Shown: one piece after another, positions 1 to 64,000 of the stretch
Numbering within the stretch: position 1 is the first letter of the stretch
Layout of the letters: each line of letters begins with the position of its first letter
DNA from: Arthrobacter sp. H20
GTDB lineage: Bacteria; Actinomycetota; Actinomycetes; Actinomycetales; Micrococcaceae
Assembly (NCBI RefSeq): GCF_000520515.1
Contig: NZ_KI914712.1
Location: forward strand, 135,680 to 199,679
Direction: 5' to 3'
DNA: 64,000 nucleotides
Translations under genes and position numbers: made by a program
Notes under the pieces: model-generated
What the model was told of the DNA's origin: nothing
Database searches by the model: none
Seen by the model: the letters and a program-made list of their open reading frames with translations, nothing else

Positions 1-916
1 GGTCGTGGCGGGCTTCGTCGAGCCTCGAGAGTACGTCGCTGGCGAGGTCGCCGCTGCTGGCAACGACTGCCTCAGCCAGGTCCACCTCATTGACACGGGT
101 CAGGGTGAGCTGCTTCAGCCCGGCACCTGAACCGATGAAGTTTTCGACGAACTCGTTGGCTGGATTCGCAAGAATCCGCTCAGGGGTGTCGTACTGCACC
201 AGGTGGGCGCCGTCGGTGAAGATGGCAATCCAGTCGCCGAGCTTCACCGCCTCGTCGAAGTCATGGGTCACGCAGACAATGGTCTTCTGCAGCTCTGCCT
301 GGATGTTCAGCAGCTCATCCTGCAGCCGCTGCCGGGTGATGGGATCCACTGCCCCGAACGGCTCGTCCATCAGCAGGACTGGGGGGTCAGCTGCCAGGGC
401 GCGGGCTACGCCGACACGCTGCTGCTGCCCACCGGAGAGCTCCTTGGGAAAGCGATCACGGTACCGCGCCGGATCCAGTGAGACCAGTTCCAGCAGTTCA
501 TCGACCCGAGCCGCAATCTTGTCCTTGCTCCAGCCGAGCATCTTGGGAACAATGCCAATGTTGGCGGCGACACTCATGTGCGGGAACAGGCCGCCGGCCT
601 GGATAACGTAGCCAATCCGGCGCCGGAGGCTATCACCGTTGATGTCGGTGACGTCGTCGTCGTCAAGGACGATGCGCCCCTCAGTGGGTTCAATCAGCCG
701 GTTGATCATTTTCAGCGTGGTGGTCTTGCCACACCCGGAGGGGCCGACCAGCATGATGATCTTTCCGGCCGGAATCTCAAGGGTCAGGCCGTCCACCGCC
801 GGGGAGTCCTGACCCGGATAGCGCTTGGTGACCTTATCCAACAGGATGCTGGCCCCGGTGATGTCATTCCCGGCGTTCTCGGAGTTGTGGGTTGCTGCGG
901 AAATGGGCTCAGACAC
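1..916 (-). CDS. opuCA: Glycine betaine/choline ABC transporter ATPase (OpuCA/ProV type), 3' end outside window
   Basis: This is the ATP-hydrolysing subunit of a quaternary-amine (osmoprotectant) importer on the cytoplasmic face of the membrane. About 305 codons are visible from a GTG start (VSEPIS...). Walker A GPSGCGKTT, the Q-loop in IQAGGLFPHMS, signature LSGGQQQRVGVARAL, Walker B VLLMDEPFGAVDP and switch VTHDFDEA are all present, and QAGGLFPH with the FIGSGAGLK tail is typical of the OpuCA/ProV group. The gene overlaps the end of the permease upstream by 8 bases, so the two are co-translated. The C-terminus, where CBS domains would sit, lies beyond base 1, so full-length architecture is unknown. 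The family is certain; the exact substrate is inferred. Confidence 0.9.
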   Translation of the reverse strand, partial: MSEPISAATHNSENAGNDITGASILLDKVTKRYPGQDSPAVDGLTLEIPAGKIIMLVGPSGCGKTTTLKMINRLIEPTEGRIVLDDDDVTDINGDSLRRRIGYVIQAGGLFPHMSVAANIGIVPKMLGWSKDKIAARVDELLELVSLDPARYRDRFPKELSGGQQQRVGVARALAADPPVLLMDEPFGAVDPITRQRLQDELLNIQAELQKTIVCVTHDFDEAVKLGDWIAIFTDGAHLVQYDTPERILANPANEFVENFIGSGAGLKQLTLTRVNEVDLAEAVVASSGDLASDVLSRLDEARHD

Positions 917-1619
917 GGATACCTCGCGGGGTGGTTAGTCGGCCGAGGCCGATGAGCAGGAAGTCGAGCACAATGGCAAGAATGATGACGGCGATGACGC
1001 CGGTGGCTACTGACTCGAGGGCGTTGGCGCCGCCCAACCGGGATAGCCCGGAGAAGATGAAACCGCCCAGTCCGGGGCCCAGGGCGTAAGCGGTAATCGC
1101 CGCGATGCCCATCACCATCTGCGCGGAGACGCGAATGCCAGCCAGGATGACCGGCCAAGCGAGTGGAAGTTCCACCTGCACCAACGTGCGGAAACGGCTC
1201 ATGCCGATTCCCCTGGCCGATTCAACTACTGAGCTGTCTATCCCGGTGAGCCCCACTACTGCATTCCGCAGAATCGGGAGCGCGGCGAAAAAGGAGACAA
1301 CGATGACGGCAGGAGTGACACCAAACCCGAACGGGGCAATCATGAGCCCGATAAAGGCGAAGGAGGGGATGGTCAGGCCTACGGCTGAGACGCTGTTGGC
1401 CACCGACCTGAAAAAGCTGCTGCGGTAGACCAGGGCTGCAATGCCCACCGCAATGACCGTCCCAAGAATCAGACACTGAACCACCAGGGAAAAGTGCTGC
1501 CAGCTGGAGAACAGGATTTGAGGAAGCCGGTCTCCAAAGAAATCCAACAAATCAATACCCTCTTCACATTGGTTACGTGTCAGCCCGAAGGCACATTTCC
1601 GAAATTGTTCGGGGCGCAC
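909..1619 (-). CDS. opuCB: Glycine betaine/choline ABC transporter permease (OpuCB/ProW type)
   Basis: Integral membrane subunit of the osmoprotectant importer that pairs with the ATPase downstream. It is 236 residues long with about five hydrophobic segments and the binding-protein-dependent permease motif ESARGIGMSRFRTL...LPLAWPVILAG, which contacts the ATPase. The chosen start is GTG at 1619 because an ideal AAGGAGG lies 8 bases before it. An alternative is TTG at 1550, behind GAAGAGGG, which gives the short N-terminus (LLDFFGDRLPQ) more usual for OpuCB; an ATG at 1652 has no ribosome site. The binding protein and any second permease are not in the window. Its promoter region carries an 11-bp direct repeat (separate entry). 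Confidence 0.85.
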   Translation of the reverse strand: MRPEQFRKCAFGLTRNQCEEGIDLLDFFGDRLPQILFSSWQHFSLVVQCLILGTVIAVGIAALVYRSSFFRSVANSVSAVGLTIPSFAFIGLMIAPFGFGVTPAVIVVSFFAALPILRNAVVGLTGIDSSVVESARGIGMSRFRTLVQVELPLAWPVILAGIRVSAQMVMGIAAITAYALGPGLGGFIFSGLSRLGGANALESVATGVIAVIILAIVLDFLLIGLGRLTTPRGIRV

Positions 1620-1658
1620 TGAATCAGCCTCCTTATCACCCAACCACAGCATTATTAA

Positions 1659-1680
1659 GGGACCGTCACGGGACGGTCAC
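1659..1680. promoter_or_regulatory. Tandem/inverted repeat upstream of the betaine transporter operon
   Basis: Two adjacent 11-mers, GGGACCGTCAC (1659-1669) and GGGACGGTCAC (1670-1680), differ at one base. The difference also creates an inverted repeat, GACCGTC (1661-1667) with GACGGTC (1672-1678). The element lies 40 bp before the GTG start of the permease, where a regulator or the promoter would act. Role as an operator is inference. Confidence 0.4.
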
Positions 1681-1710
1681 GATTAGCGGTCGATCCTGGA
1701 GTGAGGTGCA

Positions 1711-1857
1711 TCACAAACCCCGCCTGGCCATGACTATCGCCCACACCCGGAGCGGGAAGATGGGGACCAGCGCGGCGAGAATGACCGCCCACAGGAGTCC
1801 ATACCCGAAGCGGGATCCAGCCACGAGCGTGGCAACCATGTCGGCGGCGGCTGGGCC
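1711..1857 (-). pseudogene. Remnant of an Nramp-family metal transporter
   Basis: Read on the minus strand between a TAG (1858-1860) and a TGA (1711-1713), one frame encodes about 48 residues with no start codon at its beginning. It contains AADMVATLVAGSRFGYGLLW followed by AVILAAL. This resembles the first-to-second helix region of Nramp (MntH-like) transporters, which typically read GxGAADxxAxxxAGxxFGYxLLW. The canonical leading glycine-rich stretch and everything downstream are missing, so this looks like a decayed fragment. A complete Nramp-type gene is present at the other end of the window (62959-64000), but the fragment is not an obvious copy of it. Confidence 0.5.
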
Positions 1858-1930
1858 CTAGGTATCCTCTCATGATCCCTCGGGCGCTGTGGGGTTACAC
1901 ACATAGCCGGGGACGGTGCCCCATCTAAAG

Positions 1931-1960
1931 AGTGCATGCAGTTCAATCGATGCATGCACT
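1931..1960. promoter_or_regulatory. Palindrome 1 of toxin-antitoxin promoter
   Basis: Perfect inverted repeat with 10-bp arms AGTGCATGCA (1931-1940) and TGCATGCACT (1951-1960) around a 10-bp spacer. It lies 62 bp upstream of the antitoxin start. Ribbon-helix-helix antitoxins commonly bind such paired palindromes to repress their own operon, so an operator role is likely but inferred. Confidence 0.55.
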
Positions 1961-1974
1961 TTTGGATCCGGAAA

Positions 1975-2000
1975 TGCATGCAGTGCCTGCACTGCATGCA
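1975..2000. promoter_or_regulatory. Palindrome 2 of toxin-antitoxin promoter
   Basis: Perfect inverted repeat with 12-bp arms TGCATGCAGTGC (1975-1986) and GCACTGCATGCA (1989-2000) separated by CT. It ends 21 bp before the antitoxin ATG and shares the TGCATGCA core with palindrome 1. Centre-to-centre distance of the two palindromes is 42 bp, close to four helical turns, so both could be occupied from one DNA face. Confidence 0.55.
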
Positions 2001-2021
2001 CGTTATGAAAGAGAGATACCC

Positions 2022-2321
2022 ATGCCGAACCTCACCATCCGCCAAGTGGACGCGGACGTCGTGGACCAGATCAAGGTCATAGCCGCACACAATGGCCGGT
2101 CGATGCAGCAGGAATTGCGCCTGCTCGTTAATCGATTCGTTAACCTACCGATCGAGTCCCGTCGAGCGCTCACTCCAATCGCTGCGCTGCCGTTGCCCGA
2201 GTGGTACACCAAGCTCTGGAATGTCCGCCTCTCGGTTGGGGCGGTCCCCAACAGTGCTCTGCCGCTAAGGAAGTCGCAGTTCCGGCGTCAGGAAGTTTCT
2301 CTATCGAGGCACCAGTCATGA
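2022..2321 (+). CDS. Ribbon-helix-helix antitoxin (FitA/VapB type)
   Basis: The DNA-binding antitoxin of a type II toxin-antitoxin pair: it should neutralise the PIN toxin encoded next to it and repress the operon. The 99-residue product begins MPNLTIRQVDADVVDQIKV, and IRQVDADVVDQIKVIAAHNG followed by RSMQQELR is the FitA-like beta-strand plus two-helix fold. The tail (after about residue 45) is the likely toxin-binding part. ATG 2022 is preferred over upstream in-frame ATGs because those lie inside the palindromic operator region and GAAAGAGAG precedes 2022. The stop overlaps the toxin start as ATGA (2318-2321), showing translational coupling. Confidence 0.8.
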   Translation: MPNLTIRQVDADVVDQIKVIAAHNGRSMQQELRLLVNRFVNLPIESRRALTPIAALPLPEWYTKLWNVRLSVGAVPNSALPLRKSQFRRQEVSLSRHQS

Positions 2322-2800
2322 GCATTCTGGACTCGGACGTCCTCCTGGCGCTCATCAGCTCCACCGAGGACGAGCAGGTGGCGGAATGGGTGAAGCAATT
2401 CCCGTCGAGGCCGCAGACCACCGCTTTGTCAGTGGCCGAGGTGACGGCAGCCATCCACTCGGCCTCTCACCCTCTGAAACACTTCGCGCAGGAACGCGCA
2501 TTGGAGGTGCTGTTGGACGGGCTGTTTAATCGGCGGGTCCTCCCGTTGGACGTGGAGTGTGCAGCCCTTCTGGCGAAACTTTCGACGGCGAAGACTCCTG
2601 AAGGGGTGCACTACCCGTTGGGGGTGTTGATTCAAGCCGCGATTTCCCTCCGGTTTCGGATGCCGCTGGTGACAGGGCGGCCGCGCGACTACCTTGGCCT
2701 CGATCTGGAGCTGCATCAGCTGGTGCTCGATACCAGCAGTAATCCCGAGGCCAGTGGTGCCACGTTCGAGGCCGACTCGCCGGGTGCGGGAGCCAGCTAA
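2318..2800 (+). CDS. PIN-domain toxin (FitB/VapC type), one acidic residue replaced
   Basis: Predicted RNase toxin of the pair. The 160-residue protein starts MSILDSDVLLALISS, where LDSDVL is the first PIN aspartate motif, and SVAEVTAAI supplies the second acidic residue. The third position, normally Asp in a motif like D-ALIAAxA, reads YPLGVLIQAAIS, with Gly in place of Asp. The fourth region VTGRPRDYLGL keeps an Asp. The C-terminal 25 residues (NPEASGATFEADSPGAGAS) are low complexity. Start overlaps the antitoxin stop. The missing Asp could reduce or abolish nuclease activity; the fold and pairing are secure, activity is not. Confidence 0.78.
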   Translation: MSILDSDVLLALISSTEDEQVAEWVKQFPSRPQTTALSVAEVTAAIHSASHPLKHFAQERALEVLLDGLFNRRVLPLDVECAALLAKLSTAKTPEGVHYPLGVLIQAAISLRFRMPLVTGRPRDYLGLDLELHQLVLDTSSNPEASGATFEADSPGAGAS

Positions 2801-2810
2801 TGTTGCACTT

Positions 2811-4625
2811 ATGGACTCTCCTATTGAAAATTATCTCCAGCGCATTCACCGGGAGATCGCTGAGCTGAAGGACGGCAAGCCGTACAGCACCATCCCTGCG
2901 ATGGCCAACGTTGATCCGAACAACTTCGGTATCTGCCTCACCACGGTTGACGGCTACATCTACGAGATCGGGGATACCCGGGACGAGTTCAGCATCCAGT
3001 CCATCTCCAAGCCCTTCACCTACGGGCTTGCCCTCGCCGATCTCGGGATGGAGGCGGTCGACGAGAAGGTCGACGTCGAACCGTCAGGAGATTCCTTCAA
3101 CGAGATTTCGCTGGCCGAAGGCACTGGCCGGCCCTCGAACGCCATGATCAACGCTGGCGCCCTGACCGCTACCTCCCTGATCAAGGGTTCGGGTGGCAAC
3201 GGGCGGTTCAAGCGCATCCTGAATACGTACTCGGCCTTCGCCGGGCGCCAGCTGAGCGTCAACAACGAGATCTATGAATCAGAGCTCAAGCACGGCCACC
3301 GCAACCGTGCGCTGGCCCACCTGCTCCGCTCGTTCAACATCATCGAGGACGATCCCACTCCGGTGATCGAAGACTACTTCCGCCAGTGCTCCGTCCTGGT
3401 GAACTGCCTCGACCTGTCGGTGATGGCAGCTACCCTGGCCAACAGCGGCCGCAACCCGCTCACCAATCGTCAGGTGCTGGAAATCGGCCCGATCGAACGC
3501 GTCCTGTCGGTCATGACCACCTGCGGCATGTACGACGACGCCGGCGCGTGGATCAGCACCGTCGGCATGCCCGCCAAGAGCGGCGTGGGAGGCGGCACCA
3601 TCGCTGTCCTTCCCGGCCAGGTAGGGCTCGCTGTCTATTCCCCTCCCCTCGATGAGCACGGGAGCAGCGTCCGCGGTATGGCCACCAGCCAACGGCTGTC
3701 CCAGGACATGGAACTGCACTTCGTCAGGGCCGCCCGCACCGGTAAATCGGCCATCCGGTCCACCTACGACATCTCGGCATCACCGTCTGGAATCCGCCGT
3801 AACGACGAGGCAATGGATATCCTCCGTGACAACGGCCACCGCGCCCGCGTGATCGAGCTCAACGGTGATCTGCTGTTCGCCGGCACAGAATCGATGGTCA
3901 GGGAACTGAGCTCGCTGGATACGACTGTCGAACTGGTCATCCTCGACCTCCGCCGCGTGGACGAGGTAGCTGACGTGTCCCTGCGCCTGCTGGCAGAGGC
4001 ACGCGAAAATCTCGTGGACGACGACAGGGAACTGGTCCTCATCGACAGCGACGGCACCCTGGCCGAGACCTTCGAAGATGTGGACCGGGACGTACCTACC
4101 TTCGACACCCGCACGGCAGCGGTTGAATGGTGCGAAAACCGGCTGATTGCGAAGTACGGTGACGAACTGTGCCTCCCGGCGGTGGTGACCGTCACCGATT
4201 GCCCAGCGCTCAGCCCACTTACCGCGGCCGACGCCTCCGCCCTTGCCGACCGCATGGAGCAGCGGGAGTATGACGACGGCCACGTGATCCGCCGCGTCGG
4301 CCAGCGGTTCGGCGGGGTCTACTTCATCCTGTCCGGGAAGATCACCACCTCGGTGCCGGGACCCACCGGAGACCGGGTCCGCCTGACCACCCTGAGCGCC
4401 GGCATGACCTTCGGCGAGCTTGCGCTGGGGAGCGACGACCGCCAGGAAACCACAGTGAAGGCAGAGGGCGCAGTTAGGGTGATGGTGCTGACCGCCGATG
4501 CGATCTCCCACCTCGAGTCCGAGGACCCCCGCCTGGCCGTCGAACTCTGGAAAGCCCTGACCCGCGATGCGTACACCCGTGTGGATCTCTACCTGCGCGA
4601 GACAGCAGTCCGGGTCCGCGACTAA
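2811..4625 (+). CDS. glsA: Glutaminase fused to STAS and cyclic-nucleotide-binding domains
   Basis: Hydrolyses glutamine to glutamate and ammonia in the cytoplasm. Of 604 residues, about 1-310 are a serine-dependent beta-lactamase-like glutaminase: the S64-I-S-K67 pair, INAGAL, TCGMYDDAGAW and KSGVGGG are all visible. Residues about 345-450 resemble a STAS domain (RVIELNGDLLFAG, VILDLRRVDEVADVS), and about 470-590 a CRP-like cNMP-binding domain (GGVYFILSGKI, GMTFGELALGS). Typical stand-alone glutaminases are about 310 residues, so this is the long multidomain form known in some actinobacteria. ATG 2811 lies 10 bp after the toxin stop without a clear ribosome site. Ligand control by the C-terminal domains is inferred. 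Confidence 0.9.
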   Translation: MDSPIENYLQRIHREIAELKDGKPYSTIPAMANVDPNNFGICLTTVDGYIYEIGDTRDEFSIQSISKPFTYGLALADLGMEAVDEKVDVEPSGDSFNEISLAEGTGRPSNAMINAGALTATSLIKGSGGNGRFKRILNTYSAFAGRQLSVNNEIYESELKHGHRNRALAHLLRSFNIIEDDPTPVIEDYFRQCSVLVNCLDLSVMAATLANSGRNPLTNRQVLEIGPIERVLSVMTTCGMYDDAGAWISTVGMPAKSGVGGGTIAVLPGQVGLAVYSPPLDEHGSSVRGMATSQRLSQDMELHFVRAARTGKSAIRSTYDISASPSGIRRNDEAMDILRDNGHRARVIELNGDLLFAGTESMVRELSSLDTTVELVILDLRRVDEVADVSLRLLAEARENLVDDDRELVLIDSDGTLAETFEDVDRDVPTFDTRTAAVEWCENRLIAKYGDELCLPAVVTVTDCPALSPLTAADASALADRMEQREYDDGHVIRRVGQRFGGVYFILSGKITTSVPGPTGDRVRLTTLSAGMTFGELALGSDDRQETTVKAEGAVRVMVLTADAISHLESEDPRLAVELWKALTRDAYTRVDLYLRETAVRVRD

Positions 4626-4641
4626 TGGCACACTGGAGAAC

Positions 4642-4710
4642 ATGATCCGTTCCGCTGACGGCTTCGCCGGCCACTCACAGTCATGCCCTGATGACTGGGT
4701 GACCAAATGA
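4642..4710 (+). CDS. Possible 22-codon leader ORF coupled to the next gene
   Basis: A short frame, MIRSADGFAGHSQSCPDDWV plus two residues, begins at ATG 4642 with GGAG four bases before it. It ends in TGA at 4708-4710, overlapping the ATG (4707) of the spermidine-synthase-like gene as ATGA. The downstream gene has only a weak ribosome site of its own, so reading of this leader could drive its translation. No homology is recognised; it may equally be chance. Confidence 0.35.
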   Translation: MIRSADGFAGHSQSCPDDWVTK

Positions 4711-5435
4711 GCTCCCGGTTTGAAGAACTCGACTGGCGCAAGACCCGGTTGGGTGAGATCAGCCTCCGACGGCGCTGGGACCCGACCTTCGACAAGGAGG
4801 TCTACGAGGTCAAGCTCGACGACGACTTTCTCATGTCCAGCCTCTTCACCGTCGCCGAGATCGAGTTGGCGGAGCTGGCGCTCGCTGAACTTCCTGGTGG
4901 CGGGCTCGACGTCGTCGTCGGCGGGCTGGGCCTCGGCTACACGGCGCAGGCAGTGCTCGACAGCCCGCGGGCGCAGTCGCTGCTGATCGTCGAAGCGCTC
5001 GGCGAGGTCATTGAATGGCACCAGAGCGGGCTCATCCCGGCCGGGAAATCACTGACCGCCGATCAGCGGTGCCGCTACATCAACGGCGACTTCTTTGCCA
5101 TGGCCGCGTCAACCGAGGGATTCGATCCCGAGTCGCCGGGTCGGCGGTTCCACTCAGTGATCCTCGACGTCGACCACTCCCCGCGCCATGTCCTCCATCC
5201 CAGCCACTCAGCGTTCTACGACCCGGCCGGCACTCACCGCCTGGCTGACCACCTGCACCCCGGCGGGATCTTCGCCCTCTGGTCCAATGACCCGCCCGAC
5301 GATGCCTACCTTGCCGTGCTGGGCCAGGTCTTCACCGAGGTGCGTGCTGAAGTGGTCAGTTTCGACAACCCGCTGCAGGGCAGGGACTCCACGAACACTG
5401 TGTATCTCGGGCGAAAACCGCTTGCCGCTTCCTGA
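4707..5435 (+). CDS. Spermidine-synthase-like (Rossmann methyltransferase-fold) protein
   Basis: The 242-residue product has the nucleotide-binding loop VVVGGLGLGYTAQAVLD, then SLLIVEALGEVIEWHQ, and FHSVILDVDHSPRHVL where polyamine synthases have their acidic active-site loop. These features match the spermidine synthase/spermine synthase superfamily. Many bacterial members of this group do not make polyamines, and here the loop residues differ from the classic catalytic aspartates (D-x-D-H in place of D-SSDP). Substrate is therefore unassigned. The start is set by overlap with the leader ORF upstream. It is followed by a convergent gene 26 bp away. Confidence 0.75.
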   Translation: MSSRFEELDWRKTRLGEISLRRRWDPTFDKEVYEVKLDDDFLMSSLFTVAEIELAELALAELPGGGLDVVVGGLGLGYTAQAVLDSPRAQSLLIVEALGEVIEWHQSGLIPAGKSLTADQRCRYINGDFFAMAASTEGFDPESPGRRFHSVILDVDHSPRHVLHPSHSAFYDPAGTHRLADHLHPGGIFALWSNDPPDDAYLAVLGQVFTEVRAEVVSFDNPLQGRDSTNTVYLGRKPLAAS

Positions 5436-5461
5436 TGCTGCGCCGGTCCCCTGAATCCCGG

Positions 5462-6751
5462 CTACAGCCGTGCAATGAGTTCGATATCTTCGCTGAACTC
5501 CTGCGCTACCGACGCTGACACGGTGGTCCGCGTTTCGGCGATAGCGCTCAGATAGTCCTCGCTCGTGGGTCCGGCGGCCGGTGTGTCACCGTCGGCCGAG
5601 CCGAAAACCGCCTTCTCCAGCGCACGCTGGGATGCCTTACGTGCAGCAAATTCGATATCCGCCGGTGAAAAACCGTCGGAGGTGTCAACCAGGCGCGCAA
5701 TGTCCACCTCGGATTCCACCTCCCGTGGAATGTACCGCTGCCAGATCGCGTGGCGAGCGGCGTCGTCGGGCAGGCCAATGGGGATGACATAGTCGAATCG
5801 GCCGTGCCGCAGGAACGCAGTATCCAGCGCGCGAATGAAGTTGGTCGCGCACACCAGCAGTCGTCCCGGCCGCTCCCGAAACGCGGGAATGATTTTCAGC
5901 AGCTCGTTGGTGACCCCCTGCAACGGTGACGGCGGTTCGCCCTGCCGCTGAGCGGCAATTTCTTCGACCTCATCGATGAAGACCACGGCGTGTTCCAGTT
6001 CAGCGATCTCAAGGAAGGTCTCGCGCAGCGCACCGGCGAGCCCCTTGGAGTCACTGGCGAGCCGCGATGGGAAGACCTCAACGAACGGCCACTCCAGCCG
6101 TGAGGCGATGGCCTTGGCGAAGGTCGTTTTGCCGGTTCCCGGCGGGCCGAACAGCATGACAGCTCGAGGCGGAACCACCCCATACTGCTCGGCGAGATCC
6201 GGGTTGGCCAACGGCAGGACGAGCCGGCGTTCAAGCAACTCCTTCTCCCGCTGCATTCCGCCCACGTTGTTCCACAGGTTGCGGGGCATCAGCCGACCAC
6301 CGAGCTCGCTGAGGAGACCCATCTCCTGCCGCTGCACCGGGATGTCCCGTTCGAAATACCGCAGGTGCTTCCGGTCCTGGAACCCGGCGTTGAGCAGGGC
6401 ATCCACCCGGTGCTCGGTGTCGGGCACCAGGGCGGATAGCTTGGTCAGGCCGTGCGGTGCCATCCGGCCCTCGATGGCAGCGAGGAGCGCGCTCCCGATG
6501 CCCAGTTTTCGCCAGCCCTCGTCGATGGCGAAGAACACTATCCACCCCTGATCGTGGGCGGCGCGGGCCACAGCCGTGCCAACGACTGCTTCGCCATGGA
6601 CGGCGACGACGGCGTGGTCCTTCTGGCAGGACGCCAGAACCTCGGCGAGCGCGTAGACCGGTTCGACGCCGGCGCTGCGGGATTCCTCCCACAGGTGCAG
6701 GATTGCGTCCATGTCTGCCGAGTGGAAATCCCTGATTCTCCAACCGCTCAT
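5462..6751 (-). CDS. GNAT acetyltransferase fused to AAA+ ATPase
   Basis: A 429-residue protein with two domains. Residues about 1-150 form a GNAT N-acetyltransferase (IRDFHSADMDAILHLWEESR, VVGTAVARAA, EGWRKLGIGSALLAAIE as the acetyl-CoA loop). Residues about 175-400 are a classic AAA+ module: Walker A GPPGTGKT near 201-208, Walker B AVVFIDEVEEIA near 255-262, and the second-region/sensor stretch ATNFIRALDTAFLRHGRFD with arginines for intersubunit contact. ATG 6751 has GAAGGAG 8 bases upstream. It is divergent from the small ATPase at 6863. The likely idea is ATP-driven remodelling tied to acetylation of a protein, but no partner is visible. Confidence 0.85.
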   Translation of the reverse strand: MSGWRIRDFHSADMDAILHLWEESRSAGVEPVYALAEVLASCQKDHAVVAVHGEAVVGTAVARAAHDQGWIVFFAIDEGWRKLGIGSALLAAIEGRMAPHGLTKLSALVPDTEHRVDALLNAGFQDRKHLRYFERDIPVQRQEMGLLSELGGRLMPRNLWNNVGGMQREKELLERRLVLPLANPDLAEQYGVVPPRAVMLFGPPGTGKTTFAKAIASRLEWPFVEVFPSRLASDSKGLAGALRETFLEIAELEHAVVFIDEVEEIAAQRQGEPPSPLQGVTNELLKIIPAFRERPGRLLVCATNFIRALDTAFLRHGRFDYVIPIGLPDDAARHAIWQRYIPREVESEVDIARLVDTSDGFSPADIEFAARKASQRALEKAVFGSADGDTPAAGPTSEDYLSAIAETRTTVSASVAQEFSEDIELIARL

Positions 6752-6862
6752 GCTGGTGACTCCTTCGTCGCGCGTCAATGCTGGCTGGATCTGATCATGG
6801 CATACGCTGCGAATCCCCAGAAGGATTGTGACGCCCCAGACCGCTGATGCCATGATGCTGTG

Positions 6863-7582
6863 ATGCAGCTCAACCGGTTCCCCATTAAACGGGTCACCGC
6901 CCACCCGGCGTATCCGCTGGAGCCAGGGCGCTGGCCGGGTACCCTGGCGCCCGTAGCGCAACTGTTGGACGACGGTCTGGATCTCGGTGTTGCCACGGTG
7001 CTGGTCGGGGAGAACGGCTCCGGCAAGTCGACCTTGATCGAGGCGATTGCGCTGGTCTTCGGTCTCTCGCCGGAAGGCGGGTCCGCCGGCGCCCAACACT
7101 CCACCCGCCCCTCCGAGTCGGAGCTATCGGACCACCTTCAGTTGGCCCGCAACCCCGGTGGCAGCAAACGTGGCTACTTCCTGCGGGCCGAAACCATGCA
7201 CGGGTTCTTCACCTACCTTGAGCGGAACCCCGGCATGAGGAAGGAGCCAGAGTTTCATTCGATGTCCCACGGGGAGTCGTTTCTGGAGCTCACTGTTGAC
7301 CGGTTCCGCGGTCCAGGCCTGTGGGTGCTGGACGAGCCGGAGTCGGCGTTGTCCTTCGGGGGCTGTCTGGCGTTGCTCGGCATCCTGAAGGAACTGCTGG
7401 CCGACGGAAAATCGCAGGTGCTTCTGTCCACCCACTCACCGCTCCTCGCCGCACTGCCCGGGGCCTCAATCCTTGAGCTGGGGCCCTGGGGGTTCAGGGA
7501 AAGGCACTGGGACGAGTTGGAACTGACCACCAACTGGCGCAGCTTCATGAACTCACCCGACCGGTACCTGCGTCACCTCTGA
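6863..7582 (+). CDS. AAA (ABC-like) ATPase of the single-domain predicted-ATPase family
   Basis: The 239-residue protein has Walker A VGENGSGKSTLIEAIA, a signature-like MSHGESFLELTVDRF, Walker B LWVLDEPESALSF and the switch VLLSTHSPLLAALPG. It is a soluble SMC/ABC-type ATPase without membrane partner, a widespread family whose function is not settled. ATG 6863 is chosen; the GTG immediately before it (6860) is an equal alternative. It shares a 111-bp divergent promoter region with the GNAT-AAA gene. Confidence 0.8.
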   Translation: MQLNRFPIKRVTAHPAYPLEPGRWPGTLAPVAQLLDDGLDLGVATVLVGENGSGKSTLIEAIALVFGLSPEGGSAGAQHSTRPSESELSDHLQLARNPGGSKRGYFLRAETMHGFFTYLERNPGMRKEPEFHSMSHGESFLELTVDRFRGPGLWVLDEPESALSFGGCLALLGILKELLADGKSQVLLSTHSPLLAALPGASILELGPWGFRERHWDELELTTNWRSFMNSPDRYLRHL

Positions 7583-7639
7583 CCTGGTGTCCGAGCGCTG
7601 GCACCCCACGCGTCCCGAAGTCCGGATAGGCTCTTGATT

Positions 7640-8896
7640 ATGCGTCTACACCACCCAAAGCATATGTTTGGCTTTGCCCGAACAGTTGTTGGAAGAGCTG
7701 CCCTGGCGCTCGGAGCACTGCAGGCAGCCGTCGCAGCAACACTGGTGATCATTGACGCGGTGCAGAAGAAGATCAGAACCAAGCGCGAGGGCTTCCCCAG
7801 ACCCGGCATCTTCAAGGGCCACGTCGCCGGTTCGACGACCACCGTCTATACCTACGGGGAAGACCTGTACGAGGCGATGCTCGAAGCAATTCGGTCCGCC
7901 GAACATCAGATTCTGATGGAGACCTACATTTGGAAGGGCGACGCCGTCGGGCGCATCTTCCGTGACGCGCTCAATGAGGCGGCGGCCCGCGGAGTCAAGG
8001 TCTACGTGATCTATGACGGGTTCGCGAACATGGTGGTCAGACCCTCCTTTTACTCGTTCCACCCCGATGTGCACGTCTACCGGTTCCCGGTGCTCAGGCC
8101 GTCAGTGCTGTTTACAAATATTCGCGGGACGGGGTTCGACCACCGCAAGCTGCTGGTGGTGGACCAATCGGTTGGGTTTGTGGGTGGCTACAATATTGGC
8201 AGCCTGTACGCCACTAAGTGGCGGGACACCCACCTGCGCATTGCTGGCCCCTCGGTGTGGGAACTGCGCGAGGCATTTGTCAGCGTGTGGAACCTGTCAG
8301 CGTCCCGGTCGCGGCCGCAGCTGGGCGACGTCAGCGCCGATTTCTGGGAGCCACGCCTCCGAGCGGTCAACAACATCCCGGCGAATCTGGTGTTTCCCAT
8401 CCGCGGCGTGTACCTCGATGCGATCAACCGGGCCAAGGAGCGCATCTTCATCACCACCGCCTACTTCATCCCTGACCAGCAGATTTTGAACGCCCTCCTG
8501 CGGGCCAGCAAACGGGGAGTCGATGTTCGGGTGATTCTGCCGGAGAAATCCAACCACGTGCTGTCGGACTGGTTGTCCCGCGGGTTCTACTCCTCGATGC
8601 TGGAGAACGGGATTCAGGTGCTTCTCTACCAGAACGCAATGATCCATGCGAAGACAGCCACCGTGGACGGCCAGTGGTCAACAGTGGGCACCGCCAACAT
8701 TGACCGGTTGTCCCTGACCGGCAACTACGAGATCAATATGGAGATTTTCGATGAGGATCTGGCCAGCGATATGGAGCAGATCTTCGCAATCGACAGTGGT
8801 AACAGCCGCATCCTGACGATCAAGGAGTGGGAGCGGCGTCACATTGTGGCCCGCTTCAGCGAAGCCATCCTCGCCCCGCTCCGCCCACTCCTGTAA
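7640..8896 (+). CDS. Phospholipase D-family / cardiolipin synthase-like protein
   Basis: Membrane-anchored PLD-superfamily enzyme expected to exchange phosphatidyl groups, as in cardiolipin synthesis. The 418-residue product has one N-terminal hydrophobic helix (ALALGALQAAVAATLVIIDA) and two HKD motifs, FDHRKLLVVDQSVGFVGGYN near residue 167 and MIHAKTATVDGQWSTVGTAN near residue 334, so it can form the full active site. Length fits bacterial cardiolipin synthases, though ClsA types have two N-terminal helices. ATG 7640 is chosen; TTG 7634 in frame is possible. Confidence 0.82.
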   Translation: MRLHHPKHMFGFARTVVGRAALALGALQAAVAATLVIIDAVQKKIRTKREGFPRPGIFKGHVAGSTTTVYTYGEDLYEAMLEAIRSAEHQILMETYIWKGDAVGRIFRDALNEAAARGVKVYVIYDGFANMVVRPSFYSFHPDVHVYRFPVLRPSVLFTNIRGTGFDHRKLLVVDQSVGFVGGYNIGSLYATKWRDTHLRIAGPSVWELREAFVSVWNLSASRSRPQLGDVSADFWEPRLRAVNNIPANLVFPIRGVYLDAINRAKERIFITTAYFIPDQQILNALLRASKRGVDVRVILPEKSNHVLSDWLSRGFYSSMLENGIQVLLYQNAMIHAKTATVDGQWSTVGTANIDRLSLTGNYEINMEIFDEDLASDMEQIFAIDSGNSRILTIKEWERRHIVARFSEAILAPLRPLL

Positions 8897-8927
8897 GCCG
8901 CAGCACCCCACCGCGGCGCTGCCCGGA

Positions 8928-9629
8928 TCAGGGCGTGGCGAACCGGTCCAGGTATCCCACCCGGGACTGGTGGACGTGGCCGGCCATCAGCCGTTCGGCC
9001 TCGGCCGGGTTGCCGGCGTCGATCGCGGCCATGATGGAGCGGTGTTCGCTCCAGGACTGCTTGCCCCGGTGGTCAACGTCGGTGGCGTAGAGCCATTCGA
9101 TCTTTCCGGAGATCTGGCGGAGCAGGGCGGTCAGGGAGGCGCTGCCACTGAGATCGGCGATCCCCAGGTGGAAACGGATGTTCAGTTCCGGCAGCAACTG
9201 AAGGTTCCCCGCAGCCACTGCCTGGTCGCCGTCGTCTAGCAGGTCAGCGAGCAACCGGCGCGCCTTCCACCATTCGGCGCTCGGCTCGCCGGCACTGAAC
9301 TGGGCAGCAGCCCGCCGCGCAGCCCGCCGCGCGGTGGCTGCCTCAAGCGCTTCGCGCACGGAGAAGAGATCATCGGCGTCGTCAACGGGAATCTCCGAGA
9401 CGGTCGATCCGGCGTAGGGCTTCGACTCGACGAATCCTTCGGCCTCCAGCGCGCGCAACGCCTCGCGCACAGGGATGCGCGACACCCCGTATTTGGCAGC
9501 GAGCACCGCTTCGGTCACGCGCGTGCCCGGCTGCAGGGAACCGAAAATAATGTCACGCCGGATCTCGTCCTGCACCCTTTGCCTGGGGGCAGGATCCGCC
9601 GGTTTGGGATCAGGCAGCAAAGGCAGCAC
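8928..9629 (-). CDS. GntR-family regulator, FCD type, of the gamma-glutamyl peptide operon
   Basis: Transcription factor of 233 residues. The N-terminal winged helix reads RRDIIFGSLQPGTRVTEAVL...YGVSRIPVREALRALEAEG, the hallmark of GntR. The C-terminal all-helical FCD ligand domain runs from about residue 95 (VREALEAATARRAARRAAA... ELNIRFHLGIADLSGSASL...SEHRSIMAAIDAGN). GTG 9629 is preceded by GGGAG and overlaps the end of the ATPase gene by 20 bp, making it the last gene of the operon. Candidate operators lie at 16748-16787, upstream of the first gene, which suggests autoregulation by a peptide or glutamate-type ligand. Confidence 0.85.
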   Translation of the reverse strand: MLPLLPDPKPADPAPRQRVQDEIRRDIIFGSLQPGTRVTEAVLAAKYGVSRIPVREALRALEAEGFVESKPYAGSTVSEIPVDDADDLFSVREALEAATARRAARRAAAQFSAGEPSAEWWKARRLLADLLDDGDQAVAAGNLQLLPELNIRFHLGIADLSGSASLTALLRQISGKIEWLYATDVDHRGKQSWSEHRSIMAAIDAGNPAEAERLMAGHVHQSRVGYLDRFATP

Positions 9630-11280
9630 CGGGGATAGCTCCCAGCAGTTCACTGGTGTACTCGGACCCGGGCCGGTTATAGACCTGATCCACACTTCCC
9701 GCTTCCATCACCTCGCCTGCCTTCATGACCACCACAGTATCGGCAATCTGCCGGACAACGGCCAGGTCGTGGCTGATGAACAGGTAGGTCAGTCCCAGCC
9801 GGTCCTGCAGATCGGCCAGCAACCGCAGGATCTGATCCTGCACCAGCACGTCAAGGGCCGATACCGCCTCATCGAGGATGAGCATCTCGGGTTCCAGGGC
9901 CAACGCCCGCGCGATGGCGACCCGCTGGCGCTGCCCGCCCGAAAGTTCGTTGGGCCGGCGCTGCGCCACGGCGTGCGGCAGGCCCACCTGGTTCAGCAGG
10001 TCGGCCACCTTGCGCCGGCGGTCGTCCTTGTCCCCCACCTTGAAAATCCGCAGTGGTTCATCGATCAGCCGTTCAATGCTGAAGGTCGGATCCAGCGAGC
10101 CGTAGGGGTCCTGGAACACCGGCTGCACCATGCGTCGCAACGCCCGGCGCTCCTGCCCGCGGCTCGCCGTAATGGCCTTCCCATCGATCAGCGCCTCACC
10201 CGATGTGGCAGTTTCCAGCCCGAGGATAATCCGCGCAACAGTTGTCTTACCTGAACCGGATTCACCCACCACCGCCGTCGTCGTCCCCCGCTGCACGCTG
10301 AAGGAAACATTCTTCACCGCCTGCACTGTGCTGCCCCGCTGCCCGCGCAGCTTAAACTCCTTGAACAGATCACGGATCACAAGGATCGGTTCCGGCCCGG
10401 CGATTGACGACGTTCCCCCGCCTGCCGGTTCCCGCCCCAGCACAGCTGCCACCGAGGGAGCAGCGGCGACGAGAGCCCTGGTGTAGTCCTCCTGGGGGTT
10501 GAGCAGGATCTCGCGGGGTGTGCCCACCTCCACAATGCGGCCCTCCGACATCACAATGATGCGGTCGGTACGGTCGGCGGCCAGCCCAAGATCGTGGGTA
10601 ATGAACAGCAGCGAGGTCCCCCGGGCATCCACCAGGTTTTGGAGGTGGTTCAGGATCTGCCGTTGCACTGTCACATCGAGGGCCGACGTCGGCTCATCAG
10701 CGATCAGCAGCTCTGGCTCACCGGCGAGGGACATCGCGATCAGGACCCGCTGGCGCATGCCGCCGGAGAACTCGTGGGGGTACTGGCCGTACCGGCGTTC
10801 GGCATCGGGAATTCCAGCCTCGGTCATCAGCTCGACGGCGCGTGCCTTCGTTTGCGCGCGGGCCCACCGTTCACTACCGGGGGGCCTGTTACTCATGAGA
10901 GCGTCAGCAATCTGGGCGCCCACCTTCATCGAGGGGTTCAGGTTGGACATGGGGTCCTGCGGGACCAGGCCGAGCCGAGAGCCGCGAATGGACCGCATCT
11001 GGGCGTCCGACGCGTCGGCCAGGTCGACCATGGTCCCCCCGGAACCCAGTCTGATCGAGCCGTTGGAGACGTAGCCATTTCCCGGCAGAAGCTGCAGGAT
11101 GGCGCCGATGGTCGTCGACTTGCCGGAGCCGGACTGGCCCACGATCGCCACCCGCTCCCCCTGCCGCACCTCGAAGCTGACGTTGTGCAGCACCGGCGTG
11201 TCGCCGAACGTCACCTCAAGGTTCTCGACTGCCAGCAGAACATCGTTGGATCCTGCACTCGGTTCAGCGACCTGCTGCAT
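9610..11280 (-). CDS. Peptide ABC transporter, fused double ATPase (DppD-DppF type)
   Basis: Energises peptide import. The 556-residue protein contains two complete ATPase halves: first Walker A VGQSGSGKST, signature FSGGMRQRVLIAMSL, Walker B LLIADEPTSALDV; second Walker A VGESGSGKTT, signature LSGGQRQRVAIARAL, Walker B MLILDEAVSALDV. Separate DppD and DppF proteins are each about 300 residues, so this is the tandem (GsiA/YejF-like) form. ATG 11280 follows GAGGAGC. The gene overlaps the gamma-glutamyltransferase gene before it by 17 bp and the regulator after it. The second Walker B has DEA rather than DEP, a tolerated variant. Confidence 0.92.
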   Translation of the reverse strand: MQQVAEPSAGSNDVLLAVENLEVTFGDTPVLHNVSFEVRQGERVAIVGQSGSGKSTTIGAILQLLPGNGYVSNGSIRLGSGGTMVDLADASDAQMRSIRGSRLGLVPQDPMSNLNPSMKVGAQIADALMSNRPPGSERWARAQTKARAVELMTEAGIPDAERRYGQYPHEFSGGMRQRVLIAMSLAGEPELLIADEPTSALDVTVQRQILNHLQNLVDARGTSLLFITHDLGLAADRTDRIIVMSEGRIVEVGTPREILLNPQEDYTRALVAAAPSVAAVLGREPAGGGTSSIAGPEPILVIRDLFKEFKLRGQRGSTVQAVKNVSFSVQRGTTTAVVGESGSGKTTVARIILGLETATSGEALIDGKAITASRGQERRALRRMVQPVFQDPYGSLDPTFSIERLIDEPLRIFKVGDKDDRRRKVADLLNQVGLPHAVAQRRPNELSGGQRQRVAIARALALEPEMLILDEAVSALDVLVQDQILRLLADLQDRLGLTYLFISHDLAVVRQIADTVVVMKAGEVMEAGSVDQVYNRPGSEYTSELLGAIPGAAFAA

Positions 11281-13072
11281 AGCCCTGAGCTCCTCTCGGG
11301 TTGGCTGCGGCTTTGAGAACACCGGTGGCTGGGTCGCTGACCACCGAGGAGATCCGGCCCAGAGCCCAGTCACCAGCCCGGGTGACTACGTGGCCGCGAT
11401 CCTCCAGGTCGGTAATGACGTCGTCGCCCAGGCGGTCCTCCACCACTGCCCCACCCGGTTCCCAGGTGCGGGGGAAGAAGGAGCCGGGGATCGACGTCGT
11501 GTGCAGGGACGGCGCGTCGATCGCCTGCTGCGGTGAGTAGCCGCCCACGATGGTGCGCAGAATGTACAGCAGCTGCCACTGGTCCTGCTGGTCACCGCCG
11601 GGCGATCCCAGCGCCACCACCGGCACCCCGTCCTTGAGGATCAGGGTAGGGGTCAGCGTGGTGCGGGGGCGTTTGCCCGGGCGGAGGGTCGACGGCGCTC
11701 CATCTTCCAACCAGGTCATCTGCAACCGCGAGCCCAGGCAGAACCCCAGTTCGGGGATAGTCGGAGAGGACTGCAGCCAGCCACCGGACGGAGTGGCCGA
11801 GACCATGTTGCCCCACTGGTCGACGACGTCGATGTGGCAGGTATCGCCGCGGGTCTCACCACTGCGTGAGACGGTGGGTTCGCCAACCCCTGCCATCGCG
11901 CCGATCCCGGCGAGCGCCGGTGGGAGGTACTCGGTGCGCAGCGGCGGGATGAACGGTTCGCGGCCGGGCACGGTGCCGGGCCTGAACTCGGTGGAGGCCC
12001 GATCGGTGATCAGCTCACGGCGCAGGGCCGAATACTCCTCCGAGAGCAGGTATTCCAGGGGAACGTCGGCGTCGCCGTAGTAGGCCTCACGGTCGGCGAT
12101 CGCCAGTTTCTGTGCCTCGAGGATGGTGTGGGCGCCGAGCGCCGTTGACGGGTCCAGGTGCTCATCGTCGTACCCGGCCAGGATGGCGAGGGTCTGCAGC
12201 AGGGCCGGTCCCTGCCCCCAGGCGCCGGTCTTGGCGATGGTGTGGCCGCGGAACTCGAAGGTGGTGGCGGGTTCGTACCCGGCCTGGCAGCCGGCGAAGT
12301 CCTCGAGGCTCATCACGCCGGCGTGGTCGGTGCCGGACGAGTGTCGGTGCGGCTGGGCGGTGAAGGCGACAGCGGCCTGCGCCACGAAGCCCTCGCTCCA
12401 CTCGCGCCGGGCGGCGTCGATGCGCTCCTCGCGGGTGGCGTCGGGCGCGCCGGCCGCGACCAGGCGGTCCAGCACTGCGGCGTAGGCCTCGTTCCTGATC
12501 ATGTCACCGGCCACGGGAGCTTTGCCCTCGGGCATCCAAAGCGCCGCCGACGTCGGCCAGTGGTCGTTGAACAGGTCGGCGACAGCGGAGATCGTCGCAC
12601 CGACGCGCCCCACGATCGGGTGCCCGTTGCGGGCGTAACCGATCGCAAATTCCAGGACGTCGCCGAGCTCCCAGGTGCCGTGGTCACGCAGCAGGAGGAA
12701 CCAGGCGTCGACGGCGGCGGGCACAGCGGCGGCGAGCGCACCCGAACCGGGCACCAGTTCCAGTCCTTCGGAGAGGTAATGCTCCCGGGTGGCAGCGGCC
12801 GGTGCGGGGCCCTGCCCCATCAGGACAACGGGCTCGGACGGGTTCACCGCCGTGGCAAACACGCCGGTCATATCGCCGCCCGGACCGTTGAGGTGAGGCT
12901 CCACCACATGAAGCACGAACGCGCTGGCAACGGCGGCGTCGAACGCGTTCCCGCCGCGCTCAAGGACTGCCTGCGCCGACGCGGTGGCCAGCCAGTGGGT
13001 GGAGGCGGTCATCCCGAAGGTGCCCTCGAGAGTGGGTCGGGTGGTGAAGGAAGCGGGTGCTGTGTAAGTCAT
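11264..13072 (-). CDS. ggt: Gamma-glutamyltransferase
   Basis: N-terminal-nucleophile hydrolase that cleaves gamma-glutamyl bonds (glutathione and gamma-glutamyl peptides). The 602-residue protein shows the large-subunit motifs GGNAFDAAVASAFVLHVVEP and GPGGDMTGVF, and the self-cleavage site ETRGDTCHIDVVDQWGNMVS, with Thr at about residue 407 as nucleophile, followed by PSGGWLQSS. No signal peptide is seen, so it acts in the cytoplasm on imported peptides, in keeping with its place between permease and ATPase genes. ATG 13072 is chosen; GTG 13081, overlapping the permease stop, is an alternative. Family is clear; the preferred substrate is inferred. Confidence 0.9.
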   Translation of the reverse strand: MTYTAPASFTTRPTLEGTFGMTASTHWLATASAQAVLERGGNAFDAAVASAFVLHVVEPHLNGPGGDMTGVFATAVNPSEPVVLMGQGPAPAAATREHYLSEGLELVPGSGALAAAVPAAVDAWFLLLRDHGTWELGDVLEFAIGYARNGHPIVGRVGATISAVADLFNDHWPTSAALWMPEGKAPVAGDMIRNEAYAAVLDRLVAAGAPDATREERIDAARREWSEGFVAQAAVAFTAQPHRHSSGTDHAGVMSLEDFAGCQAGYEPATTFEFRGHTIAKTGAWGQGPALLQTLAILAGYDDEHLDPSTALGAHTILEAQKLAIADREAYYGDADVPLEYLLSEEYSALRRELITDRASTEFRPGTVPGREPFIPPLRTEYLPPALAGIGAMAGVGEPTVSRSGETRGDTCHIDVVDQWGNMVSATPSGGWLQSSPTIPELGFCLGSRLQMTWLEDGAPSTLRPGKRPRTTLTPTLILKDGVPVVALGSPGGDQQDQWQLLYILRTIVGGYSPQQAIDAPSLHTTSIPGSFFPRTWEPGGAVVEDRLGDDVITDLEDRGHVVTRAGDWALGRISSVVSDPATGVLKAAANPRGAQGYAAGR

Positions 13073-13077
13073 CGACG

Positions 13078-14019
13078 TCACTTTCGGTTCTTTTTACGTG
13101 TTCGGGAGCGGGAACTTGAGGTACTGGTGGGATCGAGGGCGTCGCGCAGGGCGTCCCCGAACAGGTTGAAGGCCAGGCAGATCACGGCAATCGCAACGCC
13201 CGGGAAGATGGCGGCAGTGGGAGACCTGAAAATGTACTGCTGCGCATCCGAGAGCATGATACCCAGGCTAGGGGTGGGCGGCTGGATCCCGAGACCGAGG
13301 AAGGACAGCAGCGCCTCACCGATCACCGCGACCGGCATGATAACCGTGGCCTGCACAATGATCGCCGACGCCGCATTGGGCAGCACATGCTGCGCCATGA
13401 TCCGCAGCCCCGACGCGTCCATGGTGCGGGCGCCAAGGACGAAGTCGCTCTCCTTGATTCGCAGCGTTTCGCCGCGGACCACCCGGATCATGGTCGGGAT
13501 CTGCGCGATCCCCAGGGCGATGGCGGCGTTTGACAGGCTTGGCCCGCTGATCGCCGCCAGTCCGACGGCGATGATCAGGAACGGGAAGGCCAGGGTGACG
13601 TCAGTGAGGCGGGAGATGACGGCGTCGAACCCTTTCCAGTAGCCGGCCAGCAGCCCCAGGGGCGTGCCGACGACAACGGCCAGCAGCACGGACAGAGCGC
13701 CCACCTGGAGGGATGCCTGCATGCCGAAGAGCATCCGCGAGAAAATGTCCCGGCCCAGGTCATCGGTTCCCAGCAGGTACCCCACGGTCAGGGGGTCCTG
13801 GAAGGGTGCATCGAAGTGGACCTCGGTGGGATCGTAGGGTGCGATCAGGGGAGCCAGCACCGCTGCGAGGACCACGATGGCCAGCATGATGCCACCGGCA
13901 ATGCCCAGCGGGTTGCGGCGCAGTGAGCGCCAGATCCGGCCGCGGGCCGAGCCGAGGCCCGCTCCCTCGGGCCCGATTCCGGGGCCGGTCCCCGTAGGAG
14001 CGATTTCAGTAGCGGCCAT
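13078..14019 (-). CDS. Peptide ABC transporter permease (DppC type)
   Basis: One of two membrane subunits of the peptide importer. It has 313 residues, with a proline/glycine-rich cytosolic N-terminus, about six hydrophobic segments, the N-terminal DppC signature GTDDLGRDIFSRMLFGMQASL and the ATPase-contact loop GARTMDASGLRIMAQHVLPN. The C-terminus is a basic tail (SSSRSRTRKKNRK). The ATG overlaps the stop of the partner permease as TAATG (14017-14021). Confidence 0.92.
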   Translation of the reverse strand: MAATEIAPTGTGPGIGPEGAGLGSARGRIWRSLRRNPLGIAGGIMLAIVVLAAVLAPLIAPYDPTEVHFDAPFQDPLTVGYLLGTDDLGRDIFSRMLFGMQASLQVGALSVLLAVVVGTPLGLLAGYWKGFDAVISRLTDVTLAFPFLIIAVGLAAISGPSLSNAAIALGIAQIPTMIRVVRGETLRIKESDFVLGARTMDASGLRIMAQHVLPNAASAIIVQATVIMPVAVIGEALLSFLGLGIQPPTPSLGIMLSDAQQYIFRSPTAAIFPGVAIAVICLAFNLFGDALRDALDPTSTSSSRSRTRKKNRK

Positions 14020-14972
14020 TAGTTGGCTCCTCCGACTCGGATTTTCGGGTTGACGACTGAGTACAGGATGTCCACGGCCAGGTTGATCACGATGTAGGAC
14101 ATGGTGATGATCAGCACCACTGCCTGGATGACCGGGTAGTCACGGGTGAACACGGCGTCGAGCGTCAGTTTTCCGAAGCCGGGCAGTGCGAAGATCCGCT
14201 CAGTCACCACGGCACCGGAGATCAGGCCGCCGAGCTGCAGCCCCACGATGGTGACCACCACGATCAGCGAGTTCCGCAGGCCGTACCGCATCAGCACCCG
14301 GCCCCGGCCCAGGCCCTTGGCCCGGGCGGTCCGCACGTAGTCGGTGCTCATGGTTTCGATCATCGACGCACGGGTCTGCCGCATGATCACGGCGGCCAGT
14401 CCGGTGCCCAGAATGACGGCCGGGAGGGTCAGGTAGTACAGGCCGCGCAACGGGTCGGTAGCCACGTCCACATACCCCGACGCCGGGAACCAGCCGAGCG
14501 TTACCGACAGGTACAGGATCGCGAGGATGCCGAGCCAGAAGTTCGGCACCGACAAGCCGACGAGCGCAAACCCGTTGGCGAACCATTCGGGCCAACGCCC
14601 GCGGAACCGTTCGGCGATGACGCCGAACAGGATCCCGACGACGACGGCCACCACGATCGCGTAGGCGGACAGCCACAGAGTGACGGGCAGGGTGGTGGCG
14701 ATCAGCTCGGTGACGGCGGTCCCTGTGCGGGTTGATTCACCGAAGTCGCCGCGCATGATGTTGCCGATGAAGGTGAAGTACTGGCTGGTCAATGAGTCGT
14801 TGAGGCCCAGCTGTTCACGGATCGCCTCCACCTGTTCTGGGCTGGCTTCCTCTCCGGCCATGGCCAGGGCGGGGTCGCCCGGGAGCTGCCGGACGCCGAT
14901 GAAGACCACCAGCGACGCCAGGAGCAGGGTCAGGGCCGACTGCCAGAGTCGGGTTGCCACATAGCGGATCAT
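14019..14972 (-). CDS. Peptide ABC transporter permease (DppB type)
   Basis: The other membrane subunit, 317 residues, with the typical first helix (LTLLLASLVVFIGVRQLPGD), a short extracytoplasmic segment, and five further helices. The ATPase-contact motif reads YVRTARAKGLGRGRVLMRYGLRNS. Its ATG overlaps the stop of the binding-protein gene as ATGA (14969-14972), so stoichiometric translation is expected. Confidence 0.92.
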   Translation of the reverse strand: MIRYVATRLWQSALTLLLASLVVFIGVRQLPGDPALAMAGEEASPEQVEAIREQLGLNDSLTSQYFTFIGNIMRGDFGESTRTGTAVTELIATTLPVTLWLSAYAIVVAVVVGILFGVIAERFRGRWPEWFANGFALVGLSVPNFWLGILAILYLSVTLGWFPASGYVDVATDPLRGLYYLTLPAVILGTGLAAVIMRQTRASMIETMSTDYVRTARAKGLGRGRVLMRYGLRNSLIVVVTIVGLQLGGLISGAVVTERIFALPGFGKLTLDAVFTRDYPVIQAVVLIITMSYIVINLAVDILYSVVNPKIRVGGAN

Positions 14973-16690
14973 GGCTGGGCCCCTTCTGCTTCAGCCGAGG
15001 CTGCCTCTGCCGCTTCATCGATGAACGCCACGTTGCTGAGGTGCACCACGCCGTCGGCGAAGGTTTCCACCCCGGCGATGTCGGTGGTGTACGCGGTAAG
15101 GCTGCGCACCCGGTACAGGTAGATGAGCGGGTTGTCTTCCTGTACCCTCTCGATCACCTGGCCGTACAAGTCGGCGCGTTCGGCTTCGTCGATGGTCTGG
15201 GCCGCCTCCCGAAGGAGGGTGTCGACGTCGTCCTCGCTGTAGCCGGAGTAGTTGTTACCCCCGCCGGTGGAGAGGAAGTTGAACATGTTGCCGTGCGGGT
15301 CTACACGGCCCGACCAGCCGAGTTGCAGCATTTCGAAGTCCCCGCGGGACTGGACGTCCAGCAGGGTGGAGTACTCCACGGGAACGATGGTCAGGCTGAA
15401 CGCGCCCTCCTCGGACACAGCGGCCTGCAGAGCCTGGGCGAAGCGCAGCGTGTCGGGTGCGTTGGAAACCTGCATCTCGATCTCGTACGGTGTTTCGATG
15501 CCTGCCTCTTTGAGCAGTGCGACGGCGCCTTCCGGATCGAACGGCGGGCAGTCCTCGCTGAGCTCGGAGGTGAAGGGGCTTTCCGGGGAGACGGGTGAGC
15601 AGGCTGGCTGGTACCAGCTGTTGAAGACCGTGTTGACGAGTGCTTCACGGTCGATCGACATGGACAGGGCCATCCGGACGGCTGCCTCCTCGGCGAGGGG
15701 CGTGTCGATGGTGCCCACCGGTTCACCGACGCCGTCGGTGTTACCGATGTTGATGGTGAGGCCCTGGTAGCCGAGCGAGCCAACCTGCAGCACGCCGATC
15801 CCCTCCTCCTGGGTCAGCGCGTCAATGTCCTGGGGTGAGATGGTGTCGGCCACGTGGACGTCGCCGGACCGCAGGTTCGCTGCGCGGATGTTCGCGTCGG
15901 TGATGATCCGGTAGGTGATACTGTCCAGGTGGACGTTCTCGGCGTCGTAGTAGAGCGGATCCCGCTCGACGGAGATCGACGTCTGGGGGACGCGGTCGAC
16001 GAACTTGAACGGGCCCACGCATACCGGGTTGTCTCCGAAGTTCTCGCCCGCCGCGTCGAGTGCCTGCGGCGAGAGCATCATGCCCGCGCGGTCGGCGAGT
16101 GCGGCGGTCAGCGGGGCGAACGGGGTCTCGTAGGTGATCTCGACCGTATACTCGTCGGTCGCTTCGATGCCCGTGATGGGCCCCAGCTCGCTGGCCCGGG
16201 ATGAGCCCTCGAGGTTCAGGTGACGGTCAATGGTTTTGCGTACCGCTTCGGCGTTGAAGTCGGTCCCGTCGGCGAACACTGCGTCCTTCCGGACCGGGAT
16301 GGAGACGGTGAGGCCGTCGTCGGAGACCTCGGGAAGCTCGGTGGCGAGCTGAGGGATGAGTTCACCTGCGGCATCGATGTCATAGAGCTTCTGGCACATG
16401 GTCTGCATGACGTAGCGGGTATAGAGGGACGACGACGTCGTCGGGTCCAGGCGATCGGGTTCGGCTGACAGTGCCATCACCAGGTCTCCTCCCTCCACGA
16501 TGGTCTTGCCCTCGAGGGACGCGGTGGTGACCTCTTCCCTCTCGGGGGCCGGTTCGAGCGCCTGAAGTGGCTGGCAGGCGGTCATGGCAAGGATCATTGC
16601 GGCGGCACTGGCAAACACGCCGGCCTTTTTGAGCGGGGACCGGGATCGCGTGTCCGGCGGGACCGGCTGCGTACGTGGTGTGGGCGGCAT
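14969..16690 (-). CDS. Peptide-binding lipoprotein of the ABC importer (SBP family 5)
   Basis: Extracellular solute receptor, first gene of the operon. The 573-residue protein has a proline-rich, positively charged N-terminus, a hydrophobic stretch and a lipobox ending LAMTAC with Cys39 as lipidation site. Downstream sequence fits family 5 (DppA/OppA/GsiB): GGDLVMALSAEPDRLDPTTS, a middle domain with VKI-type repeats, and FSLTIVPVEYSTLLDVQSRG. ATG 16690 follows AAGGAT. The gene context (gamma-glutamyltransferase) points to glutathione-like or gamma-glutamyl peptides as ligand, which is inference. Confidence 0.9.
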   Translation of the reverse strand: MPPTPRTQPVPPDTRSRSPLKKAGVFASAAAMILAMTACQPLQALEPAPEREEVTTASLEGKTIVEGGDLVMALSAEPDRLDPTTSSSLYTRYVMQTMCQKLYDIDAAGELIPQLATELPEVSDDGLTVSIPVRKDAVFADGTDFNAEAVRKTIDRHLNLEGSSRASELGPITGIEATDEYTVEITYETPFAPLTAALADRAGMMLSPQALDAAGENFGDNPVCVGPFKFVDRVPQTSISVERDPLYYDAENVHLDSITYRIITDANIRAANLRSGDVHVADTISPQDIDALTQEEGIGVLQVGSLGYQGLTINIGNTDGVGEPVGTIDTPLAEEAAVRMALSMSIDREALVNTVFNSWYQPACSPVSPESPFTSELSEDCPPFDPEGAVALLKEAGIETPYEIEMQVSNAPDTLRFAQALQAAVSEEGAFSLTIVPVEYSTLLDVQSRGDFEMLQLGWSGRVDPHGNMFNFLSTGGGNNYSGYSEDDVDTLLREAAQTIDEAERADLYGQVIERVQEDNPLIYLYRVRSLTAYTTDIAGVETFADGVVHLSNVAFIDEAAEAASAEAEGAQP

Positions 16691-16747
16691 TTCTATCCTT
16701 GGTTCAGGAGGCGGGGGCTGCATGTGGCGCAGGTCTCATGTGACCGA

Positions 16748-16787
16748 TTGCATACAACAATAAACAGAAAGGTGTATTTTGTATACA
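16748..16787. promoter_or_regulatory. Candidate pair of GntR/FCD operators
   Basis: TTGCATACAA (16748-16757) and TTGTATACA (16779-16787) are near-identical palindromic sites whose centres are 31 bp apart, about three helical turns. FCD-type GntR proteins often bind TNGTATACNA-like sites. The sites lie 58-97 bp before the binding-protein start and also upstream of the divergent DUF1275 gene, so either or both could be controlled. The operon's own GntR gene (8928-9629) is the natural candidate binder. Confidence 0.5.
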
Positions 16788-16858
16788 TGCCGTCTGAAAT
16801 GTGACGGTTCGTATAACACCAGTCTCAGAACAGCAGTTCGTACATACCGGAGGATCCA

Positions 16859-17590
16859 ATGAAGCGTCAGCCCGTCTCCACCGAGCGACTCCACCTGTCG
16901 CTGATGCTGGTCCTCACGTTTTCAACCGGCGTGGTGGACGCCGTCGGCTTTCTTGGCCTGGACCAGGTCTTCACCGGCAACATGACGGGAAACGTTGTCC
17001 TGCTGGGCATGGCCATCGCCGGCGGCAGCGACCTTCCGGTGCTGCGCCCAGCGCTGGCTCTGCTCTTCTTCATGGTGGGCGCCGTCATTGGTGGGCGGGT
17101 ATTGCGCAAGGCCCCCGGGGGGTGGAGCGGACGCACCTCGTTGACTTTCCTGGCGGTGGTAGTGCTCATTGGCGGCCTGGCCGTGTTCACGGCACTGATC
17201 GATGTGACGAGCGACCACCTGCTGGGCAGCATCACCACCAGCACACTGGCCCTCGCCATGGGCATGCAGGCTGCAACGGCGAAGCGTCTCAAGGTCGCCG
17301 AGATCACCACCGTGGTGGTGACGTCCACCATCACCGGGCTGGCCTCGGACTCACGTCTCGCCGGAGGAAAGAGCCAGTTCTGGGTGCGCCGCGCGCTAGC
17401 CATCTCACTGATTCTGCTCGGCGCCCTCGTCGGGGCTGCGGCACTTCACATCGATCTCTGGGTGGGAATTGCACTCTCGGCGGTCCTCACCTCGGTGGTG
17501 ACACTGATCGGCCAGCTCCGGCACCGGAAGGACAAGCACGCCGACGCCGCGGCCCGGACGGACGAGGTTGCAGCCTTGGCCCAAAGGTAG
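16859..17590 (+). CDS. DUF1275 (YoaK-type) membrane protein
   Basis: A 243-residue polytopic protein with about six hydrophobic segments and the family motif FSTGVVDAVGFLGLDQVFTG followed by NMTGNVVLLG, diagnostic for DUF1275. Function of the family is not established; some members are linked to ion or small-molecule transport. ATG 16859 has GGAGG at 8 bases. The C-terminal tail is charged and cytosolic (HRKDKHADAAARTDE). It is divergent from the peptide operon and precedes the next transporter by 143 bp. Confidence 0.85.
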   Translation: MKRQPVSTERLHLSLMLVLTFSTGVVDAVGFLGLDQVFTGNMTGNVVLLGMAIAGGSDLPVLRPALALLFFMVGAVIGGRVLRKAPGGWSGRTSLTFLAVVVLIGGLAVFTALIDVTSDHLLGSITTSTLALAMGMQAATAKRLKVAEITTVVVTSTITGLASDSRLAGGKSQFWVRRALAISLILLGALVGAAALHIDLWVGIALSAVLTSVVTLIGQLRHRKDKHADAAARTDEVAALAQR

Positions 17591-17733
17591 TGAGCAGTTC
17601 ACCGGCAGTTCACTAACGAGCTGTATTCCCTCCACCGGGCTGGACAAGCATGGGCAAGTGGGCACGGATTCGTGCCCAGCTGTTGGCTCAGCCCTCCACG
17701 GTTCTCGTCCGGGGGCGAGAAGGGAAATACGAC

Positions 17734-18789
17734 GTGCGTAGAACTATTTCGGTTACGGCCACCCTGGCGGCGGCGCTGCTCCTTGCCGGGTGTGGTGGCG
17801 GGTCCACCGAGACCAGCAATGGGGAATCGGCTGAGGGCGCCACTCTGGTGGTCTACACCAACTCCAACTCCGACGGCAAGGGTGAATGGATTGAAGCTGA
17901 AGCTGCGGAAGCCGGGTTCAGCCTGGAGATTGTCGGCGCCGGCGGTGCAGATCTAACCAACCGGGTCATTGCCGAGGCAGGGAACCCGGTGGCCGACGTC
18001 GTCTTCGGCCTGAACAACATGTACTTCGAACAGATCAAGGCTGAGGGCATCCTTGAGCCGTACACACCCGCCTGGTCCAGCGAAGTGGATCCCGGACTCG
18101 GCGACGGCGAAGCCTTCTGGCCGCTGGTGCAGCAGGGTATCGTGCTGGCCTACAACTCCGACGCCGTCCCCGAGCGCGAGGCGCCGTCGGACTGGACCGA
18201 CCTCTGGGAGGACGAGCGTTTCCACGACCGCTACGAGTCGGTCAACTCTCTTGAGGGCGCAACCGAGCAGATAGTGATGGCCGGCATTCTCACGCGCTAC
18301 CAGGACGAAAGTGGCGACCTGGGGATTTCCGACGAGGGCTGGGCCCAGGTACAGGGGTACTTCGAGAACGGCTCGCCGGCCGTGGAGGGCGAGGACCTCT
18401 TCGCGCGGATGGCTTCGGGCACTGTCGACATGGGCCAAATGACCATCAGCGGACTGCCAGCCCGCGAGGCCGAGTACGGGATTGCTGCTGGCGTGGTTGA
18501 ACCGTCGGTCGGGATCCCCTACGCCGTCGAACAGGTGGCAATGGTCAAGGGCACGAGCAAGCAGGAGGAGACGCAGCGGTTCATCGACTGGTTCGGTAGT
18601 GCTGAGGTTCAGGGCGGCTTCGCCGAAGAATTCTCAACCCTGCCCGCCAATGAGGGTGCACTCGAGCTGGCGGATCCCGCCGTCGTTGAGCAGTACGAGT
18701 CTCTTCCTCCACAGGACCTGGACTGGGAGTTCATCCGGGACAACATTTCACCGTGGGTGGAAAAGATTGAACTGGAATACATGCCCTGA
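17734..18789 (+). CDS. ABC transporter substrate-binding lipoprotein (iron/phosphonate/thiamine type)
   Basis: Extracellular receptor of 351 residues with a lipoprotein signal VRRTISVTATLAAALLLAGC (Cys20). The mature protein begins with a low-complexity linker and then TLVVYTNSNSDGKGEW, VGAGGADLTNRVIAEAGNPV and ADVVFGLNN, which is the type 2 periplasmic-binding fold of the FbpA/PhnS/ThiB group. The substrate cannot be read from sequence: ferric iron, 2-aminoethylphosphonate and thiamine are all possible. GTG 17734 is chosen because GAAGGGAA precedes it and it starts directly at the signal peptide. Stop and next start overlap (TGATG). Confidence 0.85.
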   Translation: MRRTISVTATLAAALLLAGCGGGSTETSNGESAEGATLVVYTNSNSDGKGEWIEAEAAEAGFSLEIVGAGGADLTNRVIAEAGNPVADVVFGLNNMYFEQIKAEGILEPYTPAWSSEVDPGLGDGEAFWPLVQQGIVLAYNSDAVPEREAPSDWTDLWEDERFHDRYESVNSLEGATEQIVMAGILTRYQDESGDLGISDEGWAQVQGYFENGSPAVEGEDLFARMASGTVDMGQMTISGLPAREAEYGIAAGVVEPSVGIPYAVEQVAMVKGTSKQEETQRFIDWFGSAEVQGGFAEEFSTLPANEGALELADPAVVEQYESLPPQDLDWEFIRDNISPWVEKIELEYMP

Positions 18790-19802
18790 TGATCAGGTAC
18801 GAGAATATTGAAGTCTCGTTTGACGGCTTCGTGGCGGTGCCTAACCTCAATCTTGAGGTCAAGGAGGGTGAGTTCTTCACTCTCCTTGGCCCGTCGGGTT
18901 GCGGCAAGACGACGGCGTTGCGCACCCTTGCCGGGTTCGTGAACCCCAGCCGCGGCGAGGTCTACGTGGACGGCAAGCGGGTCACCCAGTTATCCAGCGA
19001 CAAGCGCAGCATCGGCATGGTGTTCCAGAACTATGCCCTGTTCCCCAGCATGAATGTGTGGGAGAACATCGCCTTCGGACTCAAGGTCCGCAAGGAAAGC
19101 AAGGCCGATACCGAACGCCTGGTCGCCGACATTGCTGCAAAAATGGAGCTGACCGATGAGCAGCTGAACAAGAACATCTCCGAGCTCTCCGGCGGCCAGC
19201 AGCAGCGCGTCGCCATTGCGCGCGCGTTGGTGCTGCAGCCGAAGATCCTGCTGCTGGACGAGCCACTCTCGAACCTCGATGCGAAGCTGCGTGTACAACT
19301 GCGCGGCCAACTGAAGGACCTGCAGAGCCAGTTCGGGATTACCACCGTGTATGTCACCCACGATCAGGACGAAGCCCTGACCATGAGCGACCGGATTGCC
19401 GTATTCAACAAGGGCGTGGTGGAACAGGTGGGACCGCCCGAACAGATCTACGACTCCTCCTCCACAGAGTTCGTCTGCAATTTCATCGGTGACATCAACG
19501 TGCTGGACGGCGCGCTGATCCAGCGACTGAACGCCGTGTCAATGCGGAAGCTTGATCCGGCAAAGAGCTCCTACCTCAGGGTGGAGAAGGTAGGGCTGGC
19601 CCGCGACCTGGTCGGCGCCGCCGCCGTGAAGGTCAACGGTCGGGTGACGGCCCGCAGCTACCACGGCATGCACAGCCGGTACACGGTCGACGTCGGCGGC
19701 AACAGCATCAAGACGCTGGTCACCGAGAACGGTCCACGTGCGCTCCACCTCGGCGCAACCGTCGACCTGTTCATCAACCCCGACAACGTACTTCAGTACT
19801 GA
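18789..19802 (+). CDS. ABC transporter ATPase (FbpC/PotA type)
   Basis: ATPase of 337 residues, with Walker A GPSGCGKTT, Q-loop FQNYALFPSMNVWENIAFGL, signature LSGGQQQRVAIARAL, Walker B ILLLDEPLSNLDAKL and switch VTHDQDEAL. A C-terminal TOBE-like regulatory domain (about 250-337) follows. It overlaps the binding-protein stop by one base and is followed after 10 bp by the fused permease, so one importer operon is formed. Confidence 0.92.
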   Translation: MIRYENIEVSFDGFVAVPNLNLEVKEGEFFTLLGPSGCGKTTALRTLAGFVNPSRGEVYVDGKRVTQLSSDKRSIGMVFQNYALFPSMNVWENIAFGLKVRKESKADTERLVADIAAKMELTDEQLNKNISELSGGQQQRVAIARALVLQPKILLLDEPLSNLDAKLRVQLRGQLKDLQSQFGITTVYVTHDQDEALTMSDRIAVFNKGVVEQVGPPEQIYDSSSTEFVCNFIGDINVLDGALIQRLNAVSMRKLDPAKSSYLRVEKVGLARDLVGAAAVKVNGRVTARSYHGMHSRYTVDVGGNSIKTLVTENGPRALHLGATVDLFINPDNVLQY

Positions 19803-19812
19803 GGACGGCCTG

Positions 19813-21615
19813 ATGAAGACATCGCTGCGGTCAATGGTCCGCTCCCCCATGGTCCTGGTGACCTCAGTGGTGCTGACCTGGTTCATTGTCACCTTCCTCA
19901 TTGCCCCGAATGTGGGACTGCTCGCCACCACCTTCTTCCCGAACGGCGAGTTCACCCCACGGTCAGTCGACAAGCTGTTGAGCTCCGACCGCGCCATGAA
20001 ATCGCTGGGCAACAGTTTCATTCTCGCGATCGTCCTGGCCGTGACAGTCAACATTGTTGGCATTTTCATTGTGCTGGTCACCCAGTACTTCGACATTCGG
20101 GGCTCGCGTATCCTGTGGCTGGGCTATGCCACCACCCTGATCTACGGCGGCATCGTCCTGGTGGCCGGCTACAAGTTCATTTACGGGCAGAACGGGTTCA
20201 TCACCAATCTGCTCCTGAATTACTTCCCTGGGATGAACGCCGAATGGTTCACCGGATTCCTGGCCGTCGTCTTCGTGATGACCTTCGCCAGTACGTCGTA
20301 CCACATGCTGTTCCTCACCTCGGCGCTGAACAAGGTGGACTTCCAGACCATCGAGGCAGCCAAAAGCATGGGGGCGTCGACGCTGACCGTCCTGTGGCGG
20401 ATTGTCCTGCCGGTGCTGCGCCCCATCCTGTTCGCGATCACCATCCTGGTGTTCCTCGGCGGTCTGACCGCACTCACTGCACCGCAGGTGCTGGGCGGTC
20501 CCAACTTCCAGACAGTCACCCCGCTGATCCTCACCTTCTCCGGCAGCACCACGTCCCGTGACATCGCGGCCCTGTTGGCGCTGATCCTCGGCGTCGCCAC
20601 GATGATCCTGCTCGCGGTGATGAGCCGGGTGGAACGCGGTGGCACCTACTTCTCCGTCTCCAAGGTCTCAGCGACCATGCAGAAGCAGAAAATAACCAAC
20701 CCGGTGGCCAACGCGGTGGTGCACGTCGTCGCCTATGTGCTCTTCGTGGTGTACACCCTGCCGATCCTGCTGATCGTCGTGTTCTCCTTCACCGACTCCG
20801 CCAGCATCCAGACCGCCACCCTGTCCTGGGACCGGTTCACGTTGGATAACTACATCACCGTGTTCACCACCCAGAGTGCGTTTGAGCCGTTCATCGTGAG
20901 CGTCCTTTACAGTGCGGCGGCGGCCGTTGTCGTCGTCGGCGGCTTGCTGTTCGTCGCCCGTATCCTGCAGAAGTACAAGAACGCTGCCACGACAGTTGCC
21001 GAGTATCTGTTGCACATCCCCTGGATTCTGCCATCCACCATGATTGCTCTGGGGCTCATCCTCACCTTCGACCGTCCCAATGCCCTGATCGGTGGGCAGG
21101 TGCTGACGGGAACGGTCTGGGTCCTCCTGGTCGCGTACATCATCATCAAAATCCCGTTCACCCTGCGAATGCTGAAGGCTGCCTTCTACTCGGTCAGCGA
21201 CTCGGTGGAGGATGCGGCACGGATTCTGGGGGCGAAGTCCCTGTACACGTTCCGACGGGTGCTGCTGCCGATCGTTTTGCCCACCGCTGCGGCAATCACC
21301 GCCCTGAATTTCAACAGTCTCCTCGATGACTACGACACAGCTGTGTTCCTCTACTCGCCGCTGTATGAGCCGCTGGGAATTGTGATCAAGAACAGCACCG
21401 ACGGCGACAATATCAGCGATGCAATGGTCTTGACCCTGGTCTACACGGTGCTGCTCATGATCATCATGGGCTTGAGCATGTACGCCGTGTATGGGCGGTC
21501 GGTGACGTCACGGCGGAAGAAGCGTCCTCGGGCGCTGCCTGAGGTTCCGGACCAGCCCGCTACCCGGGTGGGTCGGGAGCCCCAGCCCGACGACGCACGG
21601 GTGACCGTCCGCTGA
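19813..21615 (+). CDS. ABC transporter permease, two fused modules (FbpB type)
   Basis: The 600-residue protein carries two permease modules in tandem, each with about six hydrophobic segments and an ATPase-contact loop: TIEAAKSMGASTLTVLWRIV in the first half and EDAARILGAKSLYTFRRVLL in the second. This fused arrangement is typical of ferric iron, thiamine and phosphonate importers. The tail after the last helix is basic and proline-rich. ATG 19813 lies after GAGGA. The array of inverted repeats begins 10 bp after the stop and may end transcription. Confidence 0.9.
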   Translation: MKTSLRSMVRSPMVLVTSVVLTWFIVTFLIAPNVGLLATTFFPNGEFTPRSVDKLLSSDRAMKSLGNSFILAIVLAVTVNIVGIFIVLVTQYFDIRGSRILWLGYATTLIYGGIVLVAGYKFIYGQNGFITNLLLNYFPGMNAEWFTGFLAVVFVMTFASTSYHMLFLTSALNKVDFQTIEAAKSMGASTLTVLWRIVLPVLRPILFAITILVFLGGLTALTAPQVLGGPNFQTVTPLILTFSGSTTSRDIAALLALILGVATMILLAVMSRVERGGTYFSVSKVSATMQKQKITNPVANAVVHVVAYVLFVVYTLPILLIVVFSFTDSASIQTATLSWDRFTLDNYITVFTTQSAFEPFIVSVLYSAAAAVVVVGGLLFVARILQKYKNAATTVAEYLLHIPWILPSTMIALGLILTFDRPNALIGGQVLTGTVWVLLVAYIIIKIPFTLRMLKAAFYSVSDSVEDAARILGAKSLYTFRRVLLPIVLPTAAAITALNFNSLLDDYDTAVFLYSPLYEPLGIVIKNSTDGDNISDAMVLTLVYTVLLMIIMGLSMYAVYGRSVTSRRKKRPRALPEVPDQPATRVGREPQPDDARVTVR

Positions 21616-21625
21616 GCACCACTTC

Positions 21626-21694
21626 TTCCCACTGATCACGAGCCATCAGTGGGAATGTCTAGACATTCCCACTGACCGGCCCCGATCAGTGGGA
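21626..21694. repeat. Array of four alternating inverted TCAGTGGGA units with a 30-bp perfect palindrome
   Basis: Unit TCAGTGGGA(A) occurs at 21646 and 21686 on the plus strand and as TTCCCACTGA at 21626 and 21666, so starts are exactly 20 bp apart with alternating orientation. Units 2 and 3 together form a perfect palindrome from 21646 to 21675: arm TCAGTGGGAATGT, centre CTAG, arm ACATTCCCACTGA. Neighbouring units can pair in alternative, mutually exclusive hairpins. It lies in the 181-bp gap between the transporter operon and the next plus-strand gene. It could act as terminator or protein-binding array; neither is shown. Confidence 0.85.
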
Positions 21695-21796
21695 CTGATT
21701 GACTCTGCCGCGCCCGATCGACGCCCAACCTACTGCGGCCCGTCCCTGTAGACTCGACTGTCACGGCTTTTAGGCTGGTTCGAGAAGGGAAACATC

Positions 21797-22669
21797 GTGA
21801 GCGCTGCATCGGGAACGGTCCTGATCGCCGGCTGTGGGGACTTGGGGACCGAGGCCGGGCTGAGATTCGCCGCAGCCGGGCACCGGGTGATCGGCTGGCG
21901 GAGGTCACCTGAGAAGCTCCCCGCGGACATCGAGGGCGCCGCCGTGGACCTCACCGGCGAGCTGCCACGGCTTCCGGTCGATACCAGCATCGTGGTCCTG
22001 GCCACAGCAGCCGACGGCCGCACCGAGGACGCCTACCGCGCTGCCTATCTGACCGCCACCACCAACGTGCTCGACGCTCTGGACCGTGACGGCGTCAAAG
22101 CGCACGTCCTGCTGGTGTCCTCAACAGCTGTTTATGGCGGTGAGGAGGGCGAGTGGGTCGACGAATCGACTCCGGTGTCGCCTGGAACCGCCACCGCCAC
22201 GATCCTTGCCAGCGCCGAGGATCAGCTGCGCGCACGGCGCCCCGACGCCACTATCCTGCGCCTGTCAGGGATCTATGGGCCCGGCCGCACCCGCCTGATC
22301 GACCAGCTCAGGGCGGGGACCGCGGTGATTCCCGAGGAGATCCAGTGGACCAACCGGATTCACCGCGATGATGCGGCCGAGGCGATCGTGCACCTGACGA
22401 CCCGGGTCGCCGATCCAGGACCGGTCTATGTGGGGGTGGACAATGAACCGGTCAGCCAGGGTGAAGTACTGAAATACCTTGCGGGCGAGATGGGCCTGCC
22501 GATCCCGCCCACCGGACCGACGACGTCGCGCTCCGGCGGCACCCAGCGCTCCGGCGGCAAACGCCTCAGCAACGCGCTGCTAAGTGCCACCGGATTCGAC
22601 TTCACCTATCCGACCTTCCGCGAGGGGTACCTGGCCGTGCTCAAGGGAGAAGGAACCAGGCACCCCTAA
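21797..22669 (+). CDS. NAD(P)-dependent epimerase/dehydratase-family protein (YeeZ-like SDR)
   Basis: A 290-residue extended short-chain dehydrogenase with nucleotide loop VLIAGCGDLGTEAGLRFAAA, VLLVSSTAVYGGEEGEW (Ser and Tyr of the active site; the usual Lys is not evident) and LRLSGIYGPGRTRLIDQL. Loss of the lysine argues for an atypical SDR, so redox chemistry is uncertain. GTG 21797 follows AGAAGGG at a good distance. It converges on the MFS exporter gene with a 10-bp gap. Confidence 0.78.
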   Translation: MSAASGTVLIAGCGDLGTEAGLRFAAAGHRVIGWRRSPEKLPADIEGAAVDLTGELPRLPVDTSIVVLATAADGRTEDAYRAAYLTATTNVLDALDRDGVKAHVLLVSSTAVYGGEEGEWVDESTPVSPGTATATILASAEDQLRARRPDATILRLSGIYGPGRTRLIDQLRAGTAVIPEEIQWTNRIHRDDAAEAIVHLTTRVADPGPVYVGVDNEPVSQGEVLKYLAGEMGLPIPPTGPTTSRSGGTQRSGGKRLSNALLSATGFDFTYPTFREGYLAVLKGEGTRHP

Positions 22670-22679
22670 TTGGAGCCGG

Positions 22680-24209
22680 TTAGTGGGCGGCTGGCACTCC
22701 GGCTCCGTCGACCGGGGCTTCGGCTCCGTCGACTGGTACCTCAACGGGTTTCCTGATGAAGAACGCAGCGACGACGGCGAACATGAACACGATCGCACCG
22801 CAAAGGAAGGCGGCCTGGATGCCGCCGGCTTCGGCAGCGACCTCGGTGGCGCCGTCGCTGAGCAAAGCGGTCGACTGGATTGTCAGTAACGAAATAAACA
22901 GTGCGGTGCCCGTGGCCCCGGCCAGCTGCTGGACCGTGCCGACGATCGCGCTGCCGTGGGAGTAAAGCTGGGGACGGACCGACCCGAGGGCCGATGTGAG
23001 CAACGGAGTGAACATCAGCGCCAGGCCGATGCTCAGGAAGACGTGAGCGACCATCACCATCAGGAATGGAGTGGTCTCGCTGAGCATGGTCAGCCCCCAG
23101 AAGACCAGGCTCACGAGGATAGCGCCGGGCACCACCAGGACCCGCGGCCCGCGTTTGTCGAAGATACGACCCACGATGGGGCCGAGTAGACCCATGGTCA
23201 GGCCACCCGGGAACAGCAGCAGACCGGCCACCACCGGCGACAGGCCGAGGACATTCTGCACATACAGCGGCAGCAGAATGATGGTTCCGAACAGCGCCAT
23301 CATGGACACCGAGATCACCAGGATGGAGATGGTGAAGGTGCGGGACTTGAACGTCCTCAGGTCCAGCAGGGCGCGGTCGGCGCGCTGCAGGCCGCGCTGC
23401 CGCAGGACGAAGAGGACCAGCGCTCCGCCGCCGACAAGCAGGGGTAGCCAGGGGGGAACTGGTCCACCACCCTCGGCTGCTTCACCGAACTGGCTGAGGC
23501 CATAGATCATTCCGCCGAAGGCCAGGGCTGAGAGGATCACTGACAGAACGTCGATCGGCAGGCGTCGAGGAGTGGTGACGTTCTGGATGCGGGTGGCGCC
23601 GAGAATCAGGGCGCCGACGGCGATGGGGAGGACCAGCCAGAAGAGCCAGCGCCAGTCCAGCACGCTGAGGATCAGACCGGAGATCGTGGGGCCAATCGCT
23701 GGTGCCACCGAGATGACGATGGCGATGTTGCCCATGGTGCGGCCGCGTGAAGCTGGCGGCACCAGGGTCATCACGGTGGTCATCAGCAGCGGCATCATGA
23801 TGGCGGTTCCGCTGGCCTGGATGATCCGGCCCACCAGCAATACCTCGAACCCGGGTGCCAGTGCCGACACCAGGGTACCCATGCTGAACAGGGACATGGC
23901 GGCCATGAACACCGGGCGGGTGTGGAACCGTTGCAGCAGGAACCCGGTGACGGGAATGACAACTGCCATGGTGAGCATGAACGCTGTGGTGAGCCACTGC
24001 CCGGCGCTGACGGTGATCCCGAGGTCAACGGTCAGCGACTGCAACGCAACGCTCATGATGGTCTCGTTGAGGATCACCACAAAAGCTGAGACCAGGAGCA
24101 GCGAGATGACCAGCTTGTTGCGCTTGGCGTCAGTTGCGTCCTCTTGGCGCTCGGCCGACTGGGTCACACCCGAACTGGTTGCAGCGGCGGGCTGGGCACT
24201 ATGGGGCAC
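22680..24209 (-). CDS. MFS drug-efflux transporter, DHA2 (14-TM) family
   Basis: Proton-driven exporter of 509 residues with about 14 hydrophobic segments. Motifs match DHA2 drug transporters: LNETIMSVALQSLTVDLGI in helix 1, QWLTTAFMLTMAVVIPVTGF, loop LLVGRIIQASGTAIMMPLLM and motif C-like VAPAIGPTISGLIL. GTG 24209 behind AAAGGA is the chosen start. The C-terminal tail contains a short repeat (VPVDGAEAPVDGAGVP). No regulator is adjacent and the substrate is unknown. Confidence 0.88.
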   Translation of the reverse strand: MPHSAQPAAATSSGVTQSAERQEDATDAKRNKLVISLLLVSAFVVILNETIMSVALQSLTVDLGITVSAGQWLTTAFMLTMAVVIPVTGFLLQRFHTRPVFMAAMSLFSMGTLVSALAPGFEVLLVGRIIQASGTAIMMPLLMTTVMTLVPPASRGRTMGNIAIVISVAPAIGPTISGLILSVLDWRWLFWLVLPIAVGALILGATRIQNVTTPRRLPIDVLSVILSALAFGGMIYGLSQFGEAAEGGGPVPPWLPLLVGGGALVLFVLRQRGLQRADRALLDLRTFKSRTFTISILVISVSMMALFGTIILLPLYVQNVLGLSPVVAGLLLFPGGLTMGLLGPIVGRIFDKRGPRVLVVPGAILVSLVFWGLTMLSETTPFLMVMVAHVFLSIGLALMFTPLLTSALGSVRPQLYSHGSAIVGTVQQLAGATGTALFISLLTIQSTALLSDGATEVAAEAGGIQAAFLCGAIVFMFAVVAAFFIRKPVEVPVDGAEAPVDGAGVPAAH

Positions 24210-24309
24210 AACTAATCCTTTGACGAGGGTGCGGGAAGGAAAACTTATTAGCTCCAACGCCCACAGGAACGGGATCTATTCCGGTGCGGGAGAAAGCAGC
24301 GTGCCCTCA

Positions 24310-25308
24310 TCACTTTCCGGAGTCCGACGTCGGCACATACCCCAGCGCCTTGTCCACCGGGTGGGGCAGCGGTTCTCCCGACTGCCACGTGAGGAAATTG
24401 CTCTCGAACTGCAGCGCCAGATCTTCCAGCCAGGAGTCTGCGTCGCTGGCCATGTGCGGAGAGATGAGCACCTGCTTCATCCCCCAGAGCAGACTGGTTG
24501 GCGGGAGTGGCTCGACGGCGAAGGTGTCCAGGACCGCACCGGCAATGCCGCCGTCGTCGAGCACCCGAGCCAGCGCCGCTTCGTCGACGAGGCGTCCCCG
24601 TCCCACATTGATCAGCACCGACGTCGGGGCCATGGCGGCGAGCACGTCGGCGCTGATTATTCCGTCGGTCTGAGGCGTGAGCGGTGCTACCAGGACCACG
24701 TAGTCATAGGCGCCGACTATACCGGCCAGGTCTGAACTGGCGTGGACAATGCCGAAGTCCGGGTCAGCGGATCGTCCGACCCGGCCGGCGCCGTCGACGT
24801 CGGCACCCGCGGCTCTCAGGAGCCGTGAAGTGCACCGGCCGATGCTGCCCGTTCCCACGATGAGCACTCGCGCGCCGGCAATATTGCGGGTGGTGCGCCG
24901 CCCCCAGACCCGGTTGTGCTGCTGGTCCCGGGTCTGCCCGAAGCCTTTGGCCGAAAACAGCATGGCACCCAGCACATATTCGGCCATGGGGCGGTCAAAC
25001 ACGCCGTGGGCATTGGTGACAGTGACCGGCGATTCGATCAGGCCGGGAAAAAGGAGCTTGTCCACGCCGGCTGCTGCGACGTGGAGCCACTGCAGGGAAT
25101 CGGCGTGGTTCCAGGCCGGTTCCAGAGCACCTGAGAAGAAATCCCATAGGTAGAGAACGTCAGCTCCGCGGAGCGCAGCGGGGAGTCCTGCCGCGTCAGT
25201 CTCGCGGATCTCAGCCAGCGCTCCGACGCGCTCCAGCCCTACAACCGGGCGGTCGCCCATCAGTACGGTGACGATCGGTTTGCGGCCGGAACGGTCAGAG
25301 AAGGTCAT
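24310..25308 (-). CDS. D-2-hydroxyacid dehydrogenase family protein
   Basis: NAD-dependent oxidoreductase of 332 residues. The cofactor loop VLIVGTGSIGRCTSRLLRAAG, catalytic Arg in NVGRGRLVDEAAL, Glu in DTFAVEPLP and His in VLISPHMASD are present in the right order, so the Arg-Glu-His triad is complete. The chain fits the glyoxylate/hydroxypyruvate reductase-like branch. Substrate is unassigned. The gene is transcribed in the same direction as the haloacetate-dehalogenase-like gene upstream, 82 bp away. Confidence 0.87.
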   Translation of the reverse strand: MTFSDRSGRKPIVTVLMGDRPVVGLERVGALAEIRETDAAGLPAALRGADVLYLWDFFSGALEPAWNHADSLQWLHVAAAGVDKLLFPGLIESPVTVTNAHGVFDRPMAEYVLGAMLFSAKGFGQTRDQQHNRVWGRRTTRNIAGARVLIVGTGSIGRCTSRLLRAAGADVDGAGRVGRSADPDFGIVHASSDLAGIVGAYDYVVLVAPLTPQTDGIISADVLAAMAPTSVLINVGRGRLVDEAALARVLDDGGIAGAVLDTFAVEPLPPTSLLWGMKQVLISPHMASDADSWLEDLALQFESNFLTWQSGEPLPHPVDKALGYVPTSDSGK

Positions 25309-25390
25309 GGTCTGAATCCTCCCATGACAGGCTGGTGCTGACCGCCATCACCACGATGACCCTGGCGGCCCGGGTCTTCGGGCTCGTCTA

Positions 25391-26287
25391 CTAGAGGAAC
25401 TTCAGGATCTCGTTCAGGACGTCCCGGGGCGCTTCCTCGGGGAGGTAGTGCCCGGCGTCGAGCGCCCTGCCGGTGACGTTGGGGGCAACCGCCCGCCAGA
25501 GAGACAGCGGATCAAACTGCTTGCCGACGACTCCGTGCTGCCCCCACAGCACCCGGAGTTCAGTGGTGATCAGGAAGCCGTTGGATCGGTCCTGGCGGTC
25601 GTGGTCAAGGTCAATTGACGACGACGCCCGGTAGTCCTCGCACATGGCGTGCACTGCGCCGGGGCGCGACAGGGCCGCAACATACTGGTCGAGAACTTCC
25701 CGCGGGAACGGAGTGAGCCCGGCGTACCGACTTCCCATCAGGTTCTCAATGTAGGCACGGGGGTTTGCCTCGATCAGAGACTCCGGCAGAGGCCGCGGCT
25801 GGATCAGGAAGAACCAGTGGAAGTAGGCCTCGGCGAATGCCCTGTCAGTCGATTCATACATGTCGAGGGTGGGGGCAATGTCCAGAAGCATTGCTGCAGT
25901 CACCAGGTGCGGGTAGTCGGCGAGCAGCCGGTGGGCCACCCGGGCGCCGCGGTCGTGCGCGCAGACAGCAAACTGGTCGAATCCGCGTTCGGCGCCGAAG
26001 TGCTCCATCAACAGCGCCTGGTCGCGAGCCATCGTGCGTTTGCTGTAGGTGTGGTGCTCCGGGTCGCTGGCCGGGGTTCCCGACGAGCCGTAGCCTCGCA
26101 GGTCAGGCATCACCACCGTGTAGTGCTCAGTGAGCTGGTCGGCGATCTTGTGCCACATCAGGTGAGATTCGGGATGCCCGTGCAGCAGCAAGAGCGCCGG
26201 CTTGGGGTCAGCCGTCGCGTGGGAGACCCTGCCGCCGATCTCCACGTCTCCAACAGTTACTGAGAACTTAACAAATGTCTCAAACAT
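25391..26287 (-). CDS. Alpha/beta hydrolase closely resembling fluoroacetate (haloacetate) dehalogenase
   Basis: A 298-residue hydrolase with the full set of residues known from fluoroacetate dehalogenases. The nucleophile Asp112 lies in AHDRGARVAHR with Arg113 and Arg116 for carboxylate binding. The acid Asp136 is in LLDIAPT, the halide-binding pair is His157-Trp158 in AYFHWFFLIQP, a Tyr in EDYRASSSID corresponds to the third halide ligand, and the catalytic His lies in DAGHYLPEEAP. Oxyanion-region HGHPESHLMWHK also fits. Ordinary epoxide hydrolases and esterases differ at these positions. Predicted reaction: haloacetate to glycolate plus halide. The neighbour encoding a 2-hydroxyacid dehydrogenase could act on glycolate-derived products, an inference. 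Confidence 0.8.
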   Translation of the reverse strand: MFETFVKFSVTVGDVEIGGRVSHATADPKPALLLLHGHPESHLMWHKIADQLTEHYTVVMPDLRGYGSSGTPASDPEHHTYSKRTMARDQALLMEHFGAERGFDQFAVCAHDRGARVAHRLLADYPHLVTAAMLLDIAPTLDMYESTDRAFAEAYFHWFFLIQPRPLPESLIEANPRAYIENLMGSRYAGLTPFPREVLDQYVAALSRPGAVHAMCEDYRASSSIDLDHDRQDRSNGFLITTELRVLWGQHGVVGKQFDPLSLWRAVAPNVTGRALDAGHYLPEEAPRDVLNEILKFL

Positions 26288-26380
26288 GTGTCCCTTCCGG
26301 GAGTTAGTCCTGTGTGGCAGTCAAGCAGGCTTGGGTGCTCCACCGAGGCGCACCGGGAATCGAGGCGCTGAATGAGCTAC

Positions 26381-28426
26381 CTAGACCGGGGTGAATGCCG
26401 CGGTGCCGACAACCGCCTTGCTGCGAATCTGCTGGACCAGCCAGTCGACCAGCAAGCGGCCCGACGACGGATGGCTCGCCTCGACAGCGTGCTGCTGAGC
26501 ATGCCAGCGGACGACGTCGTCGCTGGCTGGGCTGTCAGCGAGCAGCCCGGTCAGCGGACACCTGCTGAGCGGCCGCGGATGCGGAGCCCCCAGCCGGGCG
26601 AACTGCCAATGGTAAGCCAATCCGCCCAGGTAGGTTCTCGGAGTATGAGGGTGTACGTCGAGGGCGAAACCGCGGGCCCACGCGGATGCCTCGGCGGCGG
26701 GAAGGGGGCGGGAAAAGTGATATCCCTGACCCAACGGCGCGCCAAGAATCACCGCTGCCTCGGTCATACCCAGGTCTTCCAGCCCCTCGATCGCAACATT
26801 CATCTCGAAATCCCTACCCATCTGGATCAGGGAGGCGATCATACTCAGCGTCTCGACCGGCTTCCTTCGGATCTCGGTGAGGAGTTCCCGGTCAAGTTTG
26901 ATGGCGTTGAAGGGAAGCACTGACAAACGTTTCAGCGAGCTGTAGCCGGCGCCGAGATCGTCCATGGCCAGTCCCACTCCCAGCCCCACCAGCTGGTCCA
27001 GCGCATCGCGCTGCACCTCCCACTCGATGGTCTGCGATTCCAACAGCTCCAGGCCTAGCCGGTCGGCGGAGATACCGTGTCGCTGCAAAGCATTCCGCAC
27101 CAGGTCGAGGCAATCGGGGTTGAGCAGTGTGCTGGGGGCCAGGTTCACTGAGATGTTGGCTTGCAGACCCTCCCGGTCCCACAGTGCGACCCACCCGAGT
27201 GCCTGGTTGATCATCCCGGCGAAGAGATAGTCGAGCTCGGCCTCTGTGAGATAGGGGAGGAACTCGTGGGGTGACACGAGGCGCCCGTCGGGCATCCGCA
27301 GGCGAGCTAATGCTTCAAACAGGTGAACAGATCCATCACGGAGGTCAATCACTGGTTGCATATGTGCCTCGAGCCCACCCGAGCGCAGTTGCTCCCGGTA
27401 CCCGTCGATCACGCCTGTGTCAGGCAGCACTCGGGTATCCGCGGTGGCGAGCTGGTGATGGTTGACCTCCGACTCACCGTTAACCGCCCGTTCCACTGCT
27501 GCCAGTGTCCACCAGCGGGCCCGATGACTCTTCTCCTTCTTGGATTGATACAGCGCATCATCGGCGTTGCGCAGCAGTGACGCCATGTCGCACCCATCGT
27601 GTGGGTACAGCGCCAACCCCATGCTCATGCCCACCCGAACGCTCGTGCCGGCGGCCAGGAAGGGTCGCTCCACTGCGCTATGAAGCAGGTCCAGAATGCC
27701 GGCGAGCACCACCTGGGCGGAGGCCCGGTCGATGTTGTTCAGCACCAGGATGAATTCGTCGCCACCCATCCGCCCGAGGAAATCGCCGTCGCGCAGGTTG
27801 GCCTGCATACGCACAGCCCACTCCTTCAGCAGGAGGTCACCGGCTTCGTGGCCGAACGCGTTGTTGACCGCACGAAAGTCATCAAGGTCAATCATGCCGA
27901 CGGCGGCTGTCACCTCGCTCTGGTCAGCGCCTGAGAATATTTCGGAAAGCCGCTCGGCGAGCGCTACCCGGTTTGGCAACCCGGTCACCGGGTCATGCAG
28001 GGCCTGAAACCTCAGCTGCTCATGCAATGCCATCCGGGTATTGATGTCCCGGTGGACGCTGACAAAGTGAGTGAGTCTGCCACCGGAATCGTGCAGCGGC
28101 ACAATGCTCAGATCGTTCCAGAACGCTGACCCGTCTTTGCGGTAGTTAAGGATCTCGCCGCGGAAGGCCTCCCCGGCGGTCAGGGCGGCCCGCATGGCAC
28201 GCATCGTCTCAGGATCCGAGCCGGGACCCTGCAGCAGTTGGCAATTCTTGCCCATGACGTCTTCCGGGCGGTGCCCGGTAATGGCTGTAAAAGAGTCGGA
28301 AACATGAAGGATATTTTGGCTGGCGTCGGTGATCAGGGAGACTTCGGACACGGCCGCATGTGCCTGCGCAAACAGTGATTCAGGCAACCCCTCCCCCTTG
28401 AATCGGGGTCCCCACTTCAGCGCCAT
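26381..28426 (-). CDS. LOV/PAS-GGDEF-EAL cyclic-di-GMP enzyme
   Basis: A 681-residue soluble sensor. Residues about 20-130 are a PAS domain with LOV features: GKNCQLLQG with Cys62, the FMN-contact asparagines in LNYRKDGSAFWN (N94, N104). Where LOV domains have the signalling Gln, the sequence reads FVSVHRDI (His125). Residues about 150-310 form a GGDEF cyclase domain (RMGGDEF, intact) and about 340-590 an EAL phosphodiesterase domain with EAL at about 370-372, VNLAPS, LELLES, MDDLGAGYSS, KLD and IEGLE, so metal ligands look complete. A further 90-residue C-terminal segment with Cys and spaced His (RCPLTGLL, WHAQQH) is unassigned. Output would be cyclic di-GMP turnover. Confidence 0.88.
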   Translation of the reverse strand: MALKWGPRFKGEGLPESLFAQAHAAVSEVSLITDASQNILHVSDSFTAITGHRPEDVMGKNCQLLQGPGSDPETMRAMRAALTAGEAFRGEILNYRKDGSAFWNDLSIVPLHDSGGRLTHFVSVHRDINTRMALHEQLRFQALHDPVTGLPNRVALAERLSEIFSGADQSEVTAAVGMIDLDDFRAVNNAFGHEAGDLLLKEWAVRMQANLRDGDFLGRMGGDEFILVLNNIDRASAQVVLAGILDLLHSAVERPFLAAGTSVRVGMSMGLALYPHDGCDMASLLRNADDALYQSKKEKSHRARWWTLAAVERAVNGESEVNHHQLATADTRVLPDTGVIDGYREQLRSGGLEAHMQPVIDLRDGSVHLFEALARLRMPDGRLVSPHEFLPYLTEAELDYLFAGMINQALGWVALWDREGLQANISVNLAPSTLLNPDCLDLVRNALQRHGISADRLGLELLESQTIEWEVQRDALDQLVGLGVGLAMDDLGAGYSSLKRLSVLPFNAIKLDRELLTEIRRKPVETLSMIASLIQMGRDFEMNVAIEGLEDLGMTEAAVILGAPLGQGYHFSRPLPAAEASAWARGFALDVHPHTPRTYLGGLAYHWQFARLGAPHPRPLSRCPLTGLLADSPASDDVVRWHAQQHAVEASHPSSGRLLVDWLVQQIRSKAVVGTAAFTPV

Positions 28427-28589
28427 TCAACTCATCCCCCATTGTGCAATCGATCGCTACACCTGCAGCTACATCTCTACAGGAATGGTAGCGGCAATTA
28501 TGAGAGGTAGGTCACCAGGGGGCTGGCTTCCCATCCGGTGACGCCGTTACATTTGGGGCCAGACCCACCCACCTCACCGAAGGGACGCC

Positions 28590-29471
28590 GTGTCCACACA
28601 GCACTCAACCGAGCACCCCCTGGCGAAGGCCGCTGTGCACCTGTACACGCTGCCGCTTGAGGACTTCACTGCTGATCGCAACGCGCTGGCCAAGTCAACC
28701 GATGACGAGTTGCTGTCCGGTCAGATCAGGCGGCTATCCAAGCCGTCAATGGCGGGATGGTTGATCAACATGCTCGTCCACCATCGACGCGACGCCGTCA
28801 ATGAGGCGCTGGAGCTGGGGGTTGCTTTGCGCAGCGCCCAGGCGGACCTCGATCAACCACTGATGAAGTCACTGGGCCAGCAACGGCAGCGGCTACTGGC
28901 CGGGTTGGGCAATGACAGCCTTTCCCTGGCCAGGGAACTGGGCCATGGTGTCACCGCCTCAGTTGCGGCGGAGGTCGACCAGACGTTCCGCGCCGCGATG
29001 ACTGACCCGGATGCCGCCGCCGCTGTCTCAAGTGGAAGGCTCCTGCGCGCTTTGAGCGCCAGCGGCTGGGACGCCGTCGACCTTGAGGGTGCGGTGGGCG
29101 GGCCGTTCGATCGGGCCTCGGGTACCGGGGTTTCTGCCCCAGCAGGATCAGGGACCGCGGAATCCGACTATGACGAGCGGGTCGAAAGTGCCCGCGGCCG
29201 TCTTCAGGATGCCGAACGCGCGCTGGCGGAGGCCGACGCCGATGCCGAGGACGCCGGACGACTGCTCGAGCAGTTTCAGGACCGCCGCACCGGTGTAGCC
29301 GGCGAAATAGATGACCTGCAGCGCCGCCTCACCGAGTTGAGGTCCGATCTCAGGGCACTTGACAGCCAGATCGACGACGCCGAACGGGAACAGTCCGGCG
29401 CAGACCGCGCCGCCCGTGGTGCGCGGCGTGCCGTTGACGGTGCGAGGCGCAACCTGGAAAAACTCCTCTGA
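28590..29471 (+). CDS. Actinobacterial coiled-coil protein of unknown function
   Basis: The 293-residue product starts from GTG 28590 behind GAAGGGA. Its N-terminal half (KAAVHLYTLPLEDFTADRNA, SKPSMAGWLINMLVHHR) resembles an uncharacterised protein family common in actinobacteria. The C-terminal 110 residues are a long charged coiled coil (AERALAEADADAEDAGRLLE, DDLQRRLTELRSDLRALDSQ) ending in an arginine-rich stretch. No enzymatic motif, membrane segment or signal peptide is seen. It stands alone between convergent and divergent neighbours. Confidence 0.75.
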   Translation: MSTQHSTEHPLAKAAVHLYTLPLEDFTADRNALAKSTDDELLSGQIRRLSKPSMAGWLINMLVHHRRDAVNEALELGVALRSAQADLDQPLMKSLGQQRQRLLAGLGNDSLSLARELGHGVTASVAAEVDQTFRAAMTDPDAAAAVSSGRLLRALSASGWDAVDLEGAVGGPFDRASGTGVSAPAGSGTAESDYDERVESARGRLQDAERALAEADADAEDAGRLLEQFQDRRTGVAGEIDDLQRRLTELRSDLRALDSQIDDAEREQSGADRAARGARRAVDGARRNLEKLL

Positions 29472-29514
29472 AGGGTGCCGGGATGGCCGGGTCTGACGCC
29501 CTGGGCGCAATGGG

Positions 29515-30456
29515 CTAGCCGCGCTGGTCCGCGGCTGACTTGTCCCGCCACCAGTTGACCGTTGCGGCAGCCGCTTCGGCCAACGGCGTGGGAGCCAGCC
29601 CCAGCTTCTTCTCCGACGCCGTGGAGCTCATGGTGAAAGGTCGCTCCGTCTGGTACAGCAGTTCAGCCAGCTCTCGCATCAGGGGCTGTACCCGTCCCAG
29701 CGCTCGCACCACCCACCCCGGAACTGCTCCAACGTGGGGCGGCGGGACGCCAGCCGCGGCGGCAAAAGCAGCGACCATCTGACGCTGGGTTCCGGCGCTC
29801 AGGGTCGGCGCGTGCAGCACAGTGTTCCATACCCCCTCATCCAGGGCTGCAGCGATCAGCGCCGTAGCAAGATCAGGGACATAGGTGAACGAATGCAGCG
29901 TGTCGGCGCTCCCAATAACGCTGATTCTTTGGCCTGCAATCACCCGGGGAACTACGCGCTCCCCCATGTGGGACTGCAGGACCCGAGGGCCGAAGAAGTC
30001 AGCGGCGACCACACTCACGGTTGGCGTCGATGACGCCTCCCGTGCTTTCAGCAGGTCGGTCCGCACCCCGCGTTTGCCGCCCGACGCGTCCCTGGGCCCA
30101 GCCTCGGTCATCACCTGGTCCGGTTGGCTGTAGGAGTATAGGCTTTCAGGGAAAGCGACGACGGCGCCCTGGCTCCCTGCCGCAGCCAGGATATTCTGCT
30201 CAGCCTGGGGAAGTTCCTTTCGCCACGCGTTGGCGTTGTAGGCGGCGTGGATGCAGTGAAAGACGGCAGTCGCTCCATCGACTTCCTTCATCACCGTTAC
30301 TGGATCGGACACGTCCACCGCCTGGCACTGAATCAATGATGATTCAGGCCCATTGCCGGTCCTGGAGAGGATCCGCACCCGGTGGCCGGCTGCTGCCAAC
30401 TGCTCGGCAACCGTCCAGCCAACCGGACCGGCGCCCGTTACCACCATCTGTTCCAT
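29515..30456 (-). CDS. NAD(P)-dependent epimerase-like (NmrA/SDR) protein
   Basis: A 313-residue atypical SDR beginning MEQMVVTGAGPVGWTVAEQL, with the cofactor loop TGAGPVGWTVA. It continues with VFHCIHAAYNANAW, FPESLYSYSQP (Ser and Tyr in the active-site region) and VVAADFFGPRVL. The specific reaction is unknown. ATG 30456 with GAAGGA upstream is chosen over longer frames, which have no ribosome site. It is divergent from the racemase gene with a 197-bp gap where no strong motif was seen. Confidence 0.75.
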   Translation of the reverse strand: MEQMVVTGAGPVGWTVAEQLAAAGHRVRILSRTGNGPESSLIQCQAVDVSDPVTVMKEVDGATAVFHCIHAAYNANAWRKELPQAEQNILAAAGSQGAVVAFPESLYSYSQPDQVMTEAGPRDASGGKRGVRTDLLKAREASSTPTVSVVAADFFGPRVLQSHMGERVVPRVIAGQRISVIGSADTLHSFTYVPDLATALIAAALDEGVWNTVLHAPTLSAGTQRQMVAAFAAAAGVPPPHVGAVPGWVVRALGRVQPLMRELAELLYQTERPFTMSSTASEKKLGLAPTPLAEAAAATVNWWRDKSAADQRG

Positions 30457-30653
30457 GGGTGTTCCTTCCGGCAAATCAAAGGGTGCACATCGACGAGATT
30501 GAGTTACCGGGATTATGTCGCATTCCCAGTCCGCCGTCCATGCCAGGGCCAGCCGTTGTGCTGATCGCTCTTCCATTGCTAACCGGCCCGAAACCCCGCG
30601 TTAATCCGGTGCTGTCACCATGAGTGATCATCCGGCCTTCCACTGAGGAAACA

Positions 30654-31340
30654 ATGAAACGCATCGGCTTAATCAGAGTTCTTAGCTCGAGTGATCCTCG
30701 GCTGCTGAACATCCATGGTCGCGCAGTCCGTGAAGCGTTCGGCGTCGAGGTGCTCTCCCGCGCCGTGCAGGACCAGCCCGAAGGCGTCCACGATGTGGAA
30801 ACCCACCTCGTCGCTGCGCCCAAAGTGATCGCTCTCGCAGCCGACCTCGCTCCGTACGTGGACGGCATCATGATTAGCTGCTCATCGGATCCCGGCCTGA
30901 AAGAGGTCCGCGACCAGTTGGATATCCCGGTGGTCGGTGCCGGGTCGGCGGGAGCGGCGGCCGCCCTGGCCCTTGGCTCGCGGATCGGTGTGCTGGCGTT
31001 GAGCGTTGAGCCGCCCGGGGCGGTGGCCAGGGTGTTGGGCGGCCACCTCCATGGCGCCCAATCGCCCGACGGCGTCACTCACACCCAGGACCTACTCACG
31101 CCGTCGGGAGTGTACGAAACCTTTCTCGCGGCAGAACGGCTGGTCGACGAGGGGGCCGAGGTCATTCTGCAGGCATGCACCGGGCTGACCAGCATGGGAG
31201 TATCCCGCGAACTACGCCGTCGGTATGGCCTCCCAGTGGTCGACGCGGTACTTGCGGCAGGCTCAGCGCTCACCCTTCACCTGGGCAACCCGGGGGCCCG
31301 ACAGCACGCCGCTGACGCCTTCGACACGCTGTCACCCTAG
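30654..31340 (+). CDS. Aspartate/glutamate/hydantoin racemase-family protein
   Basis: Cofactor-independent racemase or isomerase of 228 residues. Two catalytic cysteines are visible: Cys76 in GIMISCSSDPGLKEV and Cys175 in ILQACTGLTSMG, each at the expected place in one of the two alpha/beta lobes. GAGSAGAAAALALGSRIGVL supplies the hinge. Length and motifs fit the Asp/Glu-hydantoin racemase superfamily, which includes hydantoin and maleate-processing members; substrate is not resolved. ATG 30654 has GAGGAAAC before it. Confidence 0.8.
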   Translation: MKRIGLIRVLSSSDPRLLNIHGRAVREAFGVEVLSRAVQDQPEGVHDVETHLVAAPKVIALAADLAPYVDGIMISCSSDPGLKEVRDQLDIPVVGAGSAGAAAALALGSRIGVLALSVEPPGAVARVLGGHLHGAQSPDGVTHTQDLLTPSGVYETFLAAERLVDEGAEVILQACTGLTSMGVSRELRRRYGLPVVDAVLAAGSALTLHLGNPGARQHAADAFDTLSP

Positions 31341-31510
31341 GCGAACCTTAGAAAGTTGTCTTCGCGCAGGAGATGCACAGGTAGTCTCCGGTGAGGATTC
31401 GAGTACCTGCCACTCGTGCGCCTGGTTGCATGGCGCTCTAGCCTGTTAATTCCAGACGTCGGCTGCCTCGGGTTACCGAGCCAGCCGGGCTGAGGAAGGA
31501 ACAGGAGAGA

Positions 31511-31879
31511 ATGATCGACTACGCGTTCGAAGCTCTGCCCCTTCATTCCCCCGATGCGCTGCTGGAGTTGGAGCGCGAACTTGAGAACCCGGCGGCGTAC
31601 CACGCGTTCATCCAGATCTCCATCGGAATGTGGGACCAGCGCTTCTACCGGCTCAACCGTGCCGCTGAAGACCGGGATGAGCCCAAGCTGATGGATGTCA
31701 TCCTGAGCATCGAAAGTTCAAGCAAAATGCTCGGACTTCACCAGCTCGCCGCGCTGGCTGGCCTGCTCAAGCGCCGGCTGGACACTCACGATGTGGACAG
31801 CGCCATCGGTTTACTCCCGGCCCTTGAACGCTGCGGCAGGCTCAGCATGCGCGAACTGCGGGCAGCCTACCCCGCCTGA
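31511..31879 (+). CDS. Hpt-like helical protein lacking the phosphorylatable histidine
   Basis: A 122-residue all-helical protein behind a strong GGAAGGAACAGGAG. The stretch DVILSIESSSKMLGLHQLAA lines up with the histidine-phosphotransfer motif (x-A-H-x-L-K-S-S-x-x-x-G), but Leu65 stands in place of His and Glu68 in place of Lys. If the relationship is right it could bind a receiver domain without phosphotransfer. The last codons abut the truncated F420-reductase-like gene, so the C-terminus may have been altered by the deletion there. The family call is tentative. Confidence 0.5.
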   Translation: MIDYAFEALPLHSPDALLELERELENPAAYHAFIQISIGMWDQRFYRLNRAAEDRDEPKLMDVILSIESSSKMLGLHQLAALAGLLKRRLDTHDVDSAIGLLPALERCGRLSMRELRAAYPA

Positions 31880-32513
31880 GATCGGCTCACAGGTGGCGCG
31901 GTTGGCAGTGGCGCACGGGTATGACGTGGTGGTGAGCAATTCGCGCGGCCCGGAAACCCTTCAGGATCTGGTCGCCGAGCTGGGGGACACCGAGGGCACG
32001 GGGACAGCGCGTGCGGGAACGGCCACCGAAGCGGCCGAGGCTGGCGACGTCGTCGTCGTGACCATCCCGTTGAAGAGCATCGAGTCAGTGCCCGCCGAGC
32101 CGCTCGCCCGCAATATCGTCGTTGACACGAACAACTATTACCCGGAGCGCGACGGGCAGGTCGACGTCCTCGATAATGAGGCCACCACCACCGCCGAGCT
32201 GCCGCAGGATCTCCTGCCGGAATCGCACGTGGTGAAGGCGTTCAACAACATCCACTCCGGCGACCTAACAACCAAGGGCACAGCTGAAGGGACACCGGGC
32301 CGCAGGGCGTTACCCATCGCTGGCGACTCGGCTGATGCCAAACAGGCGGTTGCAGAGTTGGTCTCGGAGTTCGGCTTTGACACGGTCGACGCCGGCGCGC
32401 TCGCTGAGGGCTGGCGTTTCCAGCGGGATACACCCGGCTATGGACCAGCGTTCGACGTCGATCAGCCGCGGGACGCGCTCGCTCAGGCAAAGCGCTACGC
32501 TGACATGGGCTAG
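31878..32513 (+). pseudogene. 5'-truncated NADPH-dependent F420 reductase-like gene
   Basis: From 31878 the frame reads EIGSQVARLAVAHGYDVVVSN and continues through EAGDVVVVTIPLKS, VVDTNNYYPERDGQ, VVKAFNNIHSG and EGWRFQRDTPGYGP, which is the NADPH:F420 oxidoreductase-like family. Normal members start about 10-12 residues earlier with a GxGxxG dinucleotide loop; here that loop is absent. The homology begins exactly at the stop codon of the gene upstream. A GTG at 31893 could allow translation of a loop-less protein. Everything downstream is intact, so the truncation is probably recent. It converges with and overlaps the next gene by 4 bp. Confidence 0.7.
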
Positions 32514-32899
32514 GAGGGCAGGTCGCCGAGGCTGGAGTATTTGCGTCTCCAGTCGCGGCCGTCTTCGCCGCCGTACAGCGTCCAGTACTCGCGCCCTGAG
32601 ATGATGACGCCGTCGGCAACTGTCCAGATGGACACCACACGGAAGATACCGACGTCCTCCTGCGGCACCTGGACCTCGGACACCACTACCTCGCCGGCGT
32701 CGTAGACGTTCAGGACGTCGATGCTCCACCCGTTGGGGTGCTCCGCGTTCACCGCGATCATGTTGTTCCGGCCACGGATGATCTCACGCGTGACGGGCCA
32801 GAAGACCTCGATATCCTCGGCGAGCGTCTGTCCCACGGCGTTCCAGTCCCGGCTCCATACTGACGACCAGTACCGCCGGACAACCTCGGTAGTTTCCAT
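32510..32899 (-). CDS. SnoaL-like / NTF2-fold protein
   Basis: A 129-residue protein starting METTEVVRRYWSSVWSRDWN, then TLAEDIEVFWPVTREIIRGR and SIWTVADGVIISGREYWTLY. The cone-shaped NTF2-like fold of nuclear transport factor and SnoaL-type families is clear from this pattern; no specific enzymatic role can be given. It lies downstream of gluconokinase, 9 bp after that stop is counted on the opposite side, and both are on the minus strand. Confidence 0.75.
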   Translation of the reverse strand: METTEVVRRYWSSVWSRDWNAVGQTLAEDIEVFWPVTREIIRGRNNMIAVNAEHPNGWSIDVLNVYDAGEVVVSEVQVPQEDVGIFRVVSIWTVADGVIISGREYWTLYGGEDGRDWRRKYSSLGDLPS

Positions 32900-32908
32900 A
32901 CGCCGATG

Positions 32909-33544
32909 CTACTGGACGCACCCCGGATCCGCCGCCGTTGCGAGCCGCTGCGGGTTGCTGTCACTACCGGAGAGGTACGTGATGACTCGGTCCACCATGG
33001 CTCGCGGCGGGACTGAGATGTCGACGGTGAGGCCGCGTTCATCGTCGCCCAGTGTCTGCAGGCTCTCATACTGGGAGGCGAGTAGTGAGGGCGGCATGAA
33101 CTCGTGCTCGCGGGCTGAAATGCGAGCCGCCACCAACTCCATGGTCCCGTGCGGATGCACCACTACCAGCTCGGGCACATGGCCTCGGAGCAGATCCCGG
33201 TAGGCAAGCTTCAGAGCGGAGCAGGCGACGACGATGCCGTCCTGACGCCCCTGAGCGAGCACACTGCCGACGGCATGCAGCCAGGGCAGCCGATTCTCGT
33301 CGGCCAACGGGGCACCGGCCGCCATGAGGGTCTTATTGTCGGCAGGGTGCAGATCATCGCCGTCAACGAAGCTGACGCCAAGGCGGTCAGCCAACAGGGC
33401 TCCGATGGTGCTTTTACCAGAGCCCTGGACGCCCATGACCACGATCGGTGGGGTGGTTGCGTCTGCCCCGCGGCGTGATGCAAGGGTTCCACTCGGCGAT
33501 GCAGCGCCTCCCTGCCCGTCTCCCCGCATAGTTTTGCGCTGCAC
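32909..33544 (-). CDS. gntK: Gluconokinase
   Basis: Phosphorylates gluconate to 6-phosphogluconate, feeding the pentose phosphate pathway. The 211-residue protein has Walker A VVMGVQGSGKSTIGALLADR, the substrate motif FVDGDDLHPADNKTLMAAG, PLADENRLPWLHAVG, ACSALKLAYRDLLRG and AREHEFMPPSLLASQ. All are standard GntK motifs. About 30 extra N-terminal residues precede the kinase core compared with usual family members, so a later start cannot be excluded. GTG 33544 has GGTGGAG upstream. Two inverted repeats in the 222-bp upstream gap may be operators. Confidence 0.9.
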   Translation of the reverse strand: MQRKTMRGDGQGGAASPSGTLASRRGADATTPPIVVMGVQGSGKSTIGALLADRLGVSFVDGDDLHPADNKTLMAAGAPLADENRLPWLHAVGSVLAQGRQDGIVVACSALKLAYRDLLRGHVPELVVVHPHGTMELVAARISAREHEFMPPSLLASQYESLQTLGDDERGLTVDISVPPRAMVDRVITYLSGSDSNPQRLATAADPGCVQ

Positions 33545-33593
33545 TCTTACTCCACCTTCTTCGTCGGGGATACCGGATAGACCGGGTCAGGGA

Positions 33594-33610
33594 GTAGACA
33601 ATGGGTCTAC
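33594..33610. promoter_or_regulatory. Inverted repeat upstream of gntK
   Basis: Perfect 6-bp arms GTAGAC (33594-33599) and GTCTAC (33605-33610) around a 5-bp spacer, 50 bp upstream of the gluconokinase start. Its position fits an operator for a sugar-acid regulator, but no such regulator gene is in the window. Confidence 0.3.
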
Positions 33611-33679
33611 ATCTGCTCTAGACGACGATAGTACGGCCCCGATGGATGAGCACCCTCTGGAATGAAGCGGCACACAAGT

Positions 33680-33697
33680 AGGTCAAGTGCCTGACCT
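33680..33697. promoter_or_regulatory. Inverted repeat AGGTCA-N6-TGACCT in divergent promoter region
   Basis: Perfect 6-bp arms AGGTCA (33680-33685) and TGACCT (33692-33697) with a 6-bp spacer. It sits in the gap between the divergent gluconokinase gene and the small plus-strand gene at 33767, 70 bp before that gene. An operator role is possible but unsupported by other evidence. Confidence 0.3.
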
Positions 33698-33766
33698 TTT
33701 GGATATCCCCCTGCCGCACCCTGTAGCCTTACCATAATCGAAAGCCCACTGATGATTGGAGCCGTA

Positions 33767-34006
33767 GTGAATATCAACGACGTCACCTGGAACGAGCAGG
33801 CCCGCGAAAAGATCCTTTCGGATGCGGACAAAGCCCTCCAGGAAGCAGTCCAGGAAGCCGCCTCTACTCAGGCAGACAGCAACCGGGATCAGATCTACAA
33901 GTTTCTTTTTGAGAAGCTTCAGCCCCAGTTCGTCGACTTCGAGCCCGGGCCGGACCTCGGTAAGTACGCTGATGCACTAGCAAACGGGGAGATTTCGTCC
34001 GAGTAA
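33767..34006 (+). CDS. Small acidic protein of unknown function
   Basis: Encodes 79 residues, VNINDVTWNEQAREKILSDA followed by an Ala/Gln/Asp-rich helix and QIYKFLFEKLQPQFVDFEPG. It is acidic and lacks a signal or membrane segment. No family is recognised. GTG 33767 follows TTGGAGCC; an in-frame ATG at 33752 would add five residues. It lies 24 bp upstream of the FAH-family gene and is probably co-transcribed with it. Confidence 0.65.
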   Translation: MNINDVTWNEQAREKILSDADKALQEAVQEAASTQADSNRDQIYKFLFEKLQPQFVDFEPGPDLGKYADALANGEISSE

Positions 34007-34029
34007 CAGCGCCACCCGAAGGAGACTGA

Positions 34030-34914
34030 ATGGAACTGATGCGACTGGGCGAAGCCGGCCTGGAGATCCCTGCAGTGCGACACGAGGGTGCGATCTACGA
34101 CCTGCGGGGGCTGACCCCTGACATCGACGGTACATTCCTCGGAGCTGGCGGGATCGGGCGCGCGCGCGCGGCACTGGCTGCGGGCGAGCTGCCGGAGCTT
34201 GAGGACGCTGAGGCGCTGCGGGTTGGGCCGCCGTTGACGAACATCGGCGCCGTCGTCTGCGTGGGCCAGAACTACGCGGCTCACGCAGCCGAGACCGGCG
34301 ACCAGCCGCCTCAGGCTCCGATTATCTTCTTCAAGCATCCCAATACCGTGGTCGGGCCAAACGACAACGTCGTCATCCCGCCGGGTGCGGTGAAGGTGGA
34401 TTGGGAGGTGGAGCTGGCAGTCGTCATCGGCAGGCGAGCCTCCTACCTCTCCAGCGCCGAGGAGGCCCTCGAATGCATCGCCGGGTTCACCATCAGCAAT
34501 GATGTGTCAGAGCGTGACTACCAGATCGCGCACTCCGGCGGCCAATGGTCAAAGGGCAAATGCGCCCCTACCTTCAATCCGATGGGCCCCGCGCTGGTGC
34601 CAGCCTTTGAGGTGGCTGATCCGCAGGCGCTGCGGCTCTACTCGACTGTCAACGGCGAACCCCGGCAGGAATCCACGACGGCGGACATGGTGTTCAGCGT
34701 CGCCGAGATCATCCGGGACCTGTCCCAGTACATGGCATTGGATCCGGGAGACGTGGTGAATACCGGCACCCCTGAGGGCGTTGCGCTCTCGGGCCGGTTC
34801 CCTTACCTGGCCGTCGGCGACACAATGACCATCGGCATCGAGGGCCTGGGCGAGCAGCAACAACGCCTCGTCGGCTCCCAGATTGCCCTGTCGGAACAAC
34901 CTTTACAGGCGTAA
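34030..34914 (+). CDS. Fumarylacetoacetate hydrolase-family protein
   Basis: Metal-dependent C-C hydrolase, decarboxylase or isomerase family member of 294 residues. The core VCVGQNYAAHAAET, IIFFKHPNTVVGPND, DWEVELAVVIGRRA (two glutamates for the metal), GFTISNDVSERDYQ and GDVVNTGTPEGVALS motifs are complete. N-terminal 70 residues form the usual small leading domain. The specific substrate, often a 2-oxo-acid from aromatic breakdown, is unknown. GAAGGAG lies 8 bp before ATG. Confidence 0.88.
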   Translation: MELMRLGEAGLEIPAVRHEGAIYDLRGLTPDIDGTFLGAGGIGRARAALAAGELPELEDAEALRVGPPLTNIGAVVCVGQNYAAHAAETGDQPPQAPIIFFKHPNTVVGPNDNVVIPPGAVKVDWEVELAVVIGRRASYLSSAEEALECIAGFTISNDVSERDYQIAHSGGQWSKGKCAPTFNPMGPALVPAFEVADPQALRLYSTVNGEPRQESTTADMVFSVAEIIRDLSQYMALDPGDVVNTGTPEGVALSGRFPYLAVGDTMTIGIEGLGEQQQRLVGSQIALSEQPLQA

Positions 34915-34966
34915 AATCGGGACTACAACGCACTTTCAGGTGCCGCGTTAGTCAAGGAGGACTGTG

Positions 34967-35476
34967 ATGGAGAGAAACCTGGAGGATCCACATGTAGTCG
35001 TCGGCGTTGACGGTTCAGGACCTTCCATCCTTGCCCTAAGGCTGGCAGCCAAACTTGCTCCGGCGCTCGGATCCGAAATACACGCGATAGCGTGCTGGGA
35101 TTATCCGAAAATGTACGAAGAGTATCTTCTACCGGATATGACGATCTTTGAAAAAGGTGCACGCAAACGCCTCGACGAGGCAATTCAGGAAGCCTTCGGC
35201 GATGAGACGCCGCCCGGGTTCACCAGCTCGACCGTCCGAGGCCATGCCCCAACCCGCCTGGTCGAAGCTGGCGCCACAGCACAAATGCTGGTGGTCGGTC
35301 GGCGCGGCCACGGCGGGCTGCGCGGCTTGCACCTGGGATCAGCGAGCAACGCCTGCGTAGCCCGTGCCGTTTGTCCGGTCGTGGTGGTGCACGAAGACGG
35401 ACCGGCGGAGCCTCACCACCGCTGGAGGGACCGCTTCCACGAAGATCGTCCACTGGAGCCCTATGACCTGCTCTAA
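34967..35476 (+). CDS. Universal stress protein (UspA family)
   Basis: A single-domain 169-residue Usp: HVVVGVDGSGPSILALRLAA at the start, then GATAQMLVVGRRGHGGLRGL, HLGSASNACVARAVCPVVVV. The G-2x-G-9x-G-S/N ATP-binding pattern is present, so this is the nucleotide-binding type. The C-terminal 30 residues are an extended charged tail. ATG 34967 has AAGGAGG six bases before it; GTG 34964 is too close. Confidence 0.9.
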   Translation: MERNLEDPHVVVGVDGSGPSILALRLAAKLAPALGSEIHAIACWDYPKMYEEYLLPDMTIFEKGARKRLDEAIQEAFGDETPPGFTSSTVRGHAPTRLVEAGATAQMLVVGRRGHGGLRGLHLGSASNACVARAVCPVVVVHEDGPAEPHHRWRDRFHEDRPLEPYDLL

Positions 35477-35587
35477 CCGTTACTCCGGGAGATAACCGGC
35501 CGGCATCGTGATGTAATGCCTGAGGTGATGCTGGCCTGGTGGGGGCCTCGCCGCTACGTGACCCGCGTTTCGTCGGAGAGGACGAAG

Positions 35588-36558
35588 ATGACTGAATCAC
35601 GGCTGGGGCCAGATCCGCTGTTCCGCGACCGACGGCAGATTGACGGCGTGCAGGAGCGCCTGGACACGGTGGCCGAACTGGCGCGTGACCTCGCTGGAAG
35701 ATTCGAGCTGCAACCACTTCTCGAACGGAACCTACGCGAAAAAGGTGGATTTCGGCGTCGGCTGCCAGGAAGGGCAGACGTTCTCGTTGGAGGAAGGCCT
35801 CACCGGCCAGGTGGTGCGGGACCGCTCGACGGTCATCCTCAGGACCTACAGTGACGTCGCGAAGGGCCACATCTCCCCCGACGATCCGCGGTGGAATTGC
35901 GCGGTCATTGGGGTGCCCATCCAATGGGATGAGCGGGTGATCGGCACCTGCATCATTTTTTGGGCCAATCCAGAGCGCGTGTTCACCCCCGACGACGCAG
36001 CGCTGGCTGAGCTCTTCGCCAGCCACGCAGCGATAGCGTTGAAGAATTCGGAGCTGCACGCTCTTGCATCCGAGCGCGAGCAGGAAGCGGCGATCGGAGC
36101 TGAACGGGAACGCGCCGTCCGCGACGTTCACGAAACCATCGGCCGGTCCCTTGCCGCCCTCCTGCTCAGCCTTGAAGACGCTGACAAGGCTTTCCGCCAG
36201 GACGGGCTCGACACCACAGCATCCCAGCACATTGGAACCGCCCGGAACATTGCCCACGATGCGCTGGCGGAAACACGCCGCACAATTCTGAGGATGGGCC
36301 CGGCGTCGCTCGCAGGCCGGGACCCCAGAGTGGCAGTTGCCGAGGAACTGACCTAGGTTGAATCGATGGGCGCCGCTGAAACCCGGCTCACTGTCATCGG
36401 GGCTCCCCGTGCCATCGCCCCGGAGATTGAACATCAGGCGTTCAAGATCATCCATTAGGCGCTGGGCAATGTGGTGTCGCATTCGCGGGCCACGAGTGTG
36501 CGGCTGGGACTGGTGTATGACAGGGATTCGCTAGGCGTCCTGGTGGAGGACAACCGCA
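35588..36558 (+). pseudogene. Decayed GAF-type histidine kinase
   Basis: The start ATG 35588 leads into MTESRLGPDPLFRDRRQIDG and LDTVAELARDLAGRFELQPL. Near 35720 the homology shifts to another frame (SNGTYAKKVDFGVGCQEGQT), with about 30 GAF residues missing, so a deletion joined the two frames. Then GAF sequence (GLTGQVVRDRSTVILRTYSD) and a dimerisation helix with ERERAVRDVHETIGRSLAAL follow. TAG stops interrupt at 36354-36356 and 36456-36458, the second in IIH*ALGNVVSHS, where Glu is expected. The ATPase domain ends at LVEDN and runs into a different gene. Four independent lesions make it inactive. Confidence 0.8.
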
Positions 36559-36890
36559 GTGGTCGACGCTGGCGGCAACCTGAAGTCGCACGTCCGGATG
36601 GACGGGGCGAATATCGGCAGCATTACCATCGCCATCAACAAGGCCTACACCGCGATCGCTTTCCAGTGCGAAACCGGCGACCTGCAGGGAATGACCCCAC
36701 CAGACGGCCCGATCTACGTCCTGAACGACGCACACGGCGGCCGGCTCGTGGTGTTCCCCGGAGGTATCCCGCTGGTGCGGGGACGGGAGCATCGTCGGTG
36801 CCATCGGTGTGTAGACGGGATCGATCGATCAGGGTCAACTGGTGGCCGAGGCGGGCGCTGCTGCGTTCTCGGGCGTTACGGTGGCCTTGC
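36559..36890 (+). pseudogene. Truncated, frameshifted HbpS/GlcG (heme-degrading-type) gene
   Basis: Begins abruptly at VVDAGGNLKSHVRMDGANIG, which is the middle of a GlcG/HbpS-family protein (SITIAINKAYTAIAFQCETG, LNDAHGGRLVVFPGGIPL). The first 30 or so residues are missing. At the GGGG run 36778-36781 an extra base shifts the frame; the correct frame then reads DGSIVGAIGV, meets TAG, and resumes with SIDQGQLVAEAGAAAF. So it carries a 5' deletion, a frameshift and a nonsense codon. It is joined head-on to the kinase remnant by one deletion. Confidence 0.78.
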
Positions 36891-37015
36891 TCCGCCCTGC
36901 TGCCCCCGCGCTGCCTGCTGACCCGCTCCGCCCTGCAAGCCAACATGCCCCGACTCTCTTAGCCCGCCTTACCTCGGGGTGACTGGACAGGTGTTGGGAC
37001 AACCATGGTGATTTT

Positions 37016-37093
37016 AAAGGTGCTTGCAATGCCTGCAATGCATGCACCAGGGCGATCAAGAATGCCTACATTGCAGGCACTGCAGGCACCTTT
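37016..37093. repeat. Long imperfect inverted repeat
   Basis: Arms of 31 bp (37016-37046 and 37063-37093) match at 27 positions around a 16-bp spacer. The left arm begins AAAGGTGCTTGCAATGCCTG and the right arm ends in the complement. The words TGCCTGCA, TGCATGCA and GCAATGC recur within it, echoing the palindromes before the toxin-antitoxin genes. It sits 64 bp beyond the stop of the threonine dehydratase gene and after the decayed genes, so it could be a bidirectional terminator or a small mobile-repeat copy. Confidence 0.75.
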
Positions 37094-37156
37094 ATCCGGC
37101 ACCCCTGGCGAAGCGCACCCGGGGAATGAGCGCCGGGCGTTGCATCCGGGTCGTAT

Positions 37157-38161
37157 CTAATCGGCCAGGACTCGCGCCATCAGGGCTGGATCGACCGAGC
37201 CACCCGACACGATCGCCGCGACCGTTGCCCCACGTGGTGCCAGATCATGCATCCAGGCTGCGGTGGCGACGGCGCCAGACGGCTCGGCCACGAGGCGGCC
37301 TTCCACGGCGATATGACGCACCGCGGTGAGGATCTGATCTTCGGAGACGGTGACGATGTCGTCGACGTACCGCCTGATGTGCCCCCAGGGGTGCACGCCG
37401 ACGGCTGGAGTGCGCAGCCCATCGGCCACCGTGCGGTAGGTGAGTTTGGTATCCCAGGTGATCCGGCGCTGCTCGCGCAGACTTTCGGCGGCGTCCGCTG
37501 CGAACTCGGGTTCAACGCCGATCATCTGGACCTCTGGGCGCAGGGACTTGATGGCGGTCGCGATCCCGGAGATTAGCCCGCCGCCGGAGATGGGGACGAG
37601 GACGACGTCGACGTCGGGTAGTTGCTCAATCAGCTCCAAACCAACGGTGCCCTGACCGGCAATGATGCGCAGGTCGTCGTAGGGCGGCACCTCGACGTAG
37701 CCATATTCGGCGGCGAGCTCGAGCGTCCGGCTGTCCCGTTCGGTGGCCGGTACCAGCACCACCTCGGCTCCGAGGGCCCGGACGGCGGCGACTTTGGTGG
37801 GCGGGGCGGCGTCGGGCATCACGATGACCGCGTGCAGGTCGAGTCGCTTGGCGAGCCACGCTACAGCGCGGGCGTGGTTACCCGAGGACTGGGCGATGAT
37901 GCCACGTTCGCGGGACTCTTCGAGCACCTGGGAGATGGTGTTGTACGCGCCGCGGAGCTTGAAAGCACCGGTGGGTTGTAGGGATTCGGCTTTCAGGTGC
38001 AGCACTTCGTCTCGGCGGTCCGGATGCGGGAGCGCGATGATCGGCGTGCGCAGGACCAGGTCCTGAATCCGGACGGCAGCGGCCCTGATGTCGGCGAGGG
38101 TAACCAAGTCGGTGGCTGTGCCGGCTACTGACTGGTCGGCGGCGGCGTAGGCGTTATCCAT
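37157..38161 (-). CDS. Threonine/serine dehydratase (PLP fold-type II)
   Basis: A 334-residue PLP enzyme that deaminates threonine or serine, or racemises serine. The cofactor lysine lies in PTGAFKLRGAYNTISQ (about residue 70), followed by IIAQSSGNHARAVAWLAKRL, the PLP-phosphate loop VLVPISGGGLISGIA and VSGGSVDP. There is no C-terminal ACT regulatory domain, so feedback by isoleucine or valine is not expected; it is the catabolic/short form. The start at 38161 lacks a strong ribosome site. Near the end it is flanked by the long inverted repeat. Confidence 0.88.
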   Translation of the reverse strand: MDNAYAAADQSVAGTATDLVTLADIRAAAVRIQDLVLRTPIIALPHPDRRDEVLHLKAESLQPTGAFKLRGAYNTISQVLEESRERGIIAQSSGNHARAVAWLAKRLDLHAVIVMPDAAPPTKVAAVRALGAEVVLVPATERDSRTLELAAEYGYVEVPPYDDLRIIAGQGTVGLELIEQLPDVDVVLVPISGGGLISGIATAIKSLRPEVQMIGVEPEFAADAAESLREQRRITWDTKLTYRTVADGLRTPAVGVHPWGHIRRYVDDIVTVSEDQILTAVRHIAVEGRLVAEPSGAVATAAWMHDLAPRGATVAAIVSGGSVDPALMARVLAD

Positions 38162-38212
38162 AGCTGGAGCTTACGCTGTGGGGTCTTTTCGGACCGACTG
38201 CCCTGTCCGCAG

Positions 38213-39568
38213 CTACTCGCAGCCCGCCCCGTCGCCGTCGCGGTCCAGATGGGTGCCATAGCCTGGGTGCCCGGCGTACACCGGTGCAGCGCCAGCATTG
38301 CGTGCGGCAGTGCAGTTTTCGTAATAGGCGGCCGGGGCTGGAACAGGCACTGGCTCTGGAGCTGGTGCAGGCGCAGGTTCCGGGGCCGGAGCTGGGGCGG
38401 GTGCAGGTGCTGGGGCTGGCGCGGGAGCCTGAGTGGGTGCTGGTTCCGGTGTCGGCTCGGGGGCAGTTTGATTGGTCGGTGCCAGCTGGTCGGAGCAGGT
38501 CGCCAGAACGCGTGCCATCGCGTCCCGTTCGGCCTGGGTGACCCACAGGCTGTAGGTCGCTTTCACCGAGATCTGCCGGGCAACATACTCACAGCGGAAC
38601 GACTGGTTCGGCGGCAGCCAGGTGGCGGCGTCGCCCGCCCCCTTTTGCGCATTGGTGGGCCCGTCTGTGGCCTGAAGATTCAGGGGGTCGTTGGCGAAGG
38701 CAAGACGCTGCTCTGCGCTGAGCTGCTGGGCGCCCTTCTGCCAGGCATCGGCCAAGGCCACCACATGGTCGATCTGGACGTCGATACTGGTGGACTGTCC
38801 CCTAAGGAAGTCGATAGTGGTGCCGGTATAGGGGTCGTCAAGGACGCCCGACGCGACCTTGCACGGCACCGAGTTGGCGTGGATGATCGCCGTGAGATCC
38901 CGGTTGAGCATGTCGTTGCGGGTATCACAGCCGTTGCGGTCGACGTCGGCCCAAGCCTGTCCAAACAGGTCCCTGTCATAGCCGGTTTTAGACGCCCGGC
39001 CTTTGACTTCGAGGGTATCCAGCAAATCCAGGGAGCGAGAGCCGTATGCGGGCTGGCCCTCGGGCGCTGTTGAATCGCCATCAACAGGAACCACTTCAGC
39101 GCTGTCGAGTGGAGCCACCTCCGCGCTCGGAGTGGGCGACAGCGTGGCGGGCGGTGTCTTTTTCGGCGTCGCGGACGGGGCCGGAGTGGCTGACGGGGTC
39201 GGGACGGCTGACGGCGGGGGGGCTGAGGTAGTTTCCTCGGCGACGGCTGCCGGTGCGGTGGTGTCGCTCGGCGGCGCGAGGACCGCCCCGACAATAAAGG
39301 CGACCAGGGCACCCGCCATGGTGATCGAGCCCATCTTCCGGCCAGTGATTCCGGCCCACGACGGCCTGTTGGTGACAACCACGTAGAGCCCGGTACCGAA
39401 CGCGACCAGACCGGCCATGATGACCGCGCCGCTCACGCCGCTGCTGATGAATCCCATGACGATCAGGAAGAGACAGACGCCGGCCGCGATAGCCGTGGAG
39501 ACCTGGGTCTTAGGCTTGTCCGTCGGTGGCGGGGTAGTCGGGGCAGGCGGCAGCGACGGACTATTCAA
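38213..39568 (-). CDS. Membrane-anchored HNH-type nuclease with Pro/Ala stalk and Excalibur domain
   Basis: Residues about 1-100 hold hydrophobic segments (IAAGVCLFLIVMGFISSGVS, VAFGTGLYVVV, IVGAVLAPPS) that anchor it. A Thr/Pro/Ala linker leads to a DUF1524/GmrSD-type HNH nuclease core (YDRDLFGQAW, IDVQIDHVVALADAW, DPLNLQATDGPTNAQKG). A low-complexity Ala-Pro stalk of about 45 residues then leads to a C-terminal Excalibur calcium-binding motif, YYENCTAARNAGAAPVY ending DRDGDGAGCE. The start is TTG 39568, behind GGGGGAA. The nuclease would act outside the cell, perhaps for DNA uptake or nutrition; this is inferred. The length is 451 residues. Confidence 0.8.
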   Translation of the reverse strand: MNSPSLPPAPTTPPPTDKPKTQVSTAIAAGVCLFLIVMGFISSGVSGAVIMAGLVAFGTGLYVVVTNRPSWAGITGRKMGSITMAGALVAFIVGAVLAPPSDTTAPAAVAEETTSAPPPSAVPTPSATPAPSATPKKTPPATLSPTPSAEVAPLDSAEVVPVDGDSTAPEGQPAYGSRSLDLLDTLEVKGRASKTGYDRDLFGQAWADVDRNGCDTRNDMLNRDLTAIIHANSVPCKVASGVLDDPYTGTTIDFLRGQSTSIDVQIDHVVALADAWQKGAQQLSAEQRLAFANDPLNLQATDGPTNAQKGAGDAATWLPPNQSFRCEYVARQISVKATYSLWVTQAERDAMARVLATCSDQLAPTNQTAPEPTPEPAPTQAPAPAPAPAPAPAPAPEPAPAPAPEPVPVPAPAAYYENCTAARNAGAAPVYAGHPGYGTHLDRDGDGAGCE

Positions 39569-39645
39569 GTGGTTCCCCCAGGGTCGTGATCGTGACCGAA
39601 GCATACAGCGAAGACACCGACTGGAGGGCAGCCCTCGCATCAATC

Positions 39646-40323
39646 TCAGACCAGCCGGTCCTCCCGGGCGATGATCGCGGCCTGGGTGCGCGACCTGCAG
39701 CCAAGCTTGGTCAGCACGCGCGACACATGGGTCTTGGTGGTTCCCGATGAGATGTTGAGCCTCGCCGCAATGTCCCGGTTCGAGAGCCCCTCGGCGATCA
39801 GTCCCAGCACTTCGGTCTCCCGGTCGGTCAACTGATCGCCTGGCACGACGGCGCCCGGCGCTGCGTTTCTCGCCGCCTCGCGGTCCAGCGAAACGTATGC
39901 ATCCAGCAGTCGGCGCGTAGCTTCCGGCGTAATCACCGCGTCACCGACCGCTACCTTCCGCACGGCATCGAGCAGCGCCGCCGGTTCAGCAGTTTTCAAC
40001 AGGAACCCGGCTGCTCCAGCGCGGAGGGCGCCAAAGATGTACTCGTCGACGTCGAACGTGGTCAGGATCAGCACCTGAGCCAGCCGGGCGCCGACGATGG
40101 CTTGCGTCGCGGCGATCCCATCCATCCCCGGCATCCGGACGTCCATCAGGACGACGTCGGGGCGCAGCGCTGTCGCATTGGTCACCGCAGCGTTGCCGTC
40201 GGAGGCTTCGCCAACCACCTCAATCTCGGGTGATGATTCAAGAATGAACTTCATGCCGGCCCGAATTGCCGCGTGGTCGTCGACGATGAGGACCCGGATC
40301 GGTGTGCCGGCTCCAGCGGTCAT
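39646..40323 (-). CDS. Response regulator, NarL/FixJ family
   Basis: DNA-binding response regulator of 225 residues. Receiver domain about 1-120: VLIVDDHAAIRAGMKFIL, the phosphorylation Asp in PDVVLMDVRMPGMDG, ILTTFD and Lys in GFLLKTAEPAAL. C-terminal LuxR helix-turn-helix about 155-220: LTDRETEVLGLIAEGLSNRD, ISSGTTKTHVSRVLTKL. Its ATG overlaps the stop of the kinase gene as ATGA, so the two make one pair. Target genes are not evident. Confidence 0.93.
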   Translation of the reverse strand: MTAGAGTPIRVLIVDDHAAIRAGMKFILESSPEIEVVGEASDGNAAVTNATALRPDVVLMDVRMPGMDGIAATQAIVGARLAQVLILTTFDVDEYIFGALRAGAAGFLLKTAEPAALLDAVRKVAVGDAVITPEATRRLLDAYVSLDREAARNAAPGAVVPGDQLTDRETEVLGLIAEGLSNRDIAARLNISSGTTKTHVSRVLTKLGCRSRTQAAIIAREDRLV

Positions 40324-41621
40324 GGGGAAACCACCTTTTGGCCAGCATGGGTCGCTTCGGCAACTGCCGCTTTGGCAACTGCCGCTTTAGCGCCCGCCAG
40401 CGGCAGCCGGGCAGCTACCGTCCAGTGGCCCGCTTCGGCGCCGGCCTCGACCAGTCCCCCGATGGACGCCGCCCGTTCCTTCATCGAGATCAGTCCCAGG
40501 CCGAGGCCCGCCGCCCCCTGCACGGGCTGCCTGACGAGGGCATTGCGGATGCTGATGCTCAGGTCCGCTCGGTCCTGCCCCGGGTGGAGCTGCACGGACA
40601 CCCCGCAGCCAGGAGCGTGCTTCGCCGCGTTGGTCAAGGCTTCCTGCATGATCCGGTAGCCCACCAGTTCAGTTGCTGTGCTAAGCCTCCCAGCGGGAAC
40701 CGTCGACAGTTGGTCGTCGACGGCGACTGTCAAACCATTAGTGCGGGCCTGATCCAGCAGCGGCTGGAGGTGCGTGAGCCGGGGCAGGAAGGCAGCGCCG
40801 TCGTCGTCGGCAGCGTAGTCACCGCCGTCGTCGGCAGCGGAATTGGATTCAACCTCCGGCGCGCGAAGCAGGGTGATCATGGTCCGCATGTCGGCCATAG
40901 ATTCGATGGCTGACCGACGCACCTGGGCGAGCGCGGCGCGGTCCTTTGCCTCGTCGGGCGGGGTGGCCAGCGCACCGCCGGAGTGAAGCGCGATTGCCGA
41001 GAGGTGGGAGGCGACGACGTCGTGCAGGTCCCGGGCGAGGGAGTCCCGTTCCTGCCGGATGGCTTGCTGGCGGCCGGCGAGCGAGAGACGCTCGACGGCG
41101 TCGGCCCGGGCGGCAGCGACGTCCGCCAGTTCGGTTTTGCGTCGCACGTCCATGGCCCACCAGAGCGGGCAGATGAAGATGGCTGCCTGCTGCAGGCCGA
41201 TCAGGACGATGAGCCGAAGGTCGGCAGTCTCCGAGAGCACGTAGATCATCGGCGTAGCCACCAAGACGCCGGCACTAATCCACAGCGCCCGGCGCACCAG
41301 CGGTAAGCAGATCAGCGCCGCTGTGTAGAGCAGGTCGAAGAAGGGCAGGAAGATCGCGATGCTCCCGCCCATCAGAAGGTCAGCGGTGAGCGCCAGAAAC
41401 CCAACCGCAAGGGTCACCACCGGTGCGCGCCGCTTAAACAGCATGGCCACACAGGACACCGAGACGGGGAGTGCAAACCACCACCGCTCGTCCCCGGTCA
41501 GCTGCACCAGCCCGATCTGACCGCCCCACACCTCGGTGAGACCCAGCCCAATCAAGACCAGTGAGCACCCGAACGTAATGGCTGCGGTGAGTGCATCACG
41601 GCGCTGGCTGGGGTTGTCCAC
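40320..41621 (-). CDS. Sensor histidine kinase, NarX/DesK-like (HisKA_3)
   Basis: A 433-residue membrane kinase: five to six hydrophobic N-terminal segments without a large extracellular loop, then dimerisation helix RDSLARDLHDVVASHLSAIA with the phosphorylated His, and an ATPase domain with YRIMQEALTNAAKHAPG and GLGLISMKERAASIGG. The signal is likely sensed in the membrane. The C-terminus contains a 15-bp tandem repeat in DNA (GGCAACTGCCGCTTT twice on the plus strand near 40362), giving AKAAVAKAAVAEA. Start GTG 41621 is probable. It is divergent from the GAP-family gene. Confidence 0.92.
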   Translation of the reverse strand: MDNPSQRRDALTAAITFGCSLVLIGLGLTEVWGGQIGLVQLTGDERWWFALPVSVSCVAMLFKRRAPVVTLAVGFLALTADLLMGGSIAIFLPFFDLLYTAALICLPLVRRALWISAGVLVATPMIYVLSETADLRLIVLIGLQQAAIFICPLWWAMDVRRKTELADVAAARADAVERLSLAGRQQAIRQERDSLARDLHDVVASHLSAIALHSGGALATPPDEAKDRAALAQVRRSAIESMADMRTMITLLRAPEVESNSAADDGGDYAADDDGAAFLPRLTHLQPLLDQARTNGLTVAVDDQLSTVPAGRLSTATELVGYRIMQEALTNAAKHAPGCGVSVQLHPGQDRADLSISIRNALVRQPVQGAAGLGLGLISMKERAASIGGLVEAGAEAGHWTVAARLPLAGAKAAVAKAAVAEATHAGQKVVSP

Positions 41622-41737
41622 CCAATCATTGCATCACAGCTGGGCCGGTGGCGGGTCAGCCGAAAGAGGTATGGGGCGGGCGCAGATCATCCTTTTCGCA
41701 GACGTCGCGGGCCGGCCATCGCCGTAGCGTTCCAGGC

Positions 41738-42478
41738 ATGACCCTTGCACTTGCCGGCGCGCTGGCCGCCCTCGCCCTCGCCCTCATCGATTCCACCAGT
41801 TTCGGCACCCTGATGATCCCGTTGTGGCTGATGCTGGCCCCGGGCAGGATGCGGGCAGGGCGCATCGTGTTGTTTCTCGTGACCGTCGCTGTTTTCTACT
41901 TCGGAGTGGGACTGGCCATCATGTTTGGGGCTGAAGCCGCGGTGGCGCAGCTGGGTGGCTTCTTCAGTTCCAGGCTCGCCCTCACTGTGCTTTTTGCTGC
42001 CGGTGTAACGCTGATCATTTGGAGCTTCCTCCTGGAGGCGAAAGCCAAACGGGAAAAGAAAGCGGGGGCGCCTACGTCGGCCCGGATACTGCGGTGGCGG
42101 GACCGGGCGGTGGGATCCGGGGCTTCAGGGGCAGGCGGGTCAGGCAGGTCGGGCGGCGTCGCGTTGATGGGCCTGGCGCTGGGCGCCGGCACCGTCGAGG
42201 TGGCAACGATGCTTCCCTATCTGGGGGCGATCGGGTTGTTGACCACGTCGGATGTGCAGTGGCCGGTGACCGGCGCGGTGTTCGCTGCGTATTGCCTGGT
42301 GATGATCCTTCCGGCGCTGGTGATTCTGGTGCTGCGGCTGGTCGCTGCACGGTGGGTTGATCCGATCCTGAGGAAACTCGACGGATGGCTCACCCGCAAC
42401 TCGACCAACACGCTGTCGTGGGTGGTGGGGATCCTCGGCGTCCTGCTGGTGGTGAATACCGCTGGTGAGGTGCTCTAG
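41738..42478 (+). CDS. GAP-family / Sap-like polytopic membrane protein
   Basis: A 246-residue integral membrane protein with about six helices. The first segments ALALIDSTSFGTLMIPLWLM and FYFGVGLAIMFGAEAAVA match the GAP (Sap, sulfolipid-addressing) family known from mycobacteria and relatives, thought to export or address glycolipids. The cytosolic loop after residue 100 is basic and glycine-rich (KAKREKKAGAPTSAR, GSGASGAGGSGRSGG). ATG 41738 follows CCAGGC; upstream in-frame starts would add a non-membrane prefix. Confidence 0.78.
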   Translation: MTLALAGALAALALALIDSTSFGTLMIPLWLMLAPGRMRAGRIVLFLVTVAVFYFGVGLAIMFGAEAAVAQLGGFFSSRLALTVLFAAGVTLIIWSFLLEAKAKREKKAGAPTSARILRWRDRAVGSGASGAGGSGRSGGVALMGLALGAGTVEVATMLPYLGAIGLLTTSDVQWPVTGAVFAAYCLVMILPALVILVLRLVAARWVDPILRKLDGWLTRNSTNTLSWVVGILGVLLVVNTAGEVL

Positions 42479-42517
42479 CGGTTCTGCGCGACGCCGTTCC
42501 TTGACCGGCAGCTGGCT

Positions 42518-42697
42518 GTGCTTTCTATCGTGGTGTCAGTCATCTTTGCGTTCTACATCGTCGTTCTAGCGACAACAGGCGGGGATCCGGGGCAGATCGC
42601 CCGTGGAGCCGCAATCGCGGTCGCTGACACCTCGCCGCGAAACACAACGCGGCTCTGCACGCAGGAGCCTCCGGACCCCCTAGCGGCAGATCGGTGA
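42518..42697 (+). CDS. Possible small single-helix membrane protein or remnant
   Basis: In the 339-bp gap between the GAP-family gene and cfa, a frame from GTG 42518 encodes 59 residues, beginning VLSIVVSVIFAFYIVVLATT, a typical membrane helix, then a polar tail ending PPDPLAADR. The same frame is open further upstream to the preceding stop region. No ribosome site or homologue is apparent, so it may be a fragment of a lost gene. Confidence 0.25.
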   Translation: MLSIVVSVIFAFYIVVLATTGGDPGQIARGAAIAVADTSPRNTTRLCTQEPPDPLAADR

Positions 42698-42741
42698 ACA
42701 GTCTGGACAAGCGTGGCCGGTATTTCCCTATCAAATGTCCA

Positions 42742-42787
42742 GGTTGACCGCTGTGTCCGGGTTGACCACCCTCATCCCACGGTTGAC
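42742..42787 (+). promoter_or_regulatory. Triple GGTTGAC direct repeat upstream of cfa
   Basis: GGTTGAC occurs at 42742-42748, 42760-42766 and 42781-42787, spaced 18 and 21 bp. Each contains a TTGAC -35-like word; the last lies 31 bp before the cfa start. Overlapping promoters or a direct-repeat activator site are both possible. Confidence 0.35.
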
Positions 42788-42817
42788 TCTAGCCCCGCGG
42801 CCGAAACCGGAGTAGAC

Positions 42818-44104
42818 ATGGCTATGAGCAAAGCGAAGGGGTCCGCCGCATTATTGGCCGGGGCACTGGCCATCGTCCTGGGTACCGAGGAAATCCCGCT
42901 CCGCCTGCGGGCATGGGACGGTTCGGAGGCCGGCCCGGAGGGTGCACCGGTGATCGAGTTCCGCTCCCGGCGAGCGCTGCGGCGCATGCTCTGGTCCCCC
43001 GGCATGCTGGGCCTGAGCCGGGCCTATGTGGCACGCGATATCGACGTCCCCGGGGATCTCTACGAGAGCTTCACGGCGCTCAGCGCCGTCGGAAAGTTCG
43101 CCGACCTTGAACCCTTCAGCCCGCCGACACTCCGCGAACGGGTCGCCCTGCTGAGCACCGCCGTCCGCCTCGGCGCCATCGGCCGCAACCCTCCGCTGCC
43201 ACCAGAGGAAATCACCATCGACCGCGTGGGCAGGAAACACTCGAAGAAGCGCGACGCCGCCGCCATCTCCCACCACTACGACGTCGGCAACGACTTTTAC
43301 GCGCTCGTCCTCGGTCCGTCCATGGTGTACTCGTGCGCGGTCTGGGACTCCCCTGGCACCGGCCTCGATGCAGCGCAGGAGGCGAAACTCGACCTGGTCT
43401 GCCGGAAACTGGGGCTGCAGCCTGGGATGCGAGTGCTCGATGTGGGGTGTGGTTGGGGCAGCTTCGCGCTGCACGCCGCCCAGCGGCACGGGGCCGACGT
43501 CGTCGGCGTCACCCTCTCCACCGAACAGGCGGAGCGCGCCCGCAAAAGGGTGGCCCACGCCGGGCTTAGCGAGCGGGTGCAGGTTCGGGTGCAGGATTAC
43601 CGCGACGTCAACGACGGCCCGTTCGATGCGATCAGTTCCATCGGCATGTCCGAGCACGTGGGGCGTGACCAGATCGCAGCGTATGCGGGCCGCCTGTTCG
43701 GCCTCCTGCGCCCCGGCGGACGACTTCTTAATCACGCCATCTCCTGGAACGCCGGGGACACCATGCGGCCGGACCCCGATTCGTTCATCCCCAAGTATGT
43801 CTTTCCCGACGGCGAAATGCTCAGCCTCACCGTGATGCTCGGTGCACTGGAATCCGCAAAGTTTGAAGTGCTCGACGTCGAAGCATTGCGGCGACACTAC
43901 GCGCTCACCCTTCGGGCGTGGGTGCAGAACCTTGAGGATCATTGGGAGGAGGCGGTGGGCCTCACCAGCGAGGGCCGCGCCCGGGTGTGGCGCCTGTATA
44001 TGGCGACCAGTGCGCTGGGGTTCGAGAACGGACTGACAGGCGTGAACCAGGTGTTGGTGCAGCGACCCGGCGGGGCGGAGCCTCCGCTGCGGCGGACCAT
44101 CTGA
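42818..44104 (+). CDS. cfa: Cyclopropane-fatty-acyl-phospholipid synthase
   Basis: Methylates unsaturated acyl chains of membrane phospholipids using S-adenosylmethionine. The 428-residue protein has the N-terminal lipid-binding region (SRAYVARDIDVPGDLYES), YDVGNDFYALVLGPSMVYSC, the SAM loop VLDVGCGWGSFALHAAQRHG near residue 207, SIGMSEHVGRDQIAAY and the C-terminal EVLDVEALRRHYALTLRAW. These are the CFA-synthase hallmarks. ATG 42818 follows GGAG. The extended N-terminus of about 130 residues fits the actinobacterial form. Alternatives are methyl-branching enzymes of the same fold (tuberculostearate-type). Confidence 0.9.
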   Translation: MAMSKAKGSAALLAGALAIVLGTEEIPLRLRAWDGSEAGPEGAPVIEFRSRRALRRMLWSPGMLGLSRAYVARDIDVPGDLYESFTALSAVGKFADLEPFSPPTLRERVALLSTAVRLGAIGRNPPLPPEEITIDRVGRKHSKKRDAAAISHHYDVGNDFYALVLGPSMVYSCAVWDSPGTGLDAAQEAKLDLVCRKLGLQPGMRVLDVGCGWGSFALHAAQRHGADVVGVTLSTEQAERARKRVAHAGLSERVQVRVQDYRDVNDGPFDAISSIGMSEHVGRDQIAAYAGRLFGLLRPGGRLLNHAISWNAGDTMRPDPDSFIPKYVFPDGEMLSLTVMLGALESAKFEVLDVEALRRHYALTLRAWVQNLEDHWEEAVGLTSEGRARVWRLYMATSALGFENGLTGVNQVLVQRPGGAEPPLRRTI

Positions 44105-44184
44105 GGACTCGCCCCGTTAAGGGGGGAGCCGTGCCCTAGCATTGAATACCAAAGGCATCCTAGGGTTAGGTGGACTCAGGGCGG

Positions 44185-45627
44185 ATGGATTTCTACGGGG
44201 TCAATTCCCTACGCGAAAATAATGCAGGCTGGTCGTTGCTCCGCGCCCAAAACGCCCCGCTGGCAATAACCTTCTTCATTACGGCCTTCACCGGGCCCAA
44301 TGAGCGTAATCTCGGCCGCCAGCAGCTCGTCGATACCCTGGACGACGTGCTCTTTGGCCTCCGGGACTCATTCGGGGATGACAGCTATCCCCGTACCGCC
44401 GCCGACTACCTTGATGATTGGGCGGCACCCGAACGCGCCTGGTTGCGGAAGTACTACGTCACGGGCCAGGACGAACCGCGCTACGACCTGACGCCAGCAG
44501 CCGAAAGCGCGCTCCGGTGGGTGGAGAGTCTGCAGGGCCGTGACTTCGTCGCCACGCAGTCGCGGCTCACCAGCATCTTCGCCGTCCTCAAACAGCTGGT
44601 CCAGCGCTCCGAAACCGATCCGGATGAGCGGCTTGCCGAGCTGCAACGGCAGCGCGACGACATCGACGCCGAGATGCAGCGCATCAGGGACGGTCATATT
44701 GCGGTGATGAGTGCTCCCGAAGCACTGGACCACTTCCAGCAACTCACCGCGCTGGCACGGGACTTGCTCGCGGATTTCCGCGAAGTCGAACAGAACTTCC
44801 GCAAACTCGACCGTCAGGTGCGCGAACAGATCGCCACGTGGGACGGCACCCAGGGCGAACTGCTGGCCTCCATCTTCGCCAATCAGCAGGACATCAGCAG
44901 CTCCCTGCAGGGACGAACCTTCCAGGGCTTCTGGGACTATCTCATGTCGCCCCGGCTCCGCACGGAACTCAGTGATCTGCTGGAACGCGCCACCCAGATC
45001 GACGCTCTCGCGAAGCTCGACAATATTCATGCGGTCGCCAACCTGCATCAGGACTGGCTCCCCGCGGTCGAGCAGACTCAGACGACCGTCCGCCAGCTGT
45101 CCCAGCAGATGCGTCGCCTACTGGATGACAAAGTATTCCTGGAGAACAAACGCATCATGCAGCTCATTCGCAGCATCGAATCCGGTGCCCTGGAGACCCG
45201 CGGGCGACCCGCGCCGGGCACCTTCATGTACCTCCCCGCCCCGGCCGTGGAGGTGGCGCTTCCCTTCGAACGCCCCCTCTACGAGCCGAGCCGGCGAGTG
45301 CTGGTCGACGACGCCATCGTGACCGCCGACGACTCCGACCTGGACGCCGCCGCCCTGTTCAGCCAGTTCCATGTGGACTCGGCGCGGCTCGTATCGCAGA
45401 TTGATGCTGTGCTGGCCGACACCGATCAAGCCAGCCTGGCGGACATCACCACCAGCTACCCGCTCTCTCAGGGGTTGGCCGAAATTGTTGCCTACTACCA
45501 GTTGGCCACTGAATCCCAGTGGGCCACCATCAACCCGGATTCCACCGATCAGCTCTTCTGGACACTTCCCGATGGAAGCATCAGGGAAGCCACCATCGAC
45601 CAGATCATTTTTGTGAGGCCCACATGA
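44185..45627 (+). CDS. jetA: Wadjet defence protein JetA (DUF3375)
   Basis: The kleisin-like subunit (MukF-related) of the Wadjet plasmid-restriction complex. The 480-residue protein starts MDFYGVNSLRENNAGWSLLR, with AQNAPLAITFFITAFTG and GRQQLVDTLDDVLFGLRDSF as the N-terminal winged-helix region. Charged helical stretches (LAELQRQRDDIDAEMQRIRD, FREVEQNFRKLDRQVREQI) and the C-terminal ATIDQIIFVRP end follow. These match DUF3375. ATG 44185 is chosen; GTG 44170 is an alternative. The stop overlaps jetB as ATGA. Confidence 0.92.
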   Translation: MDFYGVNSLRENNAGWSLLRAQNAPLAITFFITAFTGPNERNLGRQQLVDTLDDVLFGLRDSFGDDSYPRTAADYLDDWAAPERAWLRKYYVTGQDEPRYDLTPAAESALRWVESLQGRDFVATQSRLTSIFAVLKQLVQRSETDPDERLAELQRQRDDIDAEMQRIRDGHIAVMSAPEALDHFQQLTALARDLLADFREVEQNFRKLDRQVREQIATWDGTQGELLASIFANQQDISSSLQGRTFQGFWDYLMSPRLRTELSDLLERATQIDALAKLDNIHAVANLHQDWLPAVEQTQTTVRQLSQQMRRLLDDKVFLENKRIMQLIRSIESGALETRGRPAPGTFMYLPAPAVEVALPFERPLYEPSRRVLVDDAIVTADDSDLDAAALFSQFHVDSARLVSQIDAVLADTDQASLADITTSYPLSQGLAEIVAYYQLATESQWATINPDSTDQLFWTLPDGSIREATIDQIIFVRPT

Positions 45628-46265
45628 CCCTTGAAACGGACACCACCACGCCGCAGGAACTTCCCGGGGTGATTACCCGGCTCTTCAAAGGGGTGGTGTA
45701 CGCGGAATCCGATGAGAAAACCTGGCAGGCGTTGCTTGAGCTCACCTCGCAGGTGAGGGATTACGTTGCTGTCCTCGGCCTGGACCTCATCCTCGACGAA
45801 CCGGAAGGATACGCCTTCCTGCGCTCCCGGGAAGACCCGGAGAGCACCCTTCCACGGCTGATCCCCCGCCGCCAACTCACCTTCAACGTCAGTTTGCTGC
45901 TGGCCCTCCTGCGGGGCCGGATGCTCGAATTTGATACCAACAGCAGCGAGATCCGGCTGATCATGACGGAACAGGACATCGCCGATCTGGTGTCGGTCTT
46001 CCTTGCCGAATCGAGCAATGAGGCCCGGGTGCTCGACCGGCTCGGCTCGGACATCAAAAAGGTGGTGGAGTTGGGTTTCCTCCGCAAAATGCGCGGGCAA
46101 CCCGGAACCTATGAGGTAGCGCGGATCCTCAAGGCGTTTGTTGACGCGCAGTGGCTCGAAGAGTTCGATGCTCGGTTGGCCGACTACCGGGCGTCCCTGG
46201 CTGGGTCGGGCAGCAAGGAAAGCGGCGGCAAAGACGTCGGGGAGGTCGCGGGAGATGACAACTAA
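45624..46265 (+). CDS. jetB: Wadjet defence protein JetB (DUF4194)
   Basis: MukE-like winged-helix subunit of 213 residues that binds the kleisin JetA. Visible: GVITRLFKGVVYAESDEKTW, DYVAVLGLDLILDEPEGYAF, RRQLTFNVSLLLALLRGRML and a helical tail ending in a Gly/Ser/Lys-rich segment. DUF4194 is assigned from this pattern and the gene order. ATG overlaps the jetA stop; the last 11 bp overlap jetC. Confidence 0.92.
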   Translation: MTLETDTTTPQELPGVITRLFKGVVYAESDEKTWQALLELTSQVRDYVAVLGLDLILDEPEGYAFLRSREDPESTLPRLIPRRQLTFNVSLLLALLRGRMLEFDTNSSEIRLIMTEQDIADLVSVFLAESSNEARVLDRLGSDIKKVVELGFLRKMRGQPGTYEVARILKAFVDAQWLEEFDARLADYRASLAGSGSKESGGKDVGEVAGDDN

Positions 46266-49200
46266 CCAACAGGACAGCCTGTTCAGCCTTGATGAACCGT
46301 TGGAGGACGGCGCAATCCCCCCGGGGTTCCGCCTGCACCGACTCGAACTGCTGAACTGGGGAACCTTCCACCAGGGTGTGAGGACGTTCAGGCTCGACGG
46401 CGCCAACAGCCTGCTGACCGGCGATATTGGCTCGGGCAAGTCGACAGTGGTGGATGCCATCACCACCCTGCTGCTCCCGGCCAACCGGATTGATTACAAC
46501 AAGGCCGCCGGTGCGCAGAAAAAGGAACGCACCCTGATGTCCTACGTGCGGGGCTTCCACAAGAGCACACGCAGCGCCGGCGGCGAATACTCCAAGCCTG
46601 TTGCCCTGCGCAGCACCGGCACGCTGACCGTGGTCCTCGGGATCTTCCACAACGAACAGCTGGGCAAGTCGGTGAGCCTCGCGATCACGCTGTGGGCCAC
46701 GCAGGAGGCAGGGCAACCCAACCGTTTCTACTCCCTGTCCGAACACGCCCAGACCATTGCTCAGGACTTCGCCAATTTCGGCCAGGAACCCGCCAAACTG
46801 AAGAAACAGCTGCGGGCCGCTGGCGCCGTCGTGCACGATGCGTTTGATCCTTACGCCGCCGCCTTCAAACGGCAGTTTGGCATCACCGGGAACCAGGCCA
46901 TGGAGCTGTTCCACCGGACCGTGTCCATGAAGCAGGTGGAAAATATCACCTCCTTTGTCCGCACCAACATGTTGGAAGAGGACGACGCCGCCACCCGGAT
47001 CGGCACCCTGATCCACCATTTCGATGACCTCAAGAAGGCCCACGACGCCGTCGTCCGCGCCAAGGATCAGATCACCCTCCTCGAACCGATCCGCGACGGA
47101 TCCGCACTGCACGCCAGGCTGAGCCACGAGCACGAACTGTCACGCGCGCAGCGGGACCAGCTGCATCCCTGGTTCACCGACCGGAAGCTCCAGCTCAGCC
47201 TTGAGCATCATGAGGAGCTGCGCAGCACCGGGCTTCGCCTGAACGAGGACGCCGCCATAACCGCAGCGGACCTCGCCGACGCTAGGCATCAGGTGGGAGC
47301 GGTACAGGAAGACATCCGTTCGAACGGCGGCGGCCGGCTCGCGGCGATCGACGCCGACGTCTCCCGCCTGGGCTCGGAGCTGTCCCGCCAGCGGTCCCGC
47401 TTCGACGGCTATTCCACGGCCGCAGCAGACCTGGGTTTGCAGGCCCCGGAGGATCGCGTGCTGTTTGACCGCAACCGGGGCCGGTTGCCCGAGGTGGAGG
47501 CTGAGCTTCGCTCGCGATCCGCCGAACTGCAGGAGTCGGTGACCGGGCTGACCATCACTCGGACAGAACTCGACGGGCGGCTGCACGCTATTGACGCCGA
47601 ACTCGCCAGTCTGCAGGCCCGCGTCGACTTGCTGCCCGGCTACCAGGTGGAGCTGCGGCGCCGTCTCTGCGAGGGAACGGGAATCCCCGAATCGGTGCTG
47701 CCCTATGCGGGCGAGCTGTTGCGGGTACGCGACGGCGAGAGTGTGTGGGAAGGCGCCGCGGAACGCACCCTGCGGGGTTTCGCACTGTCGCTGCTGGTAC
47801 CGGAGAAACACTATGCGGCGGTCAGCAGCTGGGTGGACGGAAACAACCTGAAAGGACGCCTGGTCTACCGGCGGGTGGGAGACCGATATTCCCCGCGACC
47901 GGCCGAACCAGGAACCCTGGCCTCGAAGGTCTCGGTCAAACAGGCGACACCGTTCAAAGACTTCCTCCTTGATGAGCTGAGCGGCCGGTTCGACTATTTC
48001 TGCTGTGAGTCAATCGAGGACTTCCGCCGGCGCCCCCGAGCCCTGACCATGAGTGGCCAGCTCAAGGGTGGAGGCGGGCGCCACGAGAAGGACGATCGGA
48101 AAGACCTCGCGGACCGGCGCAACTTTGTCCTCGGCTGGGACAATCACGACAAGATCGCCCAGATCCGGGCGGAGCGGGACGAGCTGGCGGGTGATCGCTC
48201 CGGGGCTGATGCACGACTGACCAAAGTGTCCCAAGCGTTGGGCGCGCTCGGCCGGAAGCATCAGTATCTGGGCACCATCAGTTCCATCGCCGAGTTCGGC
48301 GAAATCGGTTGGCAGGAGACCGCCCAGAAGATCGAGGGGCTGAAAGCGGAACGTTCACGCCTCGAATCCGCGAGCGATGTGCTCCAGCAATTAGCCGTCC
48401 ACGAATCCGAACTCAAAGTCCAGGTGGGACGGCTCGAGGAGAAGGCGGGCAGGATTCAGCAGCGCCTGGGCGCCAACGAGAATGCGGCACGCGACATCGC
48501 CGAAGCGGTCGAGGACTGCCGCATGGTCCTGGCGGACACCCCGCTGACCGACGACGACGACGTCCTCGCCGCCGTCGGGGTGTTGGCCGCCGAGGCGTTG
48601 GGGAGCGCGACCCTGACCTACAAAAACACTGCCAGCGTGGAGTCGACGGTCCGGAACAAGCTGACGGGCGCCATCGACGCGTTGACCAAGCGGATCGCCA
48701 CCGCTGCCGAGTCAACGGTGCGCAGGATGGCCGACTTCCGCAACAAGTACCCGAACGAGACCACCGAGTTCGATGCTGCCCTCGAATCGGCTGGAGACTT
48801 TAACCGGATGCTGGACGGCTTGGTGAGCAATGACCTGCCCCGGTTCCAGACCCATTTCAAAGAGTCGTTGAACCAGAACACCATTCACGAGGTGGTGGCG
48901 TTCAACGCTTTCCTGGACAGCCGCCGGCAGGACATCGTTCACCGCATCAAGGAGATCAACGTGTCGCTGGCCGGGATTCCCTACAATCCCGGGCGGCACA
49001 TCCAACTGGAGCACCAGCCGACCACGGATCTCGACGTGCGGCAGTTCAGCATTGACCTGCGCGCGTGTTCGGAGGGAAGTCTGAACGATCAGGATCAGTA
49101 CTCCGAGCAGAAGTTCCTGCAGGTGGAACGGCTCATCGAGCGGTTCCGGGGGCGTGAGGGGTACACCGCGCTCGATGAGAAGTGGACCTGGAAGGTGACC

Positions 49201-49647
49201 GATGTCCGCAACTGGTTCACCTTCTCGGCGTCGGAAAAGTGGACCGAAACCGGTGAGGAGTACGAGCATTTCACCGACTCCGGTGGTAAATCTGGTGGCC
49301 AAAAGGAGAAGCTGGCGTACACCATCCTTGCCGCGGCCCTGGCCTTCCAATTCGGGCTCGGGTCCGCGGGCAAGACCAGCGGGAAAGCCGCCGGGCGCAG
49401 CTTCCGATTTGTTGTGATCGACGAGGCGTTCGGCCGCGGATCGGATGAGTCGGCTCGCTACGGCTTGGAGCTTTTCCAGCGGATGAAGCTGCAACTGCTG
49501 ATCGTCACGCCCCTGCAAAAGATCCACGTGATTGAACCCTTTGTCTCCCATGTGGGGTTTGTGGCCAACTCCAACGGCGATGATTCCCAGCTCCGCAACA
49601 TGACCATCCAGGAATACCGGGATGAGCGGGCTTCACGTGCCGGCTGA
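46255..49647 (+). CDS. jetC: Wadjet defence protein JetC (SMC/MukB-like ATPase)
   Basis: Motor of the complex, 1130 residues. Walker A GDIGSGKST at residues 56-64, long coiled-coil arms with a central hinge (about residues 470-620, where Cys-containing and charged segments break the heptads), the signature SGGQKEKLAYTILA near 1009-1020 and Walker B FVVIDEAFGRGSDESARYGL near 1052. It is thought to extrude DNA loops and present small circular DNA to JetD. ATG 46255 follows CGGGAG and overlaps jetB; the end overlaps jetD by 26 bp. Confidence 0.95.
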   Translation: MTTNQQDSLFSLDEPLEDGAIPPGFRLHRLELLNWGTFHQGVRTFRLDGANSLLTGDIGSGKSTVVDAITTLLLPANRIDYNKAAGAQKKERTLMSYVRGFHKSTRSAGGEYSKPVALRSTGTLTVVLGIFHNEQLGKSVSLAITLWATQEAGQPNRFYSLSEHAQTIAQDFANFGQEPAKLKKQLRAAGAVVHDAFDPYAAAFKRQFGITGNQAMELFHRTVSMKQVENITSFVRTNMLEEDDAATRIGTLIHHFDDLKKAHDAVVRAKDQITLLEPIRDGSALHARLSHEHELSRAQRDQLHPWFTDRKLQLSLEHHEELRSTGLRLNEDAAITAADLADARHQVGAVQEDIRSNGGGRLAAIDADVSRLGSELSRQRSRFDGYSTAAADLGLQAPEDRVLFDRNRGRLPEVEAELRSRSAELQESVTGLTITRTELDGRLHAIDAELASLQARVDLLPGYQVELRRRLCEGTGIPESVLPYAGELLRVRDGESVWEGAAERTLRGFALSLLVPEKHYAAVSSWVDGNNLKGRLVYRRVGDRYSPRPAEPGTLASKVSVKQATPFKDFLLDELSGRFDYFCCESIEDFRRRPRALTMSGQLKGGGGRHEKDDRKDLADRRNFVLGWDNHDKIAQIRAERDELAGDRSGADARLTKVSQALGALGRKHQYLGTISSIAEFGEIGWQETAQKIEGLKAERSRLESASDVLQQLAVHESELKVQVGRLEEKAGRIQQRLGANENAARDIAEAVEDCRMVLADTPLTDDDDVLAAVGVLAAEALGSATLTYKNTASVESTVRNKLTGAIDALTKRIATAAESTVRRMADFRNKYPNETTEFDAALESAGDFNRMLDGLVSNDLPRFQTHFKESLNQNTIHEVVAFNAFLDSRRQDIVHRIKEINVSLAGIPYNPGRHIQLEHQPTTDLDVRQFSIDLRACSEGSLNDQDQYSEQKFLQVERLIERFRGREGYTALDEKWTWKVTDVRNWFTFSASEKWTETGEEYEHFTDSGGKSGGQKEKLAYTILAAALAFQFGLGSAGKTSGKAAGRSFRFVVIDEAFGRGSDESARYGLELFQRMKLQLLIVTPLQKIHVIEPFVSHVGFVANSNGDDSQLRNMTIQEYRDERASRAG

Positions 49648-50914
49648 TTCCCGGTGGACTTCTCTGGCTGAGTTGCGCGCGCAGTCTGTTAAAGCGTGGG
49701 GTCGGGGCACCCTCCTGCGTGAACTGCTGGACCCCTCGGGCGCCTACCCTCGCCGTCGTTCGCTGAAAAAACCAACCGCTACTCAGTTGCGCGACAGCTA
49801 TCCTGCGGTGCGCACCTGGTCAGGGGAGTTGTTCGAAGCCGTCAGTGAGTTCACTCTGGAAACGGCTGACATTGGCCGAACCACCATCGGAACAAACAGT
49901 ATTCCGGCCGCTGCGGTGTTTGCCCGGGTGGAAGACGAAATCGCTTTTGCTGGCAAAACCCGGGACTCCCTTCGTGCCCTGGCAGTAGCCGGAAATCTTG
50001 CGGCAATTGACCCTGCCCTGCACGCCTGGGCAGCAAAGCGTCCACTGGAGCTACTGCGATTGGGCGACTCGGCGTTGCTCGCCGCCAGGGCCGCCGTGTG
50101 GCTTTCGACTAATCCAAACCCTGGAATCTTTGTCCGGCAGATGAACCTGCCCGGGATCCACACGAAGTTTGTCGAGAGCCACCGGCAGGCGGTGGACGAG
50201 ATGGTTGTCGCCCTGCGGGCTCGGGAGCCGATCGAGGGTCCCACTCCTTCCCCGCTGTCGACGGCCGGCGAGGACGATGCGCTGATCTTGCCTGAGGCCG
50301 TAGCCCCCACTGAAGCACTCGGGGCTTTTTCGCCGCGTACCCCGGCAGCGCGTTTCGCCCGGCGTTATGGATTTATTCATCCGCCCGAGCTGGTCCGCTT
50401 TCGACTGCTCGACGATCCGCTGCCGCATCTGGGCGCGCTGGGTAACGCCCGCGACATCACAGTAACGGCCGAGGTTTTCCGGACGCTGAGCTTGCCGGTG
50501 AGCACAGTCATTATCACCGAGAATCTGGTGAACTTCCTGTCCCTCCCGCATCGGCGCGCAAGCATGGCGCTTTTCGGCGCGGGCTACGGCTTTTCGGCGG
50601 TCCGCGACGCCGCGTGGTTACAGGATTGCGACGTCCTTTACTGGGGGGATATCGATACCCATGGTTTCCGCATCCTGGATTCATTGCGCTCAGTGCATCC
50701 TCACGTCTCCAGCATCCTGATGGATGAGTCGACCTTGCTGGCGCATCGCGCTGAGTGGGTCACCGAATCTTCGCAGGCGCAATCTGAACCGGTTCGGCTG
50801 AACCCTTCTGAATCGGCCCTGTACCGTGCGCTACGGGACAACGTGCATGGCTCTGCTGTGCGGTTGGAACAAGAGGTGATCCGCTGGGACTGGGTTACGG
50901 ATCGGTTGCCCTAA
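49622..50914 (+). CDS. jetD: Wadjet defence nuclease JetD (DUF3322-DUF2220, Toprim)
   Basis: The DNA-cleaving subunit, 430 residues. The N-terminal DUF3322 region starts WTSLAELRAQSVKAWGRGTL. The C-terminal Toprim domain has the catalytic Glu in STVIITENLVNFLSL (about residue 296) and the metal-binding DxD in YWGDIDTHGFRIL (about 342). These are the residues needed for plasmid cutting, so the nuclease looks active. Its start lies inside jetC, which ensures coordinate expression. Confidence 0.93.
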   Translation: MSGLHVPADSRWTSLAELRAQSVKAWGRGTLLRELLDPSGAYPRRRSLKKPTATQLRDSYPAVRTWSGELFEAVSEFTLETADIGRTTIGTNSIPAAAVFARVEDEIAFAGKTRDSLRALAVAGNLAAIDPALHAWAAKRPLELLRLGDSALLAARAAVWLSTNPNPGIFVRQMNLPGIHTKFVESHRQAVDEMVVALRAREPIEGPTPSPLSTAGEDDALILPEAVAPTEALGAFSPRTPAARFARRYGFIHPPELVRFRLLDDPLPHLGALGNARDITVTAEVFRTLSLPVSTVIITENLVNFLSLPHRRASMALFGAGYGFSAVRDAAWLQDCDVLYWGDIDTHGFRILDSLRSVHPHVSSILMDESTLLAHRAEWVTESSQAQSEPVRLNPSESALYRALRDNVHGSAVRLEQEVIRWDWVTDRLP

Positions 50915-51001
50915 TGTCTGTTGGTGTTCCTCAGCCTCGCCGGGTAGTGGGAGTCGCGCGAGTAAGGTGAACCAGGTCACCACAACCCGCGAAAGGCAGC
51001 A

Positions 51002-52246
51002 ATGACGCTTGCGACAGTTTTGAGGAACGGCCATGTGTTCGACGGCGAACGCTTCCTCCCAGGGCCCACCGACGTCGTCATCCGCGACGGGATGATCGAA
51101 GCAGTGGGCCGCGACGCCGGGCTGGCGGAGGCGTACGCAGATGCCACGGTGGTCGATTGTGCTGATCGCACGGTCCTACCCGGGATCATCGACCTGCACG
51201 TCCACGTGATGACCTCTACCCCCGGCTCCATCCAGGCAATGGTCGAGCCCTACTCTCTACAGTTCTACGAATCCGCGCGGAACCTTGAGGCCACCCTGCG
51301 CGCTGGCGTCACCACCGTGCGCGACGCCGGCGGCGCCGATCTGGGTGCCAAGCAGGCGGTCGAGACCGGGATCGTCAAAGGTCCACGGCTCCGCATCGCG
51401 GTCAGCATCATGTCCCAGACCGGCGGACACGGCGATCTGTGGCACCCCTCAGGACTGGACTCCCCCGACTTTGGGCCTCATCCCGGCCGCCCCAGCGGAA
51501 TCGCCGACGGCGTCGACGAAGTCCGCAAAGTCACCCGCACGCTCCTGCGGGCCGGCGCCGACCAGATCAAAATCTGTTCCACCGGCGGTGTCCTGTCGCC
51601 GACCACCGACCCTAAGCACTCCCAGTTCACCCCTGCGGAGATCGCCGTCGTCGTCGAGGAAGCCGAGATGCAGGGCAAGTACGTCATGGCCCACGCGCAG
51701 GGCACCGCCGGGATCATCAACGCGCTGCGGGCCGGCGTGCGGACCATCGAGCACGGCATTTATCTCACCGACGAGGCAATCCAGCTGTTCCTCGACACTG
51801 AGGCCTACCTCGTGCCCACCCTGTCTGCCCCACTGGCCGTGATCCGCAAGGGCGAATCCGGGACCAGCGGCCTGTCGCAGCAGGTCGTCGACAAGGCCCA
51901 ACGGGTCGCGGAGGACCACCGCCAGTCGGTCGCCCGGGCCATCGCCGCCGGGGTCAAGATCGGCATGGGCACCGACGCCGGAGTCGGCGCACACGGCGAC
52001 AATCTTGAAGAGCTCACACTGATGGCCGATGCCGGCATGACCCTCGAGCAGGTCCTGGCCGCTTCCAGCTCGGTGCCGGGCGAGCTGATCGCGCCGGTCG
52101 GCTCGGTGGGTCGGTTGGCAGAGCAGCAGCTGGCCGACGTCGTCGTGCTCACCGGCCAGCTCGAATCAGTGGAGCAGTTGCCTCACCTGCGGTCCATGAT
52201 CGGACAGGTATACCAGGGCGGCGTGCTGCAGTTCCCGACTGTGTGA
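51002..52246 (+). CDS. Amidohydrolase (imidazolonepropionase/prolidase-like)
   Basis: Metal-dependent hydrolase of 414 residues: GIIDLHVHVMTSTPG with the HxH pair, DQIKICSTGGVLSP with the bridging Lys, VMAHAQGTAGIINALRAGVR with metal His, TIEHGIYL and the catalytic Asp in GMGTDAGVGAHG. All metal and catalytic positions of the superfamily are retained. The closest groups hydrolyse amino-acid amides or dipeptides (Xaa-Pro/imidazolone). ATG 51002 follows GAAAGG. It lies just downstream of jetD with 87 bp between and is not a known Wadjet component. Confidence 0.87.
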   Translation: MTLATVLRNGHVFDGERFLPGPTDVVIRDGMIEAVGRDAGLAEAYADATVVDCADRTVLPGIIDLHVHVMTSTPGSIQAMVEPYSLQFYESARNLEATLRAGVTTVRDAGGADLGAKQAVETGIVKGPRLRIAVSIMSQTGGHGDLWHPSGLDSPDFGPHPGRPSGIADGVDEVRKVTRTLLRAGADQIKICSTGGVLSPTTDPKHSQFTPAEIAVVVEEAEMQGKYVMAHAQGTAGIINALRAGVRTIEHGIYLTDEAIQLFLDTEAYLVPTLSAPLAVIRKGESGTSGLSQQVVDKAQRVAEDHRQSVARAIAAGVKIGMGTDAGVGAHGDNLEELTLMADAGMTLEQVLAASSSVPGELIAPVGSVGRLAEQQLADVVVLTGQLESVEQLPHLRSMIGQVYQGGVLQFPTV

Positions 52247-52389
52247 TTGTTGACTGGTTGCGCCGCCGTTGGGTGCTGCCCAAGCAGGTCGGGCATTCGC
52301 TAGCTGATCGGCAAGGAACTGGATGGCGTGGCTGTGGCCGCTCGACGGCTGGACCCTGTCTATGGCCCTAGCCGGGGATCCGATCTTAT

Positions 52390-52405
52390 TCGAATGTTTG
52401 TTCGA
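52390..52405. promoter_or_regulatory. LexA (SOS) box upstream of the DUF222/HNH gene
   Basis: TCGAATGTTTGTTCGA matches the actinobacterial/Gram-positive LexA consensus TCGAAC-N4-GTTCGA at 11 of 12 fixed bases (T for C at the sixth). It lies 65 bp before the ATG. 13E12-type genes in mycobacteria are known to carry SOS boxes, which supports the reading. Confidence 0.65.
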
Positions 52406-52469
52406 GAGGTTTGTCCACATAGGTTCACGAGATCTCTGGAATATCGGAGCCGTTTGGGACAATAGAGGT

Positions 52470-53963
52470 ATGGACGGCAGCAAGGCTCCTACATCGATTC
52501 GGAAGGAATCTCCCCTCCCGGGAACCGGCCCGCGCGGTTCTTCTGGTCCGGGTAGTACTGCTGATGGCAGTACTGCTGATGGCAGCGCTTCCCGGGATGC
52601 TGGCATTCGGGTTTTGCTCAACTCTCTCCAGTCGCTGAAGCCAGCCACTGACTCCGCCGGGATGATCAATCAGCTCCGCGGACTAGAGGACGTGAAATCC
52701 GCCATCGCCGGCGTGCAGGCCCAGATTGCTGTGGCCTTCGACCTCTCCGAACGCCACTCCCAGGCCAACGCCGGTGTGCCAGGCGTGGAGCAGGGCAAAA
52801 GTGTTGCCGCTCAGATCGCACTTTCCCGGCGGGAATCACCATCCCGCGGCAGCCGGCTCCTGGGCTTGGCGCGGGCGCTAGTCACGGAAATGCCACACAC
52901 CCTCGCCGCCCTGCACACCGGCCAACTCAACGAGTGGCGGGCCACCCTGTTGGTGAAAGAAACCGCATGCCTGTCCGCCGCCGACCGGTGCGCCGTCGAT
53001 GAAGAACTTTCCGCCGATACCGGAACGTTTACCGGATGCGGGGACAAAGCCATCATCGCCGCGGCGAAAGCTGCCGCGTACCGGCGGGACCCCCGTTCAG
53101 TGGTCAACCGGGCCGCCCACGCCGCCGGTGAACGCTATGTCAGTATCCGCCCGGCGCCGGACACCATGGCCTACCTCACCGCGTTGTTGCCGGTGAAGGG
53201 GGCCGTTGCAGCCTACGCGGCACTGACCCGGCACGCTGATGCGGCACGAGCCAGTGGGGACACCCGATCCCGCGGTCAACTCATGGCCGACACCCTCGTC
53301 GAACGCACCACCGGTGTGGCCGGAGGTATCTCCAGAGTAGAGCTCCAAGTCATCATGACCGACCGGGCACTCCTTCAGGGTGACAGTGAACCGGCACGAA
53401 TCCCCGGTTACGGCATCGTCCCCTCGTCCTGGGCGCGGGACCTCATCCAACCGGCTGAGCCCGCTGAAGCGCCTGAATCAGGGCATCCCGGCTTCAACGT
53501 CTGGGTCCGCCGCCTCTATACCGCGCCCACGACCGGTCAACTAGTCGGCGTGGACTCCAAAGCCAGGCTTTTCACCCCGTCCCAGCGCAGATTCATCGCT
53601 GCTAGAGACGACACCTGCCGCACCCCGTACTGTGATGCACCGATCCGGCACTACGACCACATCATCCCTTGGAGCCGAGGAGGCCCCACCACGATCAGCA
53701 ACGGCGCCGGGCTCTGCGAAACCTGCAACCACACCAAAGAACAACCCGGCTGGACAGCCCATGCACGCCCCGGACCAAGACACTCACTCCGGATTACTAC
53801 CCCCACCGGCCACAGCTATGACTCCACGGCCCCACCCCTACCCGGCACGGAACCCGCAATTCATCGCGCTTCTGTTGTCACCCGATTGCGCGACCGGGTC
53901 ACGAACGATCCAACCACGACCACCAGTACCAGCACACCCGCTGCCCAGGCCAGCCCCGCGTAG
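52470..53963 (+). CDS. DUF222/HNH endonuclease-domain protein (13E12 type)
   Basis: A 497-residue protein with the DUF222 helical region (about 60-330; QLRGLEDVKSAIAGVQAQIA, AVDEELSADTGTFTG) and an HNH core at about 380-418: DDTCRTPYCDAPIRHYDHII then PWSRGGPTTISNGAGLCETC. A 15-bp tandem repeat, AGTACTGCTGATGGC at 52554 and 52569, encodes a short Ser-Thr-Ala-Asp-Gly repeat near the N-terminus. The ribosome site for ATG 52470 is poorly spaced, so a different start is possible. The 3' end overlaps the convergent MFS gene by 103 bp. Such proteins are common in actinobacteria; physiological role unknown, SOS control likely. Confidence 0.85.
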   Translation: MDGSKAPTSIRKESPLPGTGPRGSSGPGSTADGSTADGSASRDAGIRVLLNSLQSLKPATDSAGMINQLRGLEDVKSAIAGVQAQIAVAFDLSERHSQANAGVPGVEQGKSVAAQIALSRRESPSRGSRLLGLARALVTEMPHTLAALHTGQLNEWRATLLVKETACLSAADRCAVDEELSADTGTFTGCGDKAIIAAAKAAAYRRDPRSVVNRAAHAAGERYVSIRPAPDTMAYLTALLPVKGAVAAYAALTRHADAARASGDTRSRGQLMADTLVERTTGVAGGISRVELQVIMTDRALLQGDSEPARIPGYGIVPSSWARDLIQPAEPAEAPESGHPGFNVWVRRLYTAPTTGQLVGVDSKARLFTPSQRRFIAARDDTCRTPYCDAPIRHYDHIIPWSRGGPTTISNGAGLCETCNHTKEQPGWTAHARPGPRHSLRITTPTGHSYDSTAPPLPGTEPAIHRASVVTRLRDRVTNDPTTTTSTSTPAAQASPA

Positions 53964-55228
53964 CCAATCAGCACCAGTGCGACGCCAGCCGACGCTCCGC
54001 CAGCAGCTCCCGCAAGGTTCATCACCAGGTCCGTCCGGCCCTGGATCCGGGCACGTGCCGCACCGGTCACCAGGTCTGCGACCAGCGCCGATCCGGCAAC
54101 AGTTGCGGCACTCCACCCCAGCCCGAGAAACACCAGCCCCACGGTCACCAGGACCGGATCGTCCTCTCCCAGCGCAACGATCGGCAGCGACACAGCGAAC
54201 AGGCCTTGACCAAGCAGGATGATGGTAACTCGTCCCACTTTGTCACTCAGCCACCCGAACAGCGGCGACAGCGCGAACATCCCGGCGATGTGGAGGCTGA
54301 TCGTCAGTCCAATGATGGTCAGCGTGACGCCGTGGTTAATGAGGTGCACCGGCGTCATCGACATCACTGACACCATCACCGCATGGCTGATCGCGATGGA
54401 CCCGATCGCGAACACCAGCGGTCCTCGGCCGCGGATGGCGCCCGGCTCGGCCTCGTCGGCGTTCTTCTCCTGCTTCGATTTGCTCACCAGGTACGGGTCC
54501 GGGCGCAGCGCCACCAGGTAGACCGACGCGGCGGCCAGCTGGGCAACGACGGCGATCAGGAACGAGCCGGTCAATGACGGCATTTGCAGTGTCGAGGCAA
54601 TGACTTCCCCTGGCCCGATCAGGTTGGGGCCGAGCACCGCACCAATGGTCGTGAACCAGACCACCAGGGAAAGGTCGCGGCCGCGGTGCTGGGGGCTCGC
54701 CAGGTCGGTGGCGGCGAATCGGGCCTGAAGGTTCACAGCGGTGCCGACGCCCAGAAAAGCGAAAGCAAGCAACAGCAAAGGGAACGAGCTCAGTGTCGCA
54801 GCGAGGATAGCCACCACTGACCCCGAGGCCGCAAGGAGGGCACCAGTGGTCAGGGCCCGCCGTCGGCCCATCCGTTGGGCGAGCCGCGCAAGTGGAATGG
54901 CACTCGCTGCGGCGCCGAGGGTGCTCAGCGTTGTCGCCATTCCGGAGAGCGCGTCGGATCCGGAAATGTTGGCGGCCATGACCGCACCGATCGACACGGT
55001 GCTCCCGATACCAATTCCACCGAGCACCTGCCCAACGATCAGCACCCAGACGGTGCGCCGCTGGACGGCGTCCACGTCGACCGCCTGGGTCGGTCCGGCT
55101 GCGCCGCGGCCGTCGTGAGTGCCGCGGGTGCCGGGACCGCTGTGAGTGCCGAGTGCTCCGGAAGCGGACGCGGCGCCGGGACCGTCTGACGTGCCGGGCG
55201 GTCGATTCTGAGGCTGACTGCTAGTCAT
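53861..55228 (-). CDS. MFS transporter
   Basis: A 455-residue carrier with about 12 hydrophobic segments: LIVGQVLGGIGIGSTVSIGA, ARLAQRMGRRRALTTGALLA (motif A-like loop), SPLFGWLSDKVGRVTIILLG in the second half. The N-terminal 55 residues are a Gly/Pro/Ser-rich cytosolic extension, unusual for the family. The substrate is unknown. ATG 55228 is chosen as the start of this extension; longer frames have no ribosome site. Its 3' end overlaps the convergent nuclease-like gene. Confidence 0.85.
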   Translation of the reverse strand: MTSSQPQNRPPGTSDGPGAASASGALGTHSGPGTRGTHDGRGAAGPTQAVDVDAVQRRTVWVLIVGQVLGGIGIGSTVSIGAVMAANISGSDALSGMATTLSTLGAAASAIPLARLAQRMGRRRALTTGALLAASGSVVAILAATLSSFPLLLLAFAFLGVGTAVNLQARFAATDLASPQHRGRDLSLVVWFTTIGAVLGPNLIGPGEVIASTLQMPSLTGSFLIAVVAQLAAASVYLVALRPDPYLVSKSKQEKNADEAEPGAIRGRGPLVFAIGSIAISHAVMVSVMSMTPVHLINHGVTLTIIGLTISLHIAGMFALSPLFGWLSDKVGRVTIILLGQGLFAVSLPIVALGEDDPVLVTVGLVFLGLGWSAATVAGSALVADLVTGAARARIQGRTDLVMNLAGAAGGASAGVALVLIGYAGLAWAAGVLVLVVVVGSFVTRSRNRVTTEAR

Positions 55229-55275
55229 GGAAAGAGCGTAGCCCGATCCGTCCATTCCACCGAGGTGTGACCTAT

Positions 55276-55302
55276 GGCGACTTCCGCGCCCCGAAAGTCG
55301 CC
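55276..55302. terminator. Hairpin between two minus-strand genes
   Basis: Perfect 8-bp arms GGCGACTT (55276-55283) and AAGTCGCC (55295-55302) with an 11-bp loop, placed between the end of the 577-residue gene and the start of the MFS gene, both minus strand. There is no T-run after it, so it may be a weak terminator or a protein-binding site. Confidence 0.35.
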
Positions 55303-55372
55303 TTAGCTCACGGTTCGGCGGGGGTGGGTGAGACCGCCGGACCAAACTCTGTGGTCAATACAGCTAGACGCC

Positions 55373-57106
55373 TTACACCGACCGGAGATGGCCGCCTTTG
55401 ACTCCGCCGGCACCGACTGTTGCCAGCCCTGCCAGATACCCGGGGATGTGCACTGCCGAGCTGAACGCAGCTCCACGTTGCATCCCGGAGGCGTCGACGT
55501 GACCGGCAAGTACGGCCTGCAACCGATCCAGGATCTCAGAGCGGTTCAGCCCCTGTGCCCGCAACCGTTGGGCCGCCTCCCACACCTGTGGCGGATCGTT
55601 GTTCCACAGTTGAGAAACCACCAGCTCCCTCAGGGCTGCGGTCCACGCCGCGGTGCCGTCCGGTTCGTTGCTGGAGGGATACTCGTCCTTCCCCACTAGG
55701 TGCAGTTCTTTCAGCTCGCCAAGCACCAGTAATCGCAGTTCGTCCGGCTTATTCGCGTTCAGCCGTGGGTAGTCCTCGTCGCGGATCCGGGTGCCAAAGT
55801 ACGGCATAGCCAGTTGTCGGCGATCCATTGCGCTCTGGGCGTCCTCGAGGTTCGCCATGTCCAGTCCTTCAAGAAAGGTCATCCCCGGCGACCGCTCATC
55901 CTCGTCCGAGTCCCTCAGTTCGTCAGCGTCCTCGAGTGCTACCCCAGCAGCATCCACCAGCAGGTCCACAGCAGTCTCTGTCAGGCCCATCCGTTCGCCG
56001 CACCAGTCGACCCACGCGTCGAGGAACCAGGGAAGGGCTTCCAACTCCACCTCGTCAAGCATCACCTTGCGCGGAAGGAACCACCCGATAAACGTGTTCA
56101 GCTTCAGCGGGCTCACGCGCACCAGCCTGCCGTCGTCGTAATGACGGCCAAAGCTAATCGCCAGCTCGGCAAGGCGAATGAATTGCTCTTTGAACGTCCG
56201 CACTGCTGCACGAGTTGGGTCCTGTTCAATGGCCGCCATGAACGTGGCAACCAACAGCTCGGACTCGGCCCCATCGGCGTTGATCTGCGCCTGTTCCTCG
56301 GCTTCGCTCGGCACCCTCCGCGCGCTAAGGTCGACGACGCCGTCATCAGGCAATGCCTGAAGCCGCTTCAGCGCCAACGCCCGGTCCAGGTCATAGTTGG
56401 GACCCACCTCCGGGTCGCTGGTGATGTCCGTGGCCGCGATGGCATCAACACCCCGGCGGCGTGCTTCCGCCAGCCCAACCGGCTCCACTGTTGCCCCCGC
56501 CATCCTTGAGGCCGAGCGTTCAAGGTCCTTGAGGAGGCTGCGGGCACTGTCACTGAACAACACCGCGGTGGCGTAACCACCCAGATGGTTGGTGTCGATG
56601 CTGAAGTACATGCCATGTTTCCGCCGCCCGGCTCGGAACTCGACGACAATCTCGATGAAGTCTCCAAACACGTCAGTGAGCTTCCAGGCCGCGGCGGCTT
56701 CCAACGTGCGCAGCGGGGCAAGCCAGGCTGGCGGCGTCACACCGGCATCAAGCAGGCGCCCCGCAGCGGCGGCAGCCTCGGCGTCACTGGGCGCGTCTGC
56801 GACCTGCGCCATCGCCCAAAGCACTGCGGCCGCCGTCCGATCCGCCTGGCGCTCGGCGTGGCGAATCCATTCGCCGAACAGCTTGCTGTCAATGCCCGGG
56901 CCCAGGTTGGTGGTCTTATGCATGCCTGCGTAGAGGTTCGATGCCAGCCGTTCACTGGGTAACGACGACGTCTGGTCCAGATCCACAGCAAAGTGCGGCG
57001 CGATCCGACGGTAGAGGTCAGCAATGGGACTGACGGGCGGGCCGGGTGGGCGCCGCTTCTCTTTACCCACTGACTTCGGCTTACGCGTGCGACTTTTTGG
57101 GCTCAT
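55373..57106 (-). CDS. Large actinobacterial protein of unknown function
   Basis: The 577-residue product starts with a basic tail (MSPKSRTRKPKSVGKEKRR) and is otherwise soluble and acidic. It includes LGGYATAVLFSDSARSLLKD, FLDAWVDWCGERMGLTETAV and an end region AALRELVVSQLWNNDPPQVW with AQGLNRSEILDRLQAVLAGH. That last stretch resembles the DUF1841-type helical module found in some metal-binding (SEC-C-like) proteins. No catalytic motif is seen. ATG 57106 is chosen; TTG 57109 precedes it. It is divergent from the pxp operon. Confidence 0.7.
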   Translation of the reverse strand: MSPKSRTRKPKSVGKEKRRPPGPPVSPIADLYRRIAPHFAVDLDQTSSLPSERLASNLYAGMHKTTNLGPGIDSKLFGEWIRHAERQADRTAAAVLWAMAQVADAPSDAEAAAAAGRLLDAGVTPPAWLAPLRTLEAAAAWKLTDVFGDFIEIVVEFRAGRRKHGMYFSIDTNHLGGYATAVLFSDSARSLLKDLERSASRMAGATVEPVGLAEARRRGVDAIAATDITSDPEVGPNYDLDRALALKRLQALPDDGVVDLSARRVPSEAEEQAQINADGAESELLVATFMAAIEQDPTRAAVRTFKEQFIRLAELAISFGRHYDDGRLVRVSPLKLNTFIGWFLPRKVMLDEVELEALPWFLDAWVDWCGERMGLTETAVDLLVDAAGVALEDADELRDSDEDERSPGMTFLEGLDMANLEDAQSAMDRRQLAMPYFGTRIRDEDYPRLNANKPDELRLLVLGELKELHLVGKDEYPSSNEPDGTAAWTAALRELVVSQLWNNDPPQVWEAAQRLRAQGLNRSEILDRLQAVLAGHVDASGMQRGAAFSSAVHIPGYLAGLATVGAGGVKGGHLRSV

Positions 57107-57151
57107 CAATCGATGATGTCATCTTTGCCCCGAAAGCGTCTTTGGAGCAAA

Positions 57152-57164
57152 ATTGTTGAACAAT
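57152..57164. promoter_or_regulatory. Candidate operator of the 5-oxoprolinase operon
   Basis: ATTGTTGAACAAT is a perfect odd palindrome with 6-bp arms around one G, 52 bp before pxpA. TTGT-N3-ACAA is a common type of site for FCD-GntR regulators, and such a regulator is the fourth gene of this operon (61432). Binding is inferred from position and symmetry. Confidence 0.5.
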
Positions 57165-57216
57165 CTGCCAAACTCGTGCATCCTAGAGGGACCACTCAGA
57201 AGAGACGAGGATCACA

Positions 57217-57975
57217 ATGGTGTACATCGACCTCAACAGCGACGTCGGCGAATCGTTCGGAAACTGGACCATGGGCGACGACGCCGCCATCTTCCGCTCG
57301 GTCTCCAGCGCCAATGTGGCATGCGGGTTCCACGCCGGGGATCCCTCCACCATTTCGCAGACCTGCCGGGACGCCGTCGCCGGGGGTGTGACGATCGGCG
57401 CGCACGTCGGCTACCGGGACCTGGCCGGGTTCGGGCGCCGCTTCCTCGACTGCTCCCCCACTGAACTGGCCGACGACGTGCTCTACCAAATCGGCGCCCT
57501 CGACGCGATCTCCCGGGCAGCCGGCGGCACCATCCGCTATGTGAAACCCCACGGCGCCCTCTACAACACCATCGTCAGTCACGAAATCCAGGCGCAGGCC
57601 GTAGTGGATGCAGTCAAGGCGTTCGGCGGTGATCTGCCCCTGCTGCTCTTGCCGGGCTCGGTAGCACTCGTCGCAGCGGAGAAAGCTGGCCTCCGCGGGG
57701 TCGCCGAAGCTTTCGCCGACCGCGCGTACAACCCGGACGGCACACTGGTCTCCCGCCGCGACCCCGGGGCCGTCCTTCACGATGAACACGAAGTCGCCGC
57801 CAACATGGTCCGCCTCGCCACCGAGGGCATCATCGTTGCCCGCGACGGCTCCCAGGTCAAGACCACGGCCGAAAGCATCTGCCTCCACGGCGACACCACC
57901 GGCGCCGTGTCCATGGCCGCCGCCGTCCGCCGCGACCTCGAAGCCGCTGGCGTCGAGATCCGGAGCTTCGTGTGA
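57217..57975 (+). CDS. pxpA: 5-oxoprolinase subunit A (LamB/YcsF family)
   Basis: Part of the ATP-dependent enzyme that opens 5-oxoproline (pyroglutamate) to glutamate. The 252-residue protein has the family start [69 protein letters not shown] and [14 protein letters not shown], all standard. ATG 57217 follows GAGGATC. The stop overlaps the pxpBC start as GTGA (57972-57975). Confidence 0.93.
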
Positions 57976-59603
57976 GACCTCCGGAAATCCGCTGGGCCGG
58001 GCCGCGCGCCCTGCTGATCCAGCTGGAGTCGCTGGACTCGGTCCTCGCGATGCACGCCCACCTGCAGCAGCACCCGTTCCGCGGGCAGGTCGACGTCCTC
58101 GCCGCCGCCCAGACTGTCCTTGCGATCTTCGATTCCGGCGCCGCCGCCCGCGCCGCCCGGACCGCCGTCGCTCACCTGAACACGTCGCCGGCCACCGAGA
58201 CCGCGGCGACCGGCGATCCGGTGCGGATCGAGGTGGTGTACGACGGCGACGACCTCGCCGAAGTGGGCCGCCTCACCGGCCTCGACACTGACGGTGTCAT
58301 CGCCGCGCACACCGGCCAGCTGTGGACCGCAGCGTTTGGCGGCTTCGCCCCCGGGTTCGCCTACCTGGTCGGGGAGAACGAATCCCTCGCCGTCCCGCGC
58401 CGAACCTCTCCGCGGACCGCCGTCCCCGCCGGAGCGGTCGCGCTGGCCGGCAACTTCTCGGCCGTCTATCCGCGACGCTCCCCCGGCGGCTGGCAGCTGA
58501 TCGGCCGGACAGCATCCCGCCTGTGGGATCTGGGCCGTGACCAGCCGGCCCTGCTCCGCCCCGGCACCGCCGTGCAGTACGTGGCCGTGCGGGAATCGGT
58601 GACGGTGACGGACCATGGGTCCGACGTCGGACCGTCGACGGCAGCGCCGCATGAAGTCCTCGCCTCTCTTGAGATCCTCGCCCCCGGACCGCAGTCATTG
58701 ATCCAGGACCTGGGGCGACCCGGCCTCGGTGACGTGGGCGTTTCCAAGGCTGGCGCCGCCGATACCGCGAGCGCCCGCCAAGCCAACCGGCTGGTCGGCA
58801 ACGCACCGGGCGATGCGGTGATCGAGACCATCCTCGGCGGTCTCACGGTGAAAGCCAACGGTGAACTCACTCTTGCCCTGGCCGGAGCGATCACGCCCGC
58901 CGAGATCACGGGTGGAGACAACACCCGCACCGCACCGATGTGCTCACCCTTCGCACTGCACGACTGCGAAACCCTTCACCTCGACCTACCCGACGCAGGG
59001 CTCCGCACCTATCTCGCGGTCCGCGGCGGAATTGACGTGCCTCAGGTCCTCGGCAGCCGTTCCACCGATGTGATGTCGGGAATCGGGCCGGATCCCCTCG
59101 CGGCGGGAACTGTGCTGCCCATCGGGGCGATCGACCAGGGCCGCACCGTCGGCGCACCGGAACCCTCCACCCTTCCCGACGACGTCCGGCTGGGCGGTAT
59201 CGGGTCAGGCCCCTCTGAACCGGTGGTCCTGCGCATCACCGGTGGTCCCCGCCATGACTGGTTCACCGCCGAATCCCAGGAAGCGCTCACCAGGCAGACC
59301 TGGACTGTGACCGCCGAATCGAACCGGATCGGAGTCCGGCTCACCACCAGCGAAGAAGCGGACCCGCCGCTCGAACGCGTCAGCACCGACGAACTCCCCA
59401 GCGAAGGGGTAGTCGCCGGGTCGCTGCAGGTCCCGCCGTCGGGTCTGCCAGTCCTCTTCCTCGCCGACCATCCGGTGACCGGAGGGTACCCGGTGATCGG
59501 CGTCGTCGTGCCCGATGACCTGCCGATCGCAGCCCAACTGGTCCCCGGGGCGGTGCTGCGTTTCGAGGCGGTGGACCCCGAGACGCTGGAACTGCTCAAC
59601 TAA
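57972..59603 (+). CDS. pxpBC: 5-oxoprolinase subunits B and C fused (KipI-KipA)
   Basis: A 543-residue fusion. Residues about 1-205 match PxpB/KipI ([44 protein letters not shown]) and about 225-540 match PxpC/KipA ([60 protein letters not shown]). In Bacillus and E. coli these are separate proteins, so the fusion fixes a 1:1 ratio. The GTG start overlaps pxpA. Together with pxpA it makes the full enzyme. Confidence 0.92.
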
Positions 59604-59633
59604 ATGACCCCGAAGCTCGTGAAAGTAGTAGCC

Positions 59634-61400
59634 ATGAACAAGGTCCTGATCGCCAACCGCGGGGAAATTGCCGTCCGCATTGCCCGCGCGTGCACCGACG
59701 CGGAGCTGACCTCGGTTGCCGTCTATTCCGATCCCGACGCCGATGCCCTCCACGTCCGGCTCAGCGACGAGGCGTACGCACTGGGCGGATCGGCCAGCGC
59801 TGACACCTACCTCAACATCGATAAGATCCTCGCCATCGCGAAGAAGGCCGGCGCCGATGCCGTGCACCCCGGCTACGGCTTCCTCTCCGAGAACGCCGAC
59901 TTCGCTGACGCAGTGCAGAACGCCGGGCTGATCTGGATTGGTCCGTCACCCGCAGCGATCCGGAGCCTGGGTAACAAGGTCACCGCCCGCGAGATCGCCG
60001 TCAAGGTCGGCGCACCGCTGGTCCCCGGTTCCGACGGGCCGGTGGCCAACGCCGAAGACGTCCGCGCATTCGCCGAACAGTACGGCGTGCCCGTCGCCAT
60101 CAAGGCAGCGTACGGCGGAGGTGGCCGCGGGATGCGGATTGCGCACCGGATGGAGGACATCGATGACGCGTTCGATTCAGCGGTCCGCGAGGCAACCGTC
60201 GCGTTCGGCCGCGGGGAGTGTTTCGTTGAACGGTTCCTCGACAAGCCGCGGCACGTCGAGGCGCAGGTCCTCGCCGATACGCACGGCAACGTCGTCGTCG
60301 TCGGCACCCGCGACTGCTCCCTGCAGCGCCGTAACCAGAAGCTGGTGGAGGAAGCCCCCGCCCCGTTCCTGACCGATGACCAGCGCAGCCGCATCCACGA
60401 GTCGGCCCGCGCCATCTGCCGCGAGGCCGGCTACACCAGCGCGGGCACCGTCGAGTACCTGGTGGCGCCCGACGGCGTGATTTCCTTCCTGGAGGTCAAT
60501 ACTCGCCTGCAGGTAGAACACCCGGTGACCGAGGCGACGTCGGGCATCGATCTGGTGCGCGAACAGTTCCGCATCGCCGCGGGACTGCCCGTCAGCATCA
60601 CCGAGGACCCGACGCCGAAAGGCCACGCGATCGAGTTCCGGCTCAACGCCGAGGACGCCGGCCGCGGGTTCCTCCCCTCCCCCGGCCCGGTGGACGTGTT
60701 CGAAGCTCCCACGGGCGCAGGCATCCGCGTCGACACCGGGGTGCGCTCCGGGTCCAGTGTGCCCGCCGAGTACGACTCCCTGATGGCCAAGCTCATTGTC
60801 CACGGCGAAGACCGTTCGCAGGCGCTGCGCCGCGCCCGCGCCGCCCTGGATGAACTACGGATCGAGGGTCTGCCCACGGTGGTTCCGTTCCACCGCGCAG
60901 TGGTGCGGGACCCCGACTTCACCAACCCGGACAAGCTCGGCGTCTACACCACGTGGATCGAGAACGCGTTCGCCGAGCGGCTGGACGCCGCACTGTCCAG
61001 TGGGGCAACTGGGCCGGTCGCTCGGCGCGAGACTCTCACCGTTGAGATCGATGGCAAGGCAGTCCAGCTCGGATTGCCCGCCGAGGTATTCGCCGCGCTA
61101 ATGAACGGTGGCGGGAGCGGTGGAAGCAACGGCGGCGGCGCCGTTGCGCAGTCACCAGAGAACACAACTAACGACGACGGCGCGGTCACCGCCTCAATGG
61201 GCGGCACTCTGGTGAAGTGGCTGGCCGACGACGGCGCCACGATCACCGTAGGGCAACCCATCGCGGTCCTGGAGGCAATGAAAATGGAAACCGAGGTGCT
61301 CTCCAAGTCAGCCGGGACGTTCCAGCGCGGTAAGCAGGAGCCAGGTGCCGCCGTTGGGCGCGGCGGCGTCCTGGGGAAAGTTCTGAGCACGGTCGGCTAA
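59634..61400 (+). CDS. Biotin carboxylase with biotin carboxyl carrier domain
   Basis: An acetyl-CoA-carboxylase-type alpha chain of 588 residues: biotin carboxylase (about 1-450) with [20 protein letters not shown], the ATP loop [41 protein letters not shown] Gly/Ser linker leads to a BCCP domain (about 515-588) with EAMKME around Lys550, the biotinylated residue. No carboxyltransferase gene is nearby; the pxpBC-type fold is itself called biotin-dependent carboxyltransferase-like, so a link to the oxoprolinase is suggestive only. ATG 59634 follows GAAAGTAG; an upstream GTG/ATG region in frame is less likely. Confidence 0.88.
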
Positions 61401-61431
61401 CATCTGTTGGTGACGAGGGTGGGGAAAAGCA

Positions 61432-62142
61432 ATGGCGATAACAGCAGCAACTGAGCTGGACAGGACATCGGGATCGGCCGAGCACGCGCACACTGCTGTG
61501 TGGATCGCCACGGTGCTGCGGGGCCGGATTGCCGCCGGCGAACTGACGCCCGGGTCCAAGCTGTCGGAGCAGTCGCTATCAATGGCGCTCGGCGTGTCCC
61601 GCAATACGCTGCGTGAGGCGTTCAGCGTGCTCGCCGGTGAATCGGTGGTCACCAAGATCCCTAATCGTGGCGTGTTCGTAGCGTCCCCCGGGATCGAGGA
61701 GGTGCGCGAAATTTACCGAGTGCGCCGGATGATCGAACCCGCGGCGGCCCTGTGGGGCGAGGTCACTCCAGAGGTTCTCGAGAACATGGAGGCCGTTGTG
61801 GAGCGGGCGCAGACGGCGCGCGACGCCGGTTCGGTCGCTGACATGGCCGACGCCAACCAGGCGCTCCACAGCGCCGTGGTTGGCCTGGCCGGAAGTGAAT
61901 CGCTGCGGACCCTGATGGACCGGGTGCTTGCCGAGATGCGGCTGGTGTTCCACGCGATGGCCTCGGCCCCCGACTTTCACAGCCACTACGTGGACCGCAA
62001 CGTGCAGCTCGTTGAGCGGCTGCGCGCCGGGCAACGGGAAGACGCCGCCGCCGGGCTCCGCGCTTACCTGGACTCGGCCGAGGCTGAGCTGGTGGGGCAT
62101 CTCGCCCGGGACGCTACCGCCGAGCAACCCCGCACTTCCTAG
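61432..62142 (+). CDS. GntR-family regulator, FCD type, of the 5-oxoprolinase operon
   Basis: A 236-residue regulator. Winged helix: LRGRIAAGELTPGSKLSEQS, LGVSRNTLREAFSVLAGESV; FCD domain: VREIYRVRRMIEPAAALWGE, DANQALHSAVVGLAGSESLR with the metal-site His/Asp residues. It is 31 bp after the biotin carboxylase gene and co-directional. It replaces the IclR-type KipR of the Bacillus operon. The palindrome at 57152 is its likely target. Confidence 0.86.
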   Translation: MAITAATELDRTSGSAEHAHTAVWIATVLRGRIAAGELTPGSKLSEQSLSMALGVSRNTLREAFSVLAGESVVTKIPNRGVFVASPGIEEVREIYRVRRMIEPAAALWGEVTPEVLENMEAVVERAQTARDAGSVADMADANQALHSAVVGLAGSESLRTLMDRVLAEMRLVFHAMASAPDFHSHYVDRNVQLVERLRAGQREDAAAGLRAYLDSAEAELVGHLARDATAEQPRTS

Positions 62143-62167
62143 GGCACCAGGGGGGTGTGAGCCGACG

Positions 62168-62968
62168 TCAGGGCACCAGGTAGTCGCTGTCCCGGGCATC
62201 GGTGATCAGCATGTGCCCCGGCGCGTGACCGATCGCCAGCGGCGGGCGTGACTGCATTACCGCAGCCTGCGGGGTGACCCCGCAGGCCCAGAACACCGGG
62301 ATGTGCCCCTCGGGGATCTGCACCGCGTCACCGAAGTCCGGCGAGCCCAGGTCAACACCCAACTCCTCCGGATTCCCCACATGGACGGGGGCGCCGTGCA
62401 CTGCCGGATAGCGGGAGGTGATGCGGACGGCGTCGGCCACCTGAGCGGCCGGGACCGGCCGCATGGAGACCACCAGCGGGCCGGACATGGCGCCGGCGGG
62501 AGCGGCCTCGCGGTTGGTCCGGTACATCGGCACGTTCACGCCCTGGTCGATGTGCGCAATCCTGACTCCCCCGTCCTGCAGCGCGGTTTCGAAGGTGAAG
62601 GAGCAGCCGAACAGGAACGTCACTAGGTCATCGCACCAGTGGGCGGTGATGTCGGTGGGCTCGTCCACCAGGACGCCGTCGTGATACACGGTGTACTTCG
62701 GGACGTCGGTCCGGATATCACCGCCGGCCAGCAGCGGCCCGGTGGTTTCGCCCGGCTCCAGCACCCCGAGGATGGGGCACGGTTTGGGGTTGCGCTGGGC
62801 GAAGAGCAGCAGATCGAACGCCTGCTCCCGCGGGATCGCCAGCACGTTCACCTGCGCGTAGCCGCGGGACCAGCCCGACGTCGGGCTCACCAGTCCGCCG
62901 CGGAACGCGGCTCGCGCGGCGGCAGGCAGCATCGAGGCTGGGTCAGCCGGCAGGTCGATCAGCCCCAT
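62168..62968 (-). CDS. Putative hydro-lyase (DUF1445, YcsI family)
   Basis: Encodes 266 residues with the family features [59 protein letters not shown] and [23 protein letters not shown]1445 is annotated as a hydro-lyase and is regularly encoded beside 5-oxoprolinase genes; its reaction is not firmly established. ATG 62968 overlaps the transporter stop by 10 bp, so it is translated from the same mRNA. It converges with the GntR gene. Confidence 0.87.
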
Positions 62969-64000
62969 AGCTTCGCGAGCCCGGTGATGGAGGTGTAGCC
63001 GAGGAACAGGGTGAGGAACCAGGTGATAACGCCAATGATCAGCAGCCACTTGGGGTAGGCGTAGCCGTGCATCAGGTCGCGGCGGCGCCAAGCCACCCAG
63101 AGGAGCACCCCGAAGCCGACCGGCAGGATGAGCCCGTTGAACGCGCCGGCGAAGATCAGCAGCTGCTGCGGCGCCTGGCCCAGGAAGAGGTAAACAGTCG
63201 CGCAGCCGGCGATGAACGCGACGGTGATGAGGTTCCGCTTCCGCTCGGGGGTCTTCGAGGTGGTGATGAAGGAGACCGAGGTGAACGCGGCACCGATCAC
63301 CGAGGTGATCGCGGCGGCCCAGAGGACAATGCCGAAGACCCGCATACCGATCTCCCCTGCTGCAATGCCGAAGGCTTCGGCGGCCATGTTGTCGCTGGTC
63401 AGCACCGCACCGCCTGCGACGACGCCGAAGATCGCCAGAAACAACAGCACCCGCATCACGCCGGTGACAATAATGCCCAGCACCGAGCTGCGGGTGATTT
63501 CCCTCACGTTCTCGATGCCCGTGACACCCGAGTCGAGCATGCGGTGCGCGCCGGCGTAGGTGATGTAGCCACCGACCGTGCCGCCCACCAGGGTGGTGAT
63601 GATGAGGAAGTCGATCTGTTCGGGGAGGATCGCGTTCTTGAGCGCCTCACCAACGGGCGGGGCCGCAACGATAGCCACGTAGATCATCAGGAGGATCATG
63701 ATCGCACCGAGGAATACCACTATGCGGTCCAGCGCCATACCGGCCTTCTTGCTGACGAAGATCATGATCGCAATGACTGCTGAGATGGCGCCGCCGATCT
63801 TGGGGTCGACGCCGAGCATCGCGTTGGCGCCGAGCCCGGTGCCGGCGATGTTGCCGATGTTGAACACCACTCCGCCGATGAAGACCAGCCCGGCAAGGAA
63901 CCAGCCCACACCGGGGATGACCTTGTTACCGAGTTCCTGGGCGCGAAGTCCTGAGACGCCGATGACACGCCAGACATTCATCTGGACGGCGATGTCGATG
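62959..64000 (-). CDS. Nramp-family transporter (YcsG type), 5' end outside window
   Basis: A membrane protein of at least 346 codons whose frame runs off the right edge ([20 protein letters not shown] at the edge). About nine hydrophobic segments are visible: [60 protein letters not shown] and [20 protein letters not shown]. The pattern is the Nramp/APC fold of the YcsG group, which accompanies ycsF/ycsI genes and may move an organic substrate or a metal; the first helix with the DPGN-type motif lies beyond the window. Confidence 0.85.

Follow-up and report, generated by a model that had tools for sequence, protein, structure and literature searches.

Gene content and type assignment

The window, i.e., the whole stretch of 64,000 nucleotides from Arthrobacter sp. 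H20 that was analyzed (taken from a draft assembly of 88 contigs, 94.6% complete), contains at positions 44185-50914 four contiguous genes on the + strand, in the standard order jetA-jetB-jetC-jetD. The first gene, jetA (44185..45627), encodes a 480-aa kleisin subunit (DUF3375; PADLOC model PDLC00457 JetA1, 8.5e-196; PF11855, 2.2e-134; solved JetA 8q72, 5.8e-26), followed by jetB (45624..46265), which encodes a 213-aa KITE/MukE-like subunit (DUF4194; PDLC00474 JetB1, 3.3e-90; PF13835, 9.5e-42). The product of jetC (46255..49647) is a 1130-aa SMC/MukB-like ATPase (PDLC00512 JetC1, E=0, 1381 bits; solved JetC 8dk2, 5.4e-60, and 8as8, 1.7e-48), and that of jetD (49622..50914) is a 430-aa Toprim nuclease composed of DUF3322 and JetD_C (PDLC00530 JetD1, 3.2e-123; PF09983, 9.6e-52; PF11795, 2.3e-36; MksG 8b7f, 4.1e-20; JetD 7til, 1.3e-11). 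As calculated from the coordinates, adjacent genes overlap by 4 bp (jetA/jetB, ATGA), 11 bp (jetB/jetC), and 26 bp (jetC/jetD), and none of the four frames holds an internal stop or a frame break.

For all four subunits, the best PADLOC model was the type I one (JetA1, JetB1, JetC1, and JetD1), with scores far beyond chance, and the Jet models listed by the search for these proteins were all of type 1, with none of type II or III. Pfam DUF3375, DUF4194, and JetD_C matched above cut-off, and solved Jet proteins were recovered as relatives of JetA, JetC, and JetD; JetB had no match among the solved chains at E 0.001. The four subunit models, the gene order, the overlaps, and the motifs described below together support the assignment of the operon to type I Wadjet. 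It belongs to an already-known defence type, and the window copy is itself ordinary, one more complete example.

Catalytic motifs

JetC displays a Walker A motif (GDIGSGKST, residue 56), a signature motif (SGGKSGGQKEK, residue 1009), and a Walker B motif (FVVIDEAF, residue 1052). Its Pfam matches were AAA_29 and SbcC_Walker_B, and PADLOC also gave weak matches to LmuB, PtuA, mad3, and ATPase_I-A (1.3e-07 or worse). In JetD, the Toprim residues are E300 (the Glu) and D343 and D345 (the DxD), which are among five acidic positions that were invariant in 62 of 62 called JetD proteins, a set that comprised 61 relatives and the window's own protein, with further JetDs missed by the gene caller. E300 aligned with the residue that is replaced in the solved JetD(E248A) of 8q72, and E300 and D343 aligned with E236 and D279 of MksG (8b7f; MksG residues in our own count), for which a passage of PMC10123090 describes mutants with drastically impaired nuclease activity. 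An earlier note on this DNA had described a type I Wadjet of four intact genes in standard order with overlapping junctions, in which the Walker A, signature, and Walker B motifs of JetC and the Glu and DxD of JetD were kept. The open frames, overlaps, and residues given above bear this description out, and the type I reading is supported; a loss of the JetD catalytic residues, which that note had named as the refuting outcome, was looked for by alignment and not found. As for JetB, a passage of PMC10586767 reports an IFDR motif for contact with JetD in one studied system; read by eye, the N-terminus of the window JetB does not contain the letters IFDR as such, and the motif may not be general.

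An alternative reading takes the operon as a condensin of the MukBEF/MksBEF type that chiefly folds the chromosome, with JetD idle or minor. JetC is indeed MukB-like, with matches to the Pfam MukB N-terminal domain (3.6e-4) and NCBIfam MukB (8.6e-5) that both fall below cut-off, JetB also matches MksE above cut-off (2.5e-18), and an MksBEF complex of P. aeruginosa, thought to have lost JetD, helps organize the chromosome according to a passage of PMC10586767. Such condensins, however, have no JetD/MksG subunit, whereas the jetD of the window is intact, overlaps jetC, and encodes catalytic residues that are invariant in the called relatives. Furthermore, JetC is patchy, occurring in 11 of 38 genomes of the host's genus, unlike a housekeeping condensin. 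We consider this reading very unlikely.

The insertion site and its flanking genes

The operon is a clean insert between two genes that adjoin each other in sister genomes. On its left lies a gene for a cyclopropane-synthase-like methyltransferase (CMAS, PF02353, 1.8e-91; 42818..44104, +, with a possible ORF start at 42713), which is 89-90% identical beside the empty sites of the relatives G213 and G145. On its right lies an amidohydrolase gene (51002..52246, +; Amidohydro_1, 2.6e-44), whose copies in G213 and G145 are 92% and 90% identical and stand only 55-56 bp from the left-flank gene, whereas ~6.9 kb separate the two genes in the window. Measured against the empty site of the sister G213 (locus L095), the insert spans ~6885 bp (44098..50982; junction sequences read by eye): Homology breaks off in the final codons of the left gene and restarts 19 bp before the amidohydrolase ATG. 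Between the flanks, the gene caller reported the four jet genes and nothing else, with no integrase or transposase, and the two junction stretches compared shared no word of at least 8 bases that could represent a direct repeat.

Behind the amidohydrolase follows a gene for a DUF222 and HNH protein (52470..53963, +; PF02720, 6.4e-10, and PF01844, 1.9e-09, scored on the ORF from 52323), which also follows the amidohydrolase in L095 and L096, where the site is empty. The SOS-box consensus is TCGAACN4GTTCGA, and a palindrome with one mismatch to it, TCGAATGTTTGTTCGA, lies upstream of the HNH gene at 52390..52405, as the only site in the window with at most one mismatch. One-mismatch sites upstream of the HNH gene were also present in L051, L095, and L096; L101 has one that is not near such a gene. 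The longest DUF222-HNH ORF would begin at 52323 and so include the SOS-like box, which makes the ATG at 52470 a more probable start.

These two genes could be taken as accessory parts of a larger defence unit, as both lie directly downstream on the same strand and the SOS-like box of the HNH gene is conserved. In G213 and G145, however, where no JetC match was found, both stand next to the left-flank gene. Neither recurred within four neighbors per side at any of 67 other loci of the window Wadjet type. A single weak HNH match of 75 residues at 33% identity was seen at L037. The larger unit is the least probable of the readings weighed here and is rejected: The amidohydrolase and the DUF222-HNH gene belong to the right flank of the insertion site, outside the Wadjet system. 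The earlier note was right that an amidohydrolase and an SOS-boxed nuclease-like gene follow downstream, but its hint that they travel with the Wadjet is not supported.

Distribution of JetC and probable repeated use of the site

Wadjets also occur at or near this site in other relatives. In G171, the same gap holds a Wadjet with a JetC only 27% identical to that of the window, and in three further species Wadjets, or what remains of one, lie a few kb away at most. In the JetC tree, the window formed a group (support 0.999) with four congeneric species and two of other genera (G053 and G070), while G205, another species of the host's genus, fell elsewhere; the nearest neighbors of the window were joined at 0.805 only. 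L054 (41% identity) served as the outgroup, and L209 was dropped as the gene caller gave no jetC frame. We count the cross-genus grouping and the position of G205 for transfer. The comparison thus suggests that the operon was gained by transfer in the window lineage and that the site gains Wadjets repeatedly. Among plasmid records, few (18 of 72,556) had a JetC match, the best (71%) being on a 1.35-Mb replicon of Arthrobacter sp. StoSoilB13, and none of 50,697 phage records had a jetD match at 1e-5.

Remnants are known in relatives, with jetD 3′ fragments in G204 and G164 and a fragmented jetC in G015, and the window operon might be such a relic, intact-looking but silent or inactivated. Its four genes have no frame break and its motifs are kept, and we regard a relic as even less likely than a condensin. 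A conserved stand-alone mini-JetD, considered for the G204 and G164 fragments, which share the same start residue, was rejected, as the sequence before both resembles decayed jetD by eye.

The genome scan for loci gave at least 80 candidate stretches. The neighbor count used 79 loci, of which 12 were duplicates, yielding the 67 above, and left out the partial or broken L157, L215, and L055 as well as L054. Long flanks were fetched for 20 of the 29 relatives at ≥60% identity. In the relatives search and the class-wide sample below, the best two to three candidates per genome were scored; the gene caller was home-made, and some starts are misplaced.

Association with VapBC

Within the host's family, a VapBC pair lies beside 25 of the 67 loci of the window Wadjet type, and none lies beside the window Wadjet itself. 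Just before the shared right flank, the window has 35 bp that are similar to the vapC end and downstream sequence of G171 (23 of 1000 shuffles were as good), as if a VapBC-ended cassette had stood there before. For other Wadjets, 16 loci were fetched (two loci overlap), and the VapC model found VapC at two of the 16, L051 and L143.

In a family sample not chosen for Wadjet, 28 of 197 genomes had a VapC match at 1e-6, ten of them full length at 60-81% identity. One of these ten (G171) adjoins a Wadjet, four (G164, G057, G158, and G151) have one at a distance of ~8 to 32 kb by coordinates, and five are far off, on another contig, or in a JetC-less genome; VapC is thus not exclusive to Wadjet. 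In a class-wide sample of 296 genomes, no link was seen: VapC occurred at 1e-15 in 11 genomes, JetC at 1e-30 in 49, and both in 4, where the pair was apart each time (on different contigs of draft genomes in 3, and >1 Mb apart in 1). VapBC as a general Wadjet partner is therefore not supported. The literature passages on Wadjet and VapBC or toxin-antitoxin systems returned by a limited search report no VapBC partner, and we claim no novelty.

These data leave room for a tentative model, which we consider rather unlikely, in which the gap serves for the exchange of Wadjets: Recombination in the flanks, with no integrase involved, would swap in and out entire jetABCD cassettes from the two lineages that differ so strongly in JetC, and one VapBC pair would often ride along as an addiction or guard module, having been lost in the window.

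Proposed mechanism and significance

We hold it highly probable that the operon is a complete type I Wadjet, which would extrude and cut small circles and was probably gained by transfer at a site that seems to gain Wadjets repeatedly. Following passages of the review PMC10586767 and the MksG paper PMC10123090, a complex in which the kleisin JetA bridges JetC dimers and JetB is bound to them would load onto DNA and extrude loops driven by ATP. On a small circle, extrusion would run to completion such that the two motors meet, which would activate the JetD Toprim dimer to cut the circle, whereas on the chromosome and on large or linear replicons, extrusion would remain incomplete and these would escape cutting. 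Extrusion, circle sensing, and cleavage by the window system are predicted from work on homologues, and it may in this way act against small circular plasmids.

A passage of PMC10482375 gives Wadjet in 42% of actinobacterial genomes and reports the phylum as rich in them. The value of the present copy may lie in its setting, a clean pair of an empty and a filled site in sister species, which makes it possible to study the movement of a four-gene defence system that lacks mobility genes. VapBC accompanies roughly one in three of the related loci examined, and this offers a testable hint that Wadjet in the host's family is stabilized or guarded by a toxin-antitoxin pair.

Comparison with known systems

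The window operon has the same A-B-C-D order as the type I JetABCD systems of E. coli GF4-3 and P. aeruginosa PA14 (strain names as in a passage of PMC10586767) and the same set of DUF3375, DUF4194, MukB-like ATPase, and Toprim nuclease proteins, with the Walker and Toprim residues kept. It is distant from the solved Jet proteins (phmmer, JetC 5.4e-60; JetD 8.2e-07 for 8q72 and 1.3e-11 for 7til), and its JetD has ~40 extra residues relative to the best PADLOC profile (10-429 against 3-383).

A second type I lineage is present within the host's genus, for example at L051 of G171, in the same chromosomal gap. The type I Jet models were best for its four proteins, yet its JetA, JetC, and JetD are only 26-29% identical to those of the window, and its JetB gave no match at 1e-4; a VapC-like PIN gene comes next in L051, and the window Wadjet has no VapBC beside it. 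A passage of PMC10123090 classes the MksBEFG system of Corynebacterium glutamicum as Wadjet type I. This system is actinobacterial like the window, and among solved proteins its MksG scores best as a relative of the window JetD. According to the same passage, the MksBEFG operon adjoins adhA, whereas the window operon is set between the CMAS-like methyltransferase and the amidohydrolase.

A complete type I Wadjet operon in the window

The four genes of the operon all lie on the + strand with intact open reading frames, namely jetA (44185-45627, kleisin), jetB (45624-46265, MukE-like KITE protein), jetC (46255-49647, MukB-like SMC ATPase) and jetD (49622-50914, Toprim nuclease). The gene positions proposed in an earlier note were exact, as were the junction overlaps of 4, 11 and 26 bp, and its assignment to type I Wadjet was borne out by PADLOC, where type I models were the best match for all four proteins (JetA1, 8.5e-196; JetB1, 3.3e-90; JetC1, 1381 bits; JetD1, 3.2e-123), with Pfam domains in line (DUF3375; DUF4194; AAA_29 and SbcC_Walker_B; DUF3322 and JetD_C). 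Solved relatives were found for JetA (8q72, 8as8, 8dk1), JetC (8dk2, 8as8) and JetD (MksG 8b7f, 7til, 8q72), and none for JetB at E 0.001.

The ATPase motifs ascribed to JetC are present (GDIGSGKST at residue 56, SGGKSGGQKEK at 1009 and FVVIDEAF at 1052). We also looked for a loss of JetD catalytic residues, named beforehand as the finding that would speak against the system, and observed that they are kept: E300, D343 and D345 are present. Together with E416 and E418 they are invariant in all 62 JetD proteins called, the window's included. E300 aligns to the mutated position of the 8q72 chain named JetD(E248A), and alignment with MksG 8b7f places E300 and D343 at E236 and D279 (our own count, after the tag), at either of which alanine drastically impaired the nuclease, according to an excerpt of PMC10123090. 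The system therefore stood up to this check.

The operon occupies a site that is empty in relatives

In two genomes of relatives, G213 and G145, neither of which has a JetC match, the amidohydrolase gene follows the CMAS-like methyltransferase gene at a distance of 55-56 bp, with the DUF222-HNH gene farther on. Compared by eye with the empty site of G213, homology of the window ends within the final codons of the CMAS-like methyltransferase gene, at about 44097, and resumes at about 50983, 19 bp before the ATG of the amidohydrolase gene. These breaks delimit an insert of about 6885 bp, whose gene content is jetABCD only. The left gene product ends in ...RRTI in the window and in ...RRTDWL in G213 (own translation), and the insert ends display no direct repeat of at least 8 bases. 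G213 and G145 share an almost identical intergenic sequence at the empty site, which suggests that the empty state is the older one. As a separate observation, the 35 bp preceding the shared right flank (50946-50980) are similar to the end of vapC and the sequence behind it in genome G171 (locus L051, 13317-13350), with 23 of 1000 shuffles scoring as well; the same stretch has no likeness to the G213 empty site (980 of 1000 shuffles as good).

A search of 38 genomes of the genus, the window's own among them, found amidohydrolase orthologues (78-92% identity) in 8 besides the window's. The CMAS-like and amidohydrolase genes adjoin in G221, G223 and G204 too; G207 has them in the opposite order, separated by one gene, and G193 shows no close copy of the CMAS-like gene beside the amidohydrolase. 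In L051 and at both empty sites (L095, L096), the HNH gene has an upstream one-mismatch counterpart of the SOS-like box at 52390, which hence belongs to that gene and not to the Wadjet. The idea that the downstream genes travel with the Wadjet was not supported: both flank a Wadjet-free site, and at 67 distinct same-type loci in other genomes the genes that flank the window operon (four per side) do not recur within four genes, the sole exception being one short HNH-domain match at L037. The amidohydrolase and DUF222-HNH genes are the flank of the insertion site.

Other Wadjets at or near the same site

In G171, the same gap holds another Wadjet, also type I by PADLOC, with JetA, JetC and JetD 26-29% identical to the window's. 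G222 and G223 carry relatives of this second lineage, in G222 one gene beyond the CMAS-like gene and in G223 directly after the amidohydrolase gene. In G221 the pieces are split over two contigs. The contig of the CMAS-like and amidohydrolase genes also carries, close to its end, a homologue (85% identity) of the pre-Wadjet gene of G222, and the Wadjet begins at the end of the other contig, from which we infer its linkage to the site.

Next to the window's insertion site, about 0.8 kb after the amidohydrolase gene, G204 retains the 3′ end of a window-type jetD (L101 16351-16758; 64% over 134 residues), accompanied by a PIN gene and part of a vapB. Another jetD 3′ remnant, in G164 (L031 18043-18453; both are 135-136 codons long), lies 1.9 kb from a VapBC pair and some 6 kb after an intact jetABCD. 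The window-type operons of G206 and G203 are located away from this gap, near homologues of window gene 38213 and, for G206, also of 37157; in the window both genes lie 5-7 kb upstream of jetA. Gene 38213-39457 (-), whose homologues thus lie near Wadjet in G206 and G203, encodes GmrSD_C (5.3e-20) and Excalibur (6e-15) domains.

Of 38 genomes of the genus, 11 have JetC: 7 belong to the window's type, of which one is truncated by a contig end, and 4 to the second lineage. Across the 197 genomes of the family sample, 112 had a JetC match at 0.001; the top 30 rows, with the window's own counted, share at least 60% identity across nearly the full length, and most remaining matches are 25-32% identical (G016, 41%; G015, fragments). 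A JetC tree, from which the partial G217 was left out, placed the window, at support 0.999, in a group with two species of other genera and four of its own, and put G205, of the same genus, elsewhere, a pattern that suggests gain by transfer. Among the named carriers that a genome scan listed, Arthrobacter, Pseudarthrobacter and Paenarthrobacter predominate, several with loci identical in sequence to loci from the window's family; the G206 locus is that of Arthrobacter sp. Br18 (L154 = L186). These matches suggest that the family is Micrococcaceae. One JetC, 71% identical to the window's, lies on a 1.35-Mb replicon listed as an Arthrobacter sp. StoSoilB13 plasmid (H1, NZ_AP024648.1 815268-818673). 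An excerpt of PMC10482375 reports Wadjet in 42% of genomes in the phylum.

A VapBC-type pair as a recurrent neighbour

The recurrent neighbour of tightest position was a VapBC-type pair (PIN toxin PF01850, Phd/YefM antitoxin PF02604). VapC was called at 22 of 67 loci, upstream of the operon at place 1 (11/65), 2 (2/62) and 3 (2/59) and downstream at place 1 (1/67), 2 (5/67) and 5 (1/65), and at no other place out to nine genes, a range that fewer loci reach. By translated search, vapB or vapC, in some cases as fragments only, is present at 25 of 67 loci, which is not a count of events because related loci are not independent; the distance to the operon is 19-635 bp at 21 of them (14 upstream, 7 downstream) and 2.3-4.6 kb at the other 4. 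L159 (7060-7715) is an example. VapC was present in 27 of 39 genomes searched, with a single match each save one with two; 22 of these 27 had been picked beforehand as locus-positive. The same VapC family adjoins the second-lineage Wadjets of G171 and G222, which are 2 of the 16 loci retrieved for other Wadjets.

The window is without VapBC (best translated matches in its entire length, E 0.29), and its own genome has no VapC match. VapC was also found away from Wadjet in the family sample, and a class-level sample displayed no VapC-Wadjet linkage. G099, a genome of the window's genus with no JetC match, carries a decayed vapB/vapC (L267 9811-10276) about 6.5 kb from the CMAS-like gene, perhaps the trace of a lost Wadjet. 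In G048, a weak VapC-like match (33%; C5:270215-270586, -) lies, by coordinates only, about 2.3 kb from a JetC of distant kind (30%; C5:264661-267951).

Proposed mechanism and comparison with known Wadjets

The window operon very probably works as a type I Wadjet, by extrusion and JetD cutting of small circles. By homology, JetABC would extrude DNA loops in an ATP-driven manner, complete extrusion of a small circle would activate JetD to cut it, and linear DNA and circles larger than about 100 kb would escape; loop extrusion, JetD activation and the circle limit are those given for type I Wadjet in an excerpt of PMC10586767. What is added here is modest, namely a comparison of filled, empty and other-Wadjet states at a single site, together with the VapBC association in the family. 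The operon itself is a real, complete and ordinary Wadjet of a known kind.
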